A stretch of 64,000 bases of DNA, taken from contig NZ_SMNT01000004.1 in NCBI RefSeq assembly GCF_004348265.1, positions 1-64,000 on the forward strand. The letters run 5' to 3'. The notes beneath the pieces are model-generated. The model saw nothing but the letters and a program-made list of their open reading frames with translations. It was not told the origin of the DNA and searched no databases. Every line of letters starts with the position of its first letter. Position 1 is the stretch's first letter. Below, piece after piece: positions 1 to 64,000 of this stretch. This DNA comes from Methylobacterium segetis. GTDB lineage: Bacteria > Pseudomonadota > Alphaproteobacteria > Rhizobiales > Beijerinckiaceae. The translations under genes and the position numbers were made by a program.

Positions 1-87
1 GATGCGGCGGAGGCGGCTCTGCGCGCGGCCTACAGGCTGGGAGCAGCGCCGTCAGCGGGGCCGGCCGTGCTGGAGCGGGTGGGATAG
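1..87 (+). CDS. C-terminal tail of an unidentified gene (5' end outside window)
   Basis: Reading frame 1 is open from the left edge to a TAG at 85-87 and gives 28 residues rich in Ala, Leu and Gly (ending LERVG). Third codon positions are almost all G or C, as in the real genes nearby. The piece is too short to name a family. It could be chance, since any GC-rich frame tends to stay open this long. Confidence 0.35.
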   Translation, partial: DAAEAALRAAYRLGAAPSAGPAVLERVG

Positions 88-210
88 GACCCCTATGGAG
101 CCGGCCTGACGATGCAGAGGGTGCGCTGGGAATGGAGGGGCGGACCGGCGTCCGCCGGCGCACGGCCCCTCCCCGCGAGGGGGAGGGGACATGCAGTCCG
201 GCCCGAGGCC

Positions 211-504
211 TTACCAGCGATAATGCCGGTGATGGTGCCGGTGGTGGCGGTGATGATGGTGGCGCCAGCCATGGTGGCGGTGACCCCAGCCGTGATGGCG
301 ATGGCCCCAGCCGTGGTGGTGATGGCCCCAGCCGTGGTGATGGCCACCGCGGACTTGGATCAGCGCGCCGTCGGCCTCGCCGGCGACGGCCGGCGCGGGG
401 GCGAGCGGCGCGGCCTGCGCGAGGGGGGCACCGAGGACGAGGCCGCCGGCGAGGGCGAGGGCGGCGGCGAGGCCGCGGCCTGACCAGCGCGAGCTCAGGG
501 ACAT
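211..504 (-). CDS. Small secreted His/Gly/Trp-repeat protein
   Basis: A 97-residue protein. Residues 1-31 look like a signal peptide: a charged start, a Leu/Ala-rich core and an AQA-type cleavage site. After a short Ala/Pro stretch, residues 53-97 consist of GWGHRHH-like heptads followed by a His/Arg run, with 23 histidines in about 45 residues. The start is supported by AGGAG about eight bases before the ATG. It is predicted to be exported; metal binding is an inference from the histidines and not a recognised domain. The region is low complexity, which also leaves other frames open on both strands, but only this frame has a signal peptide and a good ribosome site. Confidence 0.75.
   Translation of the reverse strand: MSLSSRWSGRGLAAALALAGGLVLGAPLAQAAPLAPAPAVAGEADGALIQVRGGHHHGWGHHHHGWGHRHHGWGHRHHGWRHHHHRHHRHHHRHYRW
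214..348 (-). repeat. Tandem repeat coding the GWGHRHH units
   Basis: Near-identical 21-24 base units code for successive Gly-Trp-Gly-His-x-His-His blocks in the small secreted protein. The array decays into a plain CAC/CAT/CGC run at the C-terminal end. Unit number probably varies between strains through slippage; that is an inference. Confidence 0.7.
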
Positions 505-627
505 GAACGATCTCCTGCTTCCGGTGGGCCGGCGTTGATGCCGGTTGGTGCAGAACTAGGCACTTCGGCCTGAATGCCCACTGACGGAGATCGCAACACT
601 TCGTTGCAATTCGTGACGTCGCGCCCC

Positions 628-1230
628 TTAGGGCCGGCGATAGACCCACACGCGGGCGGGCGGCAGGTTGAGCCAGACCCGGTTCGAGCGGCTCGCCGTG
701 TAGCTTCCCGCCTCGCAGCGGGCCGGGATCGGCGGCACGACGGCGTAGGTGAATTGCACGAACGGCGCTCCGGGCTGCATCAGATCGTGGGCGCAGTTCA
801 GGAGGTCGAGGCGCTGCTCCAGGGGCTTCGTGAAGAGCGGCAGGCTCGAGATCGTGGCGGCAGCGGGTCTCTGCAGGATGCCGCCCACCGTTTGACGGAT
901 GTTGTAGGCGTCACCCTGGATCACGCTGACGCCGGGGAAGCGGCGCCGGAGCAGTTCACAGAAGCCGGGGTTGAATTCAACGAGGACGAGGCGCTCCGGC
1001 GCGATGCCCCGCCGGATCAGGGCCTCGGTGACCGGCCCGGTCCCCGGACCGAGTTCCACGACCGGTCCGTCGATCCGCGGATCGACGTAGGAGGCCATGG
1101 TGCGGGCCAGCATCTTCCCGGAGGGCGTCACGGCGCCCGTCACGAGGGGCCGCTCGAACCACGAGCGCAGGAATCGCGCCTCGTCCTCCAGCGGATCGCG
1201 CCGCTCGCGCACCACACCGGTTGCAACCAT
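628..1230 (-). CDS. pmtA: SAM-dependent methyltransferase, PmtA-like (phosphatidylethanolamine N-methyltransferase)
   Basis: A 200-residue class I methyltransferase. The SAM-binding motif I lies at residues 57-71 (VVELGPGTGPVTEAL), followed by the acidic end of strand 2 (VEF, near 84-86) and QGDA near 106-108. Length and the combination of motifs fit the Rhodobacter-type PmtA family, which methylates phosphatidylethanolamine toward phosphatidylcholine at the inner membrane. The frame stays open another 51 codons upstream, but that part is Arg-rich and unlike the family, so the ATG at 1230 is preferred. It lies downstream of dnaJ on the same strand. An rRNA-dimethylase-like relative is the main alternative, so the substrate is inferred. 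Confidence 0.7.
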   Translation of the reverse strand: MVATGVVRERRDPLEDEARFLRSWFERPLVTGAVTPSGKMLARTMASYVDPRIDGPVVELGPGTGPVTEALIRRGIAPERLVLVEFNPGFCELLRRRFPGVSVIQGDAYNIRQTVGGILQRPAAATISSLPLFTKPLEQRLDLLNCAHDLMQPGAPFVQFTYAVVPPIPARCEAGSYTASRSNRVWLNLPPARVWVYRRP

Positions 1231-1299
1231 GGCTTTCGCCCTGGAACGACGTAACGGCGGCAAGACCGAAGTCCCTCGAATTGGCAGGCGTGTGAACAG

Positions 1300-1329
1300 G
1301 CTAGACGACGAAAGCCCGACCGCAGTCAA
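1300..1329 (-). promoter_or_regulatory. Candidate promoter for the PmtA-like gene
   Basis: On the minus strand TTGACT is followed about 18 bases later by a weak GTCTAGC-type -10. The start of transcription would be roughly 60 bases before the methyltransferase ATG. The -10 match is poor, so this is tentative. Confidence 0.3.
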
Positions 1330-1435
1330 GCCGCGCCGTGCGCATGGCGCACAGGCGGCCGCCCGGCGGAGTGCCGGACGCACCCCGCTGCAAAGTCCAT
1401 AACCGGGCCGTGGCTGGATTGGATCCCGGCTGCTC

Positions 1436-2581
1436 TCACTGCCGGGCCGCGCCGCTGAGGCCGCCCAGGAAGTCCCGAACCTTCGAGAAGAATCCGGCGC
1501 TCTCGGGGTGGTTCTCGTCGGAGGCGGTCTGGTCGAATTCCTGCAGGAGTTCGCGCTGGCGCTTGGTCAGGTTCTGCGGGGTCTCGACGAAGACCTGGAT
1601 ATAGAGATCGCCGACGTCCCGCGAGCGCAGGACCGGCATGCCCTTGGCCTTGATGCGGAACTGCTTGGCGGTCTGCGTGCCCGCCGGGATGCGCACTTGC
1701 GTCTGCGAACCGTCGATCACGGGAACCGTGATCTCGCCGGACAGGGCCGCGGTCACCATCGAGATCGGGACGCGGCAGAACAGGTCCGCCCCGTCGCGCT
1801 GGAAGAACTCGTGCGGCCTGATCGACAGGAAGACGTAGAGGTCGCCGGCCGGGCCGCCGCGCATGCCGCTCTCGCCCTCGCCGGCGAGCCGGATCCGCAG
1901 GCCGTCGTCGACGCCCGCCGGCACGTTGATCGAGAGGGTGCGCTCGCGGCTGACACGGCCCGCGCCCGAGCAGTTCGGGCAGGGATCATCGATCACCTCG
2001 CCGCGCCCATGGCAGTTCGGGCAGGTCCGCTCGATGGCGAAGAACCCCTGCGCCGCCCGGACCCGGCCGTAGCCCGCGCAGGTCGGGCAGGGGCGCGGCT
2101 TCGAGCCGGCCTTGGCGCCGGAGCCCGCGCAGACATCGCAGGTCACGGTGGTCGGGATCTTGATGGTCTCGGTCTTGCCGGTGAAGGCTTCCTCCAGCGA
2201 GATCTCGAGGTTGTAGCGCAGGTCCGCGCCGCGCTCGCGCCCGGGCTGGCCGCTGCGCCCGCGCGCGCCGCCCCGGCCATCCCCGAAGAAGTTCTCGAAG
2301 ATGTCCGACATGAAGTCGCCGAACTCGTTGCCGAACCCGGGGCCGCCCCCGCCCTGGCTGAAGGCGGCGTGGCCGAACCGATCGTAGGCCGCGCGCTTCT
2401 GGCCGTCGGACAGGCACTGATAGGCCTCGTTGATCTCCTTGAACTTGATCTCGGCTTCCTTGTCGCCCGGGTTTCGGTCCGGGTGAAAGGTCATGGCGAG
2501 CTTGCGGAAAGCCACCTTCATCTCGCCGTCGCTGGCGGTCTTCGAGACGCCCAGAATCTCGTAGTAATCCCGCTTCGACAT
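1436..2581 (-). CDS. dnaJ: Chaperone protein DnaJ (Hsp40)
   Basis: A full-length type I DnaJ of 381 residues. The J domain has the HPD motif at 33-35, followed by a Gly/Phe-rich linker (about 71-118). The zinc domain has four CxxCxGxG units with cysteine pairs at 148/151, 165/168, 187/190 and 201/204, and then the C-terminal substrate-binding domains. It stimulates the DnaK ATPase and delivers unfolded clients in the cytoplasm. The start is the ATG before SKRDYYE; the frame runs 22 codons further without family similarity. It follows dnaK with a 126-base gap containing a strong hairpin, so dnaK-dnaJ is probably an operon with uneven expression. Confidence 0.97.
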
Positions 2582-2670
2582 ACGTGAGGCCCCAAGGTCC
2601 TTCATAAGCCGATCCCCGAGCCTTCCGCCCGGGGACCTCGCCGTCACCGAATCAAATGTTGACGAAGATT

Positions 2671-2696
2671 ACGGGACCGGATCGCTCCGGTCCCGT
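2671..2696 (-). repeat. Perfect hairpin between dnaK and dnaJ
   Basis: An 11-bp perfect inverted repeat (ACGGGACCGGA and its complement) with a 4-base loop. It starts a few bases past the dnaK stop. No clear U-tract follows, so it looks more like an mRNA-stabilising or attenuating hairpin than a full terminator. Confidence 0.6.
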
Positions 2697-2707
2697 GCAC
2701 GCGCGCA

Positions 2708-4621
<1,914 letters not shown>

Positions 4622-5026
4622 GGTGGGATCCCTCTGTTGTTCTGATCAAGCAGACCGCCGAGCCCCGAAGCAGCTCGGCCCATGGCGGTGTGGAATGGAA
4701 TTGTGAGGTGGGGACGAGGGCCGGACGACCGGCCGGAGACGGCCGGATCCGGCGCTTAATCCCGCGCCTCGCCGGATATAAGAAGGTCAAAGCGGGCTCG
4801 CAAGGCAAAGTCCGACGATCGCTGCGATCTCAGCTATGTCCTTGCCGATGTTGGGTTAAGCTGCGGGACGTGCGGTACCGTCGCCACCCGTGGGGCCCAG
4901 ATTTTGTTGCGCCGCTGCCACGCCCGCGCCATCGATCGCGTGCTAGACTTGATCTTGACGAGACGGACCTGCCGCCCGATGCCGGCGGGGCGGTGTTCAT
5001 TGCAAGTCCCAGGCCCGAAAGACCCG
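4622..5026. other. 405-base divergent gap, dnaK / secreted protein
   Basis: The gap holds the dnaK heat-shock promoter and about 140 bases of dnaK leader. I could not place a convincing promoter for the rightward gene at 5027. No RNA gene or CIRCE-type inverted repeat was recognised. Confidence 0.5.
4773..4804 (-). promoter_or_regulatory. RpoH (sigma-32) type heat-shock promoter of dnaK
   Basis: On the minus strand CTTG, 18 bases, then CTTATATCCG. This matches the alphaproteobacterial heat-shock consensus CTTG-N17/18-CYTATNTNNG at every fixed position. It sits about 150 bases before the dnaK start codon. Confidence 0.75.
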
Positions 5027-6028
5027 ATGCGTCCGACCCGCGTTCTCCTCGCTCCCCTCCTCGCGCTCGCGAGCCTCTCTGCCCTCGCCGAGGAGGCGGC
5101 TGCGCAGAACTTCTTCGAGGAGCTGTTCGGGATCGGACGCGCCGCGCGCCCGCCGGTGCCGCCGCGCGGGGTGCCGAACGCCCCACCGGCCCAGCCCGGC
5201 GCGGTGCCGCCCGGGGCGCCGGGCGTGCCGGGAGCCCCGGTCGATCCGAATGCCGAGGCGCAGAAGCCTGCCGCGCCCGCGCCGATGCGCCCGGTCGTGC
5301 TGAAGGCGCCCGCCGACGACAACGTGGCCGGACAGGACCTCCTGCTGAACGGCCTGAACGGGACCCTCAAGATGGAGCGGGCGGGCGCCAACATGACGGC
5401 GCGCCTCACGCTGCCGGGCACCAAGGTCTCGCAGCCGACGGAATCCTGCTCGGTCCCGCTCTCGGGCGGCCAGCCGGTCACCCTGACCTCGGCGGGCAAG
5501 CCCGAGGGCGTGGCCCGGTTCGAAGCCGCGGCGGCCGAGTGCCCCCTGCGCTTCGAGGTGCTGGAGGGCAGCGTGCTCGTCACCCCGCTCGGCGGGAATC
5601 CGGTCTGCACCTTCTCCGCGGCCGATTGCGCGACGACGCCGGCCGGCCTGTGGGGGCCGGGCGCGGCGGGCCTGATCCCCCGTTCGGCCGAGTTCGACAC
5701 CGGCCGCGGCGTGGCCGACAAGGCCGTGCGCGAGAACTACAAGGTGATGACGCAGCGCGCCCGCCGCGAGGACGTGCGCCCGATCGTGACCGAGCAGGCG
5801 GCCTTCTCCTCGGACCGCGAGCAGGTCTGCCGGACCTACGCCCGCGAAGGCTCGCACGGCTTCTGCCACCTGCGCGTCTCGGAAGCCCGCGCGCTGGCCC
5901 TCGCCGCCCGCCTCGGCGCGAACAGCGCCGCCCCGACCGCCGCCGTGGCGCCGCGCCCGCGGCGCAAGCCCGTCGTCGACGGCATGAACCCGGATGCCGG
6001 CGGCGCGCCGCAATCGGTGGCGGAATAG
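5027..6028 (+). CDS. Secreted protein of unknown function with Pro/Ala-rich linker
   Basis: A 333-residue protein. The ATG at 5027 opens a clear signal peptide (MRPTRVLLAPLLALASLSAL, cut near AEEAAAQ). A Pro/Ala/Gly-rich stretch at about 45-85 follows, then a folded region of about 200 residues with several cysteines that could pair (around ESC, AECPL, VCTF, DCAT, QVCRTYA, GFCHLR). It ends in a basic Ala/Pro tail. No catalytic motif was recognised. The frame extends 41 codons upstream, but without a signal sequence. It probably acts in the periplasm. It is convergent with the downstream GNAT gene, with only 3 bases between the stops. Confidence 0.7.
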   Translation: MRPTRVLLAPLLALASLSALAEEAAAQNFFEELFGIGRAARPPVPPRGVPNAPPAQPGAVPPGAPGVPGAPVDPNAEAQKPAAPAPMRPVVLKAPADDNVAGQDLLLNGLNGTLKMERAGANMTARLTLPGTKVSQPTESCSVPLSGGQPVTLTSAGKPEGVARFEAAAAECPLRFEVLEGSVLVTPLGGNPVCTFSAADCATTPAGLWGPGAAGLIPRSAEFDTGRGVADKAVRENYKVMTQRARREDVRPIVTEQAAFSSDREQVCRTYAREGSHGFCHLRVSEARALALAARLGANSAAPTAAVAPRPRRKPVVDGMNPDAGGAPQSVAE

Positions 6029-6031
6029 GGC

Positions 6032-6460
6032 TCAGTCGGAACTGGGCTCCTCCTCGCCGATCCATTTCTGCAGGCAGACGGTGCGGGACTCGCCGAAGCC
6101 GAGATGGGCGTAGAAGTCCTGCACCGCGGCATTGTCGGCCCGCACGAGCAGCTGCATCTTCCAGACGCCGCGGGCCACGAGCCAGCGTTCCGCCGCGGCC
6201 ATGATGGCGCGGCCGTAGCCCTGGCCCCGGCAGCCTGGATCGACGGCGACGTAGTAAACCCAGCCCCGGTGGCCGTCCTCGCCGACCATGCAGGTCGCCA
6301 GGATCCGGCCCTCGGCCTCGGCGACGAGCACGGCCGCATGGGCGCCGCGGCGGGCCAAGGCGAGATCCTTGCGCGGATCGTTCCAGGGCCGGGACACGCC
6401 GGCCGCATGCCAGAGGCCGATGACCGCCTCGGCGTCGGCATCGCGCATCGGCCGGATCAC
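6032..6460 (-). CDS. GNAT-family N-acetyltransferase, YpeA-like
   Basis: A 142-residue GNAT protein. It carries the YpeA-type N-terminal signature (RPWNDPRKDLALA, near 24-36), the acetyl-CoA loop GCRGQGYGRAIM near 75-86, and the C-terminal NAAVQDFYAHLGF motif. It transfers acetyl from acetyl-CoA to an amine; for YpeA-type proteins the substrate is not firmly known. It follows algH/yqgE on the same strand with a 10-base gap, so the two are probably cotranscribed. Confidence 0.85.
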   Translation of the reverse strand: MIRPMRDADAEAVIGLWHAAGVSRPWNDPRKDLALARRGAHAAVLVAEAEGRILATCMVGEDGHRGWVYYVAVDPGCRGQGYGRAIMAAAERWLVARGVWKMQLLVRADNAAVQDFYAHLGFGESRTVCLQKWIGEEEPSSD

Positions 6461-6470
6461 GGGCGCCGTC

Positions 6471-7073
6471 TCAGGCCCGGCCGGCGCTCAGGGAGAGCAT
6501 CGCGGGATCGATGCCGTTGCTGCGCAAAGCCCGCTCGTACTTGGTCTCGAGAGTGGGGTGGAAGATCAGCTCTGGATCGGCCGGGCAGTTGAGCCAGCCA
6601 TTCGCCATGATCTCGCTCTCGAGCTGGCCGGCCTGCCAGCCGGCATAGCCGAGCGCCAGCACCGCGCTCGCCGGGCCGTCGCCGTTTGCGATGGCGCGCA
6701 GGATCTCGACCGTGGCGGTGAGGCAGATGCCGTCGTCGATCATCAGCGTCGACTGGTCGATATGGAAATCGTCCGTGTGGAGGACGAAGCCGCGCTTGCC
6801 CTCGACGGGGCCGCCCATCAGCACCGGCATGTGCCCGACCCGCTCGCGCAGGCGGATCGCGTCGGCGGCGGGTGCCACGTCGAGCTGCACCAGCAGGTCC
6901 GGCATGCTCAGGTCGCTCACCGGCTTGTTGACGATGATGCCCATCGCGCCGTCCGCGGAATGGGCGCAGACGTAGATGACGGAGCGGGCGAAGCGGCTGT
7001 CCGCCAGTCCCGGCATGGCAACCAGGAACTGACCGTCGAGATACGCGCTGCCACCGTGCCGGGGAGTGTGCAT
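6471..7073 (-). CDS. YqgE/AlgH family protein (DUF179)
   Basis: A 200-residue protein of the YqgE/AlgH family, single-domain and full length. Family signatures seen are [22 protein letters not shown] near the N-terminus, [10 protein letters not shown] near 52-61, and [13 protein letters not shown] near 92-104. In Pseudomonas AlgH was linked to alginate regulation, but the biochemical role is unsettled and no DNA-binding domain is visible. It overlaps no neighbour and diverges from the peroxiredoxin gene. Confidence 0.9.
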
Positions 7074-7256
7074 GGCCCTATGCTACGCCCCCTCACCCCG
7101 TTGTCCAGCGGACAAAGCGCCCGAGCTGATGCCATCGTGCGGTCCGGTGCGGATCGCCTCGACAGGGGGAGACCGCCACGCTAGACGGGCGGCACCCCGA
7201 ACCCGGCCGAGCCGGCGGATGCGCGGCCCCGACGACCCGATCGAGGAGAACAGCGG

Positions 7257-7739
7257 ATGACGATTCAGGTTGGCGATCACCTGCCCCAGGCGACCTTCCG
7301 CGTGAACGGCCCGGACGGTCCGCAGGCCAAGACCACGGACGACGTGTTCAAGGGCCGCCGCGTGGTGCTCGTCGGCGTGCCGGGCGCCTTCACGCCGAGC
7401 TGCCACCGCAACCACCTGCCGGGCTTCGTGCAGAACCTCTCCGAGATCAAGGCCCGCGGCATCGACGCCGTCGCCGTCACCGCCGTCAACGACGTGTTCG
7501 TGCTCGACGCCTGGGCGAAGGCCTCCGGCGCCGAGGGCATCGAGTTCCTGGCGGACGGCAACGCCGATTTCGCCAAGGCCACCGGCCTCGACATGGACGG
7601 GACCGGTTTCGGCCTCGGCACCCGCTCGAAGCGCTACGCGGCCCTGATCGAGGACGGCGTCGTGCGCGTCCTCAACATCGAGGAATCGCCCTCGAAGGCC
7701 GAGGCGTCCGGCGCCGAGGCGCTGCTGAAGGTGATCTGA
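7257..7739 (+). CDS. Peroxiredoxin, Prx5 type (thiol peroxidase)
   Basis: A 160-residue peroxiredoxin of the Prx5/AhpE-like redoxin family. The peroxidatic cysteine is C49 in PGAFTPSCHRNHLPGF. It is the only cysteine, so this is a 1-Cys enzyme that would need an external thiol (glutathione or thioredoxin) to be recycled. It reduces hydrogen and organic peroxides in the cytoplasm. GAGGAG lies about eight bases before the ATG. It is convergent with rnhA across a GC-rich inverted repeat. Confidence 0.92.
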   Translation: MTIQVGDHLPQATFRVNGPDGPQAKTTDDVFKGRRVVLVGVPGAFTPSCHRNHLPGFVQNLSEIKARGIDAVAVTAVNDVFVLDAWAKASGAEGIEFLADGNADFAKATGLDMDGTGFGLGTRSKRYAALIEDGVVRVLNIEESPSKAEASGAEALLKVI

Positions 7740-7783
7740 CGGCGAGCGTCCGGACGACAAACCGTCAAGGCCCTCTTCCGGCT

Positions 7784-7800
7784 CGGGAGCCGCGCTCCCG
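7784..7800. terminator. Hairpin between convergent peroxiredoxin and rnhA genes
   Basis: CGGGAGC, a CGC loop, then GCTCCCG: a perfect 7-bp stem in the 64-base gap between two convergent stops. There is no U-tract on either side, so termination here is only a guess from position. Confidence 0.35.
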
Positions 7801-7803
7801 GGC

Positions 7804-8262
7804 TCATGCCCCCACCTTGAACGGCGCCATCGCCGCCACCGCGAGGGCGTCGACCCGGTTGTTCAGCGGGTCGGCGGCGTGACCCTTGACCCAGTGCCAC
7901 TGGACATCGTGGCGCTCGCGGGCAGCGTCGATGCGGCGCCACAGATCCTCGTTCTTCACGGGCTTCCTGTCGGCGGTGCGCCAGCCCCGCGCCTTCCAGC
8001 CGTGGATCCACTCGGTGATGCCCTGGCGCAGGTACTGGGAATCCGTGAACAGGTCGACGCGGCAGGGGCGCTTGAGCACCTCCAGCGCCTCGATCGCGGC
8101 GAGGATCTCCATGCGGTTGTTGGTGGTGTGGGCCTCGCCGCCCGAGAGCTCGCGCTCCGTGTCGCCGTAGATCAGGATCGCGCCCCAACCGCCGGGCCCC
8201 GGATTTCCGGAGCAGGCCCCATCCGTATAGATCGTGACCCGCCTGCCGGGGGATGCGCTCAC
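7804..8262 (-). CDS. rnhA: Ribonuclease HI
   Basis: A 152-residue RNase HI that cleaves the RNA strand of RNA-DNA hybrids. The catalytic residues are all present with normal spacing: D14, E52, D74 and D138, plus H128 in the flexible loop. The basic handle loop ([20 protein letters not shown]) is intact. The start is a GTG at 8262 that overlaps the thrB stop in a GTGA arrangement, so translation is probably coupled. The frame is open further upstream, inside thrB, but family similarity begins at [11 protein letters not shown]. Confidence 0.95.
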
Positions 8263-9224
8263 GGTGCCCAACCGTAGTCGCGGGCATGGCTCGCGCTGCG
8301 GTGGAAGGTCAGGCGCCGATCGTACTCGCGCGGGTCCTTCGGCTGGACCAGCGCGCCCGCGGGCACGTTGAGCCAGTCGACGAGACGGGTGAGCATGAAA
8401 CGCAGGGCCGCCCCCCGGGCGAGGATCGGCAGCGCCTCGACCTCGGCCGGCTCCAGCCGCCGCACCGCCTCGTAACCGGCGATGAGCGCGGCGGCCATGT
8501 CCCGGTGGAAGGTGCCGTCGGCCTCGAAGCACCACGCATTCAGGCAGATGGCGAGGTCGTAGGCGAAGGCGTCCGTGCAGGCGAAGTAGAAGTCGATCAG
8601 GCCGGACAGGTCGTCGCCGATGAAGAACACGTTGTCGGTGAAGAGATCGGCGTGGACGACGCCGCCCGGCAGGCCGCGGGGCCAGCCGGCCTCCAGCACC
8701 GCGAGATCCTCCCGCGTGCGCTCGGCCAAGCCCGGCGAGACCGTGTCGGCCTGGGCCTCGGCCTGTGCGAAGAGTGGGCGCCACGCGCCGACCGAGAGGC
8801 TGTTCTCCCGCTGCATGCCGAAATCGGCGCCCGCCGCGTGGAGGCGCGCCAGCGCGCCGCCGAGGGCCCGGCAATGATCCGCGCCCGGATGCTTGACCGA
8901 GACGCCTTCGAGGAAGCTGACGATGACGGCGGGCCGCCCGCACAGGCGCCCGAGGGCCGTGCCGGCACGGTTGCGGACCGGCTGCGGGCAGGCGAGGCCG
9001 CGCGCGGCCAGATGCTCCATCAGGTTGAGGAAGAAGGGCAGGTCCGCCTCGCGGACCCGCTTCTCGTAGAGGGTGAGGATGTAGGAGCCCTGCGTCGTGT
9101 GCAGGAAGAAATTGGTGTTCTCCACCCCCTCGGCGATGCCCTTGTAGGAGAGCAGGCCGCCGATGTCGTAGGCGGAGAGGAAGGCGGTCAGCGCCTCGTC
9201 GGAGACCTCGGTGTAGACGGCCAC
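8259..9224 (-). CDS. thrB: Homoserine kinase, ThrB2 / APH-fold type
   Basis: A 321-residue homoserine kinase of the alphaproteobacterial and pseudomonad type, which has the aminoglycoside-phosphotransferase fold rather than the GHMP fold. It has [22 protein letters not shown] at the start, the catalytic HADLFTDN at 191-198 and a metal-binding DFYF at 211-214. It phosphorylates homoserine in threonine synthesis. It overlaps rnhA by 4 bases. ispH lies 113 bases upstream on the same strand, a neighbourhood common in alphaproteobacteria. Confidence 0.95.
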
Positions 9225-9277
9225 GTGTCGCGCTCGGGATGTCTCTGGTTTTCAGACGCGGGCCGGGAACACGGCAA

Positions 9278-9300
9278 AGGGGCGCCCCGCGGGCGCCCCT
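9278..9300 (-). terminator. GC-rich hairpin between ispH and thrB
   Basis: AGGGGCGCCC, a CGC loop, then GGGCGCCCCT: a perfect 10-bp stem directly downstream of ispH, followed on the minus strand by only TTTG. It is probably a partial terminator or processing site inside a possible ispH-thrB-rnhA transcript. Confidence 0.5.
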
Positions 9301-9337
9301 GCCGAAATCCTCGGATCGGTCGGAGCGGGCTGCTTCC

Positions 9338-10348
9338 CTACTCCGCGGCCTCGCTGCGCAACTCGCGCGGCAGCGGGAAGGACATGTCCTCGACCACCGT
9401 CGAGACCGTGTCGACCGTCACCTCGTAGCGGGCGGCGAAGGCGTCGATGATCTCCTCCACCAGCACCTCCGGTGCCGAGGCACCCGCGGTGAGGCCGAGC
9501 TTGCGCACGTTCGTGAAGGCCGGCCAGTCGATCTCCTCGGCGCGCAGGACGAGACGGGTGATGGGGCAGCCGACCCGCTCGGCGACCTCGCGCAGGCGCT
9601 GCGAATTCGAGGAGTTCGAGGAGCCGACAACGATCAGCGCGTCGACGAGCGGCGCGATCTGCTTCACCGATTCCTGGCGGTTCGTCGTCGCGTAGCAGAT
9701 GTCGTCCTTGTGCGGCCCGGTGATGTTCGGAAACTTCGCCTTCAGGGCCTCGACGATGTGGCGGGTATCGTCCACCGAGAGCGTCGTTTGCGTCACCCAG
9801 GCGAGGTTGTTCGGATTGTCCGGGGTCAGGGCGGCGATCTGTTCGAGGTCCTCGACGAGGGTGATCGACCCCTTCGGCAGCTGGCCCATCGTGCCCACGA
9901 CCTCCGGATGACCCGAATGGCCGACAAGCAGCACGTGGCGCCCGCGCTTGTGGTGGATCTCGGCCTCGCGGTGGACCTTCGTCACCAGCGGGCAGGTCGC
10001 GTCGATGGTGGTCAGGCCGCGGGCATCGGCGTTGGCCGGCACCGTCTTGGCGACGCCGTGCGCGGAGAAGATCACCGGGGCGTTCCCGTCCGGAACCTCG
10101 TCGAGTTCGCGGACGAAGACCGCGCCCTTCCGCTTCAGGCTCTCGACCACGTACTTGTTGTGGACGATCTCGTGCCGGACGTAGACCGGCGGCCCGTAGA
10201 TGGCGAGCGCCCGCTCGACCACGTCGATCGCGCGCACCACGCCGGCGCAGAAGCCGCGGGGGGCTGCGAGGAGGATCTCGAGGGGCGGCTTGGCCCCCGT
10301 GGCGGCGGCCGCGTCCGAGGCGGAGAGATTCGTGTTGTCGGCGCTCAT
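9338..10348 (-). CDS. ispH: 4-hydroxy-3-methylbut-2-enyl diphosphate reductase
   Basis: A 336-residue IspH/LytB, the last step of the MEP isoprenoid pathway, making IPP and DMAPP. The three iron-sulfur cysteines are at C34 ([10 protein letters not shown]), C119 (DATCPLV) and C218 ([11 protein letters not shown]). Substrate-binding residues include H59, H97 (SAHG), H144/H147 and E149 ([11 protein letters not shown]), with [11 protein letters not shown] near the C-terminus. The ATG at 10348 is preferred over a TTG 13 codons upstream. This protein carries a short Ala-rich N-terminal lead before the conserved core. It feeds carotenoids, quinones and hopanoids. Confidence 0.96.
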
Positions 10349-10494
10349 GATCCAGCGGATGTGGCGAGGTGGGGGCTGCCCTGTCAACCGTGCGGCCGGT
10401 CGAAACCGCCGAGGCAGGGGCGTCCCATATCACATTTGGCGGCTTTGTTGACCCGTGAGGCACGGGAGAGCGCCGTGGCGTCGGCGTGGATGAC

Positions 10495-10584
10495 TGGCGG
10501 AGGGAGCGGGATTCGAACCCGCGATACCGTTTCCGGTATACACACTTTCCAGGCGTGCGCCTTCAACCACTCGGCCACCCCTCC
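10495..10584 (-). tRNA. tRNA-Ser (anticodon GGA)
   Basis: A 90-base class II tRNA. The 7-bp acceptor stem (GGAGGGG with a final G-U pair) closes on the 3' side, followed by discriminator G and an encoded CCA. The T-arm GGTTCGAATCC is standard, the variable arm is long as expected for serine, and the anticodon loop reads CTGGAAA, giving GGA, which decodes UCC and UCU. Confidence 0.95.
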
Positions 10585-10714
10585 GGACCCGGCGCGGACA
10601 GACCCTGCGCGGGGCGCGGGCGGGCCGTTCGTGGCGGGTGGCGTGCTGTACTCGCCGCGCCCCGCCAGCGCAAGCCGGCAGCGCGCGCGGCGCGGCCGGA
10701 AATCGGGGCGCCTT

Positions 10715-10978
10715 TCAGAATTGCGGCGGCAGCAGCCTCATCGGCGAATCGGTCCGTGCCGCGCAGGAGCGCAGCATGTTGAGGCAGCGCTCGCGGTCCC
10801 GCGGGTCCCGGATGCGGGCCCAGAGGCCGAGCAGTTCCCCCGTATTCGCGTCCGCTTCGGCCGCGACGCAGGGGGGCAGGTTCATGCCCGACTCGTCGAA
10901 GAAGTCTGAGACCGGAACGCCGAGGTGCTGCGCGATCTGTCGAAGGTGACTCTCCGTCGGCGTGCTCATCGCTGTCAT
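10715..10978 (-). CDS. Small protein resembling the C-terminal half of an XRE-type regulator
   Basis: An 87-residue protein. Its first part (LRQIAQHLGVPVSDFFDESG) resembles the last helix and exit segment of phage-repressor-like XRE regulators, and its end (ELLGLWARIRDPRDRERCLNMLR) matches the helix that follows in those proteins. The DNA-reading helices that should precede are absent. It may be a regulator remnant or a small dimerising protein that modulates another regulator. AGGGGG lies a few bases before the first ATG; a second ATG three codons in is also possible. No neighbour suggests a target. Confidence 0.6.
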   Translation of the reverse strand: MTAMSTPTESHLRQIAQHLGVPVSDFFDESGMNLPPCVAAEADANTGELLGLWARIRDPRDRERCLNMLRSCAARTDSPMRLLPPQF

Positions 10979-11151
10979 CCAGCCCCCTGTCTCGTTCCCC
11001 GGCGCGCGCCGCCCCGGCCCCGCTCCGATCGGAAACCGGCCGATGACGCCGCGGGTGCCACGCGGTAGCGTCGCGTACGGTGCGGGCGCCCGGGCCTAGA
11101 GGCCGGGACGCTCCCTTGCATCCCTTCGCCCAACCGACCGATGAGGCTCCG

Positions 11152-11406
11152 ATGCCGCGCTATGCTTTCACCGTCATCATCGATACCGACGCGCCGGCGG
11201 AGCCGTATATCCGCAGCCTCGACGATGCGGATGCCGCCTGGGAGGCTGCGCGTGCGATGATCGTCGACCTGATGACGGCGAGCGCGGATCCGCGCCTCCT
11301 CTCGGCCATCATGGTCGTGACCGACGAGGCCGACGAGATTGTCTTCGAATTTCCGTTCTCGGAGGCGCTCAATCTGCCGGCGGGGGGAACCGGTCCTGTC
11401 CATTAG
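11152..11406 (+). CDS. DUF6894-like small protein
   Basis: An 84-residue protein. It has the pattern of a family common in Methylobacterium and rhizobia: MPRYxF start, a beta-strand pair, a D/A-rich helix (LDDADAAWEAARAMIVDLM), then strands ending VTDEADEIVFEFPFSEAL. The role is unknown. The ATG at 11152 fits the family start; the frame extends 24 codons upstream without similarity. Confidence 0.65.
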   Translation: MPRYAFTVIIDTDAPAEPYIRSLDDADAAWEAARAMIVDLMTASADPRLLSAIMVVTDEADEIVFEFPFSEALNLPAGGTGPVH

Positions 11407-11434
11407 TCGGCTGCGTCGGAGGCTGGAAGCGGGC

Positions 11435-11467
11435 AGAGAAAAGGCCCGACGGCGATGCCGGCGGGCC
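11435..11467 (-). terminator. Rho-independent terminator of the 28-codon unit
   Basis: On the minus strand GGCCCG(C)CGGC, an ATC loop and GCCG(T)CGGGCC form a long stem with one mismatch, followed by TTTTCT. It ends transcripts coming leftward from the small ORF at 11661. The DUF6894-like gene reads toward it from the other side, where no U-tract follows. Confidence 0.7.
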
Positions 11468-11574
11468 CTGGCAGGGTCCACGCTCACGGGTTCAAGGGGT
11501 TCCTGACGGATCCCGGCGCCGGCCCCGCGACACGTTCCGGTCGCGGCGGGCGCCGTCTTCCCTCCCGAGAGCCA

Positions 11575-11661
11575 CTATCCCTGTCGCAGATGGTCCGGCG
11601 GAGTGTCCTGCTCACCGTCAGCGGTGCGCGCCGTGCGGGAGCCAGAGGCGTGAGCTTGCAT
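11575..11661 (-). CDS. 28-codon ORF with a near-ideal ribosome binding site
   Basis: Encodes MQAHASGSRTARTADGEQD and nine more residues, ending HLRQG. It is hydrophilic, with no membrane segment and no known family. TAAGGAGGT (11668-11676) sits six bases before the ATG, one of the best ribosome sites in the window. A plausible promoter lies upstream and a terminator downstream, so it would be a separate transcript of about 300 bases. It may be a peptide gene, or an RNA regulator carrying a translated leader. The coding call rests on the ribosome site and not on similarity. Confidence 0.5.
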   Translation of the reverse strand: MQAHASGSRTARTADGEQDTPPDHLRQG

Positions 11662-11739
11662 GGGCAACCTCCTTACATCTGCGAGTGAGCGGCGGTTCCC
11701 GGCAATTCCTGGGAGGAGCGGACCCGTCGCGCAAGGTCG

Positions 11740-11769
11740 ATGGTAGGCCGGGCGTGCGGAAGCTGACAA
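11740..11769 (-). promoter_or_regulatory. Candidate sigma-70 promoter of the 28-codon unit
   Basis: On the minus strand TTGTCA, 18 bases, TACCAT. This gives 5 of 6 and 4 of 6 matches to the standard boxes. Transcription would start near 11732, about 70 bases before the ATG at 11661. Confidence 0.45.
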
Positions 11770-11917
11770 GACCTTCTGAAGCTCGGCAGAAGTCTTTTTC
11801 TCACCGGCAAAGGACGGGTTCGAGACATGCGGACGGGCGCCCCGCCGCGCGGGCGCGCCCTGGCCTCACAAGGGGTTCAGGACCTCGCGAGACGGCCGAA
11901 CGGCCGCCGCGAGCGGG

Positions 11918-12100
11918 TCAGGAGATCATGTCGAGCCTGGCCGTCTCGACCCCGCCGGAGCGAATCGAGTCGGGCAGTGCCGAATAGTCGCGATAGCCGG
12001 CCTCGCGGGCCATCGCGTCGAGGGCGGTCTGCTCGTCGTCGGCCGATCCCGTCCACAGGATCGCGCCGCTGGTCTTCTGTCGGATCTGGAAGATGCTCAT
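11918..12100 (-). CDS. Small hypothetical protein (60 residues)
   Basis: A 60-residue soluble protein beginning MSIFQIRQKTSGAILWTGSA and continuing with a regular acidic helix (DDEQTALDAMAREAGYRDYSALPD). GAGG lies about six bases before the ATG at 12100. Amino-acid composition is balanced, unlike shadow frames here, which are rich in Arg and Ala. No family was recognised. It is the first gene on the minus strand opposite the RND efflux operon, with a 250-base divergent gap. Confidence 0.65.
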   Translation of the reverse strand: MSIFQIRQKTSGAILWTGSADDEQTALDAMAREAGYRDYSALPDSIRSGGVETARLDMIS

Positions 12101-12350
12101 CGAGCGCCTCGTGCGTCCCGGCCGGCACGGCCTGGATGTTGACGAAGTGGTAACGAGTTTCGGCGTCTCTGGTTGCTTCGGACGGCGATCCGTGCCGCGC
12201 GCACGTGACGCCACACCGGCTCGAATCCTCGCCGGATGGTCGTGTATGATACGCGCCATCAAAACGCCGGCCTGAGCGGCGACAGACCGGCCGCGGCCCC
12301 GCATGCGGTGCCGAACGATTGATTCCGCCGTACCTGCACTGGGTGGTTCG

Positions 12351-13571
12351 ATGCCCGCGCCGCGCCTTTTCCGGGTCCTTGCCCTGCTGGCTTCGACCCT
12401 CCCGCCGCTCGCCGCCGCACCGGCGCGAGCCGCGGACACGGCCGCCGTGCCGACCGCCGAGGCGCTGGCGCCCGCCGTCACCGTCGTGCCCGCCGAGAAC
12501 CGCGAGATCGTCGAGCGGGCGATCGTCACCGGGACCCTGGTGCCGCGCGACGAGATCCTGGTCTCGCCCGAGATCGAGGGGCACCGCATCACCGAACTCC
12601 TCGTCGAGGAGGGTGACAGGGTTGCGAAGGGTCAGGTGCTGGCCCGCCTCTCCCGCGAGATGATCGAGACGCAGGAGGCCGCCAACCTCGCCGCCATCGC
12701 CCGGGCCGAGGCCGCGATCGTGCAGGCCCGCAGCCAGATCGTGCAGGCCGAGGCCGCTCAGACCGAGGCGCGCCAGGCCCTGGAGCGGGCGCAGACGCTG
12801 ATCCGGACCGGCAACGCCACCGCCGTCACCGTGGAGCAGCGCGTCTCCACCGCCCAGGGCGCCGAGGGCAAGCTCGCGGCGGCCCGCGGCGGCCTGCAGG
12901 CGGCGGAGGCCGACCTCGCCACTGCCAGGGCGCAGGCCGCCGAGATCGCGCTCCGGCGCGCCCGCACCGAGATCCGGGCGCCGGAGGCCGGGATCGTGAA
13001 CCGCCGCACCGCCCGCATCGGCGCCACCGCGACGGCGGTCGGCGAGCCCCTGTTCCGCCTGATCGCCCGCGGCGAGATCGAGCTCGAAGGCGAGGTGCCC
13101 GAGACCGTGATGCCGCGCCTGCATGTCGGCGACGCCGCCGCCCTCGACCTCGACGAGGGCCGGAAGCTTGCGGGCCGCGTCCGCCGGGTCTACCCGGAAG
13201 TCGACCGGATGACCCGCCTCGGCAAGGTCCGGATCTCGCTCAAGGACGACCCGGCCCTGCGCATCGGCGCCTTCGCCCGCGGCACCGTCGATGTGGCGCG
13301 GCGGCGCGGCGTCTCCGTGCCGGTCTCCAGCCTGCTCTTCGCGACCGACGGGGGCGCCAGCGTTCTCGTCGTGCGGGACGGGCGCGTCGAGGCGCGGCCG
13401 GTCACGACCGGCCTCTCGGCCGAGGGCTTCACCGAGGTGCGCGGCGCGATCGCGGCGGGCGAGACGGTGGTGGCCCGCGCGGGCAGCTTCCTGCGCGACG
13501 GCGACCGGGTGCGCGCGGTCGCTCCGGAGGGGATGAAACCCCTCGCGGCGGCCGACGCCGCGCCCCGCTGA
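12351..13571 (+). CDS. RND efflux periplasmic adaptor (MFP/HlyD family)
   Basis: A 406-residue membrane fusion protein. Residues 1-28 form a signal peptide (core LFRVLALLASTLPPLAA, ending ARA). The order is then beta-barrel strand, biotinyl-lipoyl half (EILVSPEIEGHRITELLVEEGDRV near 60-85), a long alpha-hairpin (about 105-175), the second lipoyl half (AGIVNRRTARIGATATAVGEPLF), and the barrel and membrane-proximal domains. It links an inner-membrane RND pump to an outer-membrane channel. The RND pump gene starts 15 bases downstream, so the two form an operon. No outer-membrane factor gene is adjacent. Confidence 0.92.
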   Translation: MPAPRLFRVLALLASTLPPLAAAPARAADTAAVPTAEALAPAVTVVPAENREIVERAIVTGTLVPRDEILVSPEIEGHRITELLVEEGDRVAKGQVLARLSREMIETQEAANLAAIARAEAAIVQARSQIVQAEAAQTEARQALERAQTLIRTGNATAVTVEQRVSTAQGAEGKLAAARGGLQAAEADLATARAQAAEIALRRARTEIRAPEAGIVNRRTARIGATATAVGEPLFRLIARGEIELEGEVPETVMPRLHVGDAAALDLDEGRKLAGRVRRVYPEVDRMTRLGKVRISLKDDPALRIGAFARGTVDVARRRGVSVPVSSLLFATDGGASVLVVRDGRVEARPVTTGLSAEGFTEVRGAIAAGETVVARAGSFLRDGDRVRAVAPEGMKPLAAADAAPR

Positions 13572-13586
13572 ACGATCGGACGCGCC

Positions 13587-16500
13587 ATGCGCCTCAACAT
13601 CTCAGCCTGGGCGATCCGCAAGCCGCTGCCCTCGATCGTGCTGTTCATCGTGCTCGGCGTGCTCGGGCTCGTGAGCTTCCGCAGCCTGCCGATCACGCGG
13701 TTCCCGAACATCGACATCCCGATCGTCTCGGTGACGGTGACGCAGGCGGGCGCCGCGCCCTCCGAGCTTCAGACCCAGGTCACGAAGTGGGTCGAGGATT
13801 CGATCGCGGGGGTGAAGGGCGTCAAGCACATCCTCTCCACCATCACCGAGGGCTCCTCGGTCACGACGGTCGAGTTCCGGCTTGAGGTGAACACCGACCG
13901 CGCCGTCAACGACGTGAAGGACGCGATCTCCAAGATCCGCGTGAACCTGCCGCGCACCATCGACGAGCCGATCATCAACCGGGTCGAGATCGCCGGGCTC
14001 CCGATCATGATCTACGGCGCCTCGGCTCCCGCCATGACGCCCGAGGATTTGTCGTGGTTCGTCGATGACGTCGTGGCCCGCCAGATCCAGGGCGTGAAGG
14101 GCGTCGGCGGCGTCGAGCGGCTCGGCGGCGTCGCCCGCGAGGTGCGGGTCACCCTGAAGCCCGACCGCCTGCTCGCGCTCGGCATCACGGCCGCGGACGT
14201 GAACCGGCAATTGCGCCTGACCTCCGCCGACATGGCGGGCGGGCGCGGCGAGGTCGGCGGCCAGGAGCAGTCGATCCGCACGCTCGCCGCCTCGGCGAGC
14301 CTCGACACGCTGGCCGCCACGACGATCATCGTGCCGGGCAACCGCAAGGTCCGGCTGGATGAGCTCGCCACCCTGATCGACGGGGCGGAAGAGCCGCGCA
14401 CCTTCGCCCGCTTCAACGGCGAGCCCGTGGTCGGTTTCGCGATCTCGCGGGCGAACGGGGCGAGCGACGCGGACGTCTCGGAGGCGGTCGCGCGCAGGAT
14501 CGGCGACCTGCACAAGGCCCATCCCGGCGTGCGCTTCGACCTGATCGACACCTCTGTCACCAACACGATCGGCAATTACCACTCGGCCATGATGGGGCTG
14601 ATCGAGGGCGCGGCGCTCGCGGTCGTCGTCGTCTTCCTGTTCCTGCGCGACTGGCGCGCCACGGTGATCGCCTCGATCGCCCTGCCGCTCTCGGTGCTTC
14701 CGACCTTCTGGGTGATGAGCGCACTTGGCTTCTCGCTCAACGCCGTGAGCCTTCTGGCGATCACGCTGGTCACCGGCATCCTCGTCGACGACGCCATCGT
14801 CGAGATCGAGAACATCGTCCGCCACATCCGCATGGGCAAATCGCCCTACCGGGCGGCGCTGGAGGCCGCCGACGAGATCGGCCTGGCGGTGATCGCGATC
14901 ACCGCGACGATCATCGCGATCTTCGCACCCGTCTCCTTCATGGGCGGCATCGCCGGCCAGTACTTCAAGCAGTTCGGCCTCACCATCGCGGCCGCCGTGT
15001 TCATGTCGCTCCTCGTCGCGCGCCTGATCACGCCGCTGCTCGCCGCCTACTTCCTGCGCGATCACGGCCATCCCGAGGAGCGGGACGGGCTCGTGATGCG
15101 CGCCTATACCCGCGCCGTCGCGTGGTCGGTGCGCCACAAGTACATCACGCTGGTGGCGGGCCTCGGGTGCTTTGCCGCCTCCATCATGTCCACGGGTCTG
15201 CTCCCCGCCGGCTTCATCCCGGCCGAGGACGCCGCCCGGACCCTCTTCGTCGTGGAATTGCCTCCGGGCGCGCGGCTTTCCGACACCAGCCGGGTCACCG
15301 ACAAGCTCGTCGAGCGGATCCGGGCGCTGCCCGAGGTCCGCAGCGTGTTCGTCGACGGCGGCCGCCAGCTGCCGGGCAAGAAGGAGGTTCGGCTCGCGAG
15401 CCTGACCATCAACCTGACACCGAAGAACGAGCGCCACCTCACGCAGAAGCAGGTCGACGTCGTCATCGGCGACATCCTCCGCCAGGAGCCCGACATCCGC
15501 TTCTGGGCTCTGCGGGAAGGCGGCCAGCGCGACCTCGCCCTCATCATCGCGGGCTCCGACAAGGCGGCGGTGGCCGACGTCGCCGCGCGCCTCCAGCGCG
15601 AGGCGGCCGGCGTGCCCCACCTCGTCAACGTGGTCTCCACCGCCCCGCTCGACCGCACCGAGATCCGCATCCGCCCGAAGCCGGGCGTGGCGGCCGATCT
15701 CGGCGTCTCGACGGACCTGATCGCCGAGACGGTGCGCGTCGGCACGATCGGCGACATCGGCGCGAACCTCGCCAAGTTTAACGCCAAGGACCGGCAGGTG
15801 CCGATCCGCGTGCAGCTCCCCGAGCGCCTGCGCGGCGATCTCGCCGAGCTCGCGACCCTGAAGGTCCCCGTGAAGGGCGGGGCCGCCGTGCCGCTCTCGA
15901 CGGTGGCCGACCTCAGCCTCGGACAGGGCCCGACCGCGATCGACCGCTACGACCGGGCGGTGCGCGTGGCTCTGGAGGCCGACATGCGTGGCTCCGATGC
16001 CCTGGGTTCGCTCATCGAGAACGTGATGAACCTGCCGGCCGCCCGGGACCTGCCGCCCGGCGTCACTATCAGCCAGACGGGCGATGCCGAGATCATGGCC
16101 GAGGTGTTCGGCGGCTTCGCCATGGCGATGGGTGCGGGCATCATGATGGTGTTCGGCGTGCTGATCCTGCTCTTCGGCAGCTTCTTCCAGCCCGTGACCA
16201 TTCTGTTCTCGCTGCCGCTCTCGATCGGCGGCGCGATCCTGGCGCTCCTCGTCTGCCACAAGCCGATCTCGATGCCGGTGGTGATCGGCATCCTCATGCT
16301 GATGGGGGTCGTGACGAAGAACGCGATCATGCTCGTCGATTTCGCCGTCGAGGAGATGGCCCGCGGCGTCGACCGGGCCACAGCCATCGTCGATGCGGGC
16401 CGCAAGCGCGCGCGGCCGATCGTGATGACGACGATCGCCATGGCCGCCGGCATGGTGCCGTCCGCGATGGCCTTCGGCATCGGCGGCGAGTTCCGGGCGC

Positions 16501-16727
16501 CGATGGCGATCGCGGTGATCGGCGGCCTGATCGTCTCGACGGGGCTCTCGCTGATCTTCGTGCCCGCCTTCTTCGTGCTGATGGACGACCTCTCGCGGCT
16601 GTTCGCGCGCCTCTTCGGGCGCTTCGTCGGCGAGCGGGACGACCCGGAGGATGCAGCCGCCTACGAGGCACCGGGCTTTGCCGCCAACGATCCCCGCCTT
16701 TATCCGCCGCGGGTCGCCGCCGAGTAG
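13587..16727 (+). CDS. RND efflux transporter, HAE1 family inner-membrane pump
   Basis: A 1046-residue pump of normal family length with 12 predicted membrane helices and two large periplasmic loops. The first loop follows TM1 (LPSIVLFIVLGVLGLVSF). The proton-relay motif GILVDDAIVEIENI in TM4 has both aspartates. The second half repeats the fold, with GVVTKNAIMLVDF near residue 910. It exports hydrophobic compounds using the proton gradient, in complex with the adaptor encoded just upstream. Sequence resembles the MexF/AcrB branch, but the substrate cannot be told. It must borrow an outer-membrane channel encoded elsewhere. Confidence 0.95.
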   Translation: MRLNISAWAIRKPLPSIVLFIVLGVLGLVSFRSLPITRFPNIDIPIVSVTVTQAGAAPSELQTQVTKWVEDSIAGVKGVKHILSTITEGSSVTTVEFRLEVNTDRAVNDVKDAISKIRVNLPRTIDEPIINRVEIAGLPIMIYGASAPAMTPEDLSWFVDDVVARQIQGVKGVGGVERLGGVAREVRVTLKPDRLLALGITAADVNRQLRLTSADMAGGRGEVGGQEQSIRTLAASASLDTLAATTIIVPGNRKVRLDELATLIDGAEEPRTFARFNGEPVVGFAISRANGASDADVSEAVARRIGDLHKAHPGVRFDLIDTSVTNTIGNYHSAMMGLIEGAALAVVVVFLFLRDWRATVIASIALPLSVLPTFWVMSALGFSLNAVSLLAITLVTGILVDDAIVEIENIVRHIRMGKSPYRAALEAADEIGLAVIAITATIIAIFAPVSFMGGIAGQYFKQFGLTIAAAVFMSLLVARLITPLLAAYFLRDHGHPEERDGLVMRAYTRAVAWSVRHKYITLVAGLGCFAASIMSTGLLPAGFIPAEDAARTLFVVELPPGARLSDTSRVTDKLVERIRALPEVRSVFVDGGRQLPGKKEVRLASLTINLTPKNERHLTQKQVDVVIGDILRQEPDIRFWALREGGQRDLALIIAGSDKAAVADVAARLQREAAGVPHLVNVVSTAPLDRTEIRIRPKPGVAADLGVSTDLIAETVRVGTIGDIGANLAKFNAKDRQVPIRVQLPERLRGDLAELATLKVPVKGGAAVPLSTVADLSLGQGPTAIDRYDRAVRVALEADMRGSDALGSLIENVMNLPAARDLPPGVTISQTGDAEIMAEVFGGFAMAMGAGIMMVFGVLILLFGSFFQPVTILFSLPLSIGGAILALLVCHKPISMPVVIGILMLMGVVTKNAIMLVDFAVEEMARGVDRATAIVDAGRKRARPIVMTTIAMAAGMVPSAMAFGIGGEFRAPMAIAVIGGLIVSTGLSLIFVPAFFVLMDDLSRLFARLFGRFVGERDDPEDAAAYEAPGFAANDPRLYPPRVAAE

Positions 16728-16802
16728 CGGCCGGACTGAACCGGGACCGCCCTCCCGTCGTTGCCGGACCGATCCTTTGGTTGTGTTCGGAGAGGGCAAG
16801 TC

Positions 16803-17315
16803 ATGGCTGACGCGAAGAGTCTGGTGGATGCGATCGTGCGCTCGCGCCGAGGTGGGCTCGCGGCGGGGGCGGCGCTCGGCGGCCTCGCCTTCGTCGCCGG
16901 CCTCGCCTACCGGGCCGTCCGCGGCGAGGCCGCGCCGGCGGAAACGGCGGCGCCCTTCGCCGACGTGAACGAAGACGAGGCTCGCCTGATGCTGCGGGCG
17001 ATGGTGGCGGCCACCGTCGCCGACGGCATGGTCGATGCGGACGAGCGCCGCCGGCTCAACGCGGCGGTCGAGGCGGCGGGCGTCGCTCCGGATGGCCGCG
17101 CCTGGCTCGACAAGGAACTCGCCGACCCGGCCGATATCGACGAGATCGCCGACGGGGTGAACGATCCCGACGCGGCGGCCCGCATCTACACCGCCGCACG
17201 CCTCGCCATCGCGGCGGACACGCTGCAGGAGCGCCAGTTCCTGAAGATGCTGGCCGAGGCCCTCGACGTGGAGGAGGAGGCCGCGGGCCGGGTCGACCGG
17301 GAGCTTGCCGGATGA
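16803..17315 (+). CDS. TerB-like / DUF533 family protein
   Basis: A 170-residue protein. A short Gly/Ala-rich hydrophobic stretch (GGLAAGAALGGLAFVAGLAY, about 18-37) could be one membrane anchor. It is followed by an all-helical TerB-like domain of about 120 residues: EDEARLMLRAMVAATVADG, MVDADERRRLNAAVE, and LQERQFLKMLAEALDVEEE. This is the architecture of YebE/DUF533 proteins, of unknown function but often envelope-stress linked. AGAGGGCAAGTC before the ATG at 16803 supports this start over one 14 codons upstream. Confidence 0.8.
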   Translation: MADAKSLVDAIVRSRRGGLAAGAALGGLAFVAGLAYRAVRGEAAPAETAAPFADVNEDEARLMLRAMVAATVADGMVDADERRRLNAAVEAAGVAPDGRAWLDKELADPADIDEIADGVNDPDAAARIYTAARLAIAADTLQERQFLKMLAEALDVEEEAAGRVDRELAG

Positions 17316-17350
17316 GGTGACGGGCGCCCGCTCGGGAAACGCCGCATCCT

Positions 17351-18532
17351 TCAGCCGCCGGCACGCTCGGACAGGAACGTCCCCATCCGGTCCAGCGCGC
17401 GCAGGATGTTCTCGGACGAGTTCGCGTAGGAGAGCCGGATGTAGCCCTCCCCGTGGACGCCGAAATCAGGACCGCCGATCGTGGCGACCCCCGCCTCCTC
17501 GAGAAGCGCCGAGGCGAGCTTCTTCGCCTTCCAGCCCGTCTTCCCGACATTCGGGAAGGCGTAGAAGGCTCCCTTCGGCGTGATGCAGGAGACGTTGGGC
17601 AGGGCGTTCAGCCCCTCGACCACCAGGGCCCGGCGCCGGTCGAACTCCGCGACCATCTCGGCCACGCAATCCTGCGAACCGTCGAGGGCCGCGACGCCCG
17701 CCCATTGCGTCGCCGCGTTCACGCAGGAATGGGCGTTCACGGCAAGCTTGCGGGCCGCATCGTAGAGGGGCTTCGGCCAGACCGACCAGCCGAGCCGCCA
17801 GCCCGTCATCGCGTAGGTCTTCGAGGCGCCATCGAGATAGATCAGGCGCTCGCGGATCTCGGGGTAGCGCAGCAGCGAGTGATGCGCCTCCCCGTCATAC
17901 GTCATGGTGCCGTAGATCTCGTCCGAGAGGATCGCCAGGTCCGGATGGGCGGCAAGCCCCGCCACAAGCGCGTCGATCTCCGCCTTCGGCGTGACGCCGC
18001 CGGTCGGGTTGGCGGGCGAGTTGAGGATCAGAAGACGGGTGCGCTCCGTGACGAGGGAGAGCGTCTCCTCCGCCGAGAAGGCGAAGCCGTTCGCCTCGCG
18101 GATCGGCACGGGCACGGGCGTCGCGCCGGTGAACTCGATCATCGAGCGATAGATCGGGAATCCGGGGTCCGGGTAGAGAATCTCGGCGCCGGGCTCGCCG
18201 AACATCAGGATCGCCATGAACATGGTGACCTTGCCGCCGGGCACGATCATCACGCTGTCGGGCGAGACCTCGACGCCGTGGCGCCGATGCAGATCACGGG
18301 AGACGGCCTCCCGCAGAGGCAGGATGCCGACGGCCGGCGTGTAGCCGTGATGCCCGTCGCGCAGAGCCTTGATGCCGGCCTCCACGATGTGGGCCGGTGT
18401 CGGCATGTCGGGCTGGCCGATGCCGAGATTGACGATGTCGCGCCCCTCGGCGGCGAGCTGGCCCGCACGGGCGAGGACCGCGAAGGCGTTCTCCTCACCG
18501 ATGCGTCCGAAAGACGGAACGATCGTGACCAT
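17351..18532 (-). CDS. Pyridoxal-phosphate aminotransferase, class I (aspartate-aminotransferase-like)
   Basis: A 393-residue fold type I aminotransferase. PLP ligands are seen at N175 (NSPANPTGG), D204 and Y207 (LSDEIYG), and the Schiff-base lysine K238 in GASKTYAMTGWRLGW. The C-terminal arginine motif (YIRLSYANS) binds the substrate carboxylate. It moves amino groups between amino acids and 2-oxo acids. Aspartate or an aromatic/alanine substrate is likely, but cannot be fixed from sequence. The ATG at 18532 is preceded by GGGAGG; an in-frame ATG lies 19 codons upstream. Confidence 0.88.
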   Translation of the reverse strand: MVTIVPSFGRIGEENAFAVLARAGQLAAEGRDIVNLGIGQPDMPTPAHIVEAGIKALRDGHHGYTPAVGILPLREAVSRDLHRRHGVEVSPDSVMIVPGGKVTMFMAILMFGEPGAEILYPDPGFPIYRSMIEFTGATPVPVPIREANGFAFSAEETLSLVTERTRLLILNSPANPTGGVTPKAEIDALVAGLAAHPDLAILSDEIYGTMTYDGEAHHSLLRYPEIRERLIYLDGASKTYAMTGWRLGWSVWPKPLYDAARKLAVNAHSCVNAATQWAGVAALDGSQDCVAEMVAEFDRRRALVVEGLNALPNVSCITPKGAFYAFPNVGKTGWKAKKLASALLEEAGVATIGGPDFGVHGEGYIRLSYANSSENILRALDRMGTFLSERAGG

Positions 18533-18609
18533 GGAGGCGCCTCCCGTCGATGTCGTCTCAGGCCGGACGACGATCGCCGTCCGGGCCATTCAAGATTCGT
18601 GCGCGCTCG

Positions 18610-18804
18610 TCAGCTGTTGGAGCGGTCGGCGAGCCGGCTCGCCGCGAACGAGAGCGCCGCGCCGATGATGCCGAGGATCACGAAGGTCTTGATCGAGGCG
18701 TAGATCAGCGCCGGCTCGATGCCCGTGTCGGTGTAGAGCACGAGGCCGATGGCCGCGATCGGCAGCAGCACGAGAATGAAGAGCGGCGTCAGGGGGCTGT
18801 TCAT
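18610..18804 (-). CDS. Small inner-membrane protein with two helices
   Basis: A 64-residue hydrophobic protein with two predicted membrane helices: PLFILVLLPIAAIGLVLY (about 7-24) and FVILGIIGAALSFAAS (about 41-56), joined by a short loop. No family was recognised. It follows no obvious partner and lies between the aminotransferase and the Trm112-like gene, all on the minus strand. Confidence 0.6.
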   Translation of the reverse strand: MNSPLTPLFILVLLPIAAIGLVLYTDTGIEPALIYASIKTFVILGIIGAALSFAASRLADRSNS

Positions 18805-18923
18805 CGGTCACTCACGTCTTAAGGAGCCGCGGCGTCCTTACGAGGAAAAGGCGACCGTGCATAGCACCGCCAAGCCGCGGATGGACACCCCCGGCGAAGA
18901 ATCCGGTCGCCGCCCCCGAGGGC

Positions 18924-19130
18924 TCACTCGGTAAGGGGCCGCGCTTCCTCCGGCAGCATGATCGGGATGCCGTCGCGGATCGGGTAGGCGAGCTTGGCCG
19001 AGCGGCTGATCAGCTCCTGGCGGGCGCTGTCGTATTCGAGGGTGCCCTTGGTCAGCGGGCAGACCAGGATCTCGAGGAGCTTCGGGTCGACCCGGGTTGC
19101 CTCGACGGGGGGTGAGAAATCGTCGGCCAT
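18924..19130 (-). CDS. Trm112 / YcaR family protein
   Basis: A 68-residue member of the Trm112/YcaR family. It carries the typical [25 protein letters not shown] core, then [17 protein letters not shown]. As in most alphaproteobacterial members, only one of the zinc-site cysteines remains (C in LVCPLTKG). Family members act as small partners of methyltransferases or lipid-A enzymes; the partner here is unknown. It lies directly downstream of the Lon-N gene, probably in one operon. Confidence 0.85.
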
Positions 19131-19152
19131 GAATGCGTGCCTCGCCAAAAGC

Positions 19153-19821
19153 TCACTGCAGGGTCGGCTCGGAGCCCGAGCCGCGCACCAACTCCATTTC
19201 GGTCACCGCGATCAAGACCTCGGCCCGCGTCTTCAGGTCGGGAGCCTCCAGCATCGCCTGCTTCTCGCGCACCCCGAAGGGGCTCATCATGCAGAGCGCG
19301 TTGACGAGGGCCTCGTTCGGCGCCTCGTCGATGCCGGCCCAATCGACCTTCAGGTCGTTCGAATCCACGAAATCGCGCAAAGCCTTGAGCACGCCTTCGC
19401 GGTCCACGGCGTCCTCGCCGGCGCGCGCCTCGAAATCCAGGCCGAAGTCGTCGTAGGACACGTGGCAGCGCCGGTAGGCCGTCGTGGTGGCGAGTTCGCT
19501 CTCGACCCGGAAGCGGCTGATTCCCGTGAGCGAGATCAGGTAGCGGCCGTCCCCGGTCTCGGCGAACTGCGTCACCCGGCCCGCGCAGCCGACCCGGTAG
19601 AGCCGGGGCGCCATCGGCGAGCCGCCGCCTTCCGCATCCGGCTGGATCATGCCGATGATCCGGTCGGTGCGCAGCGCGTCGTCCACCATGGCGAGATAGC
19701 GCGGCTCGAAGATGTTGAGGGGCATCTGCCCCCGCGGCAGCAGCAGGGCGCCGGGGAGGGGAAAGACCGGGATCACGGCGGGACAATCCGCCGGCCCCTT
19801 GAAGCCCGCATGCGTGCTCAT
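19153..19821 (-). CDS. LON substrate-binding domain protein
   Basis: A 222-residue protein made of one Lon N-terminal (PUA-like) domain with no ATPase or peptidase part. Signatures are [34 protein letters not shown] near 19-52 and [27 protein letters not shown] near 75-101. Such stand-alone proteins are conserved in alphaproteobacteria, where they are found beside a CnoX-like gene, as here. A role in protein quality control is inferred from context only. Confidence 0.9.
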
Positions 19822-19846
19822 GGCACCTCCCCCGCCCCGCCGGGCA

Positions 19847-20764
19847 TCAGGCGAACAGCAGCGTCGAGAGCTTGCGACGTCCGCGGATCGTGTCCGGGTC
19901 CATCAACCCCCACGCCTCGAAGAACTGGAGGAGTTGCTTGCGCGCACCGCCCTCGCTCCATTCCCGATCCCGCCGGTGGATCTCGATCAGGTGGTCGACC
20001 GCCTGCGCCCGCTCACCCCGGGCGTTGAGGCCGAGGGCGAGGTCGAAGCGGGCCTGATGGTCGTCCGGGTTCGCCTCGACCTGCCGCTGCAGGCCGGCGA
20101 GATCGCCGAGGGAGGCGGCCTGCTCGGCGAGCTCGATCGCGGCCCGGATGCCGGCGAGCGCGGGATCGTTCGCCTTGGCTTCCGGAACCATGGCGAGGAC
20201 CTGCTTGGCGTTCTCCAGTTCACCCGCGTCGAGCTGAATCTTGGCGAGGCCCGCCAGCGCCGCGACGTTGTCGGGTTCCTGGCCGAGCACGGCCGCGTAG
20301 AGTTCGGAAGCCCCCGCGAGATCGCCCTCCGCGATCGCCGCCTCGGCCTCCGTCATCAGCTCCTCGATCTGCGTCGGGCCGGACGGGCCGGCGAGGCGCT
20401 CGATGAAGGTCTTGATCTGGCTCTCCGGCACCGCGCCCATGAAGCCGTCCACGGGCTGGCCGCGCTGGAAGGCGATGACGGCCGGGATCGACTGGATGCC
20501 GAGCTGACCCGCGATCGAGGGGTGCTCGTCGATGTTCATCTTGGCGAGCACGACCTTGCCGCCCGCGGCCGTCACGGCCTTCTCCAGCACGGGCGTCAGC
20601 TGCTTGCAGGGGCCGCACCAGGGCGCCCAGAAATCGACGAGAACCGGCCGGTTCATCGACTCGGCGATGACGTCCTGGCGGAAGCTCGCGGTGGTCGTGT
20701 CCCGGATCAGGTCGGCGGTTCCGGCACCCGCGGGGGCGCCGGTCACGGGAGCGTCGTTCAACAT
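19847..20764 (-). CDS. cnoX: CnoX-like chaperedoxin (thioredoxin + TPR)
   Basis: A 305-residue fusion. Residues about 23-130 are a thioredoxin domain with the active site WCGPCK (C50/C53); residues about 135-305 are TPR-like helices. E. coli CnoX/YbbN has lost the CxxC, but the Caulobacter-type form keeps it, and this protein does too, so it can both hold unfolded proteins and reduce them. It is thought to protect client proteins from oxidation and hand them to DnaK or GroEL. It begins an apparent operon with the Lon-N and Trm112-like genes downstream. Confidence 0.88.
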   Translation of the reverse strand: MLNDAPVTGAPAGAGTADLIRDTTTASFRQDVIAESMNRPVLVDFWAPWCGPCKQLTPVLEKAVTAAGGKVVLAKMNIDEHPSIAGQLGIQSIPAVIAFQRGQPVDGFMGAVPESQIKTFIERLAGPSGPTQIEELMTEAEAAIAEGDLAGASELYAAVLGQEPDNVAALAGLAKIQLDAGELENAKQVLAMVPEAKANDPALAGIRAAIELAEQAASLGDLAGLQRQVEANPDDHQARFDLALGLNARGERAQAVDHLIEIHRRDREWSEGGARKQLLQFFEAWGLMDPDTIRGRRKLSTLLFA

Positions 20765-20989
20765 CTTGTCCTCGCGGCAACGGCCGATGGTGGAGGCGGG
20801 CTGACCGCGCGATCCCGGCTCGATCGCGCCCGAGGCGACTCTGCGTCGTGAGATCGCTCTGTCGTCACGCGGATCGCGGGCATCCCGCTTCCAACACTCT
20901 GTAGGAGAAAACGCGAGGCTTTACATGGGGTCGGCCGGGGTCCGCGACCACCCCGGGCGACCCAAAGAAACAGCCGCGCTCGGCCCCCC

Positions 20990-21466
20990 TCAAGGCTTCT
21001 GAGCGCTCTCGGCGGGCTTGGCATCCGTGACGAAGGTGCCGGCATAGTCCTTGCCGCCCGCGCTCGCCTCGCAGGTGATCGCGGTCTTTCCCGCGCCCGG
21101 CGTGGAGAAGCGGCAGGACCCGACCGCCGGCGTGGGCGTCTGGACGACGCCCTCCGGCCCGGATCTGCCGGGGCTGACGAGGTTGATCGGCTGGAGCGGA
21201 TCGCTCTCCTCCGTGCGCTCCTGCTGGGCGCCCGTGCCACTGAAGGTCAGGCTCTGGCCCTCGCTCGACGCGAAGCCGAAGCTCGTCCGGCTGCGCGCCA
21301 CGGTGTTCATCAGCGTGCCGCGGCAGGAGGCGCTGAGGTCCTGCCCGCCGATCACGAGGCGCTCGCAGGTACCCGTGAGGGTCAGGGCGGTCTGTGCGGC
21401 CGCGGGCGGTGCCGCGAGCGGGCAGAGGGCGGTGAGGAGGGCGAGGAGAGGAAGGCGGATCGTCAT
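20990..21466 (-). CDS. Secreted hypothetical protein (158 residues)
   Basis: The ATG at 21466 opens a signal peptide (MTIRLPLLALLTALCPLAAP, cut near AAAQTA). The mature part has four cysteines (TCERL, SCRGT, SCRFS, ITCEA) spaced as two possible disulfides and a beta-rich pattern. Family not recognised. It partly resembles the secreted protein at 5027 in using a short LxLxGTxxR/L beta motif, but the likeness is weak. The frame runs 21 codons further upstream without a signal sequence. Confidence 0.65.
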   Translation of the reverse strand: MTIRLPLLALLTALCPLAAPPAAAQTALTLTGTCERLVIGGQDLSASCRGTLMNTVARSRTSFGFASSEGQSLTFSGTGAQQERTEESDPLQPINLVSPGRSGPEGVVQTPTPAVGSCRFSTPGAGKTAITCEASAGGKDYAGTFVTDAKPAESAQKP

Positions 21467-21612
21467 GGTGCGCACATCTATGTCCCGCCCGGAGCGACGT
21501 CGAGGGCCGCGCGGCGTGAGGAAACTCACGCGCGCAAGCTCGCCCCGGCGGGCGGCCCGGTCTAAGAACGGGTTCCGCTGACGCCTCCCACGAAGGACGA
21601 CCGACCGGCCCC

Positions 21613-23511
21613 ATGGCGAGCCCGACGGAACATGCGAGCTTCCTGCCGCCGGTCCTGACCTTTCTGTCGGCCGCGGTGATCGGCGTGCCGATCTTCCGCC
21701 TCATCGGCCAGAGCGCGGTGCTCGGCTACCTCGTGGCGGGCGTCCTGATCGGACCGTTCGGCTTCTCGCTGATCGCCGAGCCCGAGACGGCGGCGAGCGT
21801 CGCCGAGATCGGGGTGGTGCTGCTCCTGTTCATCGTGGGGCTGGAATTGCACCTGTCCCAACTCGTCTCGATGCGGCGGGACATCTTCGGCCTCGGCACG
21901 GCGCAGCTCCTCGTCTGCGCGACGGCGCTCGGGGGAGCCGCCCTCCTGTTCGGACTGACGCCGGCGGCCGCGACCGTGGTCGGGATCGCACTGGCGCTCT
22001 CGGCGACGGCCGTCGCGCTGCAGCTCCTCGAGGAGCGCGGAGACCTCGGTACGCCCTATGGCGGGCGGGCCTTCGCGGTGCTCCTGTTCCAGGATCTCTC
22101 GGTGGTGGCGATCCTCGCCCTGATGCCGCTCCTCGCCTCGGCGGGCGGAGGCGGGGGCGAGGGCGTCTGGTTCGGCGAAGCGGTCCAGTCGACGGGCAAG
22201 GCGCTCGCCGCGATCCTCGCCGTGGTCCTGGTCGGGCGCTACGGCCTCAACCCGTTCTTCCGCCTGCTCGCGGCAAGCGGCGCCCGCGAGGTGATGACGG
22301 CGGCAGCCCTGCTCGTGGTGCTCGGCACCGCGCTCCTGATGCAGGAGGTCGGGCTCTCGATGGCGATGGGCGCGTTCCTCGCCGGCATCCTGCTCGCCGA
22401 ATCGAACTTCCGCCACCAGCTCGAGGCCGACATCGAGCCCTTCCGCGGCATGCTGCTCGGCCTGTTCTTCATGAGCGTCGGCATGTCGATCGACGGCGGC
22501 CTCGTGAAGAGCCTCTGGCCGATCCTGTTCGGGGCGACCGCGGGCGCGATCCTGCTCAAGGTCGCGCTGGTGGCCGGCCTCTTCCGCCTGTTCGGCTCGC
22601 CCTGGCTCGACGCGGTCCGGGGGGCCGCCATCCTGGCGCCGGCCGGCGAGTTCGCCTTCGTGCTGCTGCCCGTGGCGGGGGGGCTCGGCCTGATCGACGC
22701 CAACGCCACCCGCTTCGCCGTGGCGCTCGCCGCGCTCACCATGCTGATCGGGCCCGTGGCGGCCAAGGGCCTCGACGCGGCACTCGCCCGGCGACCGAAG
22801 GTTGCCGAGGAGCAGGCCCTCGACGTCGTCGAGAGCACGGAGGCGCGCGTGCTCCTCATCGGCTTCGGCCGCTTCGGGCAGATCCTGACCCAGGTGCTCC
22901 TGGCGGAGGGGGTCGGCGTCACCGTCATCGACAAGGACGTGGAGCAGATCCGCTCCGCCTCGCGCTTCGGCTTCCGGATCTACTACGGCGACGGCACGCG
23001 CCTCGACGTGCTGCGGGCGGCCGGCATCGGACGGGCCGAGATCGTCTGCATCTGCATCGACGATCAGGACGCCGCGCTGAAGATCGTCGACATCGTGCAC
23101 GAGGAGTTCGAGAGCGTGCGCACCTACGTGCGGGCCTACGACCGGACGCACGCCGTCGAACTGATGAACCGCGACGTCGACTTCCAGCTGCGCGAGACCT
23201 CGGAATCCGCCCTCGCCTTCGGCCGCGCGACGCTTGAAGCGCTCGGCCTCTCGGCGGAGGCGGCGGGGCGGCGCACGGACGACGTCCGCAAGCGCGACGT
23301 CGCCCGCCTCGTCCTGCAGCAGGCGGGCGCCCTGCCGGACGGGTCCGGCTGGATGCGCAGCCTCACGGGCGAGTTGAAGCCCGAGCCGCTCACCGCACCG
23401 CAGCGGCCCGCCCGCGCGCTCAATGCCGAGACCCGCGACATCATCGGCCACGAACGCCGCGAGGCGGCCAACCGGGCGCTCGAGACCCAGGACGGCCGCC
23501 CGGATGCGTGA
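21613..23511 (+). CDS. Kef-type monovalent cation:proton antiporter with RCK domain (CPA2)
   Basis: A 632-residue protein. Residues about 10-390 hold twelve or so membrane helices of the CPA2 exchanger type, with LFQDLSVVAILALMPLL and the GAFLAGILLAESNFRHQLEADI motif near 250-275. Residues about 415-530 form a TrkA-N/RCK Rossmann domain (LLIGFGRFGQILTQVLL) that binds NAD(H) and gates transport. It extrudes potassium in exchange for protons, typically in response to electrophile or redox stress. Whether the ligand is glutathione, as in KefB/KefC, is not shown. It overlaps the downstream MATE gene by 8 bases. Confidence 0.93.
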   Translation: MASPTEHASFLPPVLTFLSAAVIGVPIFRLIGQSAVLGYLVAGVLIGPFGFSLIAEPETAASVAEIGVVLLLFIVGLELHLSQLVSMRRDIFGLGTAQLLVCATALGGAALLFGLTPAAATVVGIALALSATAVALQLLEERGDLGTPYGGRAFAVLLFQDLSVVAILALMPLLASAGGGGGEGVWFGEAVQSTGKALAAILAVVLVGRYGLNPFFRLLAASGAREVMTAAALLVVLGTALLMQEVGLSMAMGAFLAGILLAESNFRHQLEADIEPFRGMLLGLFFMSVGMSIDGGLVKSLWPILFGATAGAILLKVALVAGLFRLFGSPWLDAVRGAAILAPAGEFAFVLLPVAGGLGLIDANATRFAVALAALTMLIGPVAAKGLDAALARRPKVAEEQALDVVESTEARVLLIGFGRFGQILTQVLLAEGVGVTVIDKDVEQIRSASRFGFRIYYGDGTRLDVLRAAGIGRAEIVCICIDDQDAALKIVDIVHEEFESVRTYVRAYDRTHAVELMNRDVDFQLRETSESALAFGRATLEALGLSAEAAGRRTDDVRKRDVARLVLQQAGALPDGSGWMRSLTGELKPEPLTAPQRPARALNAETRDIIGHERREAANRALETQDGRPDA

Positions 23512-24967
23512 GGAACCGGTCCGGCGCGGCGAGGAGACGGCGCCGCGCGAGGGCGCGCGCTTCGTCGAGGGCTCGATCCTGCGCCACGTGATCGTGATGA
23601 GCGGCACCGGCTCGATCGGCCTGATGGCGATCTTCGTCGTCGACCTGCTCTCGCTCCTCTACGTCTCGAAGCTCGGCGACCCGCGGCTCACCGCGGCGGT
23701 GGGCTTCGCCACCATCGTCCAGTTCTTCGCGGTCTCGATCAATATCGGCCTGATGATCGCGGCCGGCGCCCTCGTCTCGCGGGCGATCGGGGCGGGCGAC
23801 GACCGGCTCGCCCGACGGCTGGCCACCTCGGCGACCCTGCACGGGCTCGTCGTGTCGATCGCCCTCGTTCTGGTGATGCTGCCCTTGCTGGGGCCGCTGC
23901 TGCGCGTCATCGGAGCCGACGCCGACACCCTCCCGATCGCCGAGCGCTTCCTCTGGATCGCCCTGCCCTCGAACGTGCTGATGGCACCCGGCCTGATGTT
24001 CTCCGGGCTCCTGCGCGCGGTCGGCGCCGCGCGCCAGGCCATGTACGTCACCCTCGGCGGCGGCCTCGTCACGGCGGGGCTCGACCCGCTCCTCATCTTC
24101 GGGGCCGGGCTCGGCGTCGACGGGGCGGCGCTCGCGACCTGCGCGGCGCGCGCCACCTTCGCGCTGATCGGCTGGTGGGGCGTGCGGGATCACCGTCTGC
24201 TGACCCGGCCGCGCCTCTCCGATGTGATCTCCGACGCGACCCTCATGCTGAAGATCGCGATCCCCGCCGTGCTGACCAACCTCGCGCCCTCCGTCGCCAG
24301 CGCCTTCGTCGCCCACGCGCTCGCCGGCTTCGGGCCGGAGGCGATCGCCGGCAACGCGGTGATCGACCGGCTCACGCCCGTCGCCTTCGGCGGCCTCTTC
24401 GCGATGTCGGGCTCGATCGGCCCGATCCTCGGCCAGAACTGGGGCGCCGGCCGGTTCGACCGCATGCGCGGCGTGCTGCGCACCGGCGCCTGCGTCACGG
24501 CCGTCTACGTCCTCGTGGTCTGGGCGGCGCTCGTGGCCGCCTGCGGGCCGCTCTCCGCGCTATTCGAGCTGCACGGCGGCGCGGGCGACCTCTTCGCCTT
24601 CTTCTGCCGCGTGAGCGGCGCCGTCTGGTTCTTCAACGGCCTCCTGTTCCTGTCGAACGCCTCCTTCAACAATCTCGGCTTCCCCTTCCTCTCGACGGGC
24701 CTCAACTGGGGTCGGGCGACGCTTGGTACGATGCCGCCCGCTCTCGCGGGCGCGGCGCTCTACGGACCGCCGGGCGTCATCGCAGGGGTGGGGCTCGGCT
24801 CGCTCCTGTTCGGCGGCCTCGGCATCGTGCTCGCTTTCCGCACCGTCACGCGGCTGGAGCGCCGCGCCCGGTCGCTCCGCTCCGCGATCCCGCCGCCGGC
24901 CGAGGCCCTGCTCACGGCCGAGGCCACGCTCGCCGCGGGCCCTGCGCACGGGAGCGCGCCGGTCTGA
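23504..24967 (+). CDS. MATE family multidrug exporter
   Basis: A 487-residue MATE protein with 12 predicted helices. It opens with SILRHVIVMSGTGSIGLMAIFVVDLLSLLYVS, then FATIVQFFAVSINIGLMIAAGALVSRAIGAGD. The ATG at 23504 overlaps the antiporter gene by 8 bases, so translation is likely coupled; a longer frame exists upstream but lies inside the antiporter gene. MATE proteins exchange cationic drugs or metabolites for H+ or Na+. The substrate is unknown. Confidence 0.92.
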   Translation: MREEPVRRGEETAPREGARFVEGSILRHVIVMSGTGSIGLMAIFVVDLLSLLYVSKLGDPRLTAAVGFATIVQFFAVSINIGLMIAAGALVSRAIGAGDDRLARRLATSATLHGLVVSIALVLVMLPLLGPLLRVIGADADTLPIAERFLWIALPSNVLMAPGLMFSGLLRAVGAARQAMYVTLGGGLVTAGLDPLLIFGAGLGVDGAALATCAARATFALIGWWGVRDHRLLTRPRLSDVISDATLMLKIAIPAVLTNLAPSVASAFVAHALAGFGPEAIAGNAVIDRLTPVAFGGLFAMSGSIGPILGQNWGAGRFDRMRGVLRTGACVTAVYVLVVWAALVAACGPLSALFELHGGAGDLFAFFCRVSGAVWFFNGLLFLSNASFNNLGFPFLSTGLNWGRATLGTMPPALAGAALYGPPGVIAGVGLGSLLFGGLGIVLAFRTVTRLERRARSLRSAIPPPAEALLTAEATLAAGPAHGSAPV

Positions 24968-25118
24968 GCAAGCTGGCCCATCCACGGCGGAATCCGGGGC
25001 CGGACCGGCAAAAGGCCGCGGACGCTGGTCAGCCGGCAGCGGATGGGACACACTTCCACGCTGGTACGCGTATGCTGGCCGGGCTCGGCCGCGACGCCCG
25101 TTCATGAGGCCACAGGCC

Positions 25119-25967
25119 ATGTTCAACCCGATCGACATGCTCCAGGGCCAGAGCGCCGGGATGCAGGGCCTCGCCCAGCAATTCGGCCTGACGACGGACC
25201 AGACCCGCCGCGCCATGGAGGCCCTGCTTCCGGCCTTTACCATCGGCCTTCAACGCAATGCCTCGAGCGACCCGACGGGCTTCGGGCAGCTCTTCGGATT
25301 CCCCCTGCAGGGGGCGAAGCCGCCGGCCGCGCAGGCGCCCGAGCTGATGCTCGGGCAGCTCTTCGGCTCTCCGATGCTCGCCCAGGCGGTGGTGCAGCAG
25401 GCGTCCGCCGCGAGCGGCGTGGGCTCGCAGGTGGTACGCCAGATGCTGCCGCTGATGGCGGGCATGGTGGTGGCGAGCATCGTGCACATGATGCTCAATC
25501 AAACTCCGCCGGCCCTGCAGCCGGCCGCCAAGCCCGAGGCGGAGGGCAGCAATCCCTACCTCATGGCCAATAGCTTCTGGGGGGACATGCTGCGGGCCTT
25601 TGCCCCGCCGCAGAACCCGCAGGCCGCGCCGGTCGCGCCCCAGCCCCCGAGCCCGCCGCCGGTGGAGAAGGCTTCGCCGGAGGCTCAGCCCTTGGACATG
25701 TTCAACAAGATGCTCCAGACCGGCGCCGAGGTGCAGGAGCAGAACGTCAAGGCGATGCAGGACATCTTCGACGCCTTCTGGTCCGATCCGAAGGGCGGCG
25801 CGAAGGAGGAGGCGGGGCAGCCTCCCATACCGGCGGCGAAGCCGCCGTCCCGGGCGCCGAGATCCGGCTCGGGCGGCTCTGCGGGCAGAACATCGCCGAG
25901 CCGGCCGGCCGCGGCCAAGGAGGCGACGAAGACGGCCCGCAAACCCGGCAAGCCGACGCCGCGCTGA
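25119..25967 (+). CDS. DUF937 domain protein
   Basis: A 282-residue protein. The N-terminal 130 residues carry the DUF937 pattern (QQFGLTTDQTRRAMEALLPAF, then QMLPLMAGMVVASIVHMML near 110-128). A Pro/Ala-rich linker follows, then a short helix (LDMFNKMLQTGAEVQEQNVKAMQDIFDAFW) and a basic Ala/Lys/Pro tail. The Gln/Met-rich helical segment with a C-terminal Trp resembles phasin-like helices, but I cannot confirm that. The function is unknown. Confidence 0.75.
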   Translation: MFNPIDMLQGQSAGMQGLAQQFGLTTDQTRRAMEALLPAFTIGLQRNASSDPTGFGQLFGFPLQGAKPPAAQAPELMLGQLFGSPMLAQAVVQQASAASGVGSQVVRQMLPLMAGMVVASIVHMMLNQTPPALQPAAKPEAEGSNPYLMANSFWGDMLRAFAPPQNPQAAPVAPQPPSPPPVEKASPEAQPLDMFNKMLQTGAEVQEQNVKAMQDIFDAFWSDPKGGAKEEAGQPPIPAAKPPSRAPRSGSGGSAGRTSPSRPAAAKEATKTARKPGKPTPR

Positions 25968-25979
25968 GGCCGAGGACCC

Positions 25980-26210
25980 TCAGTTCAGGTTCGACCCGAT
26001 CGTCGTTCCGATCCGGTCGTAGACGCCGTTCAACTTCGATCCGTACAGCCTGATCGCCCCCGCCGCGACGGCGAAGATCAAGGCGCCGATCATCGCGTAC
26101 TCGATAGCCGTGGCCCCGCGTCGATCGCACCCGAGTGCGAGGAGGAGAGCGGTGAGGCGACGCGCGCGGCCGGAGGCCGTGGCCTCCTCCTGTACGACCG
26201 GCTTCGCCAT
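25980..26210 (-). CDS. Flp-type IVb pilin
   Basis: A 76-residue Flp pilin. It has a short basic lead, the prepilin site and the hydrophobic N-terminal helix GATAIEYAMIGALIFAVAAGAIRLYGSKL with the conserved Glu five residues after the cut (G/ATAIEYA). Flp pilins form thin adhesive Tad pili. No tad, cpa or prepilin peptidase gene lies nearby, so it is a stand-alone copy that would need assembly machinery encoded elsewhere. It runs toward the DUF937 gene. The ATG at 26210 gives a normal pilin length. Confidence 0.88.
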   Translation of the reverse strand: MAKPVVQEEATASGRARRLTALLLALGCDRRGATAIEYAMIGALIFAVAAGAIRLYGSKLNGVYDRIGTTIGSNLN

Positions 26211-26438
26211 CGACCCTGCCCCCGGCCGCAACCCGCGGCGCAAGGGAGTGTAGCGGCCGTCTCTTGCAGATACTTTAAGCGGATCGTCGAGAGAAAACTG
26301 TGCGCGTCGAGGAAACGACAATCCTCTCCCGCCCGAAGGAAAGTCCAGCCCCGCCGACCGACGGACAAGCCGCGCTTCCGGAGACAGCGGCGATCCGCGG
26401 CCGTGAGGGGGGCAAGGCCCCTCCCGGCCGGCGCTGCG

Positions 26439-26687
26439 TCACCCGTCCCGCCCGGCGTCCTTCCGGAGCGCGTCGATCCGCTTCGAGGCCTCGGCCTTGT
26501 CGAGATCCGGATCGAATGCCTCCGGCTCCTTCGCCTCCTCGGAGAGGGTCTTGAGGTAAGAGGCCTGCGCGCCGGTCATCGGCTCGCCGCCGGTGGTCCA
26601 CTGGTCCGGATCCTTGATCTGATTGGAAACGTCCTTCGGGTCGGTCTTCGGGTTGGTCGGACCGGCCTTCGCCTGCGCCTTGGTCAT
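26439..26687 (-). CDS. DUF3072 domain protein
   Basis: An 82-residue, very hydrophilic protein. Its C-terminal half carries the DUF3072 signature (MTGAQASYLKTLSEEAKEPEAFDPDLDKAEASKRIDALR). The N-terminal half is Lys/Asp/Pro-rich and probably disordered. The function is unknown; the family is found in actinobacteria and alphaproteobacteria. It lies downstream of ilvE on the same strand, separated from it by a strong hairpin. Confidence 0.85.
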   Translation of the reverse strand: MTKAQAKAGPTNPKTDPKDVSNQIKDPDQWTTGGEPMTGAQASYLKTLSEEAKEPEAFDPDLDKAEASKRIDALRKDAGRDG

Positions 26688-26739
26688 GACAGAACCTTTC
26701 GTTCTTGAAATGTTCTGCTCAACGCGAGGATGCCGAGCA

Positions 26740-26768
26740 GGTTCCGGCGAGCATCCCTCGCCGGAACC
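26740..26768 (-). terminator. Strong hairpin just downstream of ilvE
   Basis: GGTTCCGGCGAG, loop CATCC, CTCGCCGGAACC: a perfect 12-bp stem 10 bases past the ilvE stop. No U-tract follows on the minus strand. It is likely a transcript end or protecting hairpin. Confidence 0.5.
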
Positions 26769-26777
26769 CGTGCGGCC

Positions 26778-27665
26778 TCAGGCCGCGTGCGCCTTCGGCT
26801 GCACCTCGGCGAGGTAGTCGTCCATCAGAGTCTTCGTCATCGCACCCGGCGTGAACCGGTAGGGGCCGACCTCCGCGACGGGCGTGACCTCGGCGGCCGA
26901 GCCCGTGATGAAGCACTCGGAGAAGCCCTCCATCTCCTCGGGCCGGATGCGACGCTCCACCACCTCGAAGCCGCGGCGGCGCGCGAGATCGATCACGGTC
27001 TGGCGGGTGAGCCCGTTCAGGAAGCGGTCCGCCTTCGGCGTGTGGATCACCCCGTCACGGATGAAGAAGACGTTCGCACCGGTGCACTCGGCGACGTTGT
27101 CCTCCCAGTCGAGCATCAGGGCGTCGGCATAGCCCTTGTTCTCGGCCCGGTGCTTCGAGATCGTGCAGATCATGTACAAACCCGCCGCCTTCGAGGTCGA
27201 CGGCGCCGTGCGCGGGTCCGGCCGGCGGTAATCCGCGATGTCGAGGCGGATGCCCTTCATCTTGGTGGCCGGGTCGAAGTAGCTCGGCCATTCCCAGGCC
27301 GCGATGGCGAGGTGGATCGTGTTCTGCTGGGCGGCCACGCCCATCATCTCGGAGCCGCGCCAGGCGACCGGCCGCAGGTAGGCGTCGCTCAGGCCGCTCG
27401 TCTTGAGCACGAGCTCCTTCGCCGCCTCGATCTCGGCGACGCTGTAGGGGATCTCGAAATCGAGGAGCTGGGCCGAGCGGCGCAGGCGCTCCGAATGCTC
27501 CAGGCTCTTGAAGATGCGCCCGCCATAGGCCCGCTCCCCCTCAAACACGGCCGATCCGTAGTGGAGACCGTGGGTGAGTACGTGGATCTTGGCCTCCCGC
27601 CACGGCACCATGGCGCCATCGAACCAGATGGTGCCCTCGCGCTCGTCGAACGGGATCACGGACAT
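26778..27665 (-). CDS. ilvE: Branched-chain amino acid aminotransferase
   Basis: A 295-residue fold type IV aminotransferase. Signatures are HVLTHGLHYGSAVFEGERAY (29-48), the probable PLP lysine K159 in SKAAGLYMICTISKHRA, and ENVFFI-like AECTGANVFFIRDG (191-204). It transfers the amino group to or from leucine, isoleucine and valine. It diverges from the MarR-type gene. This ilvE-MarR-response regulator arrangement is frequent in alphaproteobacteria. Confidence 0.95.
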   Translation of the reverse strand: MSVIPFDEREGTIWFDGAMVPWREAKIHVLTHGLHYGSAVFEGERAYGGRIFKSLEHSERLRRSAQLLDFEIPYSVAEIEAAKELVLKTSGLSDAYLRPVAWRGSEMMGVAAQQNTIHLAIAAWEWPSYFDPATKMKGIRLDIADYRRPDPRTAPSTSKAAGLYMICTISKHRAENKGYADALMLDWEDNVAECTGANVFFIRDGVIHTPKADRFLNGLTRQTVIDLARRRGFEVVERRIRPEEMEGFSECFITGSAAEVTPVAEVGPYRFTPGAMTKTLMDDYLAEVQPKAHAA

Positions 27666-27807
27666 GGCGGGTACTTCCTTCTCGCGCGGCCGAATCCGCT
27701 TCGTGCCGCGGGATCGATCGGATCAGGCTTGATGGCCGGCAGGCGGGCGCCCGGGGGCGAGCCTGTCTTGCCGGAAGGCTTGACGGGTATCAACCGGGCT
27801 GAGATAT

Positions 27808-27822
27808 GTCAACAACACTGAC
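27808..27822. promoter_or_regulatory. Candidate operator in the ilvE / MarR gap
   Basis: GTCA, seven bases, TGAC, extended by TAT and TTA on the flanks. The site sits over a TTGACA-like element on the minus strand (for ilvE) and near a TTGACG-type -35 on the plus strand (27780-27785). It could be the MarR protein's binding site. Arm length is short, so this is tentative. Confidence 0.3.
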
Positions 27823-27856
27823 TTATATCGGGATCGATGCCGACGTGACACGACCC

Positions 27857-28414
27857 ATGACGAGGCAAGAGGCGGATCTGGCGGGAGCTGCCGAGGCTCC
27901 GATGGGCGCGCAGGCGGACCGGGCCGGGACCGCCAGCGACGACCTGATCGAGCTGCTGTTCTTCGCCTACCGGGATTTCGTCGGCGATCCGGACCGGATC
28001 CTCGCCGAGTACGGCTTCGGACGGGCGCATCACCGGGTGCTGCATTTCGTCGACCGCTATCCCGGTCTCACGATCGCCGAACTCCTCGATATCCTGCGGA
28101 TCACCAAGCAGAGCCTCAACCGGGTGCTCAAGGATCTGATCGAGCAGGGCTACATCGAGCAGAAGACCGGCACGAGCGACCGGCGCCAGCGGCTCCTGTT
28201 CTGCAGCCGCGCCGGCGCCGACCTCGCGGCCGACCTCACCCGCGTCCAGGCCCGGCGCTTGGCCCGCGCCCTCGCCGACCCGGTCGAGGCGGGCGAGACG
28301 CTGCCGTCGGGTGCCTCGACCTCGGCCCACAGCTTCCTCCTCTCCATGATCGAGCCCGACGAGCGCGCCGCGGTGCGCCGCCTGATGGCCCGGCGCACGA
28401 AAGGGGCCGCCTGA
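27857..28414 (+). CDS. MarR-family transcriptional regulator, PetP-like
   Basis: 185 residues from the ATG at 27857. An in-frame ATG at 27806 would add 17 residues but lies in the promoter region. The winged-helix core is seen at AHHRVLHFVDRYPGLTIAELLDILRITKQSLNRVLKDLIEQGYIEQK. The DLIELLFFAYRDFVGDPDRILAEYGFGRAHHR lead and the order MarR, OmpR-type regulator, EnvZ-type kinase match PetP/PetR of Rhodobacter capsulatus, which controls respiratory cytochrome expression. Assignment as PetP is by context and family likeness. It overlaps the regulator gene by one base (TGATG). Confidence 0.85.
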   Translation: MTRQEADLAGAAEAPMGAQADRAGTASDDLIELLFFAYRDFVGDPDRILAEYGFGRAHHRVLHFVDRYPGLTIAELLDILRITKQSLNRVLKDLIEQGYIEQKTGTSDRRQRLLFCSRAGADLAADLTRVQARRLARALADPVEAGETLPSGASTSAHSFLLSMIEPDERAAVRRLMARRTKGAA

Positions 28415-29133
28415 TGAGCGCCACGGCTTCCGGATCGCGCTGCGAGCTCTCGGACCAAGCACCCCACGTCCTCGTGGTCGACGACGACCGTCGCGTGCGC
28501 GAACTCCTCTCCCGCTACCTGTTCGAGCAGGGCTTCCGCGTCACCGCCGCGGCGAACGCCGCCGAGGCCCGGGCCAAGGCCCAGAGCCTCGTCTTCGACG
28601 CGATGGTCCTCGACGTGATGATGCCGGGCGAGAGCGGCTTCGACTACGCCCGCAAGGTCCGCGAGACCTCGCGGGTTCCGATCCTGATGCTGACGGCCCG
28701 CTCCAACACCAACGATCGGGTGACGGGCCTGGAGATCGGCGCCGACGATTACCTGCCGAAGCCCTTCGAGCCCCGCGAGTTGATCCTGCGGCTGAACAAC
28801 ATCATCAACCGCAACGCCGGCCCGCGCCGGGACGCAGGGGGCGAGACCGTGACCTTCGGGCCCTTCTCCTACAGGCTCGACCGGGGCGAGTTGCGCCGGG
28901 AGGACGAGATGATCCGCATCACCGAGCGCGAGCGCGAGATCCTGACGATCCTCGCGGCGGCGGGGGGCGCCAATGTCGAGCGCGAGGCGCTCGCGGGCAA
29001 TGGGGGTGCCGCGGCCGAGCGCACCATCGACGTCCAGATCAACCGGCTCCGCCGCAAGACGGAGGTCGACCCGGCCAACCCCACCTTCCTGCAGACGGTC
29101 CGCGGCGTCGGCTACCGCCTGGCCGTCGACTGA
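28414..29133 (+). CDS. OmpR-family response regulator, PetR-like
   Basis: A 239-residue two-domain regulator. The receiver domain has acidic residues D23-D25, the phosphoacceptor D67 (VLDVMMPG) and K in LPKPFEP. The C-terminal winged-helix domain ends in NRLRRKTEVDPANPTFLQTVRGVGYRLAVD. It is translationally coupled to the MarR gene and lies eight bases before the kinase gene, so kinase and regulator should form one phosphorelay. The target genes are not shown here; PetR in Rhodobacter activates cytochrome bc1 genes. Confidence 0.93.
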   Translation: MSATASGSRCELSDQAPHVLVVDDDRRVRELLSRYLFEQGFRVTAAANAAEARAKAQSLVFDAMVLDVMMPGESGFDYARKVRETSRVPILMLTARSNTNDRVTGLEIGADDYLPKPFEPRELILRLNNIINRNAGPRRDAGGETVTFGPFSYRLDRGELRREDEMIRITEREREILTILAAAGGANVEREALAGNGGAAAERTIDVQINRLRRKTEVDPANPTFLQTVRGVGYRLAVD

Positions 29134-29141
29134 CGGGCGCG

Positions 29142-30569
29142 ATGAACGCGCAGGATCCCGACCTCGCGCGACAGGCGGATCTCGCCCGGCAGCAGGATGC
29201 CGGGCGCGAGGCCCGGCCGCCGGGCGTGCGGCGACCGAGGACCCTGTGGAAGCGCTTCTCCCGGGCCATCGGCGACGCCCTGCCGAAGGGCCTCTACGCC
29301 CGCTCGCTGATCATCATCATCGCGCCCGTCGTCCTGCTCCAGTCGGTGATCGCCTACACCTTCATGGAGCGGCACTGGCAGCTCGTGACGAAGCGTCTGT
29401 CATCGGCGGTGACGGCCGACATCGCCGCCCTGATCGACATCTACGAGAGCTACCCGCAGACCAGGGACGCCGAGACCCTGACCCGGATCGCGAGCGAGCG
29501 CCTCAGCCTCGATCTCGACATCCTGAAGGGCGCCAAGCTCCCGGTGCCGGGGCCGAGGCCCTTCTTCTCGATCCTCGACGAGGCGCTCTCCGACGAGATC
29601 AAGCGCCAGATCGGGCGCCCCTTCTGGATCGATACGGTGGGACGCTCGAACCTCATCGAGATCCGCGTCGCGATCCCCGACGGAGTGATGCGGATCACGG
29701 CGCGGCGGAGCCAGGCCTACGCCTCGAACTCCCACATCTTCCTCGTCTGGATGATCGGCTCGTCGATGGTGCTCCTCGGCGTCGCGATCCTGTTCCTGCG
29801 CAACCAGATCAAGCCGATCCTGCGGCTCGCCGCGGTGGCCGAGGGATTCGGCAAGGGCCGCGACATCGAGTTCCGGCCCCGGGGCGCCCGCGAGGTGCGG
29901 GCCGCGGGTCACGCCTTCATCGAGATGAAGCGGCGCATCGAGCGGGCGATGGAGCAGCGCACGACGATGCTGAACGGGGTCAGCCACGACCTGCGCACCA
30001 TCATCACCCGCTTCAAGCTCTCGCTCGCCCTCGTTGATCAGACGCCGGAGGTCGAGGACCTTTCCCGCGACGTCGACGAGATGAGCCGGATGCTGGAGGG
30101 CTACCTCGCCTTCGCCCGGGGCGACTCCGCCGAGCCCGCCGCCCCCACCGACATGCGGGCGCTCCTGGAGGATCTGCGCACGGACGTCGAGCGCCTGGGC
30201 GCACACGTCGCCGCGGTCGAGCTGTCCGGGTCGCCCCTCGTCACCGTGCGGCCGGATTCCCTGCGGCGCTGCCTGTTCAACCTCGCTGCCAACGCCGCAC
30301 GCTACGGAGAGACGGTGGCGATCTCCGCCCGCGAGGAGGACCGCGCCTTCCTGGTCTCGATCGACGACGACGGGCCTGGCATCCCCCCAGAGAGCCGCGA
30401 GGAGGTGTTCAAGCCCTTCGTGCGCCTCGACGACGCCCGCCAGGACGCGGGCGGATCCGGCCTCGGCCTCGCCATCGCCCGCGATATCGCCCGCGCCCAT
30501 GGCGGCGACGTGACCCTTCAGGAGAGCCCGCTCGGCGGATTGCGCGCGACCGTTCGCATCCCGGCTTGA
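29142..30569 (+). CDS. EnvZ-type sensor histidine kinase
   Basis: A 475-residue membrane kinase. TM1 is about 55-75 (SLIIIIAPVVLLQSVIAYTFM) and TM2 about 199-219, with a periplasmic sensor of about 120 residues between them. HAMP is about 221-272, the phosphoacceptor H282 lies in NGVSHDLRTIITRFKLSL, and the ATPase domain has N, G1 (DDDGPGIP) and G2 (GGSGLGLAIARDI) boxes. The usual proline of the H-box (HDLRTP) is replaced by isoleucine, a variation I believe is shared by close alphaproteobacterial relatives. It should phosphorylate the regulator encoded just upstream. The periplasmic signal is unknown. Confidence 0.92.
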   Translation: MNAQDPDLARQADLARQQDAGREARPPGVRRPRTLWKRFSRAIGDALPKGLYARSLIIIIAPVVLLQSVIAYTFMERHWQLVTKRLSSAVTADIAALIDIYESYPQTRDAETLTRIASERLSLDLDILKGAKLPVPGPRPFFSILDEALSDEIKRQIGRPFWIDTVGRSNLIEIRVAIPDGVMRITARRSQAYASNSHIFLVWMIGSSMVLLGVAILFLRNQIKPILRLAAVAEGFGKGRDIEFRPRGAREVRAAGHAFIEMKRRIERAMEQRTTMLNGVSHDLRTIITRFKLSLALVDQTPEVEDLSRDVDEMSRMLEGYLAFARGDSAEPAAPTDMRALLEDLRTDVERLGAHVAAVELSGSPLVTVRPDSLRRCLFNLAANAARYGETVAISAREEDRAFLVSIDDDGPGIPPESREEVFKPFVRLDDARQDAGGSGLGLAIARDIARAHGGDVTLQESPLGGLRATVRIPA

Positions 30570-30573
30570 GGAT

Positions 30574-30596
30574 GGCGCGCGGGGGCTCGGCGCGCC
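30574..30596 (+). terminator. Weak hairpin after the kinase gene
   Basis: GGCGCGC, nine bases, GCGCGCC, followed by TTCA. It lies five bases past the kinase stop. Stem strength is good but the U-tract is poor, so termination is uncertain. Confidence 0.35.
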
Positions 30597-30745
30597 TTCA
30601 CCACGTCGAGCGAGCCCGCTTGCCCAGGTGTTCCCGCATGCTAAACACCGAGGTCTTCCGCTAACCGTGACGAGGGTGGCGGCACAGGCCGGCTGCGGCC
30701 CTGAATTGATGCAGATTAATTATCGCACCCTCGTCTGTGCGCGGT

Positions 30746-32587
30746 ATGGAAATGCTTTCGAGCGCGTTGAAGGTGCCGCCGATCGATTTCTCGCTGATTT
30801 TCTCGCATTCGCCGAATCCTTACGTCCTGCTCGACACCCGCTTCGCCCTCGTCGACATGAACGACGCCTACCTGCGGGTGACGATGCGCGAGCGCGCCGA
30901 ACTCGTCGGCAGGAGCATGTTCGAGGCCTTCCCGAGCGACGGCGGCGCTGACGTCCTGCGCGCCTCGCTCGAGCGCGTCCTCGAGACGGGACAAGTCGAT
31001 CACCTGCCCCTGATCCGCTACGACATCGCGCGCCCGGAGGGCGGTTTCGAGGAGCGCTACTGGAGCGCCACGCACACGCCGCTTCTCGATGCCTCGGGCG
31101 CCGTCGCCCTCATCCTGCAGCACACGGTGGACGTGACCGAACTGCACCGGTTGCGCAGCCGCGGGCCCGAGAACGCGCCGGGCGTCGTCGCGCGGATCGA
31201 GACGGACGTGTTTCACCGGGCAGAGGCCGTCTCCCACACCAACCGGCTGCTCGATGCCGAGCGCCTGCGCCTGCGCAGCCTGTTCGATCAGGCCCCCGGC
31301 TTCATGGCCGTGCTCACGGGACCGAGCCACGTCTTCGAACTCGCCAACGCGGCCTATCTCGACATCGTCGGCGCGCGCGACCTGATCGGCCTGAGCGTCC
31401 GCGAGGCGCTGCCGGAACTGGAGGATCAGGCGTTCTTCCTCCTCCTCGACGAGGTCTACCGGACCGGACGACCCTTCATCGGGCGGGCGCAGCCCATCAC
31501 ACTCCACCGCGGTAGCGCGGCCGAGCGGACGCTGTTCCACCTCGACTTCATCTACCAGCCCATCATCGACGCCTCGGGCACGGTGACGGGCATCTTCGTG
31601 CAGGGGCACGACGTCACCGAGCGGCTGCGGGCGGAGGAGGCGCTCGCCGCGTCCCACAGCCAGATGCGCGAGATCCTCGAGACGATCTCGGAGGCCTTCT
31701 ACGCGATCGACCCGCAGGACCGCTTCACCTACGTCAACCGCAAGGCCGAGGAATTGTGGGGCCGCCCGCGGGACGGGCTGATCGGGCAGGTCATCTGGGA
31801 CGTGTTCGACCGGGCGCCCGACAGCGAGATCCGGCGGGCGCACCTGCGCGCTTCGGTGCTCGGCAGCGCGCAGCGCCTCGAATACTTCTCGGAGGCGCTC
31901 GGCGGCTGGGTCGAGAGCAGCATCTATCCGGGCCCGACCGGCCTGTCCGTGTTCTTCCGCGACATCACCGAGCGCCACCGCAACGAGGAGCGGCGGCAGC
32001 TGATGGTGAACGAGCTGAATCACCGCGTGAAGAATTCCCTCGCCGTCGTCCAGGGCATCGCCAGCCAGACCCTGCGGGCCGCCCGCGACCTCGACCAGGC
32101 GAGAAGCGACCTGACCGCGCGCCTCGTGGCGCTGGCGCGCGCCCACGACCTCCTCACCAGCGAGAGTTGGGAAGGGGCCGACCTCGCCGAGGTGGTGCGC
32201 GCGACGCTCGAGGGCGGGCTCGGCGTGCAGGGCCGGCAGGTGGTGACCTCGGGCCCCTCCCTCCGTCTCAGCCCGAACGCCGCCCTTTCGCTGGCCCTGG
32301 CGCTGCACGAACTCGCCACCAACGCCATCAAGTACGGGGCCCTCTCGGTGGAGGCGGGGCGGGTCGAGATATCCTGGGCGATCGATCCGCCCATTGACGC
32401 CGCGACCGTCGAGCGAGGCCTGCGCCTGTCCTGGACGGAGCGCGACGGCCCGCCGGTCACCGCGCCGCTCCGCCGCGGCTTCGGATCGCGCCTTCTTCAG
32501 CGCGGCCTCGCTGCGGAGCTGCACGGCACCGTCGACCTCGCCTTCGAGCCGGACGGCGTCGTCTGCCGTATCGAGGCCCTGGTCTGA
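30746..32587 (+). CDS. PAS-domain HWE histidine kinase
   Basis: 613 residues with no membrane helices, so cytoplasmic. Three PAS domains are seen: one starting near residue 15 (FSLIFSHSPNPYVLLD), one near 180 (LFDQAPGFMAVLT), and one near 310 (ILETISEAFYAIDPQDRF). The HWE kinase core has the phosphoacceptor H426 in NELNHRVKNSLAVVQGIA and the N-box LALALHELATNAIKYGALS. HWE kinases are typical of rhizobia and relatives and often sense light or redox through PAS domains. No cofactor cysteine or other ligand motif was recognised. No response regulator lies next to it, apart from the PetR-like one upstream, which is paired with its own kinase. A GTG nine bases upstream is an alternative start. Confidence 0.93.
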   Translation: MEMLSSALKVPPIDFSLIFSHSPNPYVLLDTRFALVDMNDAYLRVTMRERAELVGRSMFEAFPSDGGADVLRASLERVLETGQVDHLPLIRYDIARPEGGFEERYWSATHTPLLDASGAVALILQHTVDVTELHRLRSRGPENAPGVVARIETDVFHRAEAVSHTNRLLDAERLRLRSLFDQAPGFMAVLTGPSHVFELANAAYLDIVGARDLIGLSVREALPELEDQAFFLLLDEVYRTGRPFIGRAQPITLHRGSAAERTLFHLDFIYQPIIDASGTVTGIFVQGHDVTERLRAEEALAASHSQMREILETISEAFYAIDPQDRFTYVNRKAEELWGRPRDGLIGQVIWDVFDRAPDSEIRRAHLRASVLGSAQRLEYFSEALGGWVESSIYPGPTGLSVFFRDITERHRNEERRQLMVNELNHRVKNSLAVVQGIASQTLRAARDLDQARSDLTARLVALARAHDLLTSESWEGADLAEVVRATLEGGLGVQGRQVVTSGPSLRLSPNAALSLALALHELATNAIKYGALSVEAGRVEISWAIDPPIDAATVERGLRLSWTERDGPPVTAPLRRGFGSRLLQRGLAAELHGTVDLAFEPDGVVCRIEALV

Positions 32588-32603
32588 GGGACCTCGATAC
32601 GGC

Positions 32604-32846
32604 TCAGTCGCAGCGCTCGCGACGGACCGTCGTGGTGGAACCGTCCTCCTCGGTCCGCGTGACCGTTCGCGTCTCGCAGCCGGGCTCCCGCTCGACGGGC
32701 ACGACACGGCGTTCGACCACCACGGGATCGCGCTCGATCACCACGGCGCGCGGGGGCGCCTCCCGCTCGATGATGGTGGTCTGGGCCGCAGCGGCACCGG
32801 CCGGGAGGCAGGCTGCGAGCGTCATGACGGCGAGGAACGGGCGCAT
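32604..32846 (-). CDS. Small secreted basic/acidic protein (80 residues)
   Basis: The ATG at 32846 opens a signal peptide (MRPFLAVMTLAACLPAGAAA, cut near AAAQ). The mature part is about 60 residues, with repeating Val/Glu/Arg beta-like runs (TTIIEREAPPRAVVIERDPVVVERRVV) and two cysteines near the C-terminus (GCETRT, RERCD) that could form a disulfide. The pattern is common among exported small proteins of Methylobacterium. The function is unknown. Confidence 0.65.
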   Translation of the reverse strand: MRPFLAVMTLAACLPAGAAAAQTTIIEREAPPRAVVIERDPVVVERRVVPVEREPGCETRTVTRTEEDGSTTTVRRERCD

Positions 32847-33222
32847 GGCATTCTCCTGATGGCATGAAGGGCAGCCCCGACGCCCGACCGTCCGGCCGAC
32901 GCTGAGCGCCGTGAGGTCGACGCTGGGGCTCGTCTCGGTCAAAGCAACGATGCGACGAGCGTAGCAGTTCCAAGGCTCGCGCGCCGGCGGCCGTGGTCAC
33001 ACCCCCGTCAGGCCACGATCGAGGGCTGCACGGAGGGCGAACAGCCACGCTGAAGCTCGATCAGATCTTCGTGTGCCGGGCCGCACGGCGCGTCATATTC
33101 TCGCCGCTTCCCACCAATATTCGGGTTTCATTCACATCGCGTCGGGCAACAGGCCCAAAACCGATAAGGCTGACCGCCCCGGCGGGCTCGGCCGTGTCTC
33201 GATCGTCGTCCGAGGGGGTTCC
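32847..33222. other. 376-base divergent gap between two secreted-protein genes
   Basis: Contains the upstream regions of both flanking genes. Read on both strands, I find no open frame with a good ribosome site and no clear promoter or structured RNA. An A/T-richer stretch at about 33095-33140 is the likeliest promoter region for the rightward gene. Confidence 0.4.
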
Positions 33223-33612
33223 ATGACGAAGCTTGCCACCATTCTCGCGCTCAGCGCCGGCCTTCTCGCGCCGGCTCTGTCCACATCCCAGGCTGCGGAC
33301 GGTGGCAACTTCAACGGAACCTGGTCGGTGGAACTGGTGACCGAGAGCGGTCTCTGCGACAGCCGCTACAGCTACGCGGTCGCGGTGCAGGAGGGGCAGG
33401 TGCGCCTCGTCTCCGGCGGCGGCGCGCGGATGAGCGGGCATGTCGGCCCGGACGGCACGGTCGGCCTCAGCGTCTCGAACGGCACCGCGAGCGGCAACGT
33501 CTCGGGCCGCCTCCAGGCCCGCTCGGGCGGCGGCACTTGGAAGGTCTCGGCTCTCTGCTCGGGTCGCTGGACGGCCCGCCGCAACAGCTCGCAGGTCGCC
33601 CAGGCCGAGTGA
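33223..33612 (+). CDS. Secreted beta-rich hypothetical protein (129 residues)
   Basis: GAGGGGG precedes the ATG at 33223. Residues 1-25 form a signal peptide (LATILALSAGLLAPALSTS, cut near SQAAD). The mature part reads as a small beta-barrel: FNGTWSVELVTESGLCDSRYSYAVAVQEGQVRL, then repeated Gly/Ser-rich strands, and a CSGRWTARR ending. This pattern is frequent in periplasmic proteins of rhizobia, but the function is unknown. It is convergent with the SpoIIAA-like gene, with 12 bases between the stops. Confidence 0.75.
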   Translation: MTKLATILALSAGLLAPALSTSQAADGGNFNGTWSVELVTESGLCDSRYSYAVAVQEGQVRLVSGGGARMSGHVGPDGTVGLSVSNGTASGNVSGRLQARSGGGTWKVSALCSGRWTARRNSSQVAQAE

Positions 33613-33624
33613 GGCGCGAGCGCC

Positions 33625-33993
33625 TCAGGCCGCTCCGGCGAGCCAGCTGCGCGCCTCGTCGAGACGGGCGCGCTCGAACACCTTGATCTGCGCCGGAGAC
33701 ACGAAGCTGAAGGTCTCGGCGAGCGCCTTCAGCCATGTCGCGTCCGTGACCAGGGCGACGTGGCTCACCCCTTTCATCATCGACAGGCCGAAGCGCGGAT
33801 CCTTGAAGAAGGCCGCCGGCTCCATGCCCTGGAAGCTGCGGATATCCTCCAGGAGCTTGATCTTGCCGCCCCCGTCGAGATCGGCCTTCATCGCCGTCAT
33901 CACGGCGTTCATCTCCTCGTCGCTGATCTTCCCGTCGACGACGATCTCGGCGACGTTCGAATCCGCCTTCTTCTCGTAGCTCAGCACGTGCAC
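33625..33993 (-). CDS. SpoIIAA-like / STAS-fold protein
   Basis: A 122-residue single-domain protein of the SpoIIAA-like family: VAEIVVDGKISDEEMNAVMTAMKADL, GGKIKLLEDIRSFQGME, FGLSMMKGVSHVALVTDATWLKAL. The STAS-like fold can bind lipids or act in anti-sigma pathways, but this subfamily has no proven role. The canonical SpoIIAA phosphorylation serine is not evident. It is separated from priA by about 45 bases and is transcribed in the same direction. Confidence 0.8.
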   Translation of the reverse strand: MHVLSYEKKADSNVAEIVVDGKISDEEMNAVMTAMKADLDGGGKIKLLEDIRSFQGMEPAAFFKDPRFGLSMMKGVSHVALVTDATWLKALAETFSFVSPAQIKVFERARLDEARSWLAGAA

Positions 33994-34039
33994 GCTCCTT
34001 CTGGACCGTCGAACGACGACGAACAGGGCCTTTAGGTTC

Positions 34040-36199
34040 CTACAAAAAGCTCTGCGGGTCGACGTCGATCGCGACCTTGACGTTGCCGCGCACCTTCGGC
34101 CCCCGCGCGAGCCAGTCCCGCAGATAGGCCTGAAGGTCGATGGCGCGCTCCGTCTTGACGAGCAGCCGGAAGCGCCAGCGGCCTCGGATGAGCGCGAGCG
34201 GAGCCTCGGCCGGCCCGAGCACCGTGATCCCGGCGGGCGGATCGGCGACGCGGGCGAGCGCCTGCCCGTGGGCCTCCGCCGCCTCCCGCTCGTTCGCCGA
34301 GACGATCAGCGCCGCGAGACGCCCGAAGGGCGGAAGGCCCGCCGCCTCGCGGGCGGCGATCTCCTCGGCGTAGAAGCGCGCGGCATCGCCCGAGAGGAGG
34401 GCCGCGATCACCGGATGGTCCGGCTGGTAGGTCTGGACGAGGGCCCGGCCGGGCTTCTCGCCGCGTCCCGCGCGCCCCGTGACCTGCTGCAGCAATTGGA
34501 AGGTGCGCTCGGCCGCCCGGGGGTCGCCGCTGGTCAGGCCGATATCGGCGTCGAGCACGCCGACGAGGGTCAGGTGCGGGAAATTGTGGCCCTTGGCCAC
34601 GAGCTGCGTGCCGATGACGATGTCGCAGCCTCCCTCCGCGACGGTCTGCAATTCGGCGCGCAGGCGCTCGGCGCCGCCGGGGAAGTCGCTCGACAGGACG
34701 ACGATCCGCTGCTGCGGGAACAGCTCCGCCACCTCCTCGGCGATGCGCTCGACGCCCGGCCCGCAGGGGGTCAGATGATCGAAGGCGCCGCATTCCACGC
34801 AAGCCTCGGGCTTGCGCTCGGCGTAGCCGCACTGGTGGCAGACGAGCGCCCGGCGGAACCGATGCTCCACGAGCCAGGTCGAGCAGTTGCGGCACTGGTA
34901 GCGATGGCCGCAGGCGCGGCAGAGGGTGAGCGGCGCATACCCTCGGCGGTTGAGGAACAGGAGGGTCTGCTCGCCGGCCGCGAGGTTGTGCCTCACCGCA
35001 TCGATCATGGGAGGTGCCAGGAAGCGGCCGCGCTCGGGTTTGTCGAGGCGCATGTCGACCGCCCGGATATCGGGCAGGCGCCGGCCGCCGAAGCGCTCCG
35101 GCAGGACGACATGGCGGTAGCGGCCCTTCTCCGCGTTGACCCGCGTCTCGATGGAGGGCGTCGCGGAGGCGAGCACGACGGGGCAGCCCTCAAGCTTGCC
35201 CCGCACCACCGCCATGTCGCGGGCGTGGTAATGGACGCCGTCCTCCTGCTTGTAGGCGGATTCGTGCTCCTCATCGACGACGATGAGGCCGAGCCTGGAA
35301 AACGGCAGGAACAGAGCCGAGCGGGCTCCGACCACGACTGCGATCTCGCCCGCGGCGACGCCGGCGCGGATGCGCTCGCGCCGCTTGCCGCCGATGCCGG
35401 AATGCCAAGCCGCCGGGCGCACCCCGAACCGGGCCGCGAACCGGTCGAGGAATTGGGCCGTGAGCGCGATCTCGGGCATCAGGATCAGCGCCTGCCGCCC
35501 GGCGCGCACGCACGAGGCGACGCCCTCGAAATAGACCTCGGTCTTGCCCGAGCCCGTCACGCCTTCGAGGAGCGTCGCGCCGGGATCGCCCTCGGGCGGC
35601 AGCAAGTCCAGGGCGGCGGCCGCCTGCGCCTCCGAGAGAGGCACCCGCGGGTGGTCGAGATCCGGCGGACGCGCGACGGGCTCGGGCTCCAGTGCGACCG
35701 TCTCCAGGGCGCCGTCATCGATCAGCCCGTCGACGACGCTCATCGAGACGCCGGCCTCCTTCGCCAGCGCGGTCTTGCCCCGCAACGCGTTGTCGGCGGC
35801 CACCGCCATCACCTTGGTACGGGCGGCCGTGGCGCGGGCGGGTGGCCGCCCGGAGGCCCGCACGCCGACGCGCAGGCTCTCGCGGGCCGCGGCCTCGTCG
35901 GGCAGGCGCAAGGCCATCGCCAGCGCCGAGCCCTTCGGCGCGAGTGTGTAGCGGGCGAGCCAGTCGACGAGGCGGCGCAGGGGCTCGGACAGCGGTGGCA
36001 CGTCGAGCCGCCCCGTCACGGGCCGCAGGTTCGAGCCGGAGGCGCTATCAGCGACGCCCCAAACCACGCCGATCGTCTCGCGGGGCCCGAGCGGCACTTG
36101 CACCACGTCGCCCTCGGCGAGGCTCAAGCCCGCGGGCACGGCGTAGCTGTAGGCCGTGTCGAGGGCGAGCGGGATCAGGATCTCGGCGGTCTGGGGCAT
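34040..36199 (-). CDS. priA: Primosomal protein N' (replication restart helicase)
   Basis: 719 residues. N-terminal 3'-DNA-binding domain (ILIPLALDTAYSYAVPAG), then a superfamily 2 helicase core with Walker A GVTGSGKTEVYF and DEEH. The zinc region has eight cysteines (CRACGHRYQCRNCS ... CHQCGY ... CVECGAF), and helicase motifs V-VI follow (GTQLVAKGHNFPHLTLV, QQVTGRAGRG). It reloads the replicative helicase at stalled forks in the cytoplasm. Length and motifs are standard. Confidence 0.96.
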   Translation of the reverse strand: MPQTAEILIPLALDTAYSYAVPAGLSLAEGDVVQVPLGPRETIGVVWGVADSASGSNLRPVTGRLDVPPLSEPLRRLVDWLARYTLAPKGSALAMALRLPDEAAARESLRVGVRASGRPPARATAARTKVMAVAADNALRGKTALAKEAGVSMSVVDGLIDDGALETVALEPEPVARPPDLDHPRVPLSEAQAAAALDLLPPEGDPGATLLEGVTGSGKTEVYFEGVASCVRAGRQALILMPEIALTAQFLDRFAARFGVRPAAWHSGIGGKRRERIRAGVAAGEIAVVVGARSALFLPFSRLGLIVVDEEHESAYKQEDGVHYHARDMAVVRGKLEGCPVVLASATPSIETRVNAEKGRYRHVVLPERFGGRRLPDIRAVDMRLDKPERGRFLAPPMIDAVRHNLAAGEQTLLFLNRRGYAPLTLCRACGHRYQCRNCSTWLVEHRFRRALVCHQCGYAERKPEACVECGAFDHLTPCGPGVERIAEEVAELFPQQRIVVLSSDFPGGAERLRAELQTVAEGGCDIVIGTQLVAKGHNFPHLTLVGVLDADIGLTSGDPRAAERTFQLLQQVTGRAGRGEKPGRALVQTYQPDHPVIAALLSGDAARFYAEEIAAREAAGLPPFGRLAALIVSANEREAAEAHGQALARVADPPAGITVLGPAEAPLALIRGRWRFRLLVKTERAIDLQAYLRDWLARGPKVRGNVKVAIDVDPQSFL

Positions 36200-36227
36200 C
36201 GGGTCCGGGACGTGTCTGCCGTTTGTT

Positions 36228-37448
36228 CTATATATGTACAGTTCCCGTTCCAGAGAACGGCGGGCTCTTCGTTGCGCGCAAGCTCAGCCCGACCGGCACT
36301 GCAGCGAGGCTGAGGGCCGCCATCGCCCAGAAGGCGCGAGCCCCGAACGTCGCGTAGAGGCTGCCGGCAGCGAGCGTCAGCAGCGCCGTCGCGAGGCCGA
36401 CGCCGAGACTCCCGTAGAGGGTCAGCGCCGTCGCGCGAAGACAGGGCGCGATGTTGGCCGCGATCAGGTTGAGGCAGGCGAGGTGCAGGAGCGCGAATGT
36501 GAGACCGTGCAGCACTTGGATCGCGGCAACCGCAGGCAGCGCGACGGTCTCGGCGGTCACGGCCCAGCGCAGGGCACCGGCCCCGGCGGCAAGCGCGAGG
36601 CAGAGGCCCGGCCCGAGCCGTCCGATCAGCCACGGTCCGGCGAGCAGGAACACCAGAACTTCCGCCGCGACCGCCTCCGACCAGAGCAGGCCCGCGAGCC
36701 CCGCGCCGATCCCCGCCTCGCGCCAGAGGATCATCGTGAAGGTGTCGTGCATGGCGTGCGCACCGACGACGAGGGCCGCGACGAGGAGGATGCGCCGGTA
36801 GGCGCCGCTGCGGAGCAGCGTGAAGAAACCCTGCCAGAGCCCCACCGTGGCGCCCGGCTCCGTCGCGGCGGGTGTGCCCGCGGGCACGAGCCGGGCGGCG
36901 AGCGCCGTGGCGCAGAACAGGATGCCGCCCGCGGCGACCGCGGCCGCGAGGCCGTGGCCGGCGATGAGCCATCCGCCGAGGCTCGCCGCGCCGATGAAGG
37001 CGGCGGCTCCCGCGCCCCGGACCCAGCCGTACTGGAAGGCGCGCCCGCCCTCGGCGGCACCGAGGGCGAGGGCGTCGGCGAGCGGCGCCAGCGGCGCGGT
37101 CGCAAGCGCGTAGACGAGCCCGACCGTGAGAAGGACGAGGAAGCCCTGCCCGGGCAGATGCCCGAGGGCGGCCAATCCCGCGAGCGCCGCCGCAGCCGCC
37201 AGGATGCCGCGCCCCGTGCCGCGCCGGTCGGCGAAGCGCCCCGCCAGCGGGCCGGCGGCGAGGCGCACGAGAAGCGCGCCCGCGAGCACCAGCGAGATGT
37301 CACGGGCCGAGAGGCCGCGCGCCGCGAGGAAGTTCGGCAGGATCGGCGAGAGGCAGCCATAGGCCGCGTAGAGGAGCCCGTAGAGGAGCAGAAAGCGCGG
37401 GAGCGCGCCGCCTACGCCCGTTCCCGACCGATCGCCCCCCTGCCCCAT
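36228..37448 (-). CDS. MFS transporter, HcaT/MFS_1-like family
   Basis: A 406-residue transporter with 12 predicted helices. It opens with RFLLLYGLLYAAYGCLSPILPNFLAARGLSARDISLVL, typical of the HcaT-like (3-phenylpropionate/nucleoside) branch, followed by the loop motif GRFADRRGTGRG. GGGGAG lies six bases before the ATG at 37448; the longer open frame upstream overlaps the fbpC region and is not supported. The substrate is unknown. It lies 28 bases downstream of priA's start and diverges from fbpC. Confidence 0.88.
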   Translation of the reverse strand: MGQGGDRSGTGVGGALPRFLLLYGLLYAAYGCLSPILPNFLAARGLSARDISLVLAGALLVRLAAGPLAGRFADRRGTGRGILAAAAALAGLAALGHLPGQGFLVLLTVGLVYALATAPLAPLADALALGAAEGGRAFQYGWVRGAGAAAFIGAASLGGWLIAGHGLAAAVAAGGILFCATALAARLVPAGTPAATEPGATVGLWQGFFTLLRSGAYRRILLVAALVVGAHAMHDTFTMILWREAGIGAGLAGLLWSEAVAAEVLVFLLAGPWLIGRLGPGLCLALAAGAGALRWAVTAETVALPAVAAIQVLHGLTFALLHLACLNLIAANIAPCLRATALTLYGSLGVGLATALLTLAAGSLYATFGARAFWAMAALSLAAVPVGLSLRATKSPPFSGTGTVHI

Positions 37449-37550
37449 TCGACGCTCCCCGAGCCACGCTAGCATGCAGGCGCGCTTCGCGCGCGTTGCT
37501 TGCGCCCGCTCATGGTTTAAGGAGCCGGGATCGATCCGCCGGACCCGCCG

Positions 37551-38615
37551 ATGAATTTTCAAGCCGCCGATGCCGGGCCCGAGCCGCCTCGACTGGAACT
37601 TGTCGGCGTCGGCCGCCGCTTCGGTACCGTCCAGGCCCTGGAAGGCGTCTCGCTCGTGGTGCGCGCGGGCGAGATCGTGGCGCTTCTCGGCGATTCCGGC
37701 TGCGGCAAGAGCACGTTGCTGCGCGTGGTGGCGGGCCTCGAATTCGCGGACGCGGGCGCCGTGCGCCTCGACGGCCGGCCGGTCGATGCGAGCGTGCCGC
37801 CGGAAGCCCGCGGCATCGGCCTGATGTTCCAGGACTACGCCCTGTTCCCGCACCTCACGGTCGGCGAGAACGTGCGTTTCGGCCTCAGTGGCCGATCGCG
37901 GACCGAGGCCCGGGCGATCGCCGCGGGCCGGCTGGAGCAGGTCGGGCTCGCGAAGCGGACCGAGAGCTACCCGGCAACCCTGTCGGGCGGCGAGGGCCAG
38001 CGCGTGGCGCTCGCCCGGGCACTGGCGCCGGGTCCGCGCATCCTCCTCCTCGACGAGCCCTTCTCCAACCTCGATCGACGCACCCGCGACCGGGTTCGGG
38101 CCGACACGTTCGGGCTGCTTCGCGAGACCGGCACGACGACGCTCCTCGTCACGCACGACCCCGAGGAGGCGCTCGCCTTCTGTGACCGGATCGCGTTGAT
38201 GCGGTCCGGTCGCATCGTGCAGGTCGGCACGGGCGAGGATCTCTACGAGCGGCCGAACTCCCGCTTCGCGGCGCGCTTCTTCGGCGATCTCGTCGAGATG
38301 CCCGCCCGCTGCCGCAGGGGAAACCTCGAGACCCCCTTCGGCCTCCTCGACGCGGGAGGTGCCCCCGAAGGCGCGAATCGCCTCGCCTGCCTGCGCCCGG
38401 AGACGATCAGGCTTGCCGAGCCGGGCCACGGAACGCCGGGCCGCGTCGTCAGGCGCAGCTTCCTCGGCGCGACCGTGGCGCTCGAGATCGCGGTCGATGG
38501 CATCGCGGCTCCCTTCAGCCTCGCAGCACACCCCGACGACCCGATGCGCCCGGGAGATCCGGTCGGTCTCGTGCTGCGCGGGTCGCCGCTGATTTTCGAT
38601 CTCGCGCGGGATTAA
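37551..38615 (+). CDS. fbpC: Ferric-iron ABC transporter ATP-binding protein
   Basis: A 354-residue ABC ATPase of the FbpC/PotA-like type. Walker A is at 47-55 (GDSGCGKST), the signature is LSGGEGQRVALARAL, Walker B is ILLLDEPFSNLD, and the H-loop is LVTHDPEEAL. The C-terminal 110 residues are the regulatory TOBE-like domain. It powers uptake of ferric iron with FbpA and FbpB, encoded just downstream. The three genes (C-A-B) probably form an operon, with gaps of about 140 and 96 bases. Confidence 0.9.
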   Translation: MNFQAADAGPEPPRLELVGVGRRFGTVQALEGVSLVVRAGEIVALLGDSGCGKSTLLRVVAGLEFADAGAVRLDGRPVDASVPPEARGIGLMFQDYALFPHLTVGENVRFGLSGRSRTEARAIAAGRLEQVGLAKRTESYPATLSGGEGQRVALARALAPGPRILLLDEPFSNLDRRTRDRVRADTFGLLRETGTTTLLVTHDPEEALAFCDRIALMRSGRIVQVGTGEDLYERPNSRFAARFFGDLVEMPARCRRGNLETPFGLLDAGGAPEGANRLACLRPETIRLAEPGHGTPGRVVRRSFLGATVALEIAVDGIAAPFSLAAHPDDPMRPGDPVGLVLRGSPLIFDLARD

Positions 38616-38756
38616 ACCGCCCGCTCGATCGAGGCGCATGAAGTCTGTGCTCATCTCGGCGGAATAGTTTTTAATCGTTTTAATTCAAAGACTTCGTGCT
38701 TGCTTTTTCTTGCGCGATGCCTCCCTTGCTCCTGCAACGAAGCTGGGGAACGCATC

Positions 38757-39779
38757 ATGTTGGGCTCGGTCGCGAGAATTGCCGTGGCATGCGGGGGTCT
38801 GCTGTCTGCCGGGATGGTGCAGGCGGCGGAGGTCAACCTCTACACCACCCGCGAGCCCGGCCTGATCCGCCCCTTGCTCGACGCCTACACGACGAAATCG
38901 GGCGTGAAGGTGAACACCGTCTTCGTCGAGAAGGGCCTTGCCGAGCGCGTGGCGGCGGAGGGCGAGCGCGCCAACGCCGACATCCTGATGACGGTCGATA
39001 TCGGCAACCTGATCGAGATCGTGGATCGCGGCCTCGCACAGCCGGTGAAGTCCTCGACCCTGGAAGCGGCCGTGCCGGGCTCGCTGCGCGATTCCGAGGG
39101 GCGCTGGTTCGCGCTCTCCACGCGCGCCCGCGTCGCCTACACCGACGCCAAGGACTTCGCCGACCTCAAGGCGCTTGCCTACGAGGACCTCGCCGACCCG
39201 AAATGGAAGGGCAAGATCTGCCTGCGGTCGGGCCAGCACCCCTACAACACGGCGCTGATCGCGCACTATCTCGTCAAGCACGGCCCGGAGAAGACGGAGG
39301 CTTGGCTGCGCGGCATCAAGGCGAACCTCGCCAAGAAGCCGGCCGGCGGCGACCGGGACGTGGCGCGCGACATCCTGGCCGAGACCTGCGAGATCGGCCT
39401 CGGCAATTCCTACTACGTCGGGCTGATGCGTTCTGGCCGCGGCGGACCCGAGCAGAAGAAGTGGGGCGAGGCGATCCGCGTCGTGCTGCCGACCTTCGAG
39501 AACGGCGGCACGCACGTGAACGTCTCCGGCGCCGCGGTGGCGAAGAATGCGCCGAACCGCGACGAGGCGGTGAAGCTCCTCGAGTATCTCGTGTCCGACG
39601 AGGCGCAGGGCATCTACGCCAAGACCGATTACGAGTATCCGGTGAAGCCGGGCGCGCCGGTCGACCCGCTCCTCGTCGAGCTCGGCACGCTCAAGATCGA
39701 CGATACGCCGATCGCCGAGATCGCCCGCAACCGCAAGGCCGCGAGCCTCCTCGTCGACAAGGTCGGCTTCGACAATTGA
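38757..39779 (+). CDS. fbpA: Ferric-iron ABC transporter periplasmic binding protein
   Basis: A 340-residue FbpA. GGGGAA precedes the ATG at 38757. Signal peptide VARIAVACGGLLSAGMVQA, then EVNLYTTREPGLIRPLLDAYTTKSGVKVNTVF. The Fe(III)-binding tyrosine pair is in GNSYYVGLM near residue 220. The mature protein binds ferric iron in the periplasm and delivers it to FbpB. The gap upstream contains an AT-rich stretch (about 38665-38700) that could hold an iron-responsive promoter, but no clear Fur, Irr or RirA box was recognised. Confidence 0.93.
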   Translation: MLGSVARIAVACGGLLSAGMVQAAEVNLYTTREPGLIRPLLDAYTTKSGVKVNTVFVEKGLAERVAAEGERANADILMTVDIGNLIEIVDRGLAQPVKSSTLEAAVPGSLRDSEGRWFALSTRARVAYTDAKDFADLKALAYEDLADPKWKGKICLRSGQHPYNTALIAHYLVKHGPEKTEAWLRGIKANLAKKPAGGDRDVARDILAETCEIGLGNSYYVGLMRSGRGGPEQKKWGEAIRVVLPTFENGGTHVNVSGAAVAKNAPNRDEAVKLLEYLVSDEAQGIYAKTDYEYPVKPGAPVDPLLVELGTLKIDDTPIAEIARNRKAASLLVDKVGFDN

Positions 39780-39875
39780 CGGGCTTCTCCACCTCGCATG
39801 GGCAGGAAGCGCCCATCCGGTGTCCCTGTCCTCGGCCGGTGACGCGAAGATGAATCCGGACATCCGGCCCGTTCC

Positions 39876-41540
39876 ATGAGCCTGCCGCTCACCCAGCCCC
39901 TCCGGTCCCCTCCCCTCGCCTGGGCGCTCGGCGCCCTGGCATTGACGGGGCTCGTGCTGAGCCCGCTCGTCTCGCTGGGGCACGCCGCGCTGCAGGGCTC
40001 GGGGGAACTCTGGCCGCACCTCCTCGAATACGTGCTGCCGCAGGCGGTCCTGCAGACGGCGGGGCTTCTCGCCGGCGTCGGGCTCGCGGTCACGCTGATC
40101 GGCACCGGGGCGGCGTGGCTCGTCGCGGCCTACGACTTTCCCGGGCGGCGCCTCTTGGAGATCGGATTGCTGCTGCCGCTCGCGGTCCCGACCTACATCG
40201 TCGCCTTTGCCTATCTCGACCTTCTGCACCCGCTCGGGCCGGTCCAGTCCGGCCTGCGCGACCTCTTCGGAATCGCCAGTCCGCGCGATTTGCGATTGCC
40301 CGAGCTGCGGTCGCTGCCCGGCTGCATCCTGCTCCTCGGCTTCGTGCTCTACCCCTACGTCTATCTGCCGACGCGGGCGCTCTTCCTGATGCAGGCGGCC
40401 AATCTCCTGGAGGCCGCACGCACCCTCGGCCACAGCCCGCGCGCCGTCTTCGCCCGCGTCGCGCTGCCGATGGCCCGGCCGGCGGTGGCGCTCGGCACGA
40501 GCCTCGCCTTGATGGAGGCGCTGAACGACATCGGCGCGGCCGAGTTCCTGGGCGTGCGCACCCTCACGGTCCAGGTCTACGCCACCTGGATCAACCGCTC
40601 GGACCTGCCGGGCGCCGCGCAGATCGCCCTCGTGATGCTCCTCGTCGTGATCGGCCTCGTCGTCGCCGAGCGCTGGGCCCGGCGCGGGCGCGGCTTCGCC
40701 GGTACGGCCCAACGCCCTCGGAGCCTCACGCGCACACGCTTGAGGGGGCCTCAAGCCGCCGCGGCCTTCCTCCTCGGCCTCGCTCCCGTCGCCCTCGGCT
40801 TCTTGATCCCGGCGGGATATCTCGCCGCTTCCGCCGCGGGACGGATCGCGCGCGCCGGCCTGCCCGAGACGCTGCCGGCCGAGATCTTCAGCACCGTGCT
40901 CTACGCCGGTGCGGCGACGCTGATCGCGGGCGCGGTCGGCTTCGTCGTGGCGGCGAGCCCGCGGCTGATCGCCCGGCGGGCGGGGACGGCCCTGATCCGG
41001 GTCGCGAGCCTCGGCTACGCCCTGCCGGGCACGATCCTCGCCATCGGCCTGCTCGGCCCTCTCGCCACGGCCGATTCGGCACTCGCCGCCGCCTCGACCG
41101 CGGTCTTCGGCGCGGCCCCCGCGCTGATCGGCCTCGGCACCGGCGGGGCGCTCGTCACCGCCTACCTCGTGCGCTTTCTGGCCGTGGCGATCGGCACCTG
41201 CGAGGCGGGCCTGTCGCGGGTGCCCGGGTCCCTGCCCGATGCGGCGCGCATGCTGGGGCGCGGGCCTGTCGCGACGCTCGCCCGGGTGCAATTGCCGCTC
41301 ACCTGGCCGGCGCTCGTGAGTGGCGCCCTCCTCGTCTTCGTGGATTGCGTGAAGGAGTTGCCGGCAACCCTCCTCCTGCGTCCGCTCAACGTCGAGACGC
41401 TCGCGACCCACCTCTACGGCGAGGCCGCCCGCGGCACCTACGAGGACGGGGCGGTCGCCGCCCTCCTCATCGTGCTGGTCGGGCTGATCCCGGTCGCGAT
41501 TCTTCTGCGTCTGGGGAGCCGCAGCCCGCAGCTGCGCTGA
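39876..41540 (+). CDS. fbpB: Ferric-iron ABC transporter permease
   Basis: A 554-residue double permease, the fused two-module type in FbpB. Each half carries about six helices and an EAA-type coupling loop (EAARTLGHSPRAVFARVALPMARPA near 180-204; DAARMLGRGPVATLARVQLPLTWPALV near 450-476). It forms the inner-membrane channel for iron. Its stop abuts the regulator stop on the opposite strand; the two stop codons share the palindrome TGATCA. Confidence 0.93.
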   Translation: MSLPLTQPLRSPPLAWALGALALTGLVLSPLVSLGHAALQGSGELWPHLLEYVLPQAVLQTAGLLAGVGLAVTLIGTGAAWLVAAYDFPGRRLLEIGLLLPLAVPTYIVAFAYLDLLHPLGPVQSGLRDLFGIASPRDLRLPELRSLPGCILLLGFVLYPYVYLPTRALFLMQAANLLEAARTLGHSPRAVFARVALPMARPAVALGTSLALMEALNDIGAAEFLGVRTLTVQVYATWINRSDLPGAAQIALVMLLVVIGLVVAERWARRGRGFAGTAQRPRSLTRTRLRGPQAAAAFLLGLAPVALGFLIPAGYLAASAAGRIARAGLPETLPAEIFSTVLYAGAATLIAGAVGFVVAASPRLIARRAGTALIRVASLGYALPGTILAIGLLGPLATADSALAAASTAVFGAAPALIGLGTGGALVTAYLVRFLAVAIGTCEAGLSRVPGSLPDAARMLGRGPVATLARVQLPLTWPALVSGALLVFVDCVKELPATLLLRPLNVETLATHLYGEAARGTYEDGAVAALLIVLVGLIPVAILLRLGSRSPQLR

Positions 41541-42524
41541 TCAGGGCTTCCGCGTCGAGCCGCGCAGCACCGTCCGTCCGCTCAGCACCACCTTGCGCAC
41601 GGGCTGGTCCGGGCTCTTCAGCCGGTCGAAGAGCAGGCTCATCGCCTGCGCGCCGATCTCGGCCACCGGCTGCTCGATCACGGTGAGGCCGGGGTCGAGG
41701 AGTTCCGTCCAGGGCTCGTTGTCGAAGCCCGCCAGCGCCAGCGCGCCGGGGATCGGCAGGGCGAGCGTGCGGGCTGCCCGCACCGCGCCCATCAGCATCA
41801 GCCCGTTCGAGAGGATCAGCGCCTCCGGCCGACCGTCCTCCGCGAGCCAGCGGCCGGCTTCCGCCTCCGCGGCGAGGGCGTTCGGCGCGCAGGCGCGGGC
41901 CGCGGGCTCGAGGCCGTGGCGGCCCATGGCCGCCTCGTAGCCGGCACGCCTCTCCTGCGCGGTCGAGCTCGTGGAGCCGAACACGCCGCCGATCCGCGCG
42001 TAGCCCTGCGCGACGAGATGGTCGACGAGGGCGGCGGAGGCTGCCGCATTGTCGAGGACGACGCTGTCATGGGCGCCAGGCGGCCCCGAGCGGTCGATGA
42101 GAACGACGGGAAAGTCGAGACTGCCCGCCCGCATCGCCTGAGCCGTGGCCCGCGTCGGCGCGAAGATCACGCCGGTGACCCGCTCCTCCTGCATCAGGCG
42201 CAGGTACAGGGCCTCGCGCTCGGCATCCTCGTCGGTGTTGCAGAGGATGACGCGCATGCCCGCCTGATAGGCCGCGTCCTCCACTGCCCGGCTCACCGCA
42301 GTGAAGAACGGGTTGCGGATGTCGGCGACGATCAGGCCGATCGTCTGCGTCGCCTGCGAGCGCAGCCGCCGTGCCGAGAGATTGGGCCTGTAACCGGTGG
42401 CGCGCACCGCTGCCTCGACCTGCTCGCGCAGCGCGTCGCTGACCGGCCCGCGCCCGAGCGCACGCGACACCGTCGCCGTCGACACGCCCGCCGCGCGGGC
42501 CACATCCCGGATGCCGACACTCAT
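41541..42524 (-). CDS. LacI-family transcriptional regulator (probable fructose regulator)
   Basis: A 327-residue LacI-type protein. The N-terminal helix-turn-helix is at GIRDVARAAGVSTATVSRALGRG, followed by the hinge and a sugar-binding-protein core (QTIGLIVADIRNPFFTAVSRAVEDAAYQAGMRV). The gene diverges from fruB-fruK-fruA, and two matching palindromes lie between them, so it is very likely the fructose operon repressor. The effector (fructose-1-phosphate in relatives) is an inference. It is shorter at the N-terminus than the longest frame; the ATG at 42524 fits the family start. One operator overlaps the region just before this ATG, suggesting autoregulation. Confidence 0.88.
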   Translation of the reverse strand: MSVGIRDVARAAGVSTATVSRALGRGPVSDALREQVEAAVRATGYRPNLSARRLRSQATQTIGLIVADIRNPFFTAVSRAVEDAAYQAGMRVILCNTDEDAEREALYLRLMQEERVTGVIFAPTRATAQAMRAGSLDFPVVLIDRSGPPGAHDSVVLDNAAASAALVDHLVAQGYARIGGVFGSTSSTAQERRAGYEAAMGRHGLEPAARACAPNALAAEAEAGRWLAEDGRPEALILSNGLMLMGAVRAARTLALPIPGALALAGFDNEPWTELLDPGLTVIEQPVAEIGAQAMSLLFDRLKSPDQPVRKVVLSGRTVLRGSTRKP

Positions 42525-42528
42525 GGAA

Positions 42529-42544
42529 CAGGAAACGTTTGCAG
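42529..42544. promoter_or_regulatory. Probable LacI-type operator, regulator side
   Basis: CAGGAAACGTTTGCAG, a 16-base imperfect palindrome around AAACGTTT, five bases before the regulator's start codon. It matches the fruB-side palindrome in most positions. Confidence 0.6.
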
Positions 42545-42617
42545 CGCCATGCAACCGCTTCTGCCATGAGCGGTGATCAGCGGCAAGACCTCGCGAATGC
42601 GTGAACGTGCGTGAGTG

Positions 42618-42646
42618 TTGACATGATCACTGAAAACGTTTTCAGT
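42618..42646 (+). promoter_or_regulatory. Candidate fruB promoter element (-35) overlapping the operator
   Basis: TTGACA (42618-42623) is a perfect -35. The spacer runs through the palindrome and the region 17 bases on (TTCAGT) is a poor -10. A repressor bound here would block the polymerase. Confidence 0.4.
42629..42646. promoter_or_regulatory. Probable LacI-type operator, fruB side
   Basis: ACTGAAAACGTTTTCAGT is a perfect 18-base palindrome. It is about 45 bases before the fruB start and is a classical LacI-family site, similar to the E. coli Cra core TGAAACGTTTCA but with one more A/T pair per arm. Confidence 0.75.
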
Positions 42647-42690
42647 CAGCTCAACACCGAATTCGGACAACGATCCGGGAGGAGCACGCC

Positions 42691-45243
42691 ATGCTCGCAC
42701 CGACGCCCAGTTTGGCGCCCCGTCTGCTCATCCGCATGGGCACCGCGCCGAAGGACAAGGAGGCCGCCATTCGCGAGGCGGCTCAGCTTCTCAGCGCGGC
42801 CGGCTGCATCGATCCGGTCTACGGCGAGAGCATGCTGCGGCGGGAAGAGGTCGCCAACACCTACCTCGGTCACGGTGTCGTCATCCCGCACGGCATGGTC
42901 GATGACCGGCACCTCGTGCGGCAGAGTGGGCTCGCCGTGCTGCAGGTCCCCGGCGGCCTTGAATGGCACGATGGGCAGACGGCCCATCTGATTGTCGCCA
43001 TCGCGGCCCAGTCCGACACCCACATCACGATCCTGCGCCGCCTGACACGCCTGATCCAGGACGAAGCCCGGCTGGAGCACCTGCGCGCAACGACGTGCCA
43101 GGAGGACATAGCCGAGGCGCTCACCGAGGATTCGGCGGCGCCGTCCGCTTCCCGTCCCGCCACCGACCTGAGCCAGCGCTTCGATTGGACGGTCGACTAT
43201 CCGACCGGCCTGCACGCGCGCCCCGCCTCGCACTGGGTCGAGACGGCGCGCGCCTGTGCCGCGCGGATCCAGGTCCGCCACGCGGCGCAAGTGGCCGATG
43301 CCAAGAACCTGATCGCGCTTCTGCAATTGGGCCTGCACTGCGGCGACGAGGTCGTGATCTCCGCCGAGGGTGACGACGAGGCCGGTGCACTCGCGAAGAT
43401 GTGCGCCGCCGTCACGGGCCTCAGCGCCGGCGAGAAGGCGGCAGCCCAGCGGGCGGCCGAGGCCGCCGCCAAGGCTGCCGGCCCGGTCGCCGGCTGGAAC
43501 CCGGCGGACAAGCCCCGCATCCAGCCCGGCATCGGCGCGAGCCCCGGCATCGCGATCGGCCCGGTCCACGTTCTCGCTGCGACCGAGATCGCCGTGCCGG
43601 ACGAGCCGGAGCCCCTGACGAGCGGGGGCGACCGCCTCCACGCCGCGCTGGCCGCGACCACCGATCAGCTCAAGGCGCTCGCCGACGACACCGAGCGCCG
43701 CCTCGGCAAGGCGGATGCGGGCATCTTCAAGGCGCAGGCCGACCTCATCGCCGACACCGACCTCATCACGCTCGCCTGCCAGCTCATGGTCGAGGGTCAC
43801 GGCGTCGCCTATGCCTGGGACCGGGCGGTCGACCGGCTCGCCGGCCAGCTCTCGGCGCTCGGCAACCCGGTCCTCGCGGGCCGCGCCGCGGATCTCCGCG
43901 ATGTCGGCCGCCGGGTGCTCGCCCAGATCGATCCGGCGTTGAAAAGCGGGCACGACCTGCCGGACGAGCCCTGCATCCTGATCGCGCCCGACCTCGCGCC
44001 GTCCGATACGGCCGGCCTCGACCCCGCCCGCGTCATCGGGCTCGCCACCGCGCAGGGCGGTCCGACCTCCCACACCGCGATCCTGGCGCGCACCCTCGGC
44101 ATCCCCGCCATGGTGGCGGGGGGCGCCGCTCTCCTCGGGCTCGCGAACGGCACCGAGGCCATCCTCGACGGCACCACCGGCCGCCTCTATCTCAGCCCCA
44201 GCGCGGGCGACGTCGCCTCGGCCGCCGCATGGCGCGAGCGCCAGCGCGAGAAGGCGGAGGAAGAGGCCCGCGAGCGGGCGCTGCCCGCCCGCACCCGCGA
44301 CGGGCATGCCGTCGCCATCGGCGCCAACGTCAACAATCCGGAACAGGTCCCCTTCGCCCTCGACCAGGGCGCCGAGGGCGTCGGCCTGATGCGCACCGAG
44401 TTCCTGTTCCTGGAGCGCGGAGACACGCCCGGCGAGGACGACCAGTTCGAGACCTACCGCGCCATGCTGAAGGCGCTCGACGGGCGCCCGCTCATCGTGC
44501 GCACCCTGGACATCGGCGGCGACAAGCAGGTCGCCCATCTCCACCTGCCGCGGGAGGAGAATCCCTTTCTCGGCGTGCGCGGCGCCCGCCTGCTGCTGCG
44601 CCGGCCGGACCTGATGGAGCCGCAATTGCGCGCCCTCTACCGGGCGGCCAGGGAGTGTGTGGCGCCGAGCGCCCCCACGGGCAAGGACGCACCGCTCTCC
44701 ATCATGATGCCGATGATCACCTCGGTGCCCGAGGTGCTGCGCCTGCGCGCGATCTGCGAGCGCATCCGCAGCGAGATCGGCGCGCCGGAGGTGCCCCTCG
44801 GCATCATGATCGAGGTGCCGGCCGCCGCGATCCAGGCGGACGCACTCGCCCGGCATTGCGACTTCTTCTCGATCGGCACCAACGACCTGACGCAATACGC
44901 GCTCGCGATCGACCGGCAGAACACCGACCTCGCACCTGAGGCCGACTCGCTGCACCCGGCGGTGCTGCGCCTCATCCACATGACCTGCGAGGGCGCCGCC
45001 CGGCACAAGCGCTTCGTCGGCGTCTGCGGGGGAATCGCGGGTGATCCGTTCGGGGCCTGCCTGCTGGCCGGCCTCGGCGTCCACGAGCTCTCGATGACGC
45101 CCCGCGACCTGCCCGGCGTGAAGGCGCGGCTGCGCTCCGTCGAGATGGGCGAATTGCGGGCGCTCGCCGCCCGGGCCTGCGAGCAGGAGGACGCCGCCGC
45201 GGTCCGCGCCCTCGACAAGCCCGAGATCGGGGGTGCCGCGTGA
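42691..45243 (+). CDS. fruB: PTS fructose multiphosphoryl transfer protein (EIIA-HPr-EI fusion)
   Basis: An 850-residue fusion. The EIIA(Fru) domain is residues about 10-150 with active H67 (VIPHGM). HPr is about 165-255 with active H175 (TGLHARPA). Enzyme I is about 280-845 with H461 (GGPTSHTAILAR) and a C-terminal PEP-binding domain (IGTNDLTQYALAIDRQN, then VCGGIAGDP). It moves phosphate from PEP to FruA, so the whole soluble relay is in one chain. GGGAGGAG precedes the ATG. Start of the fruB-fruK-fruA operon, with operator upstream. The first residues before RLLIRMG are unlike the family and probably a short tail. Confidence 0.95.
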   Translation: MLAPTPSLAPRLLIRMGTAPKDKEAAIREAAQLLSAAGCIDPVYGESMLRREEVANTYLGHGVVIPHGMVDDRHLVRQSGLAVLQVPGGLEWHDGQTAHLIVAIAAQSDTHITILRRLTRLIQDEARLEHLRATTCQEDIAEALTEDSAAPSASRPATDLSQRFDWTVDYPTGLHARPASHWVETARACAARIQVRHAAQVADAKNLIALLQLGLHCGDEVVISAEGDDEAGALAKMCAAVTGLSAGEKAAAQRAAEAAAKAAGPVAGWNPADKPRIQPGIGASPGIAIGPVHVLAATEIAVPDEPEPLTSGGDRLHAALAATTDQLKALADDTERRLGKADAGIFKAQADLIADTDLITLACQLMVEGHGVAYAWDRAVDRLAGQLSALGNPVLAGRAADLRDVGRRVLAQIDPALKSGHDLPDEPCILIAPDLAPSDTAGLDPARVIGLATAQGGPTSHTAILARTLGIPAMVAGGAALLGLANGTEAILDGTTGRLYLSPSAGDVASAAAWRERQREKAEEEARERALPARTRDGHAVAIGANVNNPEQVPFALDQGAEGVGLMRTEFLFLERGDTPGEDDQFETYRAMLKALDGRPLIVRTLDIGGDKQVAHLHLPREENPFLGVRGARLLLRRPDLMEPQLRALYRAARECVAPSAPTGKDAPLSIMMPMITSVPEVLRLRAICERIRSEIGAPEVPLGIMIEVPAAAIQADALARHCDFFSIGTNDLTQYALAIDRQNTDLAPEADSLHPAVLRLIHMTCEGAARHKRFVGVCGGIAGDPFGACLLAGLGVHELSMTPRDLPGVKARLRSVEMGELRALAARACEQEDAAAVRALDKPEIGGAA

Positions 45244-46193
45244 GTGCCGTCGTCACCCTCACCCTCAACCCGGCGATCGACGAGAGCGTCACTCTGGAGC
45301 GTCTCGTGCCGGGCGCCGTGCATCGGGCGAAGGCGGTGCGCACGGATGCGGGCGGCAAGGGCGTCAACGTTGCCCGCTGCCTCGCCGATTGGGGCATCCC
45401 GGTCGCCGCCACCGGCATCCTCGGCCAGGACAACGCCGCGCCCTTCGAGCAGTGCCTCGCGGAGAAGGGCATCGACGACCGCTTCTGCTGGATCCCGGGG
45501 GAGACCCGGACGAACCTGAAGCTCCTGGACCTCGCCACGGGCGAGACCACGGACGTAAATCTGCCGGGACTGGCGGTAACGCCGGGCACCCTCGACGCGG
45601 TGCGCGCCGTGCTCGTCGACATGGTGGCGCGGGATACGCTCGTGGTGCTCGCCGGCAGCCTGCCGGGCACCCTGCCGCCCGAGACCTACGCCCGCCTGAC
45701 CCGGGACCTGAAGGCGCGCGGCGCCCGGGTCGTCCTCGACGCGTCGGGCGCGGCGCTCACAGCGGCGCTCGCGGCCGATCCGGCGGCTCTGCCGCACCTC
45801 GTGAAGCCGAACCGGCACGAGTTGGAGGAATGGGCCGGCCGGCCCCTCGCCTCGCACGCCGAGATTGCGGAGGCGGCGCGCAGCCTCGTCGCCCGCGGCA
45901 TCCCCCTCGTGGTGGTGTCTCTGGGTGCCGACGGCGCCCTGCTCGCGACGCAGGACGAGACCGTGCATGCGCGCCCGCCCGCGATGCGGGTCGCGAGCAC
46001 GGTCGGGGCCGGGGACGCGCTGGTGGCCGGGCTCGTGGCTGCCCTTCACATCGGCTTCGACCTCGCGGGCACCGCCCGGCTCGCCCTGGCATTCGCCGCC
46101 GGCAAGCTCACCAAGCCCGGTGCCAACCTGCCGGCTCGCGCCGAAATCGAGGCGATCGCGCGGACCATCTCCGTCCAGCCGGTGACAGGCTGA
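45240..46193 (+). CDS. fruK: 1-phosphofructokinase
   Basis: A 317-residue PfkB-family kinase. Conserved segments are VVTLTLNPAIDESVTLERLVPGAVHR, GGKGVNVARCLADWG and the C-terminal anion hole with catalytic Asp (TVGAGDALVAGLVA). It converts fructose-1-phosphate, made by the PTS, into fructose-1,6-bisphosphate. A GTG start overlaps the fruB stop (GTGA), so translation is coupled. Confidence 0.95.
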   Translation: MSAVVTLTLNPAIDESVTLERLVPGAVHRAKAVRTDAGGKGVNVARCLADWGIPVAATGILGQDNAAPFEQCLAEKGIDDRFCWIPGETRTNLKLLDLATGETTDVNLPGLAVTPGTLDAVRAVLVDMVARDTLVVLAGSLPGTLPPETYARLTRDLKARGARVVLDASGAALTAALAADPAALPHLVKPNRHELEEWAGRPLASHAEIAEAARSLVARGIPLVVVSLGADGALLATQDETVHARPPAMRVASTVGAGDALVAGLVAALHIGFDLAGTARLALAFAAGKLTKPGANLPARAEIEAIARTISVQPVTG

Positions 46194-46240
46194 GGGAACG
46201 TCACCCTCTTCGAACCAGAGCAGACCACCCGGAGGAAACC

Positions 46241-47977
<1,737 letters not shown>

Positions 47978-48138
47978 GGCCGGCAGGACACGAATCCACC
48001 GCGCGAGACTGATATAGTCTTGACCAACACAGATCCGCCTCGCCGCACGTGAGCATAAATAGATCATAATACAATATATGCGTCAGCCCGACGAAGATCG
48101 GGGCCAAAACCCGTCAAGGGTCACCTGGGGGAACGATC

Positions 48139-49632
48139 ATGAAAGGACATCGGACTTGGCTTGCCGCGCTGGGCCTCTGCGCGGCCGGTGGGATCGAGGC
48201 TCAGGCGCAGACGGGGCCGCAGGACGGCACAACCGGCATCGCGGTCCCCGCGACCGTGCAACGCCCGGCGAACCGCCTTCGCGCGGCACCGCCACCCCGG
48301 CCGGACGGCCAGGGCTTCGGCGGGGCGGACACGGCTGCGGGGGCGGCCGACACGCTCGGACAGACGGCGACACCGCCGACCCTGGCGCCCGGGACCTACG
48401 ACCTCGGGAACGGCCTCAGCCTCCTGCTGAACTATACGGGCCAGGGGGCCATCAACCCCGTCGGCGGCATCCGCCAGGGCTCGGCCTGGGCAGGACAGCT
48501 CTTTTTCGGCCTCGACGCCGACCTGAACCGGCTCGCTGGCATCGACGGCGGCTCGCTCCACATCGCGGTCACGAACCGGCACGGGCGGAGCCTCGCGAAC
48601 GACTTCATCGGCAACAACACCAGCGTGCAGGAGATCTTCGGCGGCGGCCAGACCACCCGCCTGACCCTCTTCAGCTACCAGCAGAAGCTGCTCGACAACC
48701 GGCTCGACATCGAAGTGGGCCGTCTGGTCGCGAACATCGCCTTCCTCAACTCGCCGATCTACTGCAACTTCCAAACGAATTCGGCCTGCGGCAATCCGAC
48801 CTTCGCCTTCAAGACCTCGAATTTCACGTTCTGGCCGGTGGCGAGTTGGGGTGCGCATGCCAAGGCATGGCTCACCGACACGGTGTTCTTCCATGCCGGC
48901 GCCTATGAGGTGAATCCGCTGCATCAGCAGCCCGGCGACAACGGCCTCGACTTCTCGACGAAGGGCGCCATCGGCGCGATCGTGCCGTTCGAGCTCGGCT
49001 ACTCGACGACCTTCGCCAACGACGTCCTGCCCCGCAATTACGGCATCGGCGGCTGGTACGACGCATCGGACTATCCCGATCCCGTCCGCGACGTGCGGGG
49101 CGGCGCGTCCATCCTGACCGGCCTGCCCTCGGCCACCCGCTTCGGGCGCTCCGGCGTCTACGCCCGGTTCGACCAGATGGTCTGGCGGCCCGACCCGACC
49201 GCGCCGCAGGGCCTGACCCTGTTCGGCGTGGCGATGGCGGGCACCTCGGGGCGGCTGATCGAGGATTACTTCCTGGAGATCGGCGCGCTGCAGACCGGCA
49301 CGTTCCCGGGCCGGCCTTTCGACACGGTGGGCTTCGTCATCAACACGCAGAAGTTCAGCCCGCTGGGGCTCGCCAACATCAACCTCGCCCAGAACGCGCT
49401 CGGGATCACGCGGTCGATCCCGACGCAGCAGATCATGATGGAGCTGAACTACGGCATCCAGATCACGCCCGCGATCCGGCTGACGCCGAATCTGCAGTAC
49501 ATCGTCAACCCGGACCAGACCCGCTTCCCGTTCCGCACCCGCAACATCCCGGACGCGTTCATGGTCGGAGCGAAGCTCTCGGTCGACCTTTTCACCCTGG
49601 CGGGCCTCGCCAAGGGTCCGGGCAGTCCCTGA
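48139..49632 (+). CDS. Carbohydrate-selective porin, OprB family
   Basis: A 497-residue protein with a signal peptide (AALGLCAAGGIEAQAQ, about 8-23) and an extended Ala/Pro segment to about 85. A beta-barrel of the OprB type follows: GSAWAGQLFFGLDADLNRLAGIDGGSLHIAVTNRHG, LDNRLDIEVGRLV and a C-terminal strand ending near LFTLAGLAKG. It forms a sugar pore in the outer membrane. GGGGGAA precedes the ATG. It begins 161 bases after fruA on the same strand; the gap is AT-rich (48050-48080), so it may have its own promoter. Fructose as solute is inferred from context. Confidence 0.88.
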   Translation: MKGHRTWLAALGLCAAGGIEAQAQTGPQDGTTGIAVPATVQRPANRLRAAPPPRPDGQGFGGADTAAGAADTLGQTATPPTLAPGTYDLGNGLSLLLNYTGQGAINPVGGIRQGSAWAGQLFFGLDADLNRLAGIDGGSLHIAVTNRHGRSLANDFIGNNTSVQEIFGGGQTTRLTLFSYQQKLLDNRLDIEVGRLVANIAFLNSPIYCNFQTNSACGNPTFAFKTSNFTFWPVASWGAHAKAWLTDTVFFHAGAYEVNPLHQQPGDNGLDFSTKGAIGAIVPFELGYSTTFANDVLPRNYGIGGWYDASDYPDPVRDVRGGASILTGLPSATRFGRSGVYARFDQMVWRPDPTAPQGLTLFGVAMAGTSGRLIEDYFLEIGALQTGTFPGRPFDTVGFVINTQKFSPLGLANINLAQNALGITRSIPTQQIMMELNYGIQITPAIRLTPNLQYIVNPDQTRFPFRTRNIPDAFMVGAKLSVDLFTLAGLAKGPGSP

Positions 49633-49764
49633 AGCCGGCCGTGCGGTCCGTCGAGGCGGCCGAGGCGAGAGCCCGGCCTGACCGCTGTCAGCGGCACAGA
49701 TGCCGGCGGGTCGCCGCAGCGCGGGGCCTTGGTCTGCAGGCACGCCGGCCGGAGGCGTCGTCGG

Positions 49765-50595
49765 TCACTCGTCGCCGACGACGCCCGCCGCGTCCTGCGC
49801 CTGCAGCACGTCGGGCCGCGGCATCGAGATAATGTTGTAGCCGGAATCGACGAAATGGACCTCGCCGGTCACGCCGCCGGAGAGATCCGAGAGCAGGTAG
49901 AGGGCCGAGCCGCCGACATCCTCCAGCGTCACGGTGCGACGAAGGGGAGCGTGCGCCTTCTGGTGGTTGAACATCAGCCGGGCATCCGCGATGCCGGCAC
50001 CCGCGAGCGTCCGCATCGGGCCGGCCGAGAGGGCGTTGACCCGGATGCCGTTCGGGCCGAGATCCGCGGCGAGGTAGCGCACGGAGGCCTCGAGCGCCGC
50101 CTTGGCGACCCCCATCACGTTGTAGTTCGGCATGACCCGGGTCGAGCCGCCGTAGGTCAGAGTGAGGAGCGAGCCGCCCTGGCGCATGCGCTTGGCCGCA
50201 CGCTGCGCGATCTCGGTGAAGGAGAAGCACGAGATCGTCAGGGTGCGGGAGAAGTTCTCGCGCGTCGTGACATCGACGTAGCGGCCCTTCAGCTGCGCCT
50301 TGTCGGAGAAGCCGACCGCGTGGACCACGAAATCGAGCTCGCCCCCGAAGCGCTCGTCGAGCCCGGCGAAGACGGCGTCGACGGAGGCGAGGTCCTCGAC
50401 GTCGCAGGGGAGCACGATGTCGGAGCCGAGCCTGGCTGCGAGCGGCCCGACGCGACGACCGAGAGCCTCGCCCTGATAGGTGAAGGCGAGCTGCGCGCCG
50501 TGTTCGTGCAGGGTCTTGGCGATGCCCCACGCGATCGAATGATCGTTTGCCACGCCCAAGATCAGGCCGCGCTTGCCCGCCATCAATCCCGTCAT
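49765..50595 (-). CDS. fabI: Enoyl-[acyl-carrier-protein] reductase (NADH)
   Basis: A 276-residue SDR-type FabI. NAD-binding GVANDHSIAWGIAK (14-27), and catalytic Y148 and Y158 with K165 in LTYGGSTRVMPNYNVMGVAK. It performs the last reduction in each fatty acid elongation cycle. Start at the ATG before TGLMAGKRG; the longer frame upstream has no family similarity. It lies downstream of the fabA-fabB unit on the same strand but after a terminator, so it probably has its own promoter. Confidence 0.95.
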   Translation of the reverse strand: MTGLMAGKRGLILGVANDHSIAWGIAKTLHEHGAQLAFTYQGEALGRRVGPLAARLGSDIVLPCDVEDLASVDAVFAGLDERFGGELDFVVHAVGFSDKAQLKGRYVDVTTRENFSRTLTISCFSFTEIAQRAAKRMRQGGSLLTLTYGGSTRVMPNYNVMGVAKAALEASVRYLAADLGPNGIRVNALSAGPMRTLAGAGIADARLMFNHQKAHAPLRRTVTLEDVGGSALYLLSDLSGGVTGEVHFVDSGYNIISMPRPDVLQAQDAAGVVGDE

Positions 50596-50724
50596 GCGCC
50601 TGTCCGCCTCGCTGCTACGCCCGCCGCCCGCCGCGGGGCTGGCCGGGATGAGGCTTAGCGCGCGGCTCGCGCGCCTGTCCAATCCCGCCGGCGCATCGGT
50701 GCGGTGGGGAAGACCCTGCGCAGC

Positions 50725-50750
50725 AAAAAGCCCTGCCTCGCGGCAGGGCT
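50725..50750 (-). terminator. Rho-independent terminator of the fabA-fabB unit
   Basis: On the minus strand AGCCCTGCC, a four-base loop, GGCAGGGCT, followed by TTTTT. A perfect 9-bp stem with a clear U-tract, 27 bases past the stop of the 36-residue peptide gene. Confidence 0.85.
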
Positions 50751-50776
50751 CGGGTCGGAGAGCGAGGATGCGGGCG

Positions 50777-50887
50777 TCAGAAATAGCCGCGCGTCTGGGC
50801 CCGGGCGTCGTCGATCAACGTCTGCTTGGCGTATATGGCGCCGACGAGAGTGGCGCCGACGATAGCCACGAGGGCGATCCAGAGCAT
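50777..50887 (-). CDS. Small membrane peptide (36 residues) in the fab operon
   Basis: Encodes a hydrophobic helix of about 18 residues (MLWIALVAIVGATLVGAIYA) and a polar tail (KQTLIDDARAQTRGYF). AAGGA lies about nine bases before the ATG at 50887. It sits 71 bases after the fabB stop and just ahead of the terminator, so it is on the fabA-fabB transcript. It resembles single-pass small membrane proteins. Orientation would put the charged tail in the cytoplasm or periplasm depending on insertion; not determined. No family is recognised. Confidence 0.65.
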   Translation of the reverse strand: MLWIALVAIVGATLVGAIYAKQTLIDDARAQTRGYF

Positions 50888-50958
50888 CTGCGAATGTCCT
50901 TGCGTGTTGCAGGAAAAACGCAGTCGCCCGATTTCCGTTCCGTTAACCGCCCGGCGCT

Positions 50959-52185
50959 TCAGGCGTCGACGTGCTTCAGCACCAGGGTCGCGTTGGTCCC
51001 CCCGAAGCCGAACGAGTTCGACAGGACGTGCGAGAGTTTGGCACCGTCACGGCGCTCGCGCAGGATCGGCATGTCGGCGAAGGCCGGGTCGAGATCGTCG
51101 ATATGAGCGCTCTCGCAGATGAAGCCGTTGTTCATCATCAGAAGCGAGTAGATGGCTTCCTGCACGCCCGTCGCACCGAGGGAGTGGCCGGTCAGCGACT
51201 TCGTCGCCGAGATCGGAGGGCAGGCGTCACCCGTGCCGAACACCTCACGGATCGCCTCGATCTCCTTCTCGTCGCCGACCGGGGTCGAGGTGGCGTGCGG
51301 GTTGATGTAATCGATGCGCGCGCCCTTGAGGCCGGAGAGCGCCTGCCGCATGCAGCGCACGGCGCCCTCGCCCGACGGGGCCACCATGTCGTGCCCGTCT
51401 GAGGTCGCGCCGTAGCCGGCGACCTCGCCGTAGATGCGCGCGCCGCGGGCCTTGGCGTGCTCGTACTCCTCAAGCACCAGCACGCCCGCACCGCCCGCGA
51501 TGACGAAGCCGTCGCGGTTCGCGTCGTAGGCGCGGGAGGCCCGGGCCGGCGTGTCGTTGTACTTCGAGGACATCGCGCCCATCGCGTCGAACAGCACGGA
51601 GAGCGTCCAATCGAGATCCTCGCAGCCGCCTGCGAAGATGATGTCCTGGCGGCCGCCCTGGATGATCTCGGCGGCGTTGCCGATGCAGTGGTTCGACGTC
51701 GCGCAGGCCGAGGAGATCGAGTAGTTCACGCCCTTGATCTTGAACCACGTGGCCAGGGTCGCCGAGGCCGTCGAGGACATCGCCTTCGGAACGGCGAAGG
51801 GGCCGACGCGCTTCGGACCCTTGTCGCGCGCGATCGCGGCCGATTCCACGATGGTCCGCGTCGAGGGGCCGCCCGAGCCCATGATGATGCCGGTGCGATC
51901 GTTCGAGACGTCGCCTTCCTCAAGGCCCGCGTCCCGGATCGCCTGATCCATCGCGACGTGGTTCCAGGCGGTGCCGCCGCCGTGGAAGCGCATGGCGCGC
52001 CGGTCCACCACGCCCTCGGGGTCGAGGTTCGGCGCCCCCTCCACCTGGCTGCGGAACCCGTGCTCCGCGTAAGCCTCGGCGCGGACGATGCCGGACCGCG
52101 CCTCGCGCAGCGACGCCAGCACTTCCTGAGTGTTGTTGCCGATGGATGAGACGATGCCCATCCCGGTGATCACGACACGGCGCAT
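50959..52185 (-). CDS. fabB: Beta-ketoacyl-ACP synthase I (FabB type)
   Basis: A 408-residue thiolase-fold condensing enzyme. Catalytic C161 ([12 protein letters not shown]), two histidines ([11 protein letters not shown] near 298 and TGHSLGATG near 334) and a GFGGTN signature at the end are all present. Gene order with fabA, and the sequence, indicate the KAS I (FabB) class, which extends the cis-3-decenoyl intermediate to make unsaturated fatty acids. The ATG at 52185 starts at the family [10 protein letters not shown]. It follows fabA with a 121-base gap. Confidence 0.93.
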
Positions 52186-52306
52186 GAAAGTCGTTCTTCT
52201 CCGCAACGGCGCTTGCCTGCGCGCCGCGCTCATTCGGGTCACCTAGGACGACGACGCCCCGATCTCAACCGGTGCGTCGCGCACCGAGTGCGGCGCGCGT
52301 GCCGCC

Positions 52307-52840
52307 TCAGGACTGGAACAGGGCCACCCGCAGATCCTGGGCCTCATAGATCCGCTTGCCATCGGCCTCGACGTTGCCGTCGGCGATGCCGAGGACGAGC
52401 TTGCCCTGCCGGACGCGCTTCAGGTCGACATTGTAGACCACGCGGGAGACGCTGGGCAGCACCTGATCGGTGAACTTGACCTCGCCGACACCGAGGGCGC
52501 GGCCGCGGCCTGGGGAACCGAGCCAGCCGAGATGGAAGCCGACGAGTTGCCAGAGGGCGTCGAGGCCGAGGCATCCCGGCATGACGGGATCGCCCTGGAA
52601 GTGACAGCCGAAGAACCAGAGATCCGGCCGGATGTCGAACTCGGCCCGGACATGGCCCTTGCCGTAGGCGCCGCCCTCCGTCCCGATCGAGGTGATGCGG
52701 TCGAACATCAGCATCGGCGGCAGCGGAAGCTGCGCGTTGCCGGAGCCGAACAGCTCGCCGCGGCCGCAGGCGAGCAGATCCTCGTAGCTGTAGCTCGACG
52801 CCCGTGCGGGGGCGGACGGGGCGGTCTGGTCGGAAGACAT
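52307..52840 (-). CDS. fabA: 3-hydroxydecanoyl-ACP dehydratase/isomerase
   Basis: A 177-residue FabA. Catalytic H80 in [17 protein letters not shown] and D94 keep the FabA spacing; the MLMFDRI segment is typical. It dehydrates 3-hydroxydecanoyl-ACP and isomerises the double bond, making the first unsaturated intermediate. The ATG at 52840 is preferred over a longer Arg-rich frame. The upstream region faces the membrane protein and irr genes. Confidence 0.95.
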
Positions 52841-52924
52841 GAAGGCGGTACGGTCCTCGGCTCGCGGGTGTTCTCTCGGTCGTCCACGCGGGGCCCGGTC
52901 CCGGCGCGGCGGAAATCGCGGCCT

Positions 52925-52952
52925 CGTTAGCACAGGGGATAAGCGCCATCAA
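52925..52952 (-). promoter_or_regulatory. Candidate fabA promoter
   Basis: On the minus strand TTGATG, 16 bases, CTAACG, about 80 bases before the fabA ATG. The -10 is weak, so this is a low-confidence call. Confidence 0.3.
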
Positions 52953-53063
52953 AGCGGCCTTCGTGAGCTACCGTCTTGTGGCATTCATTGTTCCAGAGCA
53001 CGCGCTTGCGCTAGACATCCGGTCGGGTGCCCCGTTCCCGGCACGCCCCGGAGACATCGAGCC

Positions 53064-53798
53064 TTGAGTTCACAGGCCTCCGCTCAGCCAGCTCTCGCCG
53101 CCCCCACCGCAGCCGCACCCGACCGGCGCGCGCGAAGGGACCTCCTGACGGGGGCGGGCCTCGGCTTCGTCGCGGGCTTCGTCGATGCGGCGGGCTTCGT
53201 CGCCCTGTTCGGCCTGTTCACCTCGCACGTCACAGGAAATTTCGTGCTGATCGGAGCCGAACTCGTCGCCACCTCGAGCGGCGTCATCGCCAAGCTCCTC
53301 GCGCTCCCCGCCTTCGTCCTCGCCGTCGCGGGAACGCGGCTCCTCACGCTGGCGCTGGAGCGGCGAGGCGCGGCGACCCTGCGCTGGCTCCTCCTTCTGG
53401 AAGCCGTGATGCTCGCCCTGTTCGGCGCGGCAGGCCTCGCCCTCTCCCCGTTGCGCGCGGCCGACGGTCTCGACGCCATCCTCGTCGGCATGCTGGGCGT
53501 CGCCGCCATGGGCGTCCAGAACGCCATCGCGCGGCTGGCGCTGGCGCATCTTGCCGCCACCACGGTGATGACGGTGAACGTGACCCAGGCCGTGATCGAC
53601 GCGGTCGATCTCCTGCGGCTCGGCACGACGGGGGCTGGCGCGGCGCGCGGGCGGATCGGCCGGATGCTGCCCGCGATCCTCGCCTTCGCGATCGGGGCGA
53701 TCGCGGGCGCCTTCGGCGTCGCGCATCTCTCCTTCGCCTGCCTCGCTCTGCCGATCCTGGTGATCGCCATCCTCATCCCGGTGGTCGGCCGGGGCTGA
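53064..53798 (+). CDS. DUF1275 / YoaK-like membrane protein
   Basis: A 244-residue membrane protein of the DUF1275 family with about six helices, starting LLTGAGLGFVAGFVDAAGFVALFGLFTSHVTGNFVLIG. No ATG or GTG lies near the family start, so a TTG at 53064 is chosen, preceded by CGGAGA. The function is unknown. It is inserted between fabA and irr, which are often direct neighbours in Rhizobiales. Confidence 0.8.
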   Translation: MSSQASAQPALAAPTAAAPDRRARRDLLTGAGLGFVAGFVDAAGFVALFGLFTSHVTGNFVLIGAELVATSSGVIAKLLALPAFVLAVAGTRLLTLALERRGAATLRWLLLLEAVMLALFGAAGLALSPLRAADGLDAILVGMLGVAAMGVQNAIARLALAHLAATTVMTVNVTQAVIDAVDLLRLGTTGAGAARGRIGRMLPAILAFAIGAIAGAFGVAHLSFACLALPILVIAILIPVVGRG

Positions 53799-53892
53799 CG
53801 GCACCGCTTCGGTCGAACCGGTGCGGGTCTCACTGGATGGGGGACCGCGCCGTATTCCGCTCGGCGCGGGCCCTCCCCGCGAACCGCTCGGG

Positions 53893-53921
53893 TTGCGGGG
53901 GCGAGGCCCCTCCCGTATACT
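53893..53921 (+). promoter_or_regulatory. Candidate irr promoter
   Basis: TTGCGG, 17 bases, TATACT. The -10 is a 5 of 6 match and the spacing is ideal. Transcription would start about 37 bases before the irr ATG. Confidence 0.55.
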
Positions 53922-53964
53922 CTGCGGCAAAATTCCATCCGTTCGCGAGCGATCAGTCCCGCCG

Positions 53965-54474
53965 ATGTCCGATCTGGTGCCCCTTCAGGCCGTGCTCAAC
54001 GCCCGGACCTCCTCCGTCCCGGGCGAGGCCGCCGGTGCGGGCCGTCGTGGTTGCCCACTCTCGGACCTGCGGGACCGGCTGCGCCGCGCGGGTCTGCGCC
54101 CGACCCGGCAGCGTCTCTCCCTCGGCTGGCTGCTCTTCGGCCGCGGCGACCGTCACCTCACGGCGGAGATGCTGTACGACGAGGCCATGCGCGCCAAGGT
54201 GCCGGTCTCGCTCGCCACGGTCTACAACACCCTGCATCAGTTCACGGAAGCGGGCCTGCTGCGGCAACTCGCGCTGGACGGGTCGAAGGCCTATTTCGAC
54301 ACGAACCCGAGCGAGCACCATCACTTCTACCTCGAGGACGAGGGACAGGTGCTGGACATGCCCGATTGCGGCATCACCGTCGATTCGCTGCCCGACGCGC
54401 CGGAAGGCATGGAGATCGCCGGCGTCGAGGTGATCGTGCGGCTGCGCCGCCGCACCGGCAGCCGCCAGGGCTGA
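53965..54474 (+). CDS. irr: Iron response regulator Irr (Fur family)
   Basis: A 169-residue Fur-family protein of the Irr type. A C-P heme-regulatory motif (GCPLSDL, C30-P31) sits near the N-terminus, as in Bradyrhizobium Irr. The winged-helix domain follows (RLRRAGLRPTRQRLSLGWLL ... VSLATVYNTLHQF). The metal/heme region has H118-H120 (SEHHHFYLEDEG). In Rhizobiales, Irr represses or activates iron and heme genes according to heme status and is degraded when heme binds. Neighbouring fbp genes are plausible targets. The ATG at 53965 fits the family; the frame runs much further upstream. Confidence 0.92.
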   Translation: MSDLVPLQAVLNARTSSVPGEAAGAGRRGCPLSDLRDRLRRAGLRPTRQRLSLGWLLFGRGDRHLTAEMLYDEAMRAKVPVSLATVYNTLHQFTEAGLLRQLALDGSKAYFDTNPSEHHHFYLEDEGQVLDMPDCGITVDSLPDAPEGMEIAGVEVIVRLRRRTGSRQG

Positions 54475-54506
54475 GACGCCGGTCTCAACCGTTACGGTTC
54501 TTCGAG

Positions 54507-54535
54507 AAGGCCCGGTCGCCAAGCGACCGGGCCTT
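54507..54535. terminator. Bidirectional terminator between irr and SH3 genes
   Basis: AAGGCCCGGTCGC, CAA loop, GCGACCGGGCCTT: a perfect 13-bp stem followed on the plus strand by TCTCATT. The stem begins with AA on the minus strand, so it can also end leftward transcripts. The SH3 gene's stop lies three bases beyond. Confidence 0.8.
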
Positions 54536-54537
54536 TC

Positions 54538-55089
54538 TCATTCCACCTTCTCGTTGGGGTAGACGCCCCAGAGCCTGTCCTGCCGGATGTAGCCGTCGAC
54601 ATCGCCGCGCTTCTCGGGGAGCGCCACGATCAGGCGGCACCACGTGCCCGTGCAGGTCTTCACGCTCCCGATCACGCCGGCCTGGAGCCGGGCCTCGTCC
54701 GCGGCCCCCTCGTCGGCCCGGGCGCGCAGCGGTACCGGCGCGCTGCGGTCGCCGCCCTTCGGCGCGGTGACGATGGCGGTGCGGCGCCCCGACAGGAGGG
54801 AGTGCAGGACCCAGCCCTCAGTGCCTTCCGAATCGCGGATCCGGCGCCACGTCTCGAACTCCGCCACGATCTCGACGGGCAGACCCGCGCGCTGGAACAC
54901 CCAGAGGGTGCGGTGGTCCTTCGATGGCCCTTCGCGCAGGTTGACCCGGTCCGTCTTGAGGCTGGCGTAGCGCGGAAGCGGCAGCTTCGTCACGGGGCCG
55001 ATGCCGGGCTCGGGGGCGCCCGAAGGCGCCGCCAGGGCCGGGCATGCGAGCAGCGCGAGGCCGGCGGCGAGAAGGGCAAGGGAGCGCAT
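54538..55089 (-). CDS. Secreted SH3-domain protein
   Basis: A 183-residue protein with a signal peptide (SLALLAAGLALLACPALA) from the ATG at 55089. Two bacterial SH3 (SH3b/DUF1058-like) units follow: RYASLKTDRVNLREGPSKDHRTLWVFQRAGLPVEIVAEFETWRRIRDSEGTEGWVLHSLLSG (about 40-101), then a second half ending GDVDGYIRQDRLWGVYPNEKVE. SH3b proteins often bind peptidoglycan. The function here is unknown. The longer frame upstream is not supported. Confidence 0.85.
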   Translation of the reverse strand: MRSLALLAAGLALLACPALAAPSGAPEPGIGPVTKLPLPRYASLKTDRVNLREGPSKDHRTLWVFQRAGLPVEIVAEFETWRRIRDSEGTEGWVLHSLLSGRRTAIVTAPKGGDRSAPVPLRARADEGAADEARLQAGVIGSVKTCTGTWCRLIVALPEKRGDVDGYIRQDRLWGVYPNEKVE

Positions 55090-55372
55090 CGTCCGTCTCC
55101 TGTTCCGGGCCGTTCGGCGCTCGGAAGACTTCCGAAATCCGTGCCCGGGCCGCGCCGGGCCACCGTCCCGCATTGTGTTCCGCACCCTCTCTGGTAGAGA
55201 GGCCGGAGGGTCGGTCCAGGGCGGCCCCGGGCGCCGTCGGGTCCTGTCTGGCGGGAAACTGGTTAACGGAGCTTGAAGCCGCATCGCCGCCCGCCGGGAC
55301 GGTCGGCGGAACCGGCCAAGCCCGAGACGCGTCGATGCGGGAGCCGGGACGCCCATCGGCTGGGGAGGAGAC

Positions 55373-56377
55373 ATGTCGTCGTTGAAGCGCAAGCCGCTCG
55401 TCGTGGTGACGCGGCGCCTGCCGGACGTGGTCGAGACGCGCATGCGCGAGTTGTTCGACACCCGCCTCAACCACGAGGACAAGCCGCTCTCGCAGGAGGC
55501 GCTGGCCGCGGCGATGCGTGAGGCGGACGTGCTCGTTCCGACCGTCACCGACGAGATCGATTCCGGCCTCCTCGCCCAGGCGGGACCGAACCTGCGGCTC
55601 ATCGCGAATTTCGGCAACGGCGTCGACCACATCGACGTCGGCGTGGCGCTGGAGCGCGGCATCACGGTCACGAACACGCCGGGCGTGCTGACCGAGGACA
55701 CGGCGGACATGACGATGGGCCTGATCCTCGCCGTGGCGCGCCGCGTCACCGAGGGCGCGCGCATCATCCCGGACGATTCCTGGGACGCGGGCTGGTCGCC
55801 GACCTGGATGCTGGGCCGCCGCATCACCGGCAAGCGGCTCGGCATCGTCGGCATGGGCCGAATCGGCCAGGCGCTGGCCCGTCGCGCCCGCGCCTTCGGC
55901 CTGCAGATCCACTATCACAACCGCCGCAGGGTGCCCTCGCCGATCGAGACGAACCTCGACGCGACCTACTGGGAATCCCTCGATCAGATGCTAGCGCGCG
56001 TCGACATCGTCTCGATCAACTGCCCGCACACCCCGGCCACCTACCACCTGCTGTCGGCCCGGCGCCTGAAGCTCCTGAAGCCCGAGGCGATCGTCGTGAA
56101 CACCGCCCGCGGCGAGGTGATCGACGAGAACGCGCTGGCGCGCCTGATCGAGGCCGGCGAGATTTCTGGGGCCGGTCTCGACGTGTTCGAGCAGGAGCCC
56201 GCCGTGAGCCCTCGCCTCGTCAAGCTCGCGCGGGCCGGCAAGGTGGTGCTGCTGCCGCACATGGGCTCGGCGACCTTCGAGAGCCGCGTCGACATGGGCG
56301 AGAAGGTCATCATCAACATCAAGACCTTCATGGACGGGCACCGGCCGCCGGACCGCATCCTGCCGAGCATGCTCTGA
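55373..56377 (+). CDS. D-2-hydroxyacid dehydrogenase (glyoxylate/hydroxypyruvate reductase type)
   Basis: A 334-residue member of the D-isomer-specific 2-hydroxyacid dehydrogenase family. NAD(P) Rossmann motif GIVGMGRIGQALARRARAFG near 157-176; catalytic Arg in VVNTARGEVIDE and His in LPHMGSATFES. Strong fit to the GyaR/GhrB group that reduces glyoxylate or hydroxypyruvate. In a methylotroph this could serve the serine cycle, but the substrate is not proven from sequence. GGGAGGAG precedes the ATG. A cupin gene follows 38 bases downstream. Confidence 0.9.
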   Translation: MSSLKRKPLVVVTRRLPDVVETRMRELFDTRLNHEDKPLSQEALAAAMREADVLVPTVTDEIDSGLLAQAGPNLRLIANFGNGVDHIDVGVALERGITVTNTPGVLTEDTADMTMGLILAVARRVTEGARIIPDDSWDAGWSPTWMLGRRITGKRLGIVGMGRIGQALARRARAFGLQIHYHNRRRVPSPIETNLDATYWESLDQMLARVDIVSINCPHTPATYHLLSARRLKLLKPEAIVVNTARGEVIDENALARLIEAGEISGAGLDVFEQEPAVSPRLVKLARAGKVVLLPHMGSATFESRVDMGEKVIINIKTFMDGHRPPDRILPSML

Positions 56378-56415
56378 GACGCGTCGGCGCGGCTTCGGCA
56401 GAGGAGAGCAGACCC

Positions 56416-56850
56416 GTGAGCGCGACAGAACCCTCCCCAGGCGACAGGCTCTCGCACGCGGTCTTCGACGTGGCCGCCGCCGCGGCGGCCCTGCCCGAGA
56501 CCTCCGCCACCATGGTCGCGGATCATCGCTTCACCGAGGACGCGGCGGCGAGCGTTCGGGTCTTCCGCGTCTACAAGCCGACCCCACCGCACACCCACGC
56601 GAGTTGCGACGAGTACCTCTACGTGCTCACCGGCCGCTGCCGGATGAAGTTCGGCGACGAGGCGCCCGTCGAAGTCGGTCCGGGCAAGCTCGTCGTGTTC
56701 AAGCGCGGCGTCGTGCATTCGGTGCCGGAGATCCTGGAGGAACCCATGGTCTTCCTCTCCGTCGACACCCCCCGCCGCGAGCCGCGCGACATCCGCTTCG
56801 TGACGGCGGGGACGGGCACGCCGGACACCTTCATGCGGCAGACGGATTGA
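56416..56850 (+). CDS. Cupin-domain protein
   Basis: A 144-residue single cupin. Metal ligands appear in PPHTHASCDEYLYVLTG (two His, one Glu) and in the second motif with HSVPE. It folds as a small beta-barrel. The substrate is unknown, and the cupin could be enzymatic or a sugar/small-molecule binder. It lies 38 bases after the dehydrogenase gene, so the two are likely cotranscribed. It is convergent with the membrane cNMP protein, with 6 bases between the stops. Confidence 0.85.
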   Translation: MSATEPSPGDRLSHAVFDVAAAAAALPETSATMVADHRFTEDAAASVRVFRVYKPTPPHTHASCDEYLYVLTGRCRMKFGDEAPVEVGPGKLVVFKRGVVHSVPEILEEPMVFLSVDTPRREPRDIRFVTAGTGTPDTFMRQTD

Positions 56851-56856
56851 CCCTCG

Positions 56857-57489
56857 TCACATCACCTCGGATCCGGCCGGCACCGATTCGCGCCGATCCG
56901 CGTCGCGCGTTGCCTGGAACAGCCGCTCGCTCGTGAGCTTCAGGAGATAGAAGCCGAATTCCGGGTTCTGGTAGTAGAGCTGCTTCACCTCGGAATAGGC
57001 GATGCAGCGGGCTTGACCCGCTTCGACGCAGACGAGGGAGCCGGTGCGCCGGTTGCCCGGCGAAAGCATGCCAAGCTCGCCGACGATGGCGCCGGGCCGG
57101 ACGTCGATCGCCTGTTCCGGGATCCGGAAAAGGCCGCTCTCCACGTAGAGCATCTCGGTCGCCGGCTCGCCCTTGCGGAACACGACCGCGCCCGCGGGGA
57201 ACCGCCGCGCCTGGCCGAACGGCTTCAGCCAGTCGAAGGAGAGATCGCCCTCGGCAGCACGCTCCACGTCGCGGACGAGGCGGACCATCTGGTAGAGGCG
57301 GAAAGCGTTGAACGGAATCTGGATCAACTCGGTCAGCACCACGGGCATGCTGCCGATCAGAAACCCGTAGGTGATGACGGCGCAGCTCGCCAGCAGCGCC
57401 ACGATGCGCAGCGGGATCATCGTGCTCATCGCCGACGCCGCGATCGTGAGGATCGTGCCGAGATAGCCGATCGCGTCGACCCAGTTCAT
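56857..57489 (-). CDS. Membrane protein with cyclic-nucleotide-binding domain (Popeye-like)
   Basis: A 210-residue protein. Three hydrophobic helices fill residues about 5-75 (YLGTILTIAASAMSTMIPLRIVALLASCAVITYGFLIGSMPVVL). A cNMP-binding domain follows (about 90-190) with FPAGAVVFRKGEPATEMLYVESG and the phosphate-binding cassette GAIVGELGMLSPGNRRTGS. Here the key Glu and Arg are in place. Membrane helices plus one cNMP domain is the layout of animal Popeye proteins and their bacterial relatives. It would sense cAMP or cGMP at the membrane. The ligand is not known. Confidence 0.8.
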   Translation of the reverse strand: MNWVDAIGYLGTILTIAASAMSTMIPLRIVALLASCAVITYGFLIGSMPVVLTELIQIPFNAFRLYQMVRLVRDVERAAEGDLSFDWLKPFGQARRFPAGAVVFRKGEPATEMLYVESGLFRIPEQAIDVRPGAIVGELGMLSPGNRRTGSLVCVEAGQARCIAYSEVKQLYYQNPEFGFYLLKLTSERLFQATRDADRRESVPAGSEVM

Positions 57490-57576
57490 GCGGCGCTCTC
57501 CCTCGCGGCGACGGAGTTGGGTTTGTCTCCGTCCCGGCCGCGCATGGCAATGCGCGCGCCGCCGAATTCGCGCGCC

Positions 57577-58893
57577 TCACGCCGCCTCAGCCCGGATTCC
57601 GTCCGCGATGGCATCGGCTGCTCGCAACCCTTCCTCGTAGGCGCCGCCCACCGTTCCCCATTGCAGGCGAGACAGGGCCTCGCCCGCGAACCAGAGACGG
57701 CCGCCGACCGACTCGCGGAGGAGCGCCCGCGCTCCGGCATGGCCCGGCGGCACCACGGCCCAGGAACCGCGCGACCACGGATCGTGCCGCCACGCGCTGA
57801 CCGCCGGGATCGTGAGATCGCGCAGGCGGGCATGCCCGAAATGCTCTGCCAGCACCGCGCGCACGAGATGCCGCACGCCGTCCGCCCCCCCGCGCCGCGC
57901 GTCGATCGCCTCCGCCGCGGGGGCATCGAGTTCGAAGTAGTGGAAGGGCGTGCCGTCGATGCGCGCGAGCAGGCCGGGCGGCTTGTGGCGACCGCCGACG
58001 ATGCTCGCGAGCCGGTCCGCCCCGCGGAAGGGACTCGATGGCCAGTGCAGCACCGCATGCTCGTAGAGACCGGACAGAAAGCCGTCGATCGCTCCGCGCG
58101 GGGCCGCCGGCAGTGCCGGCACGAAGGTGATGCTGTCGCGCAGCACCATCACGGGCACCGTGATGACGACGGCCCGCGCCGAGAGGCTGCGCCCGTCCGC
58201 CGTCGCGACCCGGATGCCGGGTCCGCCCCACTCGATGCGGGTGACGGGGCTCCGAAGCGCGATCGGCAACCCCTGCGCGAGCCGCGCAAGGTAGGCGCCA
58301 TAGCCGCCGGCGAGGAAATAATTGTCGCCGTATTCCAGGCTCGGGAAGTCGTGGAGCGAGACCTCGGACAGCGGACGGCCCGAGACGAGGCCGTGGACGC
58401 GCGCCACCCGCTCACCCCAGGGGCCGAGACCGGGCGGCAGGGCCGTGGACGCGGGTCGGTCGGGGTTGCTCTCGGAGGATCCTGCCGTCATGGCGCGGTC
58501 GGCGAGGGCGAAGGCCCGGGCGGAGGCCGCCGCCTCCCCGGGCCGACCGGGACGGCGCCCGACCCAGAGGTGGCTCTCCTGCGGAGCTCGCCGCAGCGGT
58601 TCGCCCCGCGCGTGCCCCAGCCTGACCAACGGGTTGATCGGACCCGCATGCAGCCAGTGCGCGCCGAGATCGATCGCGTGGCCGCGCAGCATCGTGGTGA
58701 TGGCCCGCCCGCCGACACGGTCGCGGGCCTCCAGGACGGCCACGGAGAGGCTCCGCTCCGACAGGCGCCGCGCTGCCGCGATCCCCGCCGCCCCCGAGCC
58801 GATCACGATGACGTCCGGCGCCTGGGGAAGCCTCGCGAGCCGAGGCGCAACGCTCGGCCGGAAGTGCGCGTGTGCGACCTCTCGTCCTCTCAT
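57577..58893 (-). CDS. FAD-dependent amine oxidase-like protein
   Basis: A 438-residue flavoprotein of the flavin-containing amine oxidase family. FAD-binding GSGAAGIAAARRL at 32-44 with ARDRVGGRA at 56-64 (the classic GG doublet). C-terminal motif WFAGEALSRLQWGTVGGAYEEGLRAADAIA. It oxidises an amine or related substrate with FAD as cofactor. The substrate is unknown. The first 25 residues before PDVIVIGSG are unlike the family and may be a misjudged start or a lead. Confidence 0.88.
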   Translation of the reverse strand: MRGREVAHAHFRPSVAPRLARLPQAPDVIVIGSGAAGIAAARRLSERSLSVAVLEARDRVGGRAITTMLRGHAIDLGAHWLHAGPINPLVRLGHARGEPLRRAPQESHLWVGRRPGRPGEAAASARAFALADRAMTAGSSESNPDRPASTALPPGLGPWGERVARVHGLVSGRPLSEVSLHDFPSLEYGDNYFLAGGYGAYLARLAQGLPIALRSPVTRIEWGGPGIRVATADGRSLSARAVVITVPVMVLRDSITFVPALPAAPRGAIDGFLSGLYEHAVLHWPSSPFRGADRLASIVGGRHKPPGLLARIDGTPFHYFELDAPAAEAIDARRGGADGVRHLVRAVLAEHFGHARLRDLTIPAVSAWRHDPWSRGSWAVVPPGHAGARALLRESVGGRLWFAGEALSRLQWGTVGGAYEEGLRAADAIADGIRAEAA

Positions 58894-58943
58894 CCTGTGA
58901 TCCTTCGATCCTGTCGGAGCGGGTCAGGGCACCCGACGCGCGC

Positions 58944-59864
58944 TCACGGCTTGAACACCTCGACCGTGCCGGACTTGTCGCCGCCGGGGCGCGGGCTGCC
59001 GACCAGGGTGTAGATGCGGCCGTTGTAGCTCACGGCGCCGAAGCCGTGTCGTGGCGTGGGCAGCGCGGCGAGGGCTCGCCACAGGTTGCGCGGCAGGTCG
59101 AAGGCCTCGACCGCGCCGAAGGTCTTCTCGCGTGATTCGCCGCCGATCACGTAGACCTCGCGCCCCAGCACGGCGGAGGCCGAGCCGCTGCGGGCCGTGG
59201 GGAGAGGTGCGGCCTCGCTCCAGGCGCCGGTGGTCGGGTCGTAGACCTGCGTGGCGTCGAGGTTCCGGCCCGGATCGCCATCGACGCGCCCGCCGGCCGC
59301 GACGATCTTGCCCTCGATCGCCTGCACCGCGAGATGGTCGCGGGGCGTCGGCAAGGGCGGGGCCGCCGTCCAGCTGTCGGTCGCCGGATCATAGACCTCA
59401 TGGGCCGGCGTGTTGCCCCGGCCCGTGACGCTACCGCCGACGACGTGGATCCTCCCGCCAACGAGGGTGGCACCGCCCGCGGCACGCGGCGTCGGCAGAC
59501 TGGCCCGGGGGGACCATGTATCGGTCTTCGGGTCGTAGGCGAAGCTGTTGCCGACCGCGTTCCAGCCGTTCGTGTAGCCGCCGAAGACGTAGATCTTGCC
59601 CTCGAAGCCGGCCGCCATCGTGTGGTGAACGGGATAGGGGAAGGGCGCGCCCTTGCTCCATGTGCCGCCGGCAAGGTCGAAGATCAGGAGTTCCGTGGCC
59701 CCGTTGTAGTCGCCGATGACGTAGGCCTTGCCGTCGATCGCGGCGACGGCGACCTCCGAGCGTTCGGCGGGTGCCGCATGGCCGCCGGCCCAGGCACCGA
59801 CTTCGTGGGCGGATGAGGGCACGGCGAGGGCGATGAGAAGGGCGAGCGGAGCCGACAGGCGCAT
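58944..59864 (-). CDS. Secreted kelch-repeat protein
   Basis: A 306-residue protein with a signal peptide (PLALLIALAVPSSAHE) from the ATG at 59864. Six kelch units of about 46-50 residues follow (GKAYVIGDYNG, GKIYVFGGYTNG, GRIHVVGGSVTG, GKIVAAGGRVDG, REVYVIGGES, GRIYTLVGS), forming a beta-propeller. The function is unknown; such proteins often bind sugars or act as sialate-mutarotase-like proteins. It lies about 50 bases before the flavoprotein gene start and has the same orientation. Confidence 0.9.
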   Translation of the reverse strand: MRLSAPLALLIALAVPSSAHEVGAWAGGHAAPAERSEVAVAAIDGKAYVIGDYNGATELLIFDLAGGTWSKGAPFPYPVHHTMAAGFEGKIYVFGGYTNGWNAVGNSFAYDPKTDTWSPRASLPTPRAAGGATLVGGRIHVVGGSVTGRGNTPAHEVYDPATDSWTAAPPLPTPRDHLAVQAIEGKIVAAGGRVDGDPGRNLDATQVYDPTTGAWSEAAPLPTARSGSASAVLGREVYVIGGESREKTFGAVEAFDLPRNLWRALAALPTPRHGFGAVSYNGRIYTLVGSPRPGGDKSGTVEVFKP

Positions 59865-59988
59865 GGGGCGATCCTTCGGTGAGGAGCGGACGGCACGTGA
59901 ACGCGGCAGGATCGCAAAAGTGCGGGCTTGCGCTCCGGGCCCCGGCTCCTCTTTAAGCGCTCGGCCGACATTGGAGAGGATCCCCGGC

Positions 59989-60708
59989 ATGCTCGTCCAA
60001 GCCGCCTTCGCCGCCCTGCGGCAGGTCTTCTCGCCGCCGCTGCGCGCGATCCTCTGGAAATCGCTGGCGATGACCGTCGGGCTCCTGCTCCTGATCTGGT
60101 TCGGGCTGACGCGGCTGATCCAGTGGTTCCAGGCGAGCCATCACATCTCCGCCGACTATCCCTTTCTCGACACGCTCGCCTACTTCCTCGCCGGCGCCGG
60201 GCTCTTCGTGGCCCTCGCCTACATCATGCCGGCCGTGTCGATCCTCGTGGCGGGATTCTTCCTCGACGACGCGGCCGAGATCGTCGAGCGAACGGATTTT
60301 CCAGGCGAACCACCGGGCCAAGCGCTGCCGGCCGGCAGCGCGCTGCTCTACGCCCTGCGCTTCGCCGGACTCGCGCTCCTCGTGAATCTCGCGGCCCTCA
60401 TCCTGTTCTTCGTGCCCGTGGTCGGGCTCGTGGCCTTCTTCGCCGCGAATGCCTACCTTCTCAGCCGTGAGTACTTCGAGACCGCCGCTGCCCGGTTCCG
60501 GCCCCTGGACGAGGCGGCGGCCATGCGCCGGCACTACGGCGGAACGACCCTGGCGGCGGGCTGCCTCCTGGCGGGGATGATGGTGGTGCCGGTGGTGAAC
60601 CTGCTGACGCCCCTCTTCGGCATCGCGCTCATGGTCCATGTGCACAAGGCGCTGAGCCGGCGCGGACCAGCCCTCACGGCGCCCGCCCAGGCCGAGCGGC
60701 TCCGCTGA
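59989..60708 (+). CDS. EI24/CysZ-like membrane protein
   Basis: A 239-residue membrane protein with about four to five helices. VFSPPLRAILWKSLAMTVGLLLLIWFGLTRLI, then a conserved middle with the NLAALILFFVPVVGLVAFFAANAYLLSREYFETAAARF motif typical of CysZ/EI24. CysZ carries sulfate in enterobacteria; the alphaproteobacterial group is not proven. GGAGAGGA precedes the ATG. It diverges from the kelch gene. Confidence 0.85.
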   Translation: MLVQAAFAALRQVFSPPLRAILWKSLAMTVGLLLLIWFGLTRLIQWFQASHHISADYPFLDTLAYFLAGAGLFVALAYIMPAVSILVAGFFLDDAAEIVERTDFPGEPPGQALPAGSALLYALRFAGLALLVNLAALILFFVPVVGLVAFFAANAYLLSREYFETAAARFRPLDEAAAMRRHYGGTTLAAGCLLAGMMVVPVVNLLTPLFGIALMVHVHKALSRRGPALTAPAQAERLR

Positions 60709-60718
60709 GGCCGCCTTC

Positions 60719-61882
60719 CTACCGGCGCGAGCCCCAGCGGGTTCCCATGCGGCTGGGATTGGCGGCGTTCGGACCGATCGCTGGGCCGCTCGCCCGCTTG
60801 GGGCGGTGCTGCGAGCCCTCGTCCATCGGCTCCGGGCTCAGCGTGTCCGGGACTTCGGCCTCGGATTCCGAGCCGCGGCCGGTGGCGAATTGCCCCGCCT
60901 TGCGGAAGCGCCAGAGATAGCCCGGCACGACGGCCTCGGCTGCGGTCGGGATGATGCCCAACGCCTCCAGCGTCCGCCCTTCCGCCTTCGCGGCATCGGA
61001 GACGACGTTGTCCGTCTGCAGCAGGATCACTTGGTCGCGGGTGAGCTTCAGCTCGTCCGGCAGCAGGCCGAGGGTCAGCGTGTTGGCGATCTCCAGGGCG
61101 CGGGCCTGGATCCGTGCGACCGGCAGCGGCAGGGCGACGATCGGGCGGCGGCGCTGAGTCGTCTCCAGCATGTAGCGGACGAGATGTTCCAGCGTCGCGA
61201 CCTCGGGGCCGCCGAGCTCGTAGACCTTGCCCGCCGGCGCTCGTCCCTCGACCGCCCGGGCGATCGCCTCGGCGACGTCGCCGACGAAGACGGGCTGAAA
61301 GCGCGTATCCGCTCCCGCGAGCGGCAGCACCGGGAGCGCCCGGGCGAGGCTCGCGAAGCGATTGAAGAAGCTGTCGCCGGGACCGAACACCAGGGACGGG
61401 CGGAACACGATCGCGTCCGGGCAGGCGGCAAAGACCCGCGCCTCGCCCTCGGCCTTGGTGCGGGCATAGGCGGAGGCGGAGTTCGGATCGGCGCCGATCG
61501 CCGAGACCTGGATCATCGCCGCGCCAACCTTGGCAGCCTGCCGCGCGATCTCACCCGCACCCTCCGCCTGAAGGCGGGAGAAGCTCTGAGGACCGGCCTC
61601 CTGCAGGATGCCGACGAGGTTGATCACCACGTTCGAACCCTCGACGGCGCGGGCGACCGAGTCCGGGTAGCGCAGGTTCGCCTGCACGGCCACGATCTGC
61701 CCGACCTTGCCGAGAGGTTGCAGGAACAGGGCGAGGTCGGGCCGGCGCACCGCGACGCGGATCCGGTAGCCGCGCTTGGCCAGCGCGCGCACCACGTGCC
61801 GGCCGAGAAAGCCGGACCCGCCGAAAATGGTCACGAGCTGCGAGGTGGGCCGTGTCAGGGGCAGGGTGTCGAAGCCGGTCAT
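60719..61882 (-). CDS. NDUFA9-like NAD(P)-binding protein (complex I-associated)
   Basis: A 387-residue atypical short-chain dehydrogenase/reductase. N-terminal Rossmann motif VTIFGGSGFLGRHVVRALAKRG (17-38), then QANLRYPDSV, NVVINLVGIL and the YARTKAEGE active-site-like segment. The length and pattern match the bacterial homologue of the mitochondrial complex I subunit NDUFA9, which binds NADPH structurally. The C-terminal 50 residues are charged and probably disordered. The ATG at 61882 fits; the much longer open frame upstream is the antisense of the ScsB gene. Confidence 0.9.
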   Translation of the reverse strand: MTGFDTLPLTRPTSQLVTIFGGSGFLGRHVVRALAKRGYRIRVAVRRPDLALFLQPLGKVGQIVAVQANLRYPDSVARAVEGSNVVINLVGILQEAGPQSFSRLQAEGAGEIARQAAKVGAAMIQVSAIGADPNSASAYARTKAEGEARVFAACPDAIVFRPSLVFGPGDSFFNRFASLARALPVLPLAGADTRFQPVFVGDVAEAIARAVEGRAPAGKVYELGGPEVATLEHLVRYMLETTQRRRPIVALPLPVARIQARALEIANTLTLGLLPDELKLTRDQVILLQTDNVVSDAAKAEGRTLEALGIIPTAAEAVVPGYLWRFRKAGQFATGRGSESEAEVPDTLSPEPMDEGSQHRPKRASGPAIGPNAANPSRMGTRWGSRR

Positions 61883-62016
61883 CGCCTGTTCTCGATGCTG
61901 GTCCGCCGTGCGGATGCCTGCGGTCGAGGGCTGTTTAGACCAATTCTCGCGGAAGGGGAGCCGGATCGGAATACGAAATGCGACGCGCGGGCCGAAGTGT
62001 GGGGACGATCGTGCGT

Positions 62017-64000
62017 TCAGGGGCGGGTGCCGCCCAACGCCGCGCTCTGACCGCCACCGACCGGCTTCACGCTCTCCAGAGCCGCGAGCACCGTTCCCTT
62101 CGTGAGGATCTGCGGCAGGACCATCGGCTCGCCCGGCCCCGCGTAGAGCAGGTAGAGCGGCACGCCGCTGCGCCCGTGCAGCTCCAGCAGTTTCGTGATC
62201 TCCGGGTTCTGGTTCGTCCAATCTCCCTTGAGATAAGCAATGCCGCGCTCCCGGAGAACGGTCCGTACGGCCTCGGTCGAGAGAGCGGTGCGCTCGTTGA
62301 CCTGACAGGTGATGCACCACGCGGCGGTCATGTTGACGAGAACGGGGCGCCCCTCCCGCAGAAGCCCGTCGAGCCGCGCCTGGGTGAAAGGCTCCGCCCC
62401 CTCCCCGGCGAGACTCACGGCGCCCCCGCCGCGCTCGAGTCCGAGGGCGAGAGCGCCCGCCCCGAGGAGGGCCGCGAGGGAGAGCACGCGGGCGAGGCGC
62501 GCGGGCAAACTGCTGGCGGTGCGGGCCCGCTCCCAGGTCCATGCCGAGAAGGCGACGAGTACGAGGCCGACCAGCGCCGCGAGAAGCCCCTCCGGCCCGA
62601 CCTGCTGCGCCAGGACCCAGACGAGCCAAGCGGCGGTCGCGTAGACGGGAAAGGCGAGGGCTCCCTTCAGCGTCTCCATCCAGGCGCCGGGCCGCGGAAG
62701 CCGCGCCAGCGCGCCGGGCCACGCCGTCAGCAGCAGGAACGGCAGCGCGAGGCCGAGGCCGAGGCTCGCGAAGACCGCGAGGCCGGTGAGCGCCGACTGG
62801 GTGAGCGCAAAGCCGATCGCGGCGCCCATGAAGGGGGCCGTGCAGGGCGTCGCCACGACGGTGGCGAGGATGCCGGTGAGGAAGGAGCCCTCCAGCCCGC
62901 CGCGCCGTGACAGCCCGTCGCCGAGACCGGCGAGCGCGCCGCCGAGATGCATCACGCCGGACAGGCTCAAGCCCATGGCGAAGAGGAGATAGGCGAGACC
63001 TGCCACGACGAGCGGCGATTGCAGCTGGAAGCCCCAGCCGATCGTCGCGCCCCCGCTCTTCAACGCGATCAGCAGACCGGCAAGCGCGAGGAAGGACGCG
63101 AGCACGCCCAGGGTGTAGGCGAGGCCGTGCAGCCGCACCCGGGACTGAGACTCGCCAGAATGGCGCACGAGGCTCAGCACCTTGATCGAGAGCACCGGGA
63201 AAACGCACGGCATCAGGTTGAGGATGAGGCCACCGAGGAAGGCGAGGCCGGCCGCCCCGAGAAGAGTGAGCGCCTCGTCGGGCGCCGGGCCGGAAGCCGC
63301 CTTCGGCGCAGGAACGGCGACGTCCGGGATCTGCCCCGCCGCAGGGGCGCTGCCCGGCTCCTCGCCGATCGCGAAGGCCCGGCGCCCGGGATCGCCGGCC
63401 GCCGTCTCGACGACGAGCACGCCCGGCAACGTCGCAGGCGGCGGCTCGGAAGGCGTGGCGCGCGCCAGGGTGAGCCGGATCCCCGCCGCGTCGGCCTTGA
63501 ACTCCTGCGCGGCGGCGTTGTCGATCGCCGTCTCGGAATAGGGGAAGAAGGCGGCCGATCGCAGGCTGGTCGGGTCGAGGCCGAGGCCCCCCAGGGCAAG
63601 GACGAGGCGCTCTCCCTCGACGGAAAGGTGTGCAGGCGCCGGGGCCGGCTCGGGCAGCGCGGCGCGGGCGCGGCGGAAGAGAGCCGCGCTTCCGGGATCG
63701 ATCGCGGGTGGCGCGGAAGCCACTGGCAGCGTCAAGCTCAGGTTCGCGGAGCCCGGCACGCACTCGACCTCGCAGACGAGGTAGCTGAGCTTGCCCGCGA
63801 CCTTCACCGGGCTCGCCGGATCGAGGCTCGCCGGGGGCGTGATCGTGACGAGGAGAGCGATATCCCCCTCGTAGCCGTAATTCATCAGGTGCGCGACGGG
63901 GATGCGCTCGGGCGCCGGCCACTGGATCGGGCCAGCCGAAACACCTGCGGGCAGCGTCCACACCATCTCCGGCGGCAGACCGGAATCACCCGGGTTGCGC
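62017..64000 (-). CDS. Thiol:disulfide interchange protein, ScsB/DsbD type (5' end outside window)
   Basis: At least 660 residues are visible; the frame stays open to the right edge, where codons still match the N-terminal family domain (GDSGLPPEMVWTLPAGVS). Order: periplasmic DsbC-like domain (cysteines in VCEVECVPG), a membrane core of eight helices with the paired cysteines in MPCVFPVLSIK and ATPCTAPFMG, and a C-terminal thioredoxin-like domain with AAWCITCQV. It moves reducing power from cytoplasmic thioredoxin to the periplasm. The start is beyond the window. Confidence 0.93.
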   Translation of the reverse strand, partial: RNPGDSGLPPEMVWTLPAGVSAGPIQWPAPERIPVAHLMNYGYEGDIALLVTITPPASLDPASPVKVAGKLSYLVCEVECVPGSANLSLTLPVASAPPAIDPGSAALFRRARAALPEPAPAPAHLSVEGERLVLALGGLGLDPTSLRSAAFFPYSETAIDNAAAQEFKADAAGIRLTLARATPSEPPPATLPGVLVVETAAGDPGRRAFAIGEEPGSAPAAGQIPDVAVPAPKAASGPAPDEALTLLGAAGLAFLGGLILNLMPCVFPVLSIKVLSLVRHSGESQSRVRLHGLAYTLGVLASFLALAGLLIALKSGGATIGWGFQLQSPLVVAGLAYLLFAMGLSLSGVMHLGGALAGLGDGLSRRGGLEGSFLTGILATVVATPCTAPFMGAAIGFALTQSALTGLAVFASLGLGLALPFLLLTAWPGALARLPRPGAWMETLKGALAFPVYATAAWLVWVLAQQVGPEGLLAALVGLVLVAFSAWTWERARTASSLPARLARVLSLAALLGAGALALGLERGGGAVSLAGEGAEPFTQARLDGLLREGRPVLVNMTAAWCITCQVNERTALSTEAVRTVLRERGIAYLKGDWTNQNPEITKLLELHGRSGVPLYLLYAGPGEPMVLPQILTKGTVLAALESVKPVGGGQSAALGGTRP

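Follow-up and report, generated by a model that had tools for sequence, protein, structure and literature searches.

A minus-strand unit with the parts of a small gene

Positions 11769-11439 on the minus strand of the 64,000-nucleotide stretch of Methylobacterium segetis DNA analyzed here (the window) hold a self-contained unit composed of promoter-like sites, the ribosome site TAAGGAGGT, a 28-codon open reading frame (ORF) and a terminator. Its features, including the strands of two helices (P1 and P2) described below, are:

11740 to 11769, minus strand: sigma-70-type promoter-like sequence TTGTCA-18-TACCAT (-35 at 11769-11764, -10 at 11745-11740)
11667 to 11675, minus strand: ribosome site TAAGGAGGT, by sequence match
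11575 to 11661, minus strand: 28-codon ORF, MQAHASGSRTARTADGEQDTPPDHLRQG and a stop (ATG at 11661, TAG at 11577-11575), supported by family alignment and codon test
11596 to 11601, minus strand: invariant diproline codons 21-22, here PPD; candidate EF-P-dependent pause
11579 to 11583, minus strand: 5' strand of P1, CAGGG, within ORF codons 27-28 (RNA-pattern match 11583-11471)
11565 to 11572, minus strand: 5' strand of P2, immediately 3' of the stop codon (arm-pairing test)
11482 to 11489, minus strand: 3' strand of P2 (arm-pairing test)
11471 to 11481, minus strand: near-invariant 3' motif GTGGACCCTGC, in which CCCTG at 11476-11472 is the 3' strand of P1
about 11439 to 11469, minus strand: predicted intrinsic terminator, a G+C-rich hairpin followed by TTTT (sequence signal)

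This layout agrees with a preliminary description of the locus, which had placed here a TTGTCA-18-TACCAT promoter-like site (coordinates and spacing confirmed at 11769-11740), a ribosome site ahead of an ATG and 28 codons (spacing and codon count are right, from ATG 11661 to TAG 11575) and a long stem with TTTT (found as the hairpin at about 11469-11439). TTGTCA-N18-TACCAT is the sole promoter-like site between 10700 and 12500 (1 found versus a mean of 0.1 in shuffles). The description had also held that the ribosome site exceeds chance. This stands for TAAGGAGGT itself, which occurs once in the window with 0.02 expected, but not for the looser pattern: AAGGAGG-N6-ATG is found once in the window without mismatch and three times when one mismatch is allowed, no more than chance. 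If transcribed, the unit would yield an RNA of about 290 nt, and the predicted peptide is 28 residues long and mostly hydrophilic.

The unit's neighbors are a convergent small ORF at about 11152-11406 (plus strand) and a small ORF at about 11918-12100 (minus strand). The latter, which encodes 60 aa (MSIFQIRQKTSGAILWTG...) and lies 5' of the unit, has a clear relative adjoining the unit of another genome (G033, locus L151) and so is probably a genuine small gene. Directly behind the unit's promoter, a plus-strand terminator-like hairpin with TTTTT (11773-11806) is kept in the two closest relatives and may end an antisense or neighboring transcript. A tRNA gene also lies near the unit (10498-10584, minus strand; Rfam tRNA, 56.4 bits).

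Distribution in Methylobacterium and Methylorubrum

The unit is present in 82 of 111 Methylobacterium/Methylorubrum species genomes, in up to three copies, and no detectable unit was found in the other 29. This count derives from a protein-alignment search (79/111), from which two chance matches (G110, G096) were subtracted and to which four genomes were added by an RNA pattern (G103, G115, G123, G131) and one by the sequence model R1 (G112). The RNA pattern, CAGGGATNGNGG followed after 64-94 nt by GTGGNCCCTGC, matched 67 of the 111 genus genomes, and its reversed control gave no matches. At E up to 1, R1 produced matches in all 30 genus genomes then lacking the unit; G112 scored 46.5 bits and its locus was inspected, and the 29 weaker matches (at most 22 bits) were counted as genomes without the unit. 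In an initial DNA search, 18 of 61 genomes gave a match; 17 belong to the genus, and the genus matches, once aligned, carried the same ORF. A scan of genome contigs returned seven loci, every one from Methylobacterium or Methylorubrum; M. zatmanii and M. populi are among the carriers. Searches of plasmids with two units and of phages with one unit gave no matches.

Beyond the genus, we found no credible match in the 397 order genomes and the 219 and 248 family genomes searched. Protein alignment against the 397 genomes of the order gave six matches, none outside the genus, and the RNA pattern against 248 family genomes gave nine, all within it. R1 matched 34 of 219 family genomes at E up to 0.01, 8 inside the genus and 26 outside; 22 of the 26 loci were inspected and showed no CAGGGAT near the match and no GTGGNCCCTGC on the matched strand, and we regard them as chance matches, with four further weak ones (G549, G612, G657, G670) lying outside the inspected set. 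A DNA match in a genome of another family (G055, E 9e-4) covers 47 bases of the terminator end, and its locus (L018) has no such ORF; it too was set aside as chance.

Several genomes hold two or three copies, often in tandem. G106, for example, has three copies 423 nt apart (G106:C1:1895889-1896918), and nearby duplicates occur at G132:C1:200024 and 208617.

Codon-level selection on the ORF

Substitution patterns show that the ORF is under codon-level selection. For codons 2-25 in 41 disjoint nearest pairs, pS was 0.179 and pN 0.053 in frame (pN/pS about 0.3), as against ratios of 1.9 and 1.4 in the other two frames, and differences at codon positions 1, 2 and 3 numbered 47, 52 and 141. All 641 pairs of moderate divergence gave 0.42 in frame versus 1.9 and 1.5 out of frame. 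The preliminary description had proposed looking for codon-level conservation among relatives, and it is found there: about 0.3 in frame versus 1.4-1.9 out of frame.

An ATG with a ribosome site stands exactly 78 or 75 nt before CAGGG in 92 of 92 distinct RNA-anchored units, a count that imposed no ORF, yet most of its loci had been fetched via ORF or DNA similarity. GGAG or GAGG precedes the ATG in all 92. Membership in this set, and likewise in that of the P2 test below, required CAGGG[AG]T and GTGGNCCCTGC. A clean subset consists of five units found by the RNA pattern alone (L162-L166), and the ORF is present in 5/5. Thus the ATG and ribosome site, whose loss from close relatives would have counted against the preliminary description, are retained. 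Codon selection and the kept SD and ATG together argue that the ORF is translated.

Sixteen aligned peptides share five invariant residues (M1, P21, P22, Q27 and G28) and the core D-x-DQDTPP. By eye, none of the 16 contains a membrane-spanning segment of sufficient length, a trait of type I toxins; the longest hydrophobic run is about five residues, in the MRYAVVL subgroup. An in-frame stop interrupts the ORF at four places in two peptide subgroups (L025, L040, L106 and the first copy in L046). Each cuts the ORF at codon 24, directly after PPN, PPN, PPH and PPD, respectively, and L106 has also lost the normal stop.

These data could be accommodated by a plain small-protein gene that acts through its peptide and has a 3' structure that merely protects the mRNA or aids termination. 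Codon-level selection, the conserved core and the unit's own promoter-like site and terminator all fit such a gene. Three features do not: the end of the coding sequence and the stop codon are fixed at the nucleotide level, with a rare Gly codon; CAGGG is kept in 4/4 units whose ORF ends early; and the 3' motif varies less than the first 12 peptide residues. We therefore hold this explanation to be rather doubtful, although it is the strongest of the alternatives considered here.

The end of the ORF as an RNA element

Of the 90 units whose ORF has 28 codons, all carry CAG at codon 27, 86 carry GGA at codon 28 (the remaining 4 carry GGG) and 89 end in TAG; these units were picked by CA[AG]GGN-stop, which permits CAA and all four Gly codons. 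GGA accounts for 6 of 251 Gly codons over seven ORFs of the window. By contrast, the D17 codon is divided between GAC (47) and GAT (39). Four units form a 27-codon subgroup, in which the stop is TGA rather than TAG.

In P1, CAGGG pairs with the CCCUG inside the near-invariant GUGGMCCCUGC, which lies just 5' of the terminator, about 85 nt past the stop in most units and about 40 nt past it in one subgroup. We assembled a broader set of 94 units, each with CA[AG]GGN, either a stop or TGG, an SD, and an ATG placed 75, 78 or 81 nt upstream. Here GTGGNCCCTGC is exact in 86. Six of the other eight differ in GTGG, one (L051) forms P1 via a G-U pair, and the last is truncated at the end of its contig. 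In G112, the variant GTGGAGCCTGC disrupts one pair of P1. None of the 81 aligned rows shows a change in P1, but these rows were preselected to have the motif in exact form at a spacing of 80 nt or more, and hence to have both P1 strands. Run on a MAFFT alignment, RNAalifold found P1 alone, with a covariation term of 0, because alignment gaps shift the P2 arms out of register; P1 itself never covaries.

P2 joins the bases directly after UAGNG to those directly before GUGG. We tested it in Python with each arm anchored on its invariant neighbor. Over 44 distinct duplexes, 87.0% of positions were paired, compared with 65.0 +/- 2.2% after strand shuffling (maximum 75.0; 0/5000). Restricting the set to 19 duplexes unique in both arms gave 84.2% versus 61.6 +/- 3.4% (maximum 76.7; 0/5000). 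Because the shuffle ignores the tree, we relied instead on collapsing to distinct duplexes and on sliding the register; registers slid from the one chosen, which was picked by eye from the very sequences tested, were 40-57% paired. At pair p10-q5, all four Watson-Crick types occur among 63 distinct arm pairs (CG 22, AT 16, GC 8, TA 6). P1 and P2 are separated by a conserved internal loop, AUAGNGG facing GUGGM, which contains the stop codon. A CCC 5' of the P2 3' arm (alignment columns 101-103) is also nearly invariant. Taken together, these patterns point to a conserved RNA-level element beyond the needs of the peptide.

Every part of the unit, considered alone, is a consensus match and no evidence of function, which would fit strings of promoter, SD and terminator type that came together by chance. 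Occurrence in 82 of 111 genomes, codon selection and a covarying helix refute such an origin, and we give it practically no weight.

Across 81 units, the mean predicted probability of P1 was 0.50 for the whole RNA (above 0.5 in 44/81) and 0.56 with the ORF masked (above 0.5 in 48/81), compared with 0.16 in controls with a shuffled middle (n=105). In the unit of the window itself, P1 falls from 0.87 to 0.59 once the ORF is masked, contrary to simple gating.

The conserved RNA elements also raise the possibility of a structured RNA that acts in trans through the C-rich CCC or GUGGMCCCUGC, with translation tuning its stability and the peptide idle. The near-invariant CCC, the presence of two or three copies in several genomes, and the sRNA-like promoter and terminator are in keeping with this. 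However, a pN/pS of about 0.3 over codons 2-25 would hardly arise unless selection acted on the peptide, if only while it is nascent, and the 11-nt 3' motif has no shared trans site: in six genomes, the motif or its complement was no commoner elsewhere than a reversed control, and no second locus carrying either was common to the six. A fixed 11-nt trans seed, neither enriched nor shared, is consequently unsupported. We consider an RNA with an idle peptide unlikely.

Promoters, terminators and flanking genes

The argument for autonomy is drawn from sequence signals, namely the promoter-like site in the window and a terminator-like hairpin, which 62 of 65 units have under loose criteria; a shared promoter motif was found in just 24 of the 65. 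That motif, CTTGnn-N17-19-C[TA]Annn within 130 nt 5' of the ATG, compares with 10 occurrences in 650 shuffled stretches, and the 41 units without it may use other promoters.

Several units of the MSNHG subgroup (L122-L143) have, in place of the CTTG-type promoter, GGGAAC-N16/17-CATT about 50-75 nt before the ATG. We take this sequence to resemble the EcfG general stress promoter, and the subgroup may be stress-controlled. Upstream of the ATG at L104, a perfect 14-base palindrome, GTGAGCCGGCTCAC, precedes the promoter-like site. Halves resembling GCCGGCTCATTG are seen again in other subgroups, and this may be a regulator site.

For the 65 units with enough flanking sequence, the first confident downstream ORF, as called by our own ORF caller, was convergent in 45, on the same strand in 9 and absent in 11. 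Flanking genes also vary by subgroup: by our own reading of their translations, RND pump genes lie near units of the window's type, and the MSNHG type has rplQ and a response regulator nearby. Both observations bear on a leader peptide with an attenuator, in which ribosome stalling would control a downstream gene. The unit has the outline of an attenuator, with a short ORF, a structured stop region and a terminator. Because downstream genes are mostly convergent, we conclude that it is not a leader, and we rate attenuation as highly improbable. Of the three options in the preliminary description (peptide, leader, and RNA regulator with a translated region), the leader falls away on these counts, and the last is best supported because codon selection and conserved RNA structure share one unit.

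A diproline ahead of the RNA domain

Codons 21-22 encode Pro-Pro in 92/92 units, at a constant distance from P1 that places the diproline 12 nt 5' of the helix. The next residue is N or D in 45 units each, G in one and S in another, such that 90 of 92 units encode PPN or PPD. The P21 codon is CCA in 65 of 90 units; CCA is used 3/162 times in ORFs of the window. From a ribosome footprint of the size we assume, a P site at codon 22 would put the mRNA entry near codon 26-27.

The available portions of an E. coli ribosome profiling study list PPD and PPN solely among pausing PPX sequences, and state that most PPX motifs need no EF-P, strong pauses being those observed without it (PMC4140641).

A model of translation-gated folding

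We propose that the unit is a real, autonomous, translated small-RNA gene whose product is a dual-function RNA, probably regulatory, with folding gated by its own translation. We rank this reading first because the peptide and RNA layers are conserved together at fixed spacing, and assign it a probability of roughly 0.45. Genome comparison supports the ORF, codon selection, P2 covariation, P1 invariance, the terminator and conservation in the genus; we infer that the unit is transcribed, that the ribosome pauses, that the RNA switches and that it has targets in trans.

According to this model, the final codons and the stop codon would double as one strand of an RNA domain made up of P1, the loop and P2. 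A ribosome on the ORF would pause at the invariant diproline (PPN/PPD), with its mRNA entry at the foot of P1, leaving P1 and P2 able to form. A ribosome running on to the stop codon would open both helices and free the 3' motif. The two forms of the RNA, clasped and open, would then have different stabilities or pair differently with target mRNAs. We speculate, with considerable doubt, that a diproline pause 12 nt before the clasp makes the RNA a sensor of elongation, responsive to EF-P or to the supply of proline-tRNA. If so, the unit would sense ribosome speed as a trans-acting RNA rather than as a leader.

Relation to known systems

The dual-function RNA VcdRP of Vibrio cholerae has, as described in the available text of its report, the same outline as is predicted for the Methylobacterium unit: a promoter of its own, an ORF of 29 aa, a C-rich pairing region that is conserved, and a Rho-independent terminator, with both parts conserved across the species compared by its authors (PMC8672173). 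In the same text, however, the VcdP stop codon is not described as part of a helix, and an early stop in vcdP left target repression unchanged (PMC8672173).

A similar coupling is found in another alphaproteobacterium, Rhodobacter sphaeroides, where CIN1 combines the small-protein gene ccaF1 and the CcsR sRNAs with one terminator. CcaF1, in the sections available, is a DUF1127 protein of 71 aa (PMC10253847); the three Methylobacterium peptides scanned gave no Pfam family, DUF1127 included. In the Sinorhizobium duf1127 uORF attenuator, also alphaproteobacterial, translation of a short ORF likewise controls access to an RNA element, but the uORF, as presented in the portion of the report available, controls a downstream gene (PMC12218461), and the Methylobacterium unit usually lacks one on the same strand. 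Coupling of transcription and translation through EF-P and diproline offers a further likeness, in that proline stalling alters downstream transcription termination; as portrayed in the part of that work available, the effect is a general one on mRNAs and not the property of a dedicated small gene (PMC5021804).

Three peptides of the family had no match in Pfam or NCBIfam. Rfam 15 yielded nothing but a tRNA above the gathering threshold in the window, one sub-threshold match at E up to 5 within 11300-12300, outside the unit, and no match at 16 loci of the unit. The open-licence literature searched contained no description of the unit and no occurrence of the name 'Methylobacterium-1 RNA'.

Significance

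A gene this small escapes annotation easily, and this one is without a family model in Rfam, Pfam or NCBIfam. Methylorubrum extorquens is named among organisms worth study in addition to E. coli and B. subtilis in the accessible text of a 2022 review of sRNAs beyond model organisms (PMC9029176). The unit is kept in about three-quarters of the sampled species of a methylotroph genus. With selection on the peptide and an RNA helix that includes the coding end, it would provide a compact, testable case of translation controlling the structure of a small RNA.
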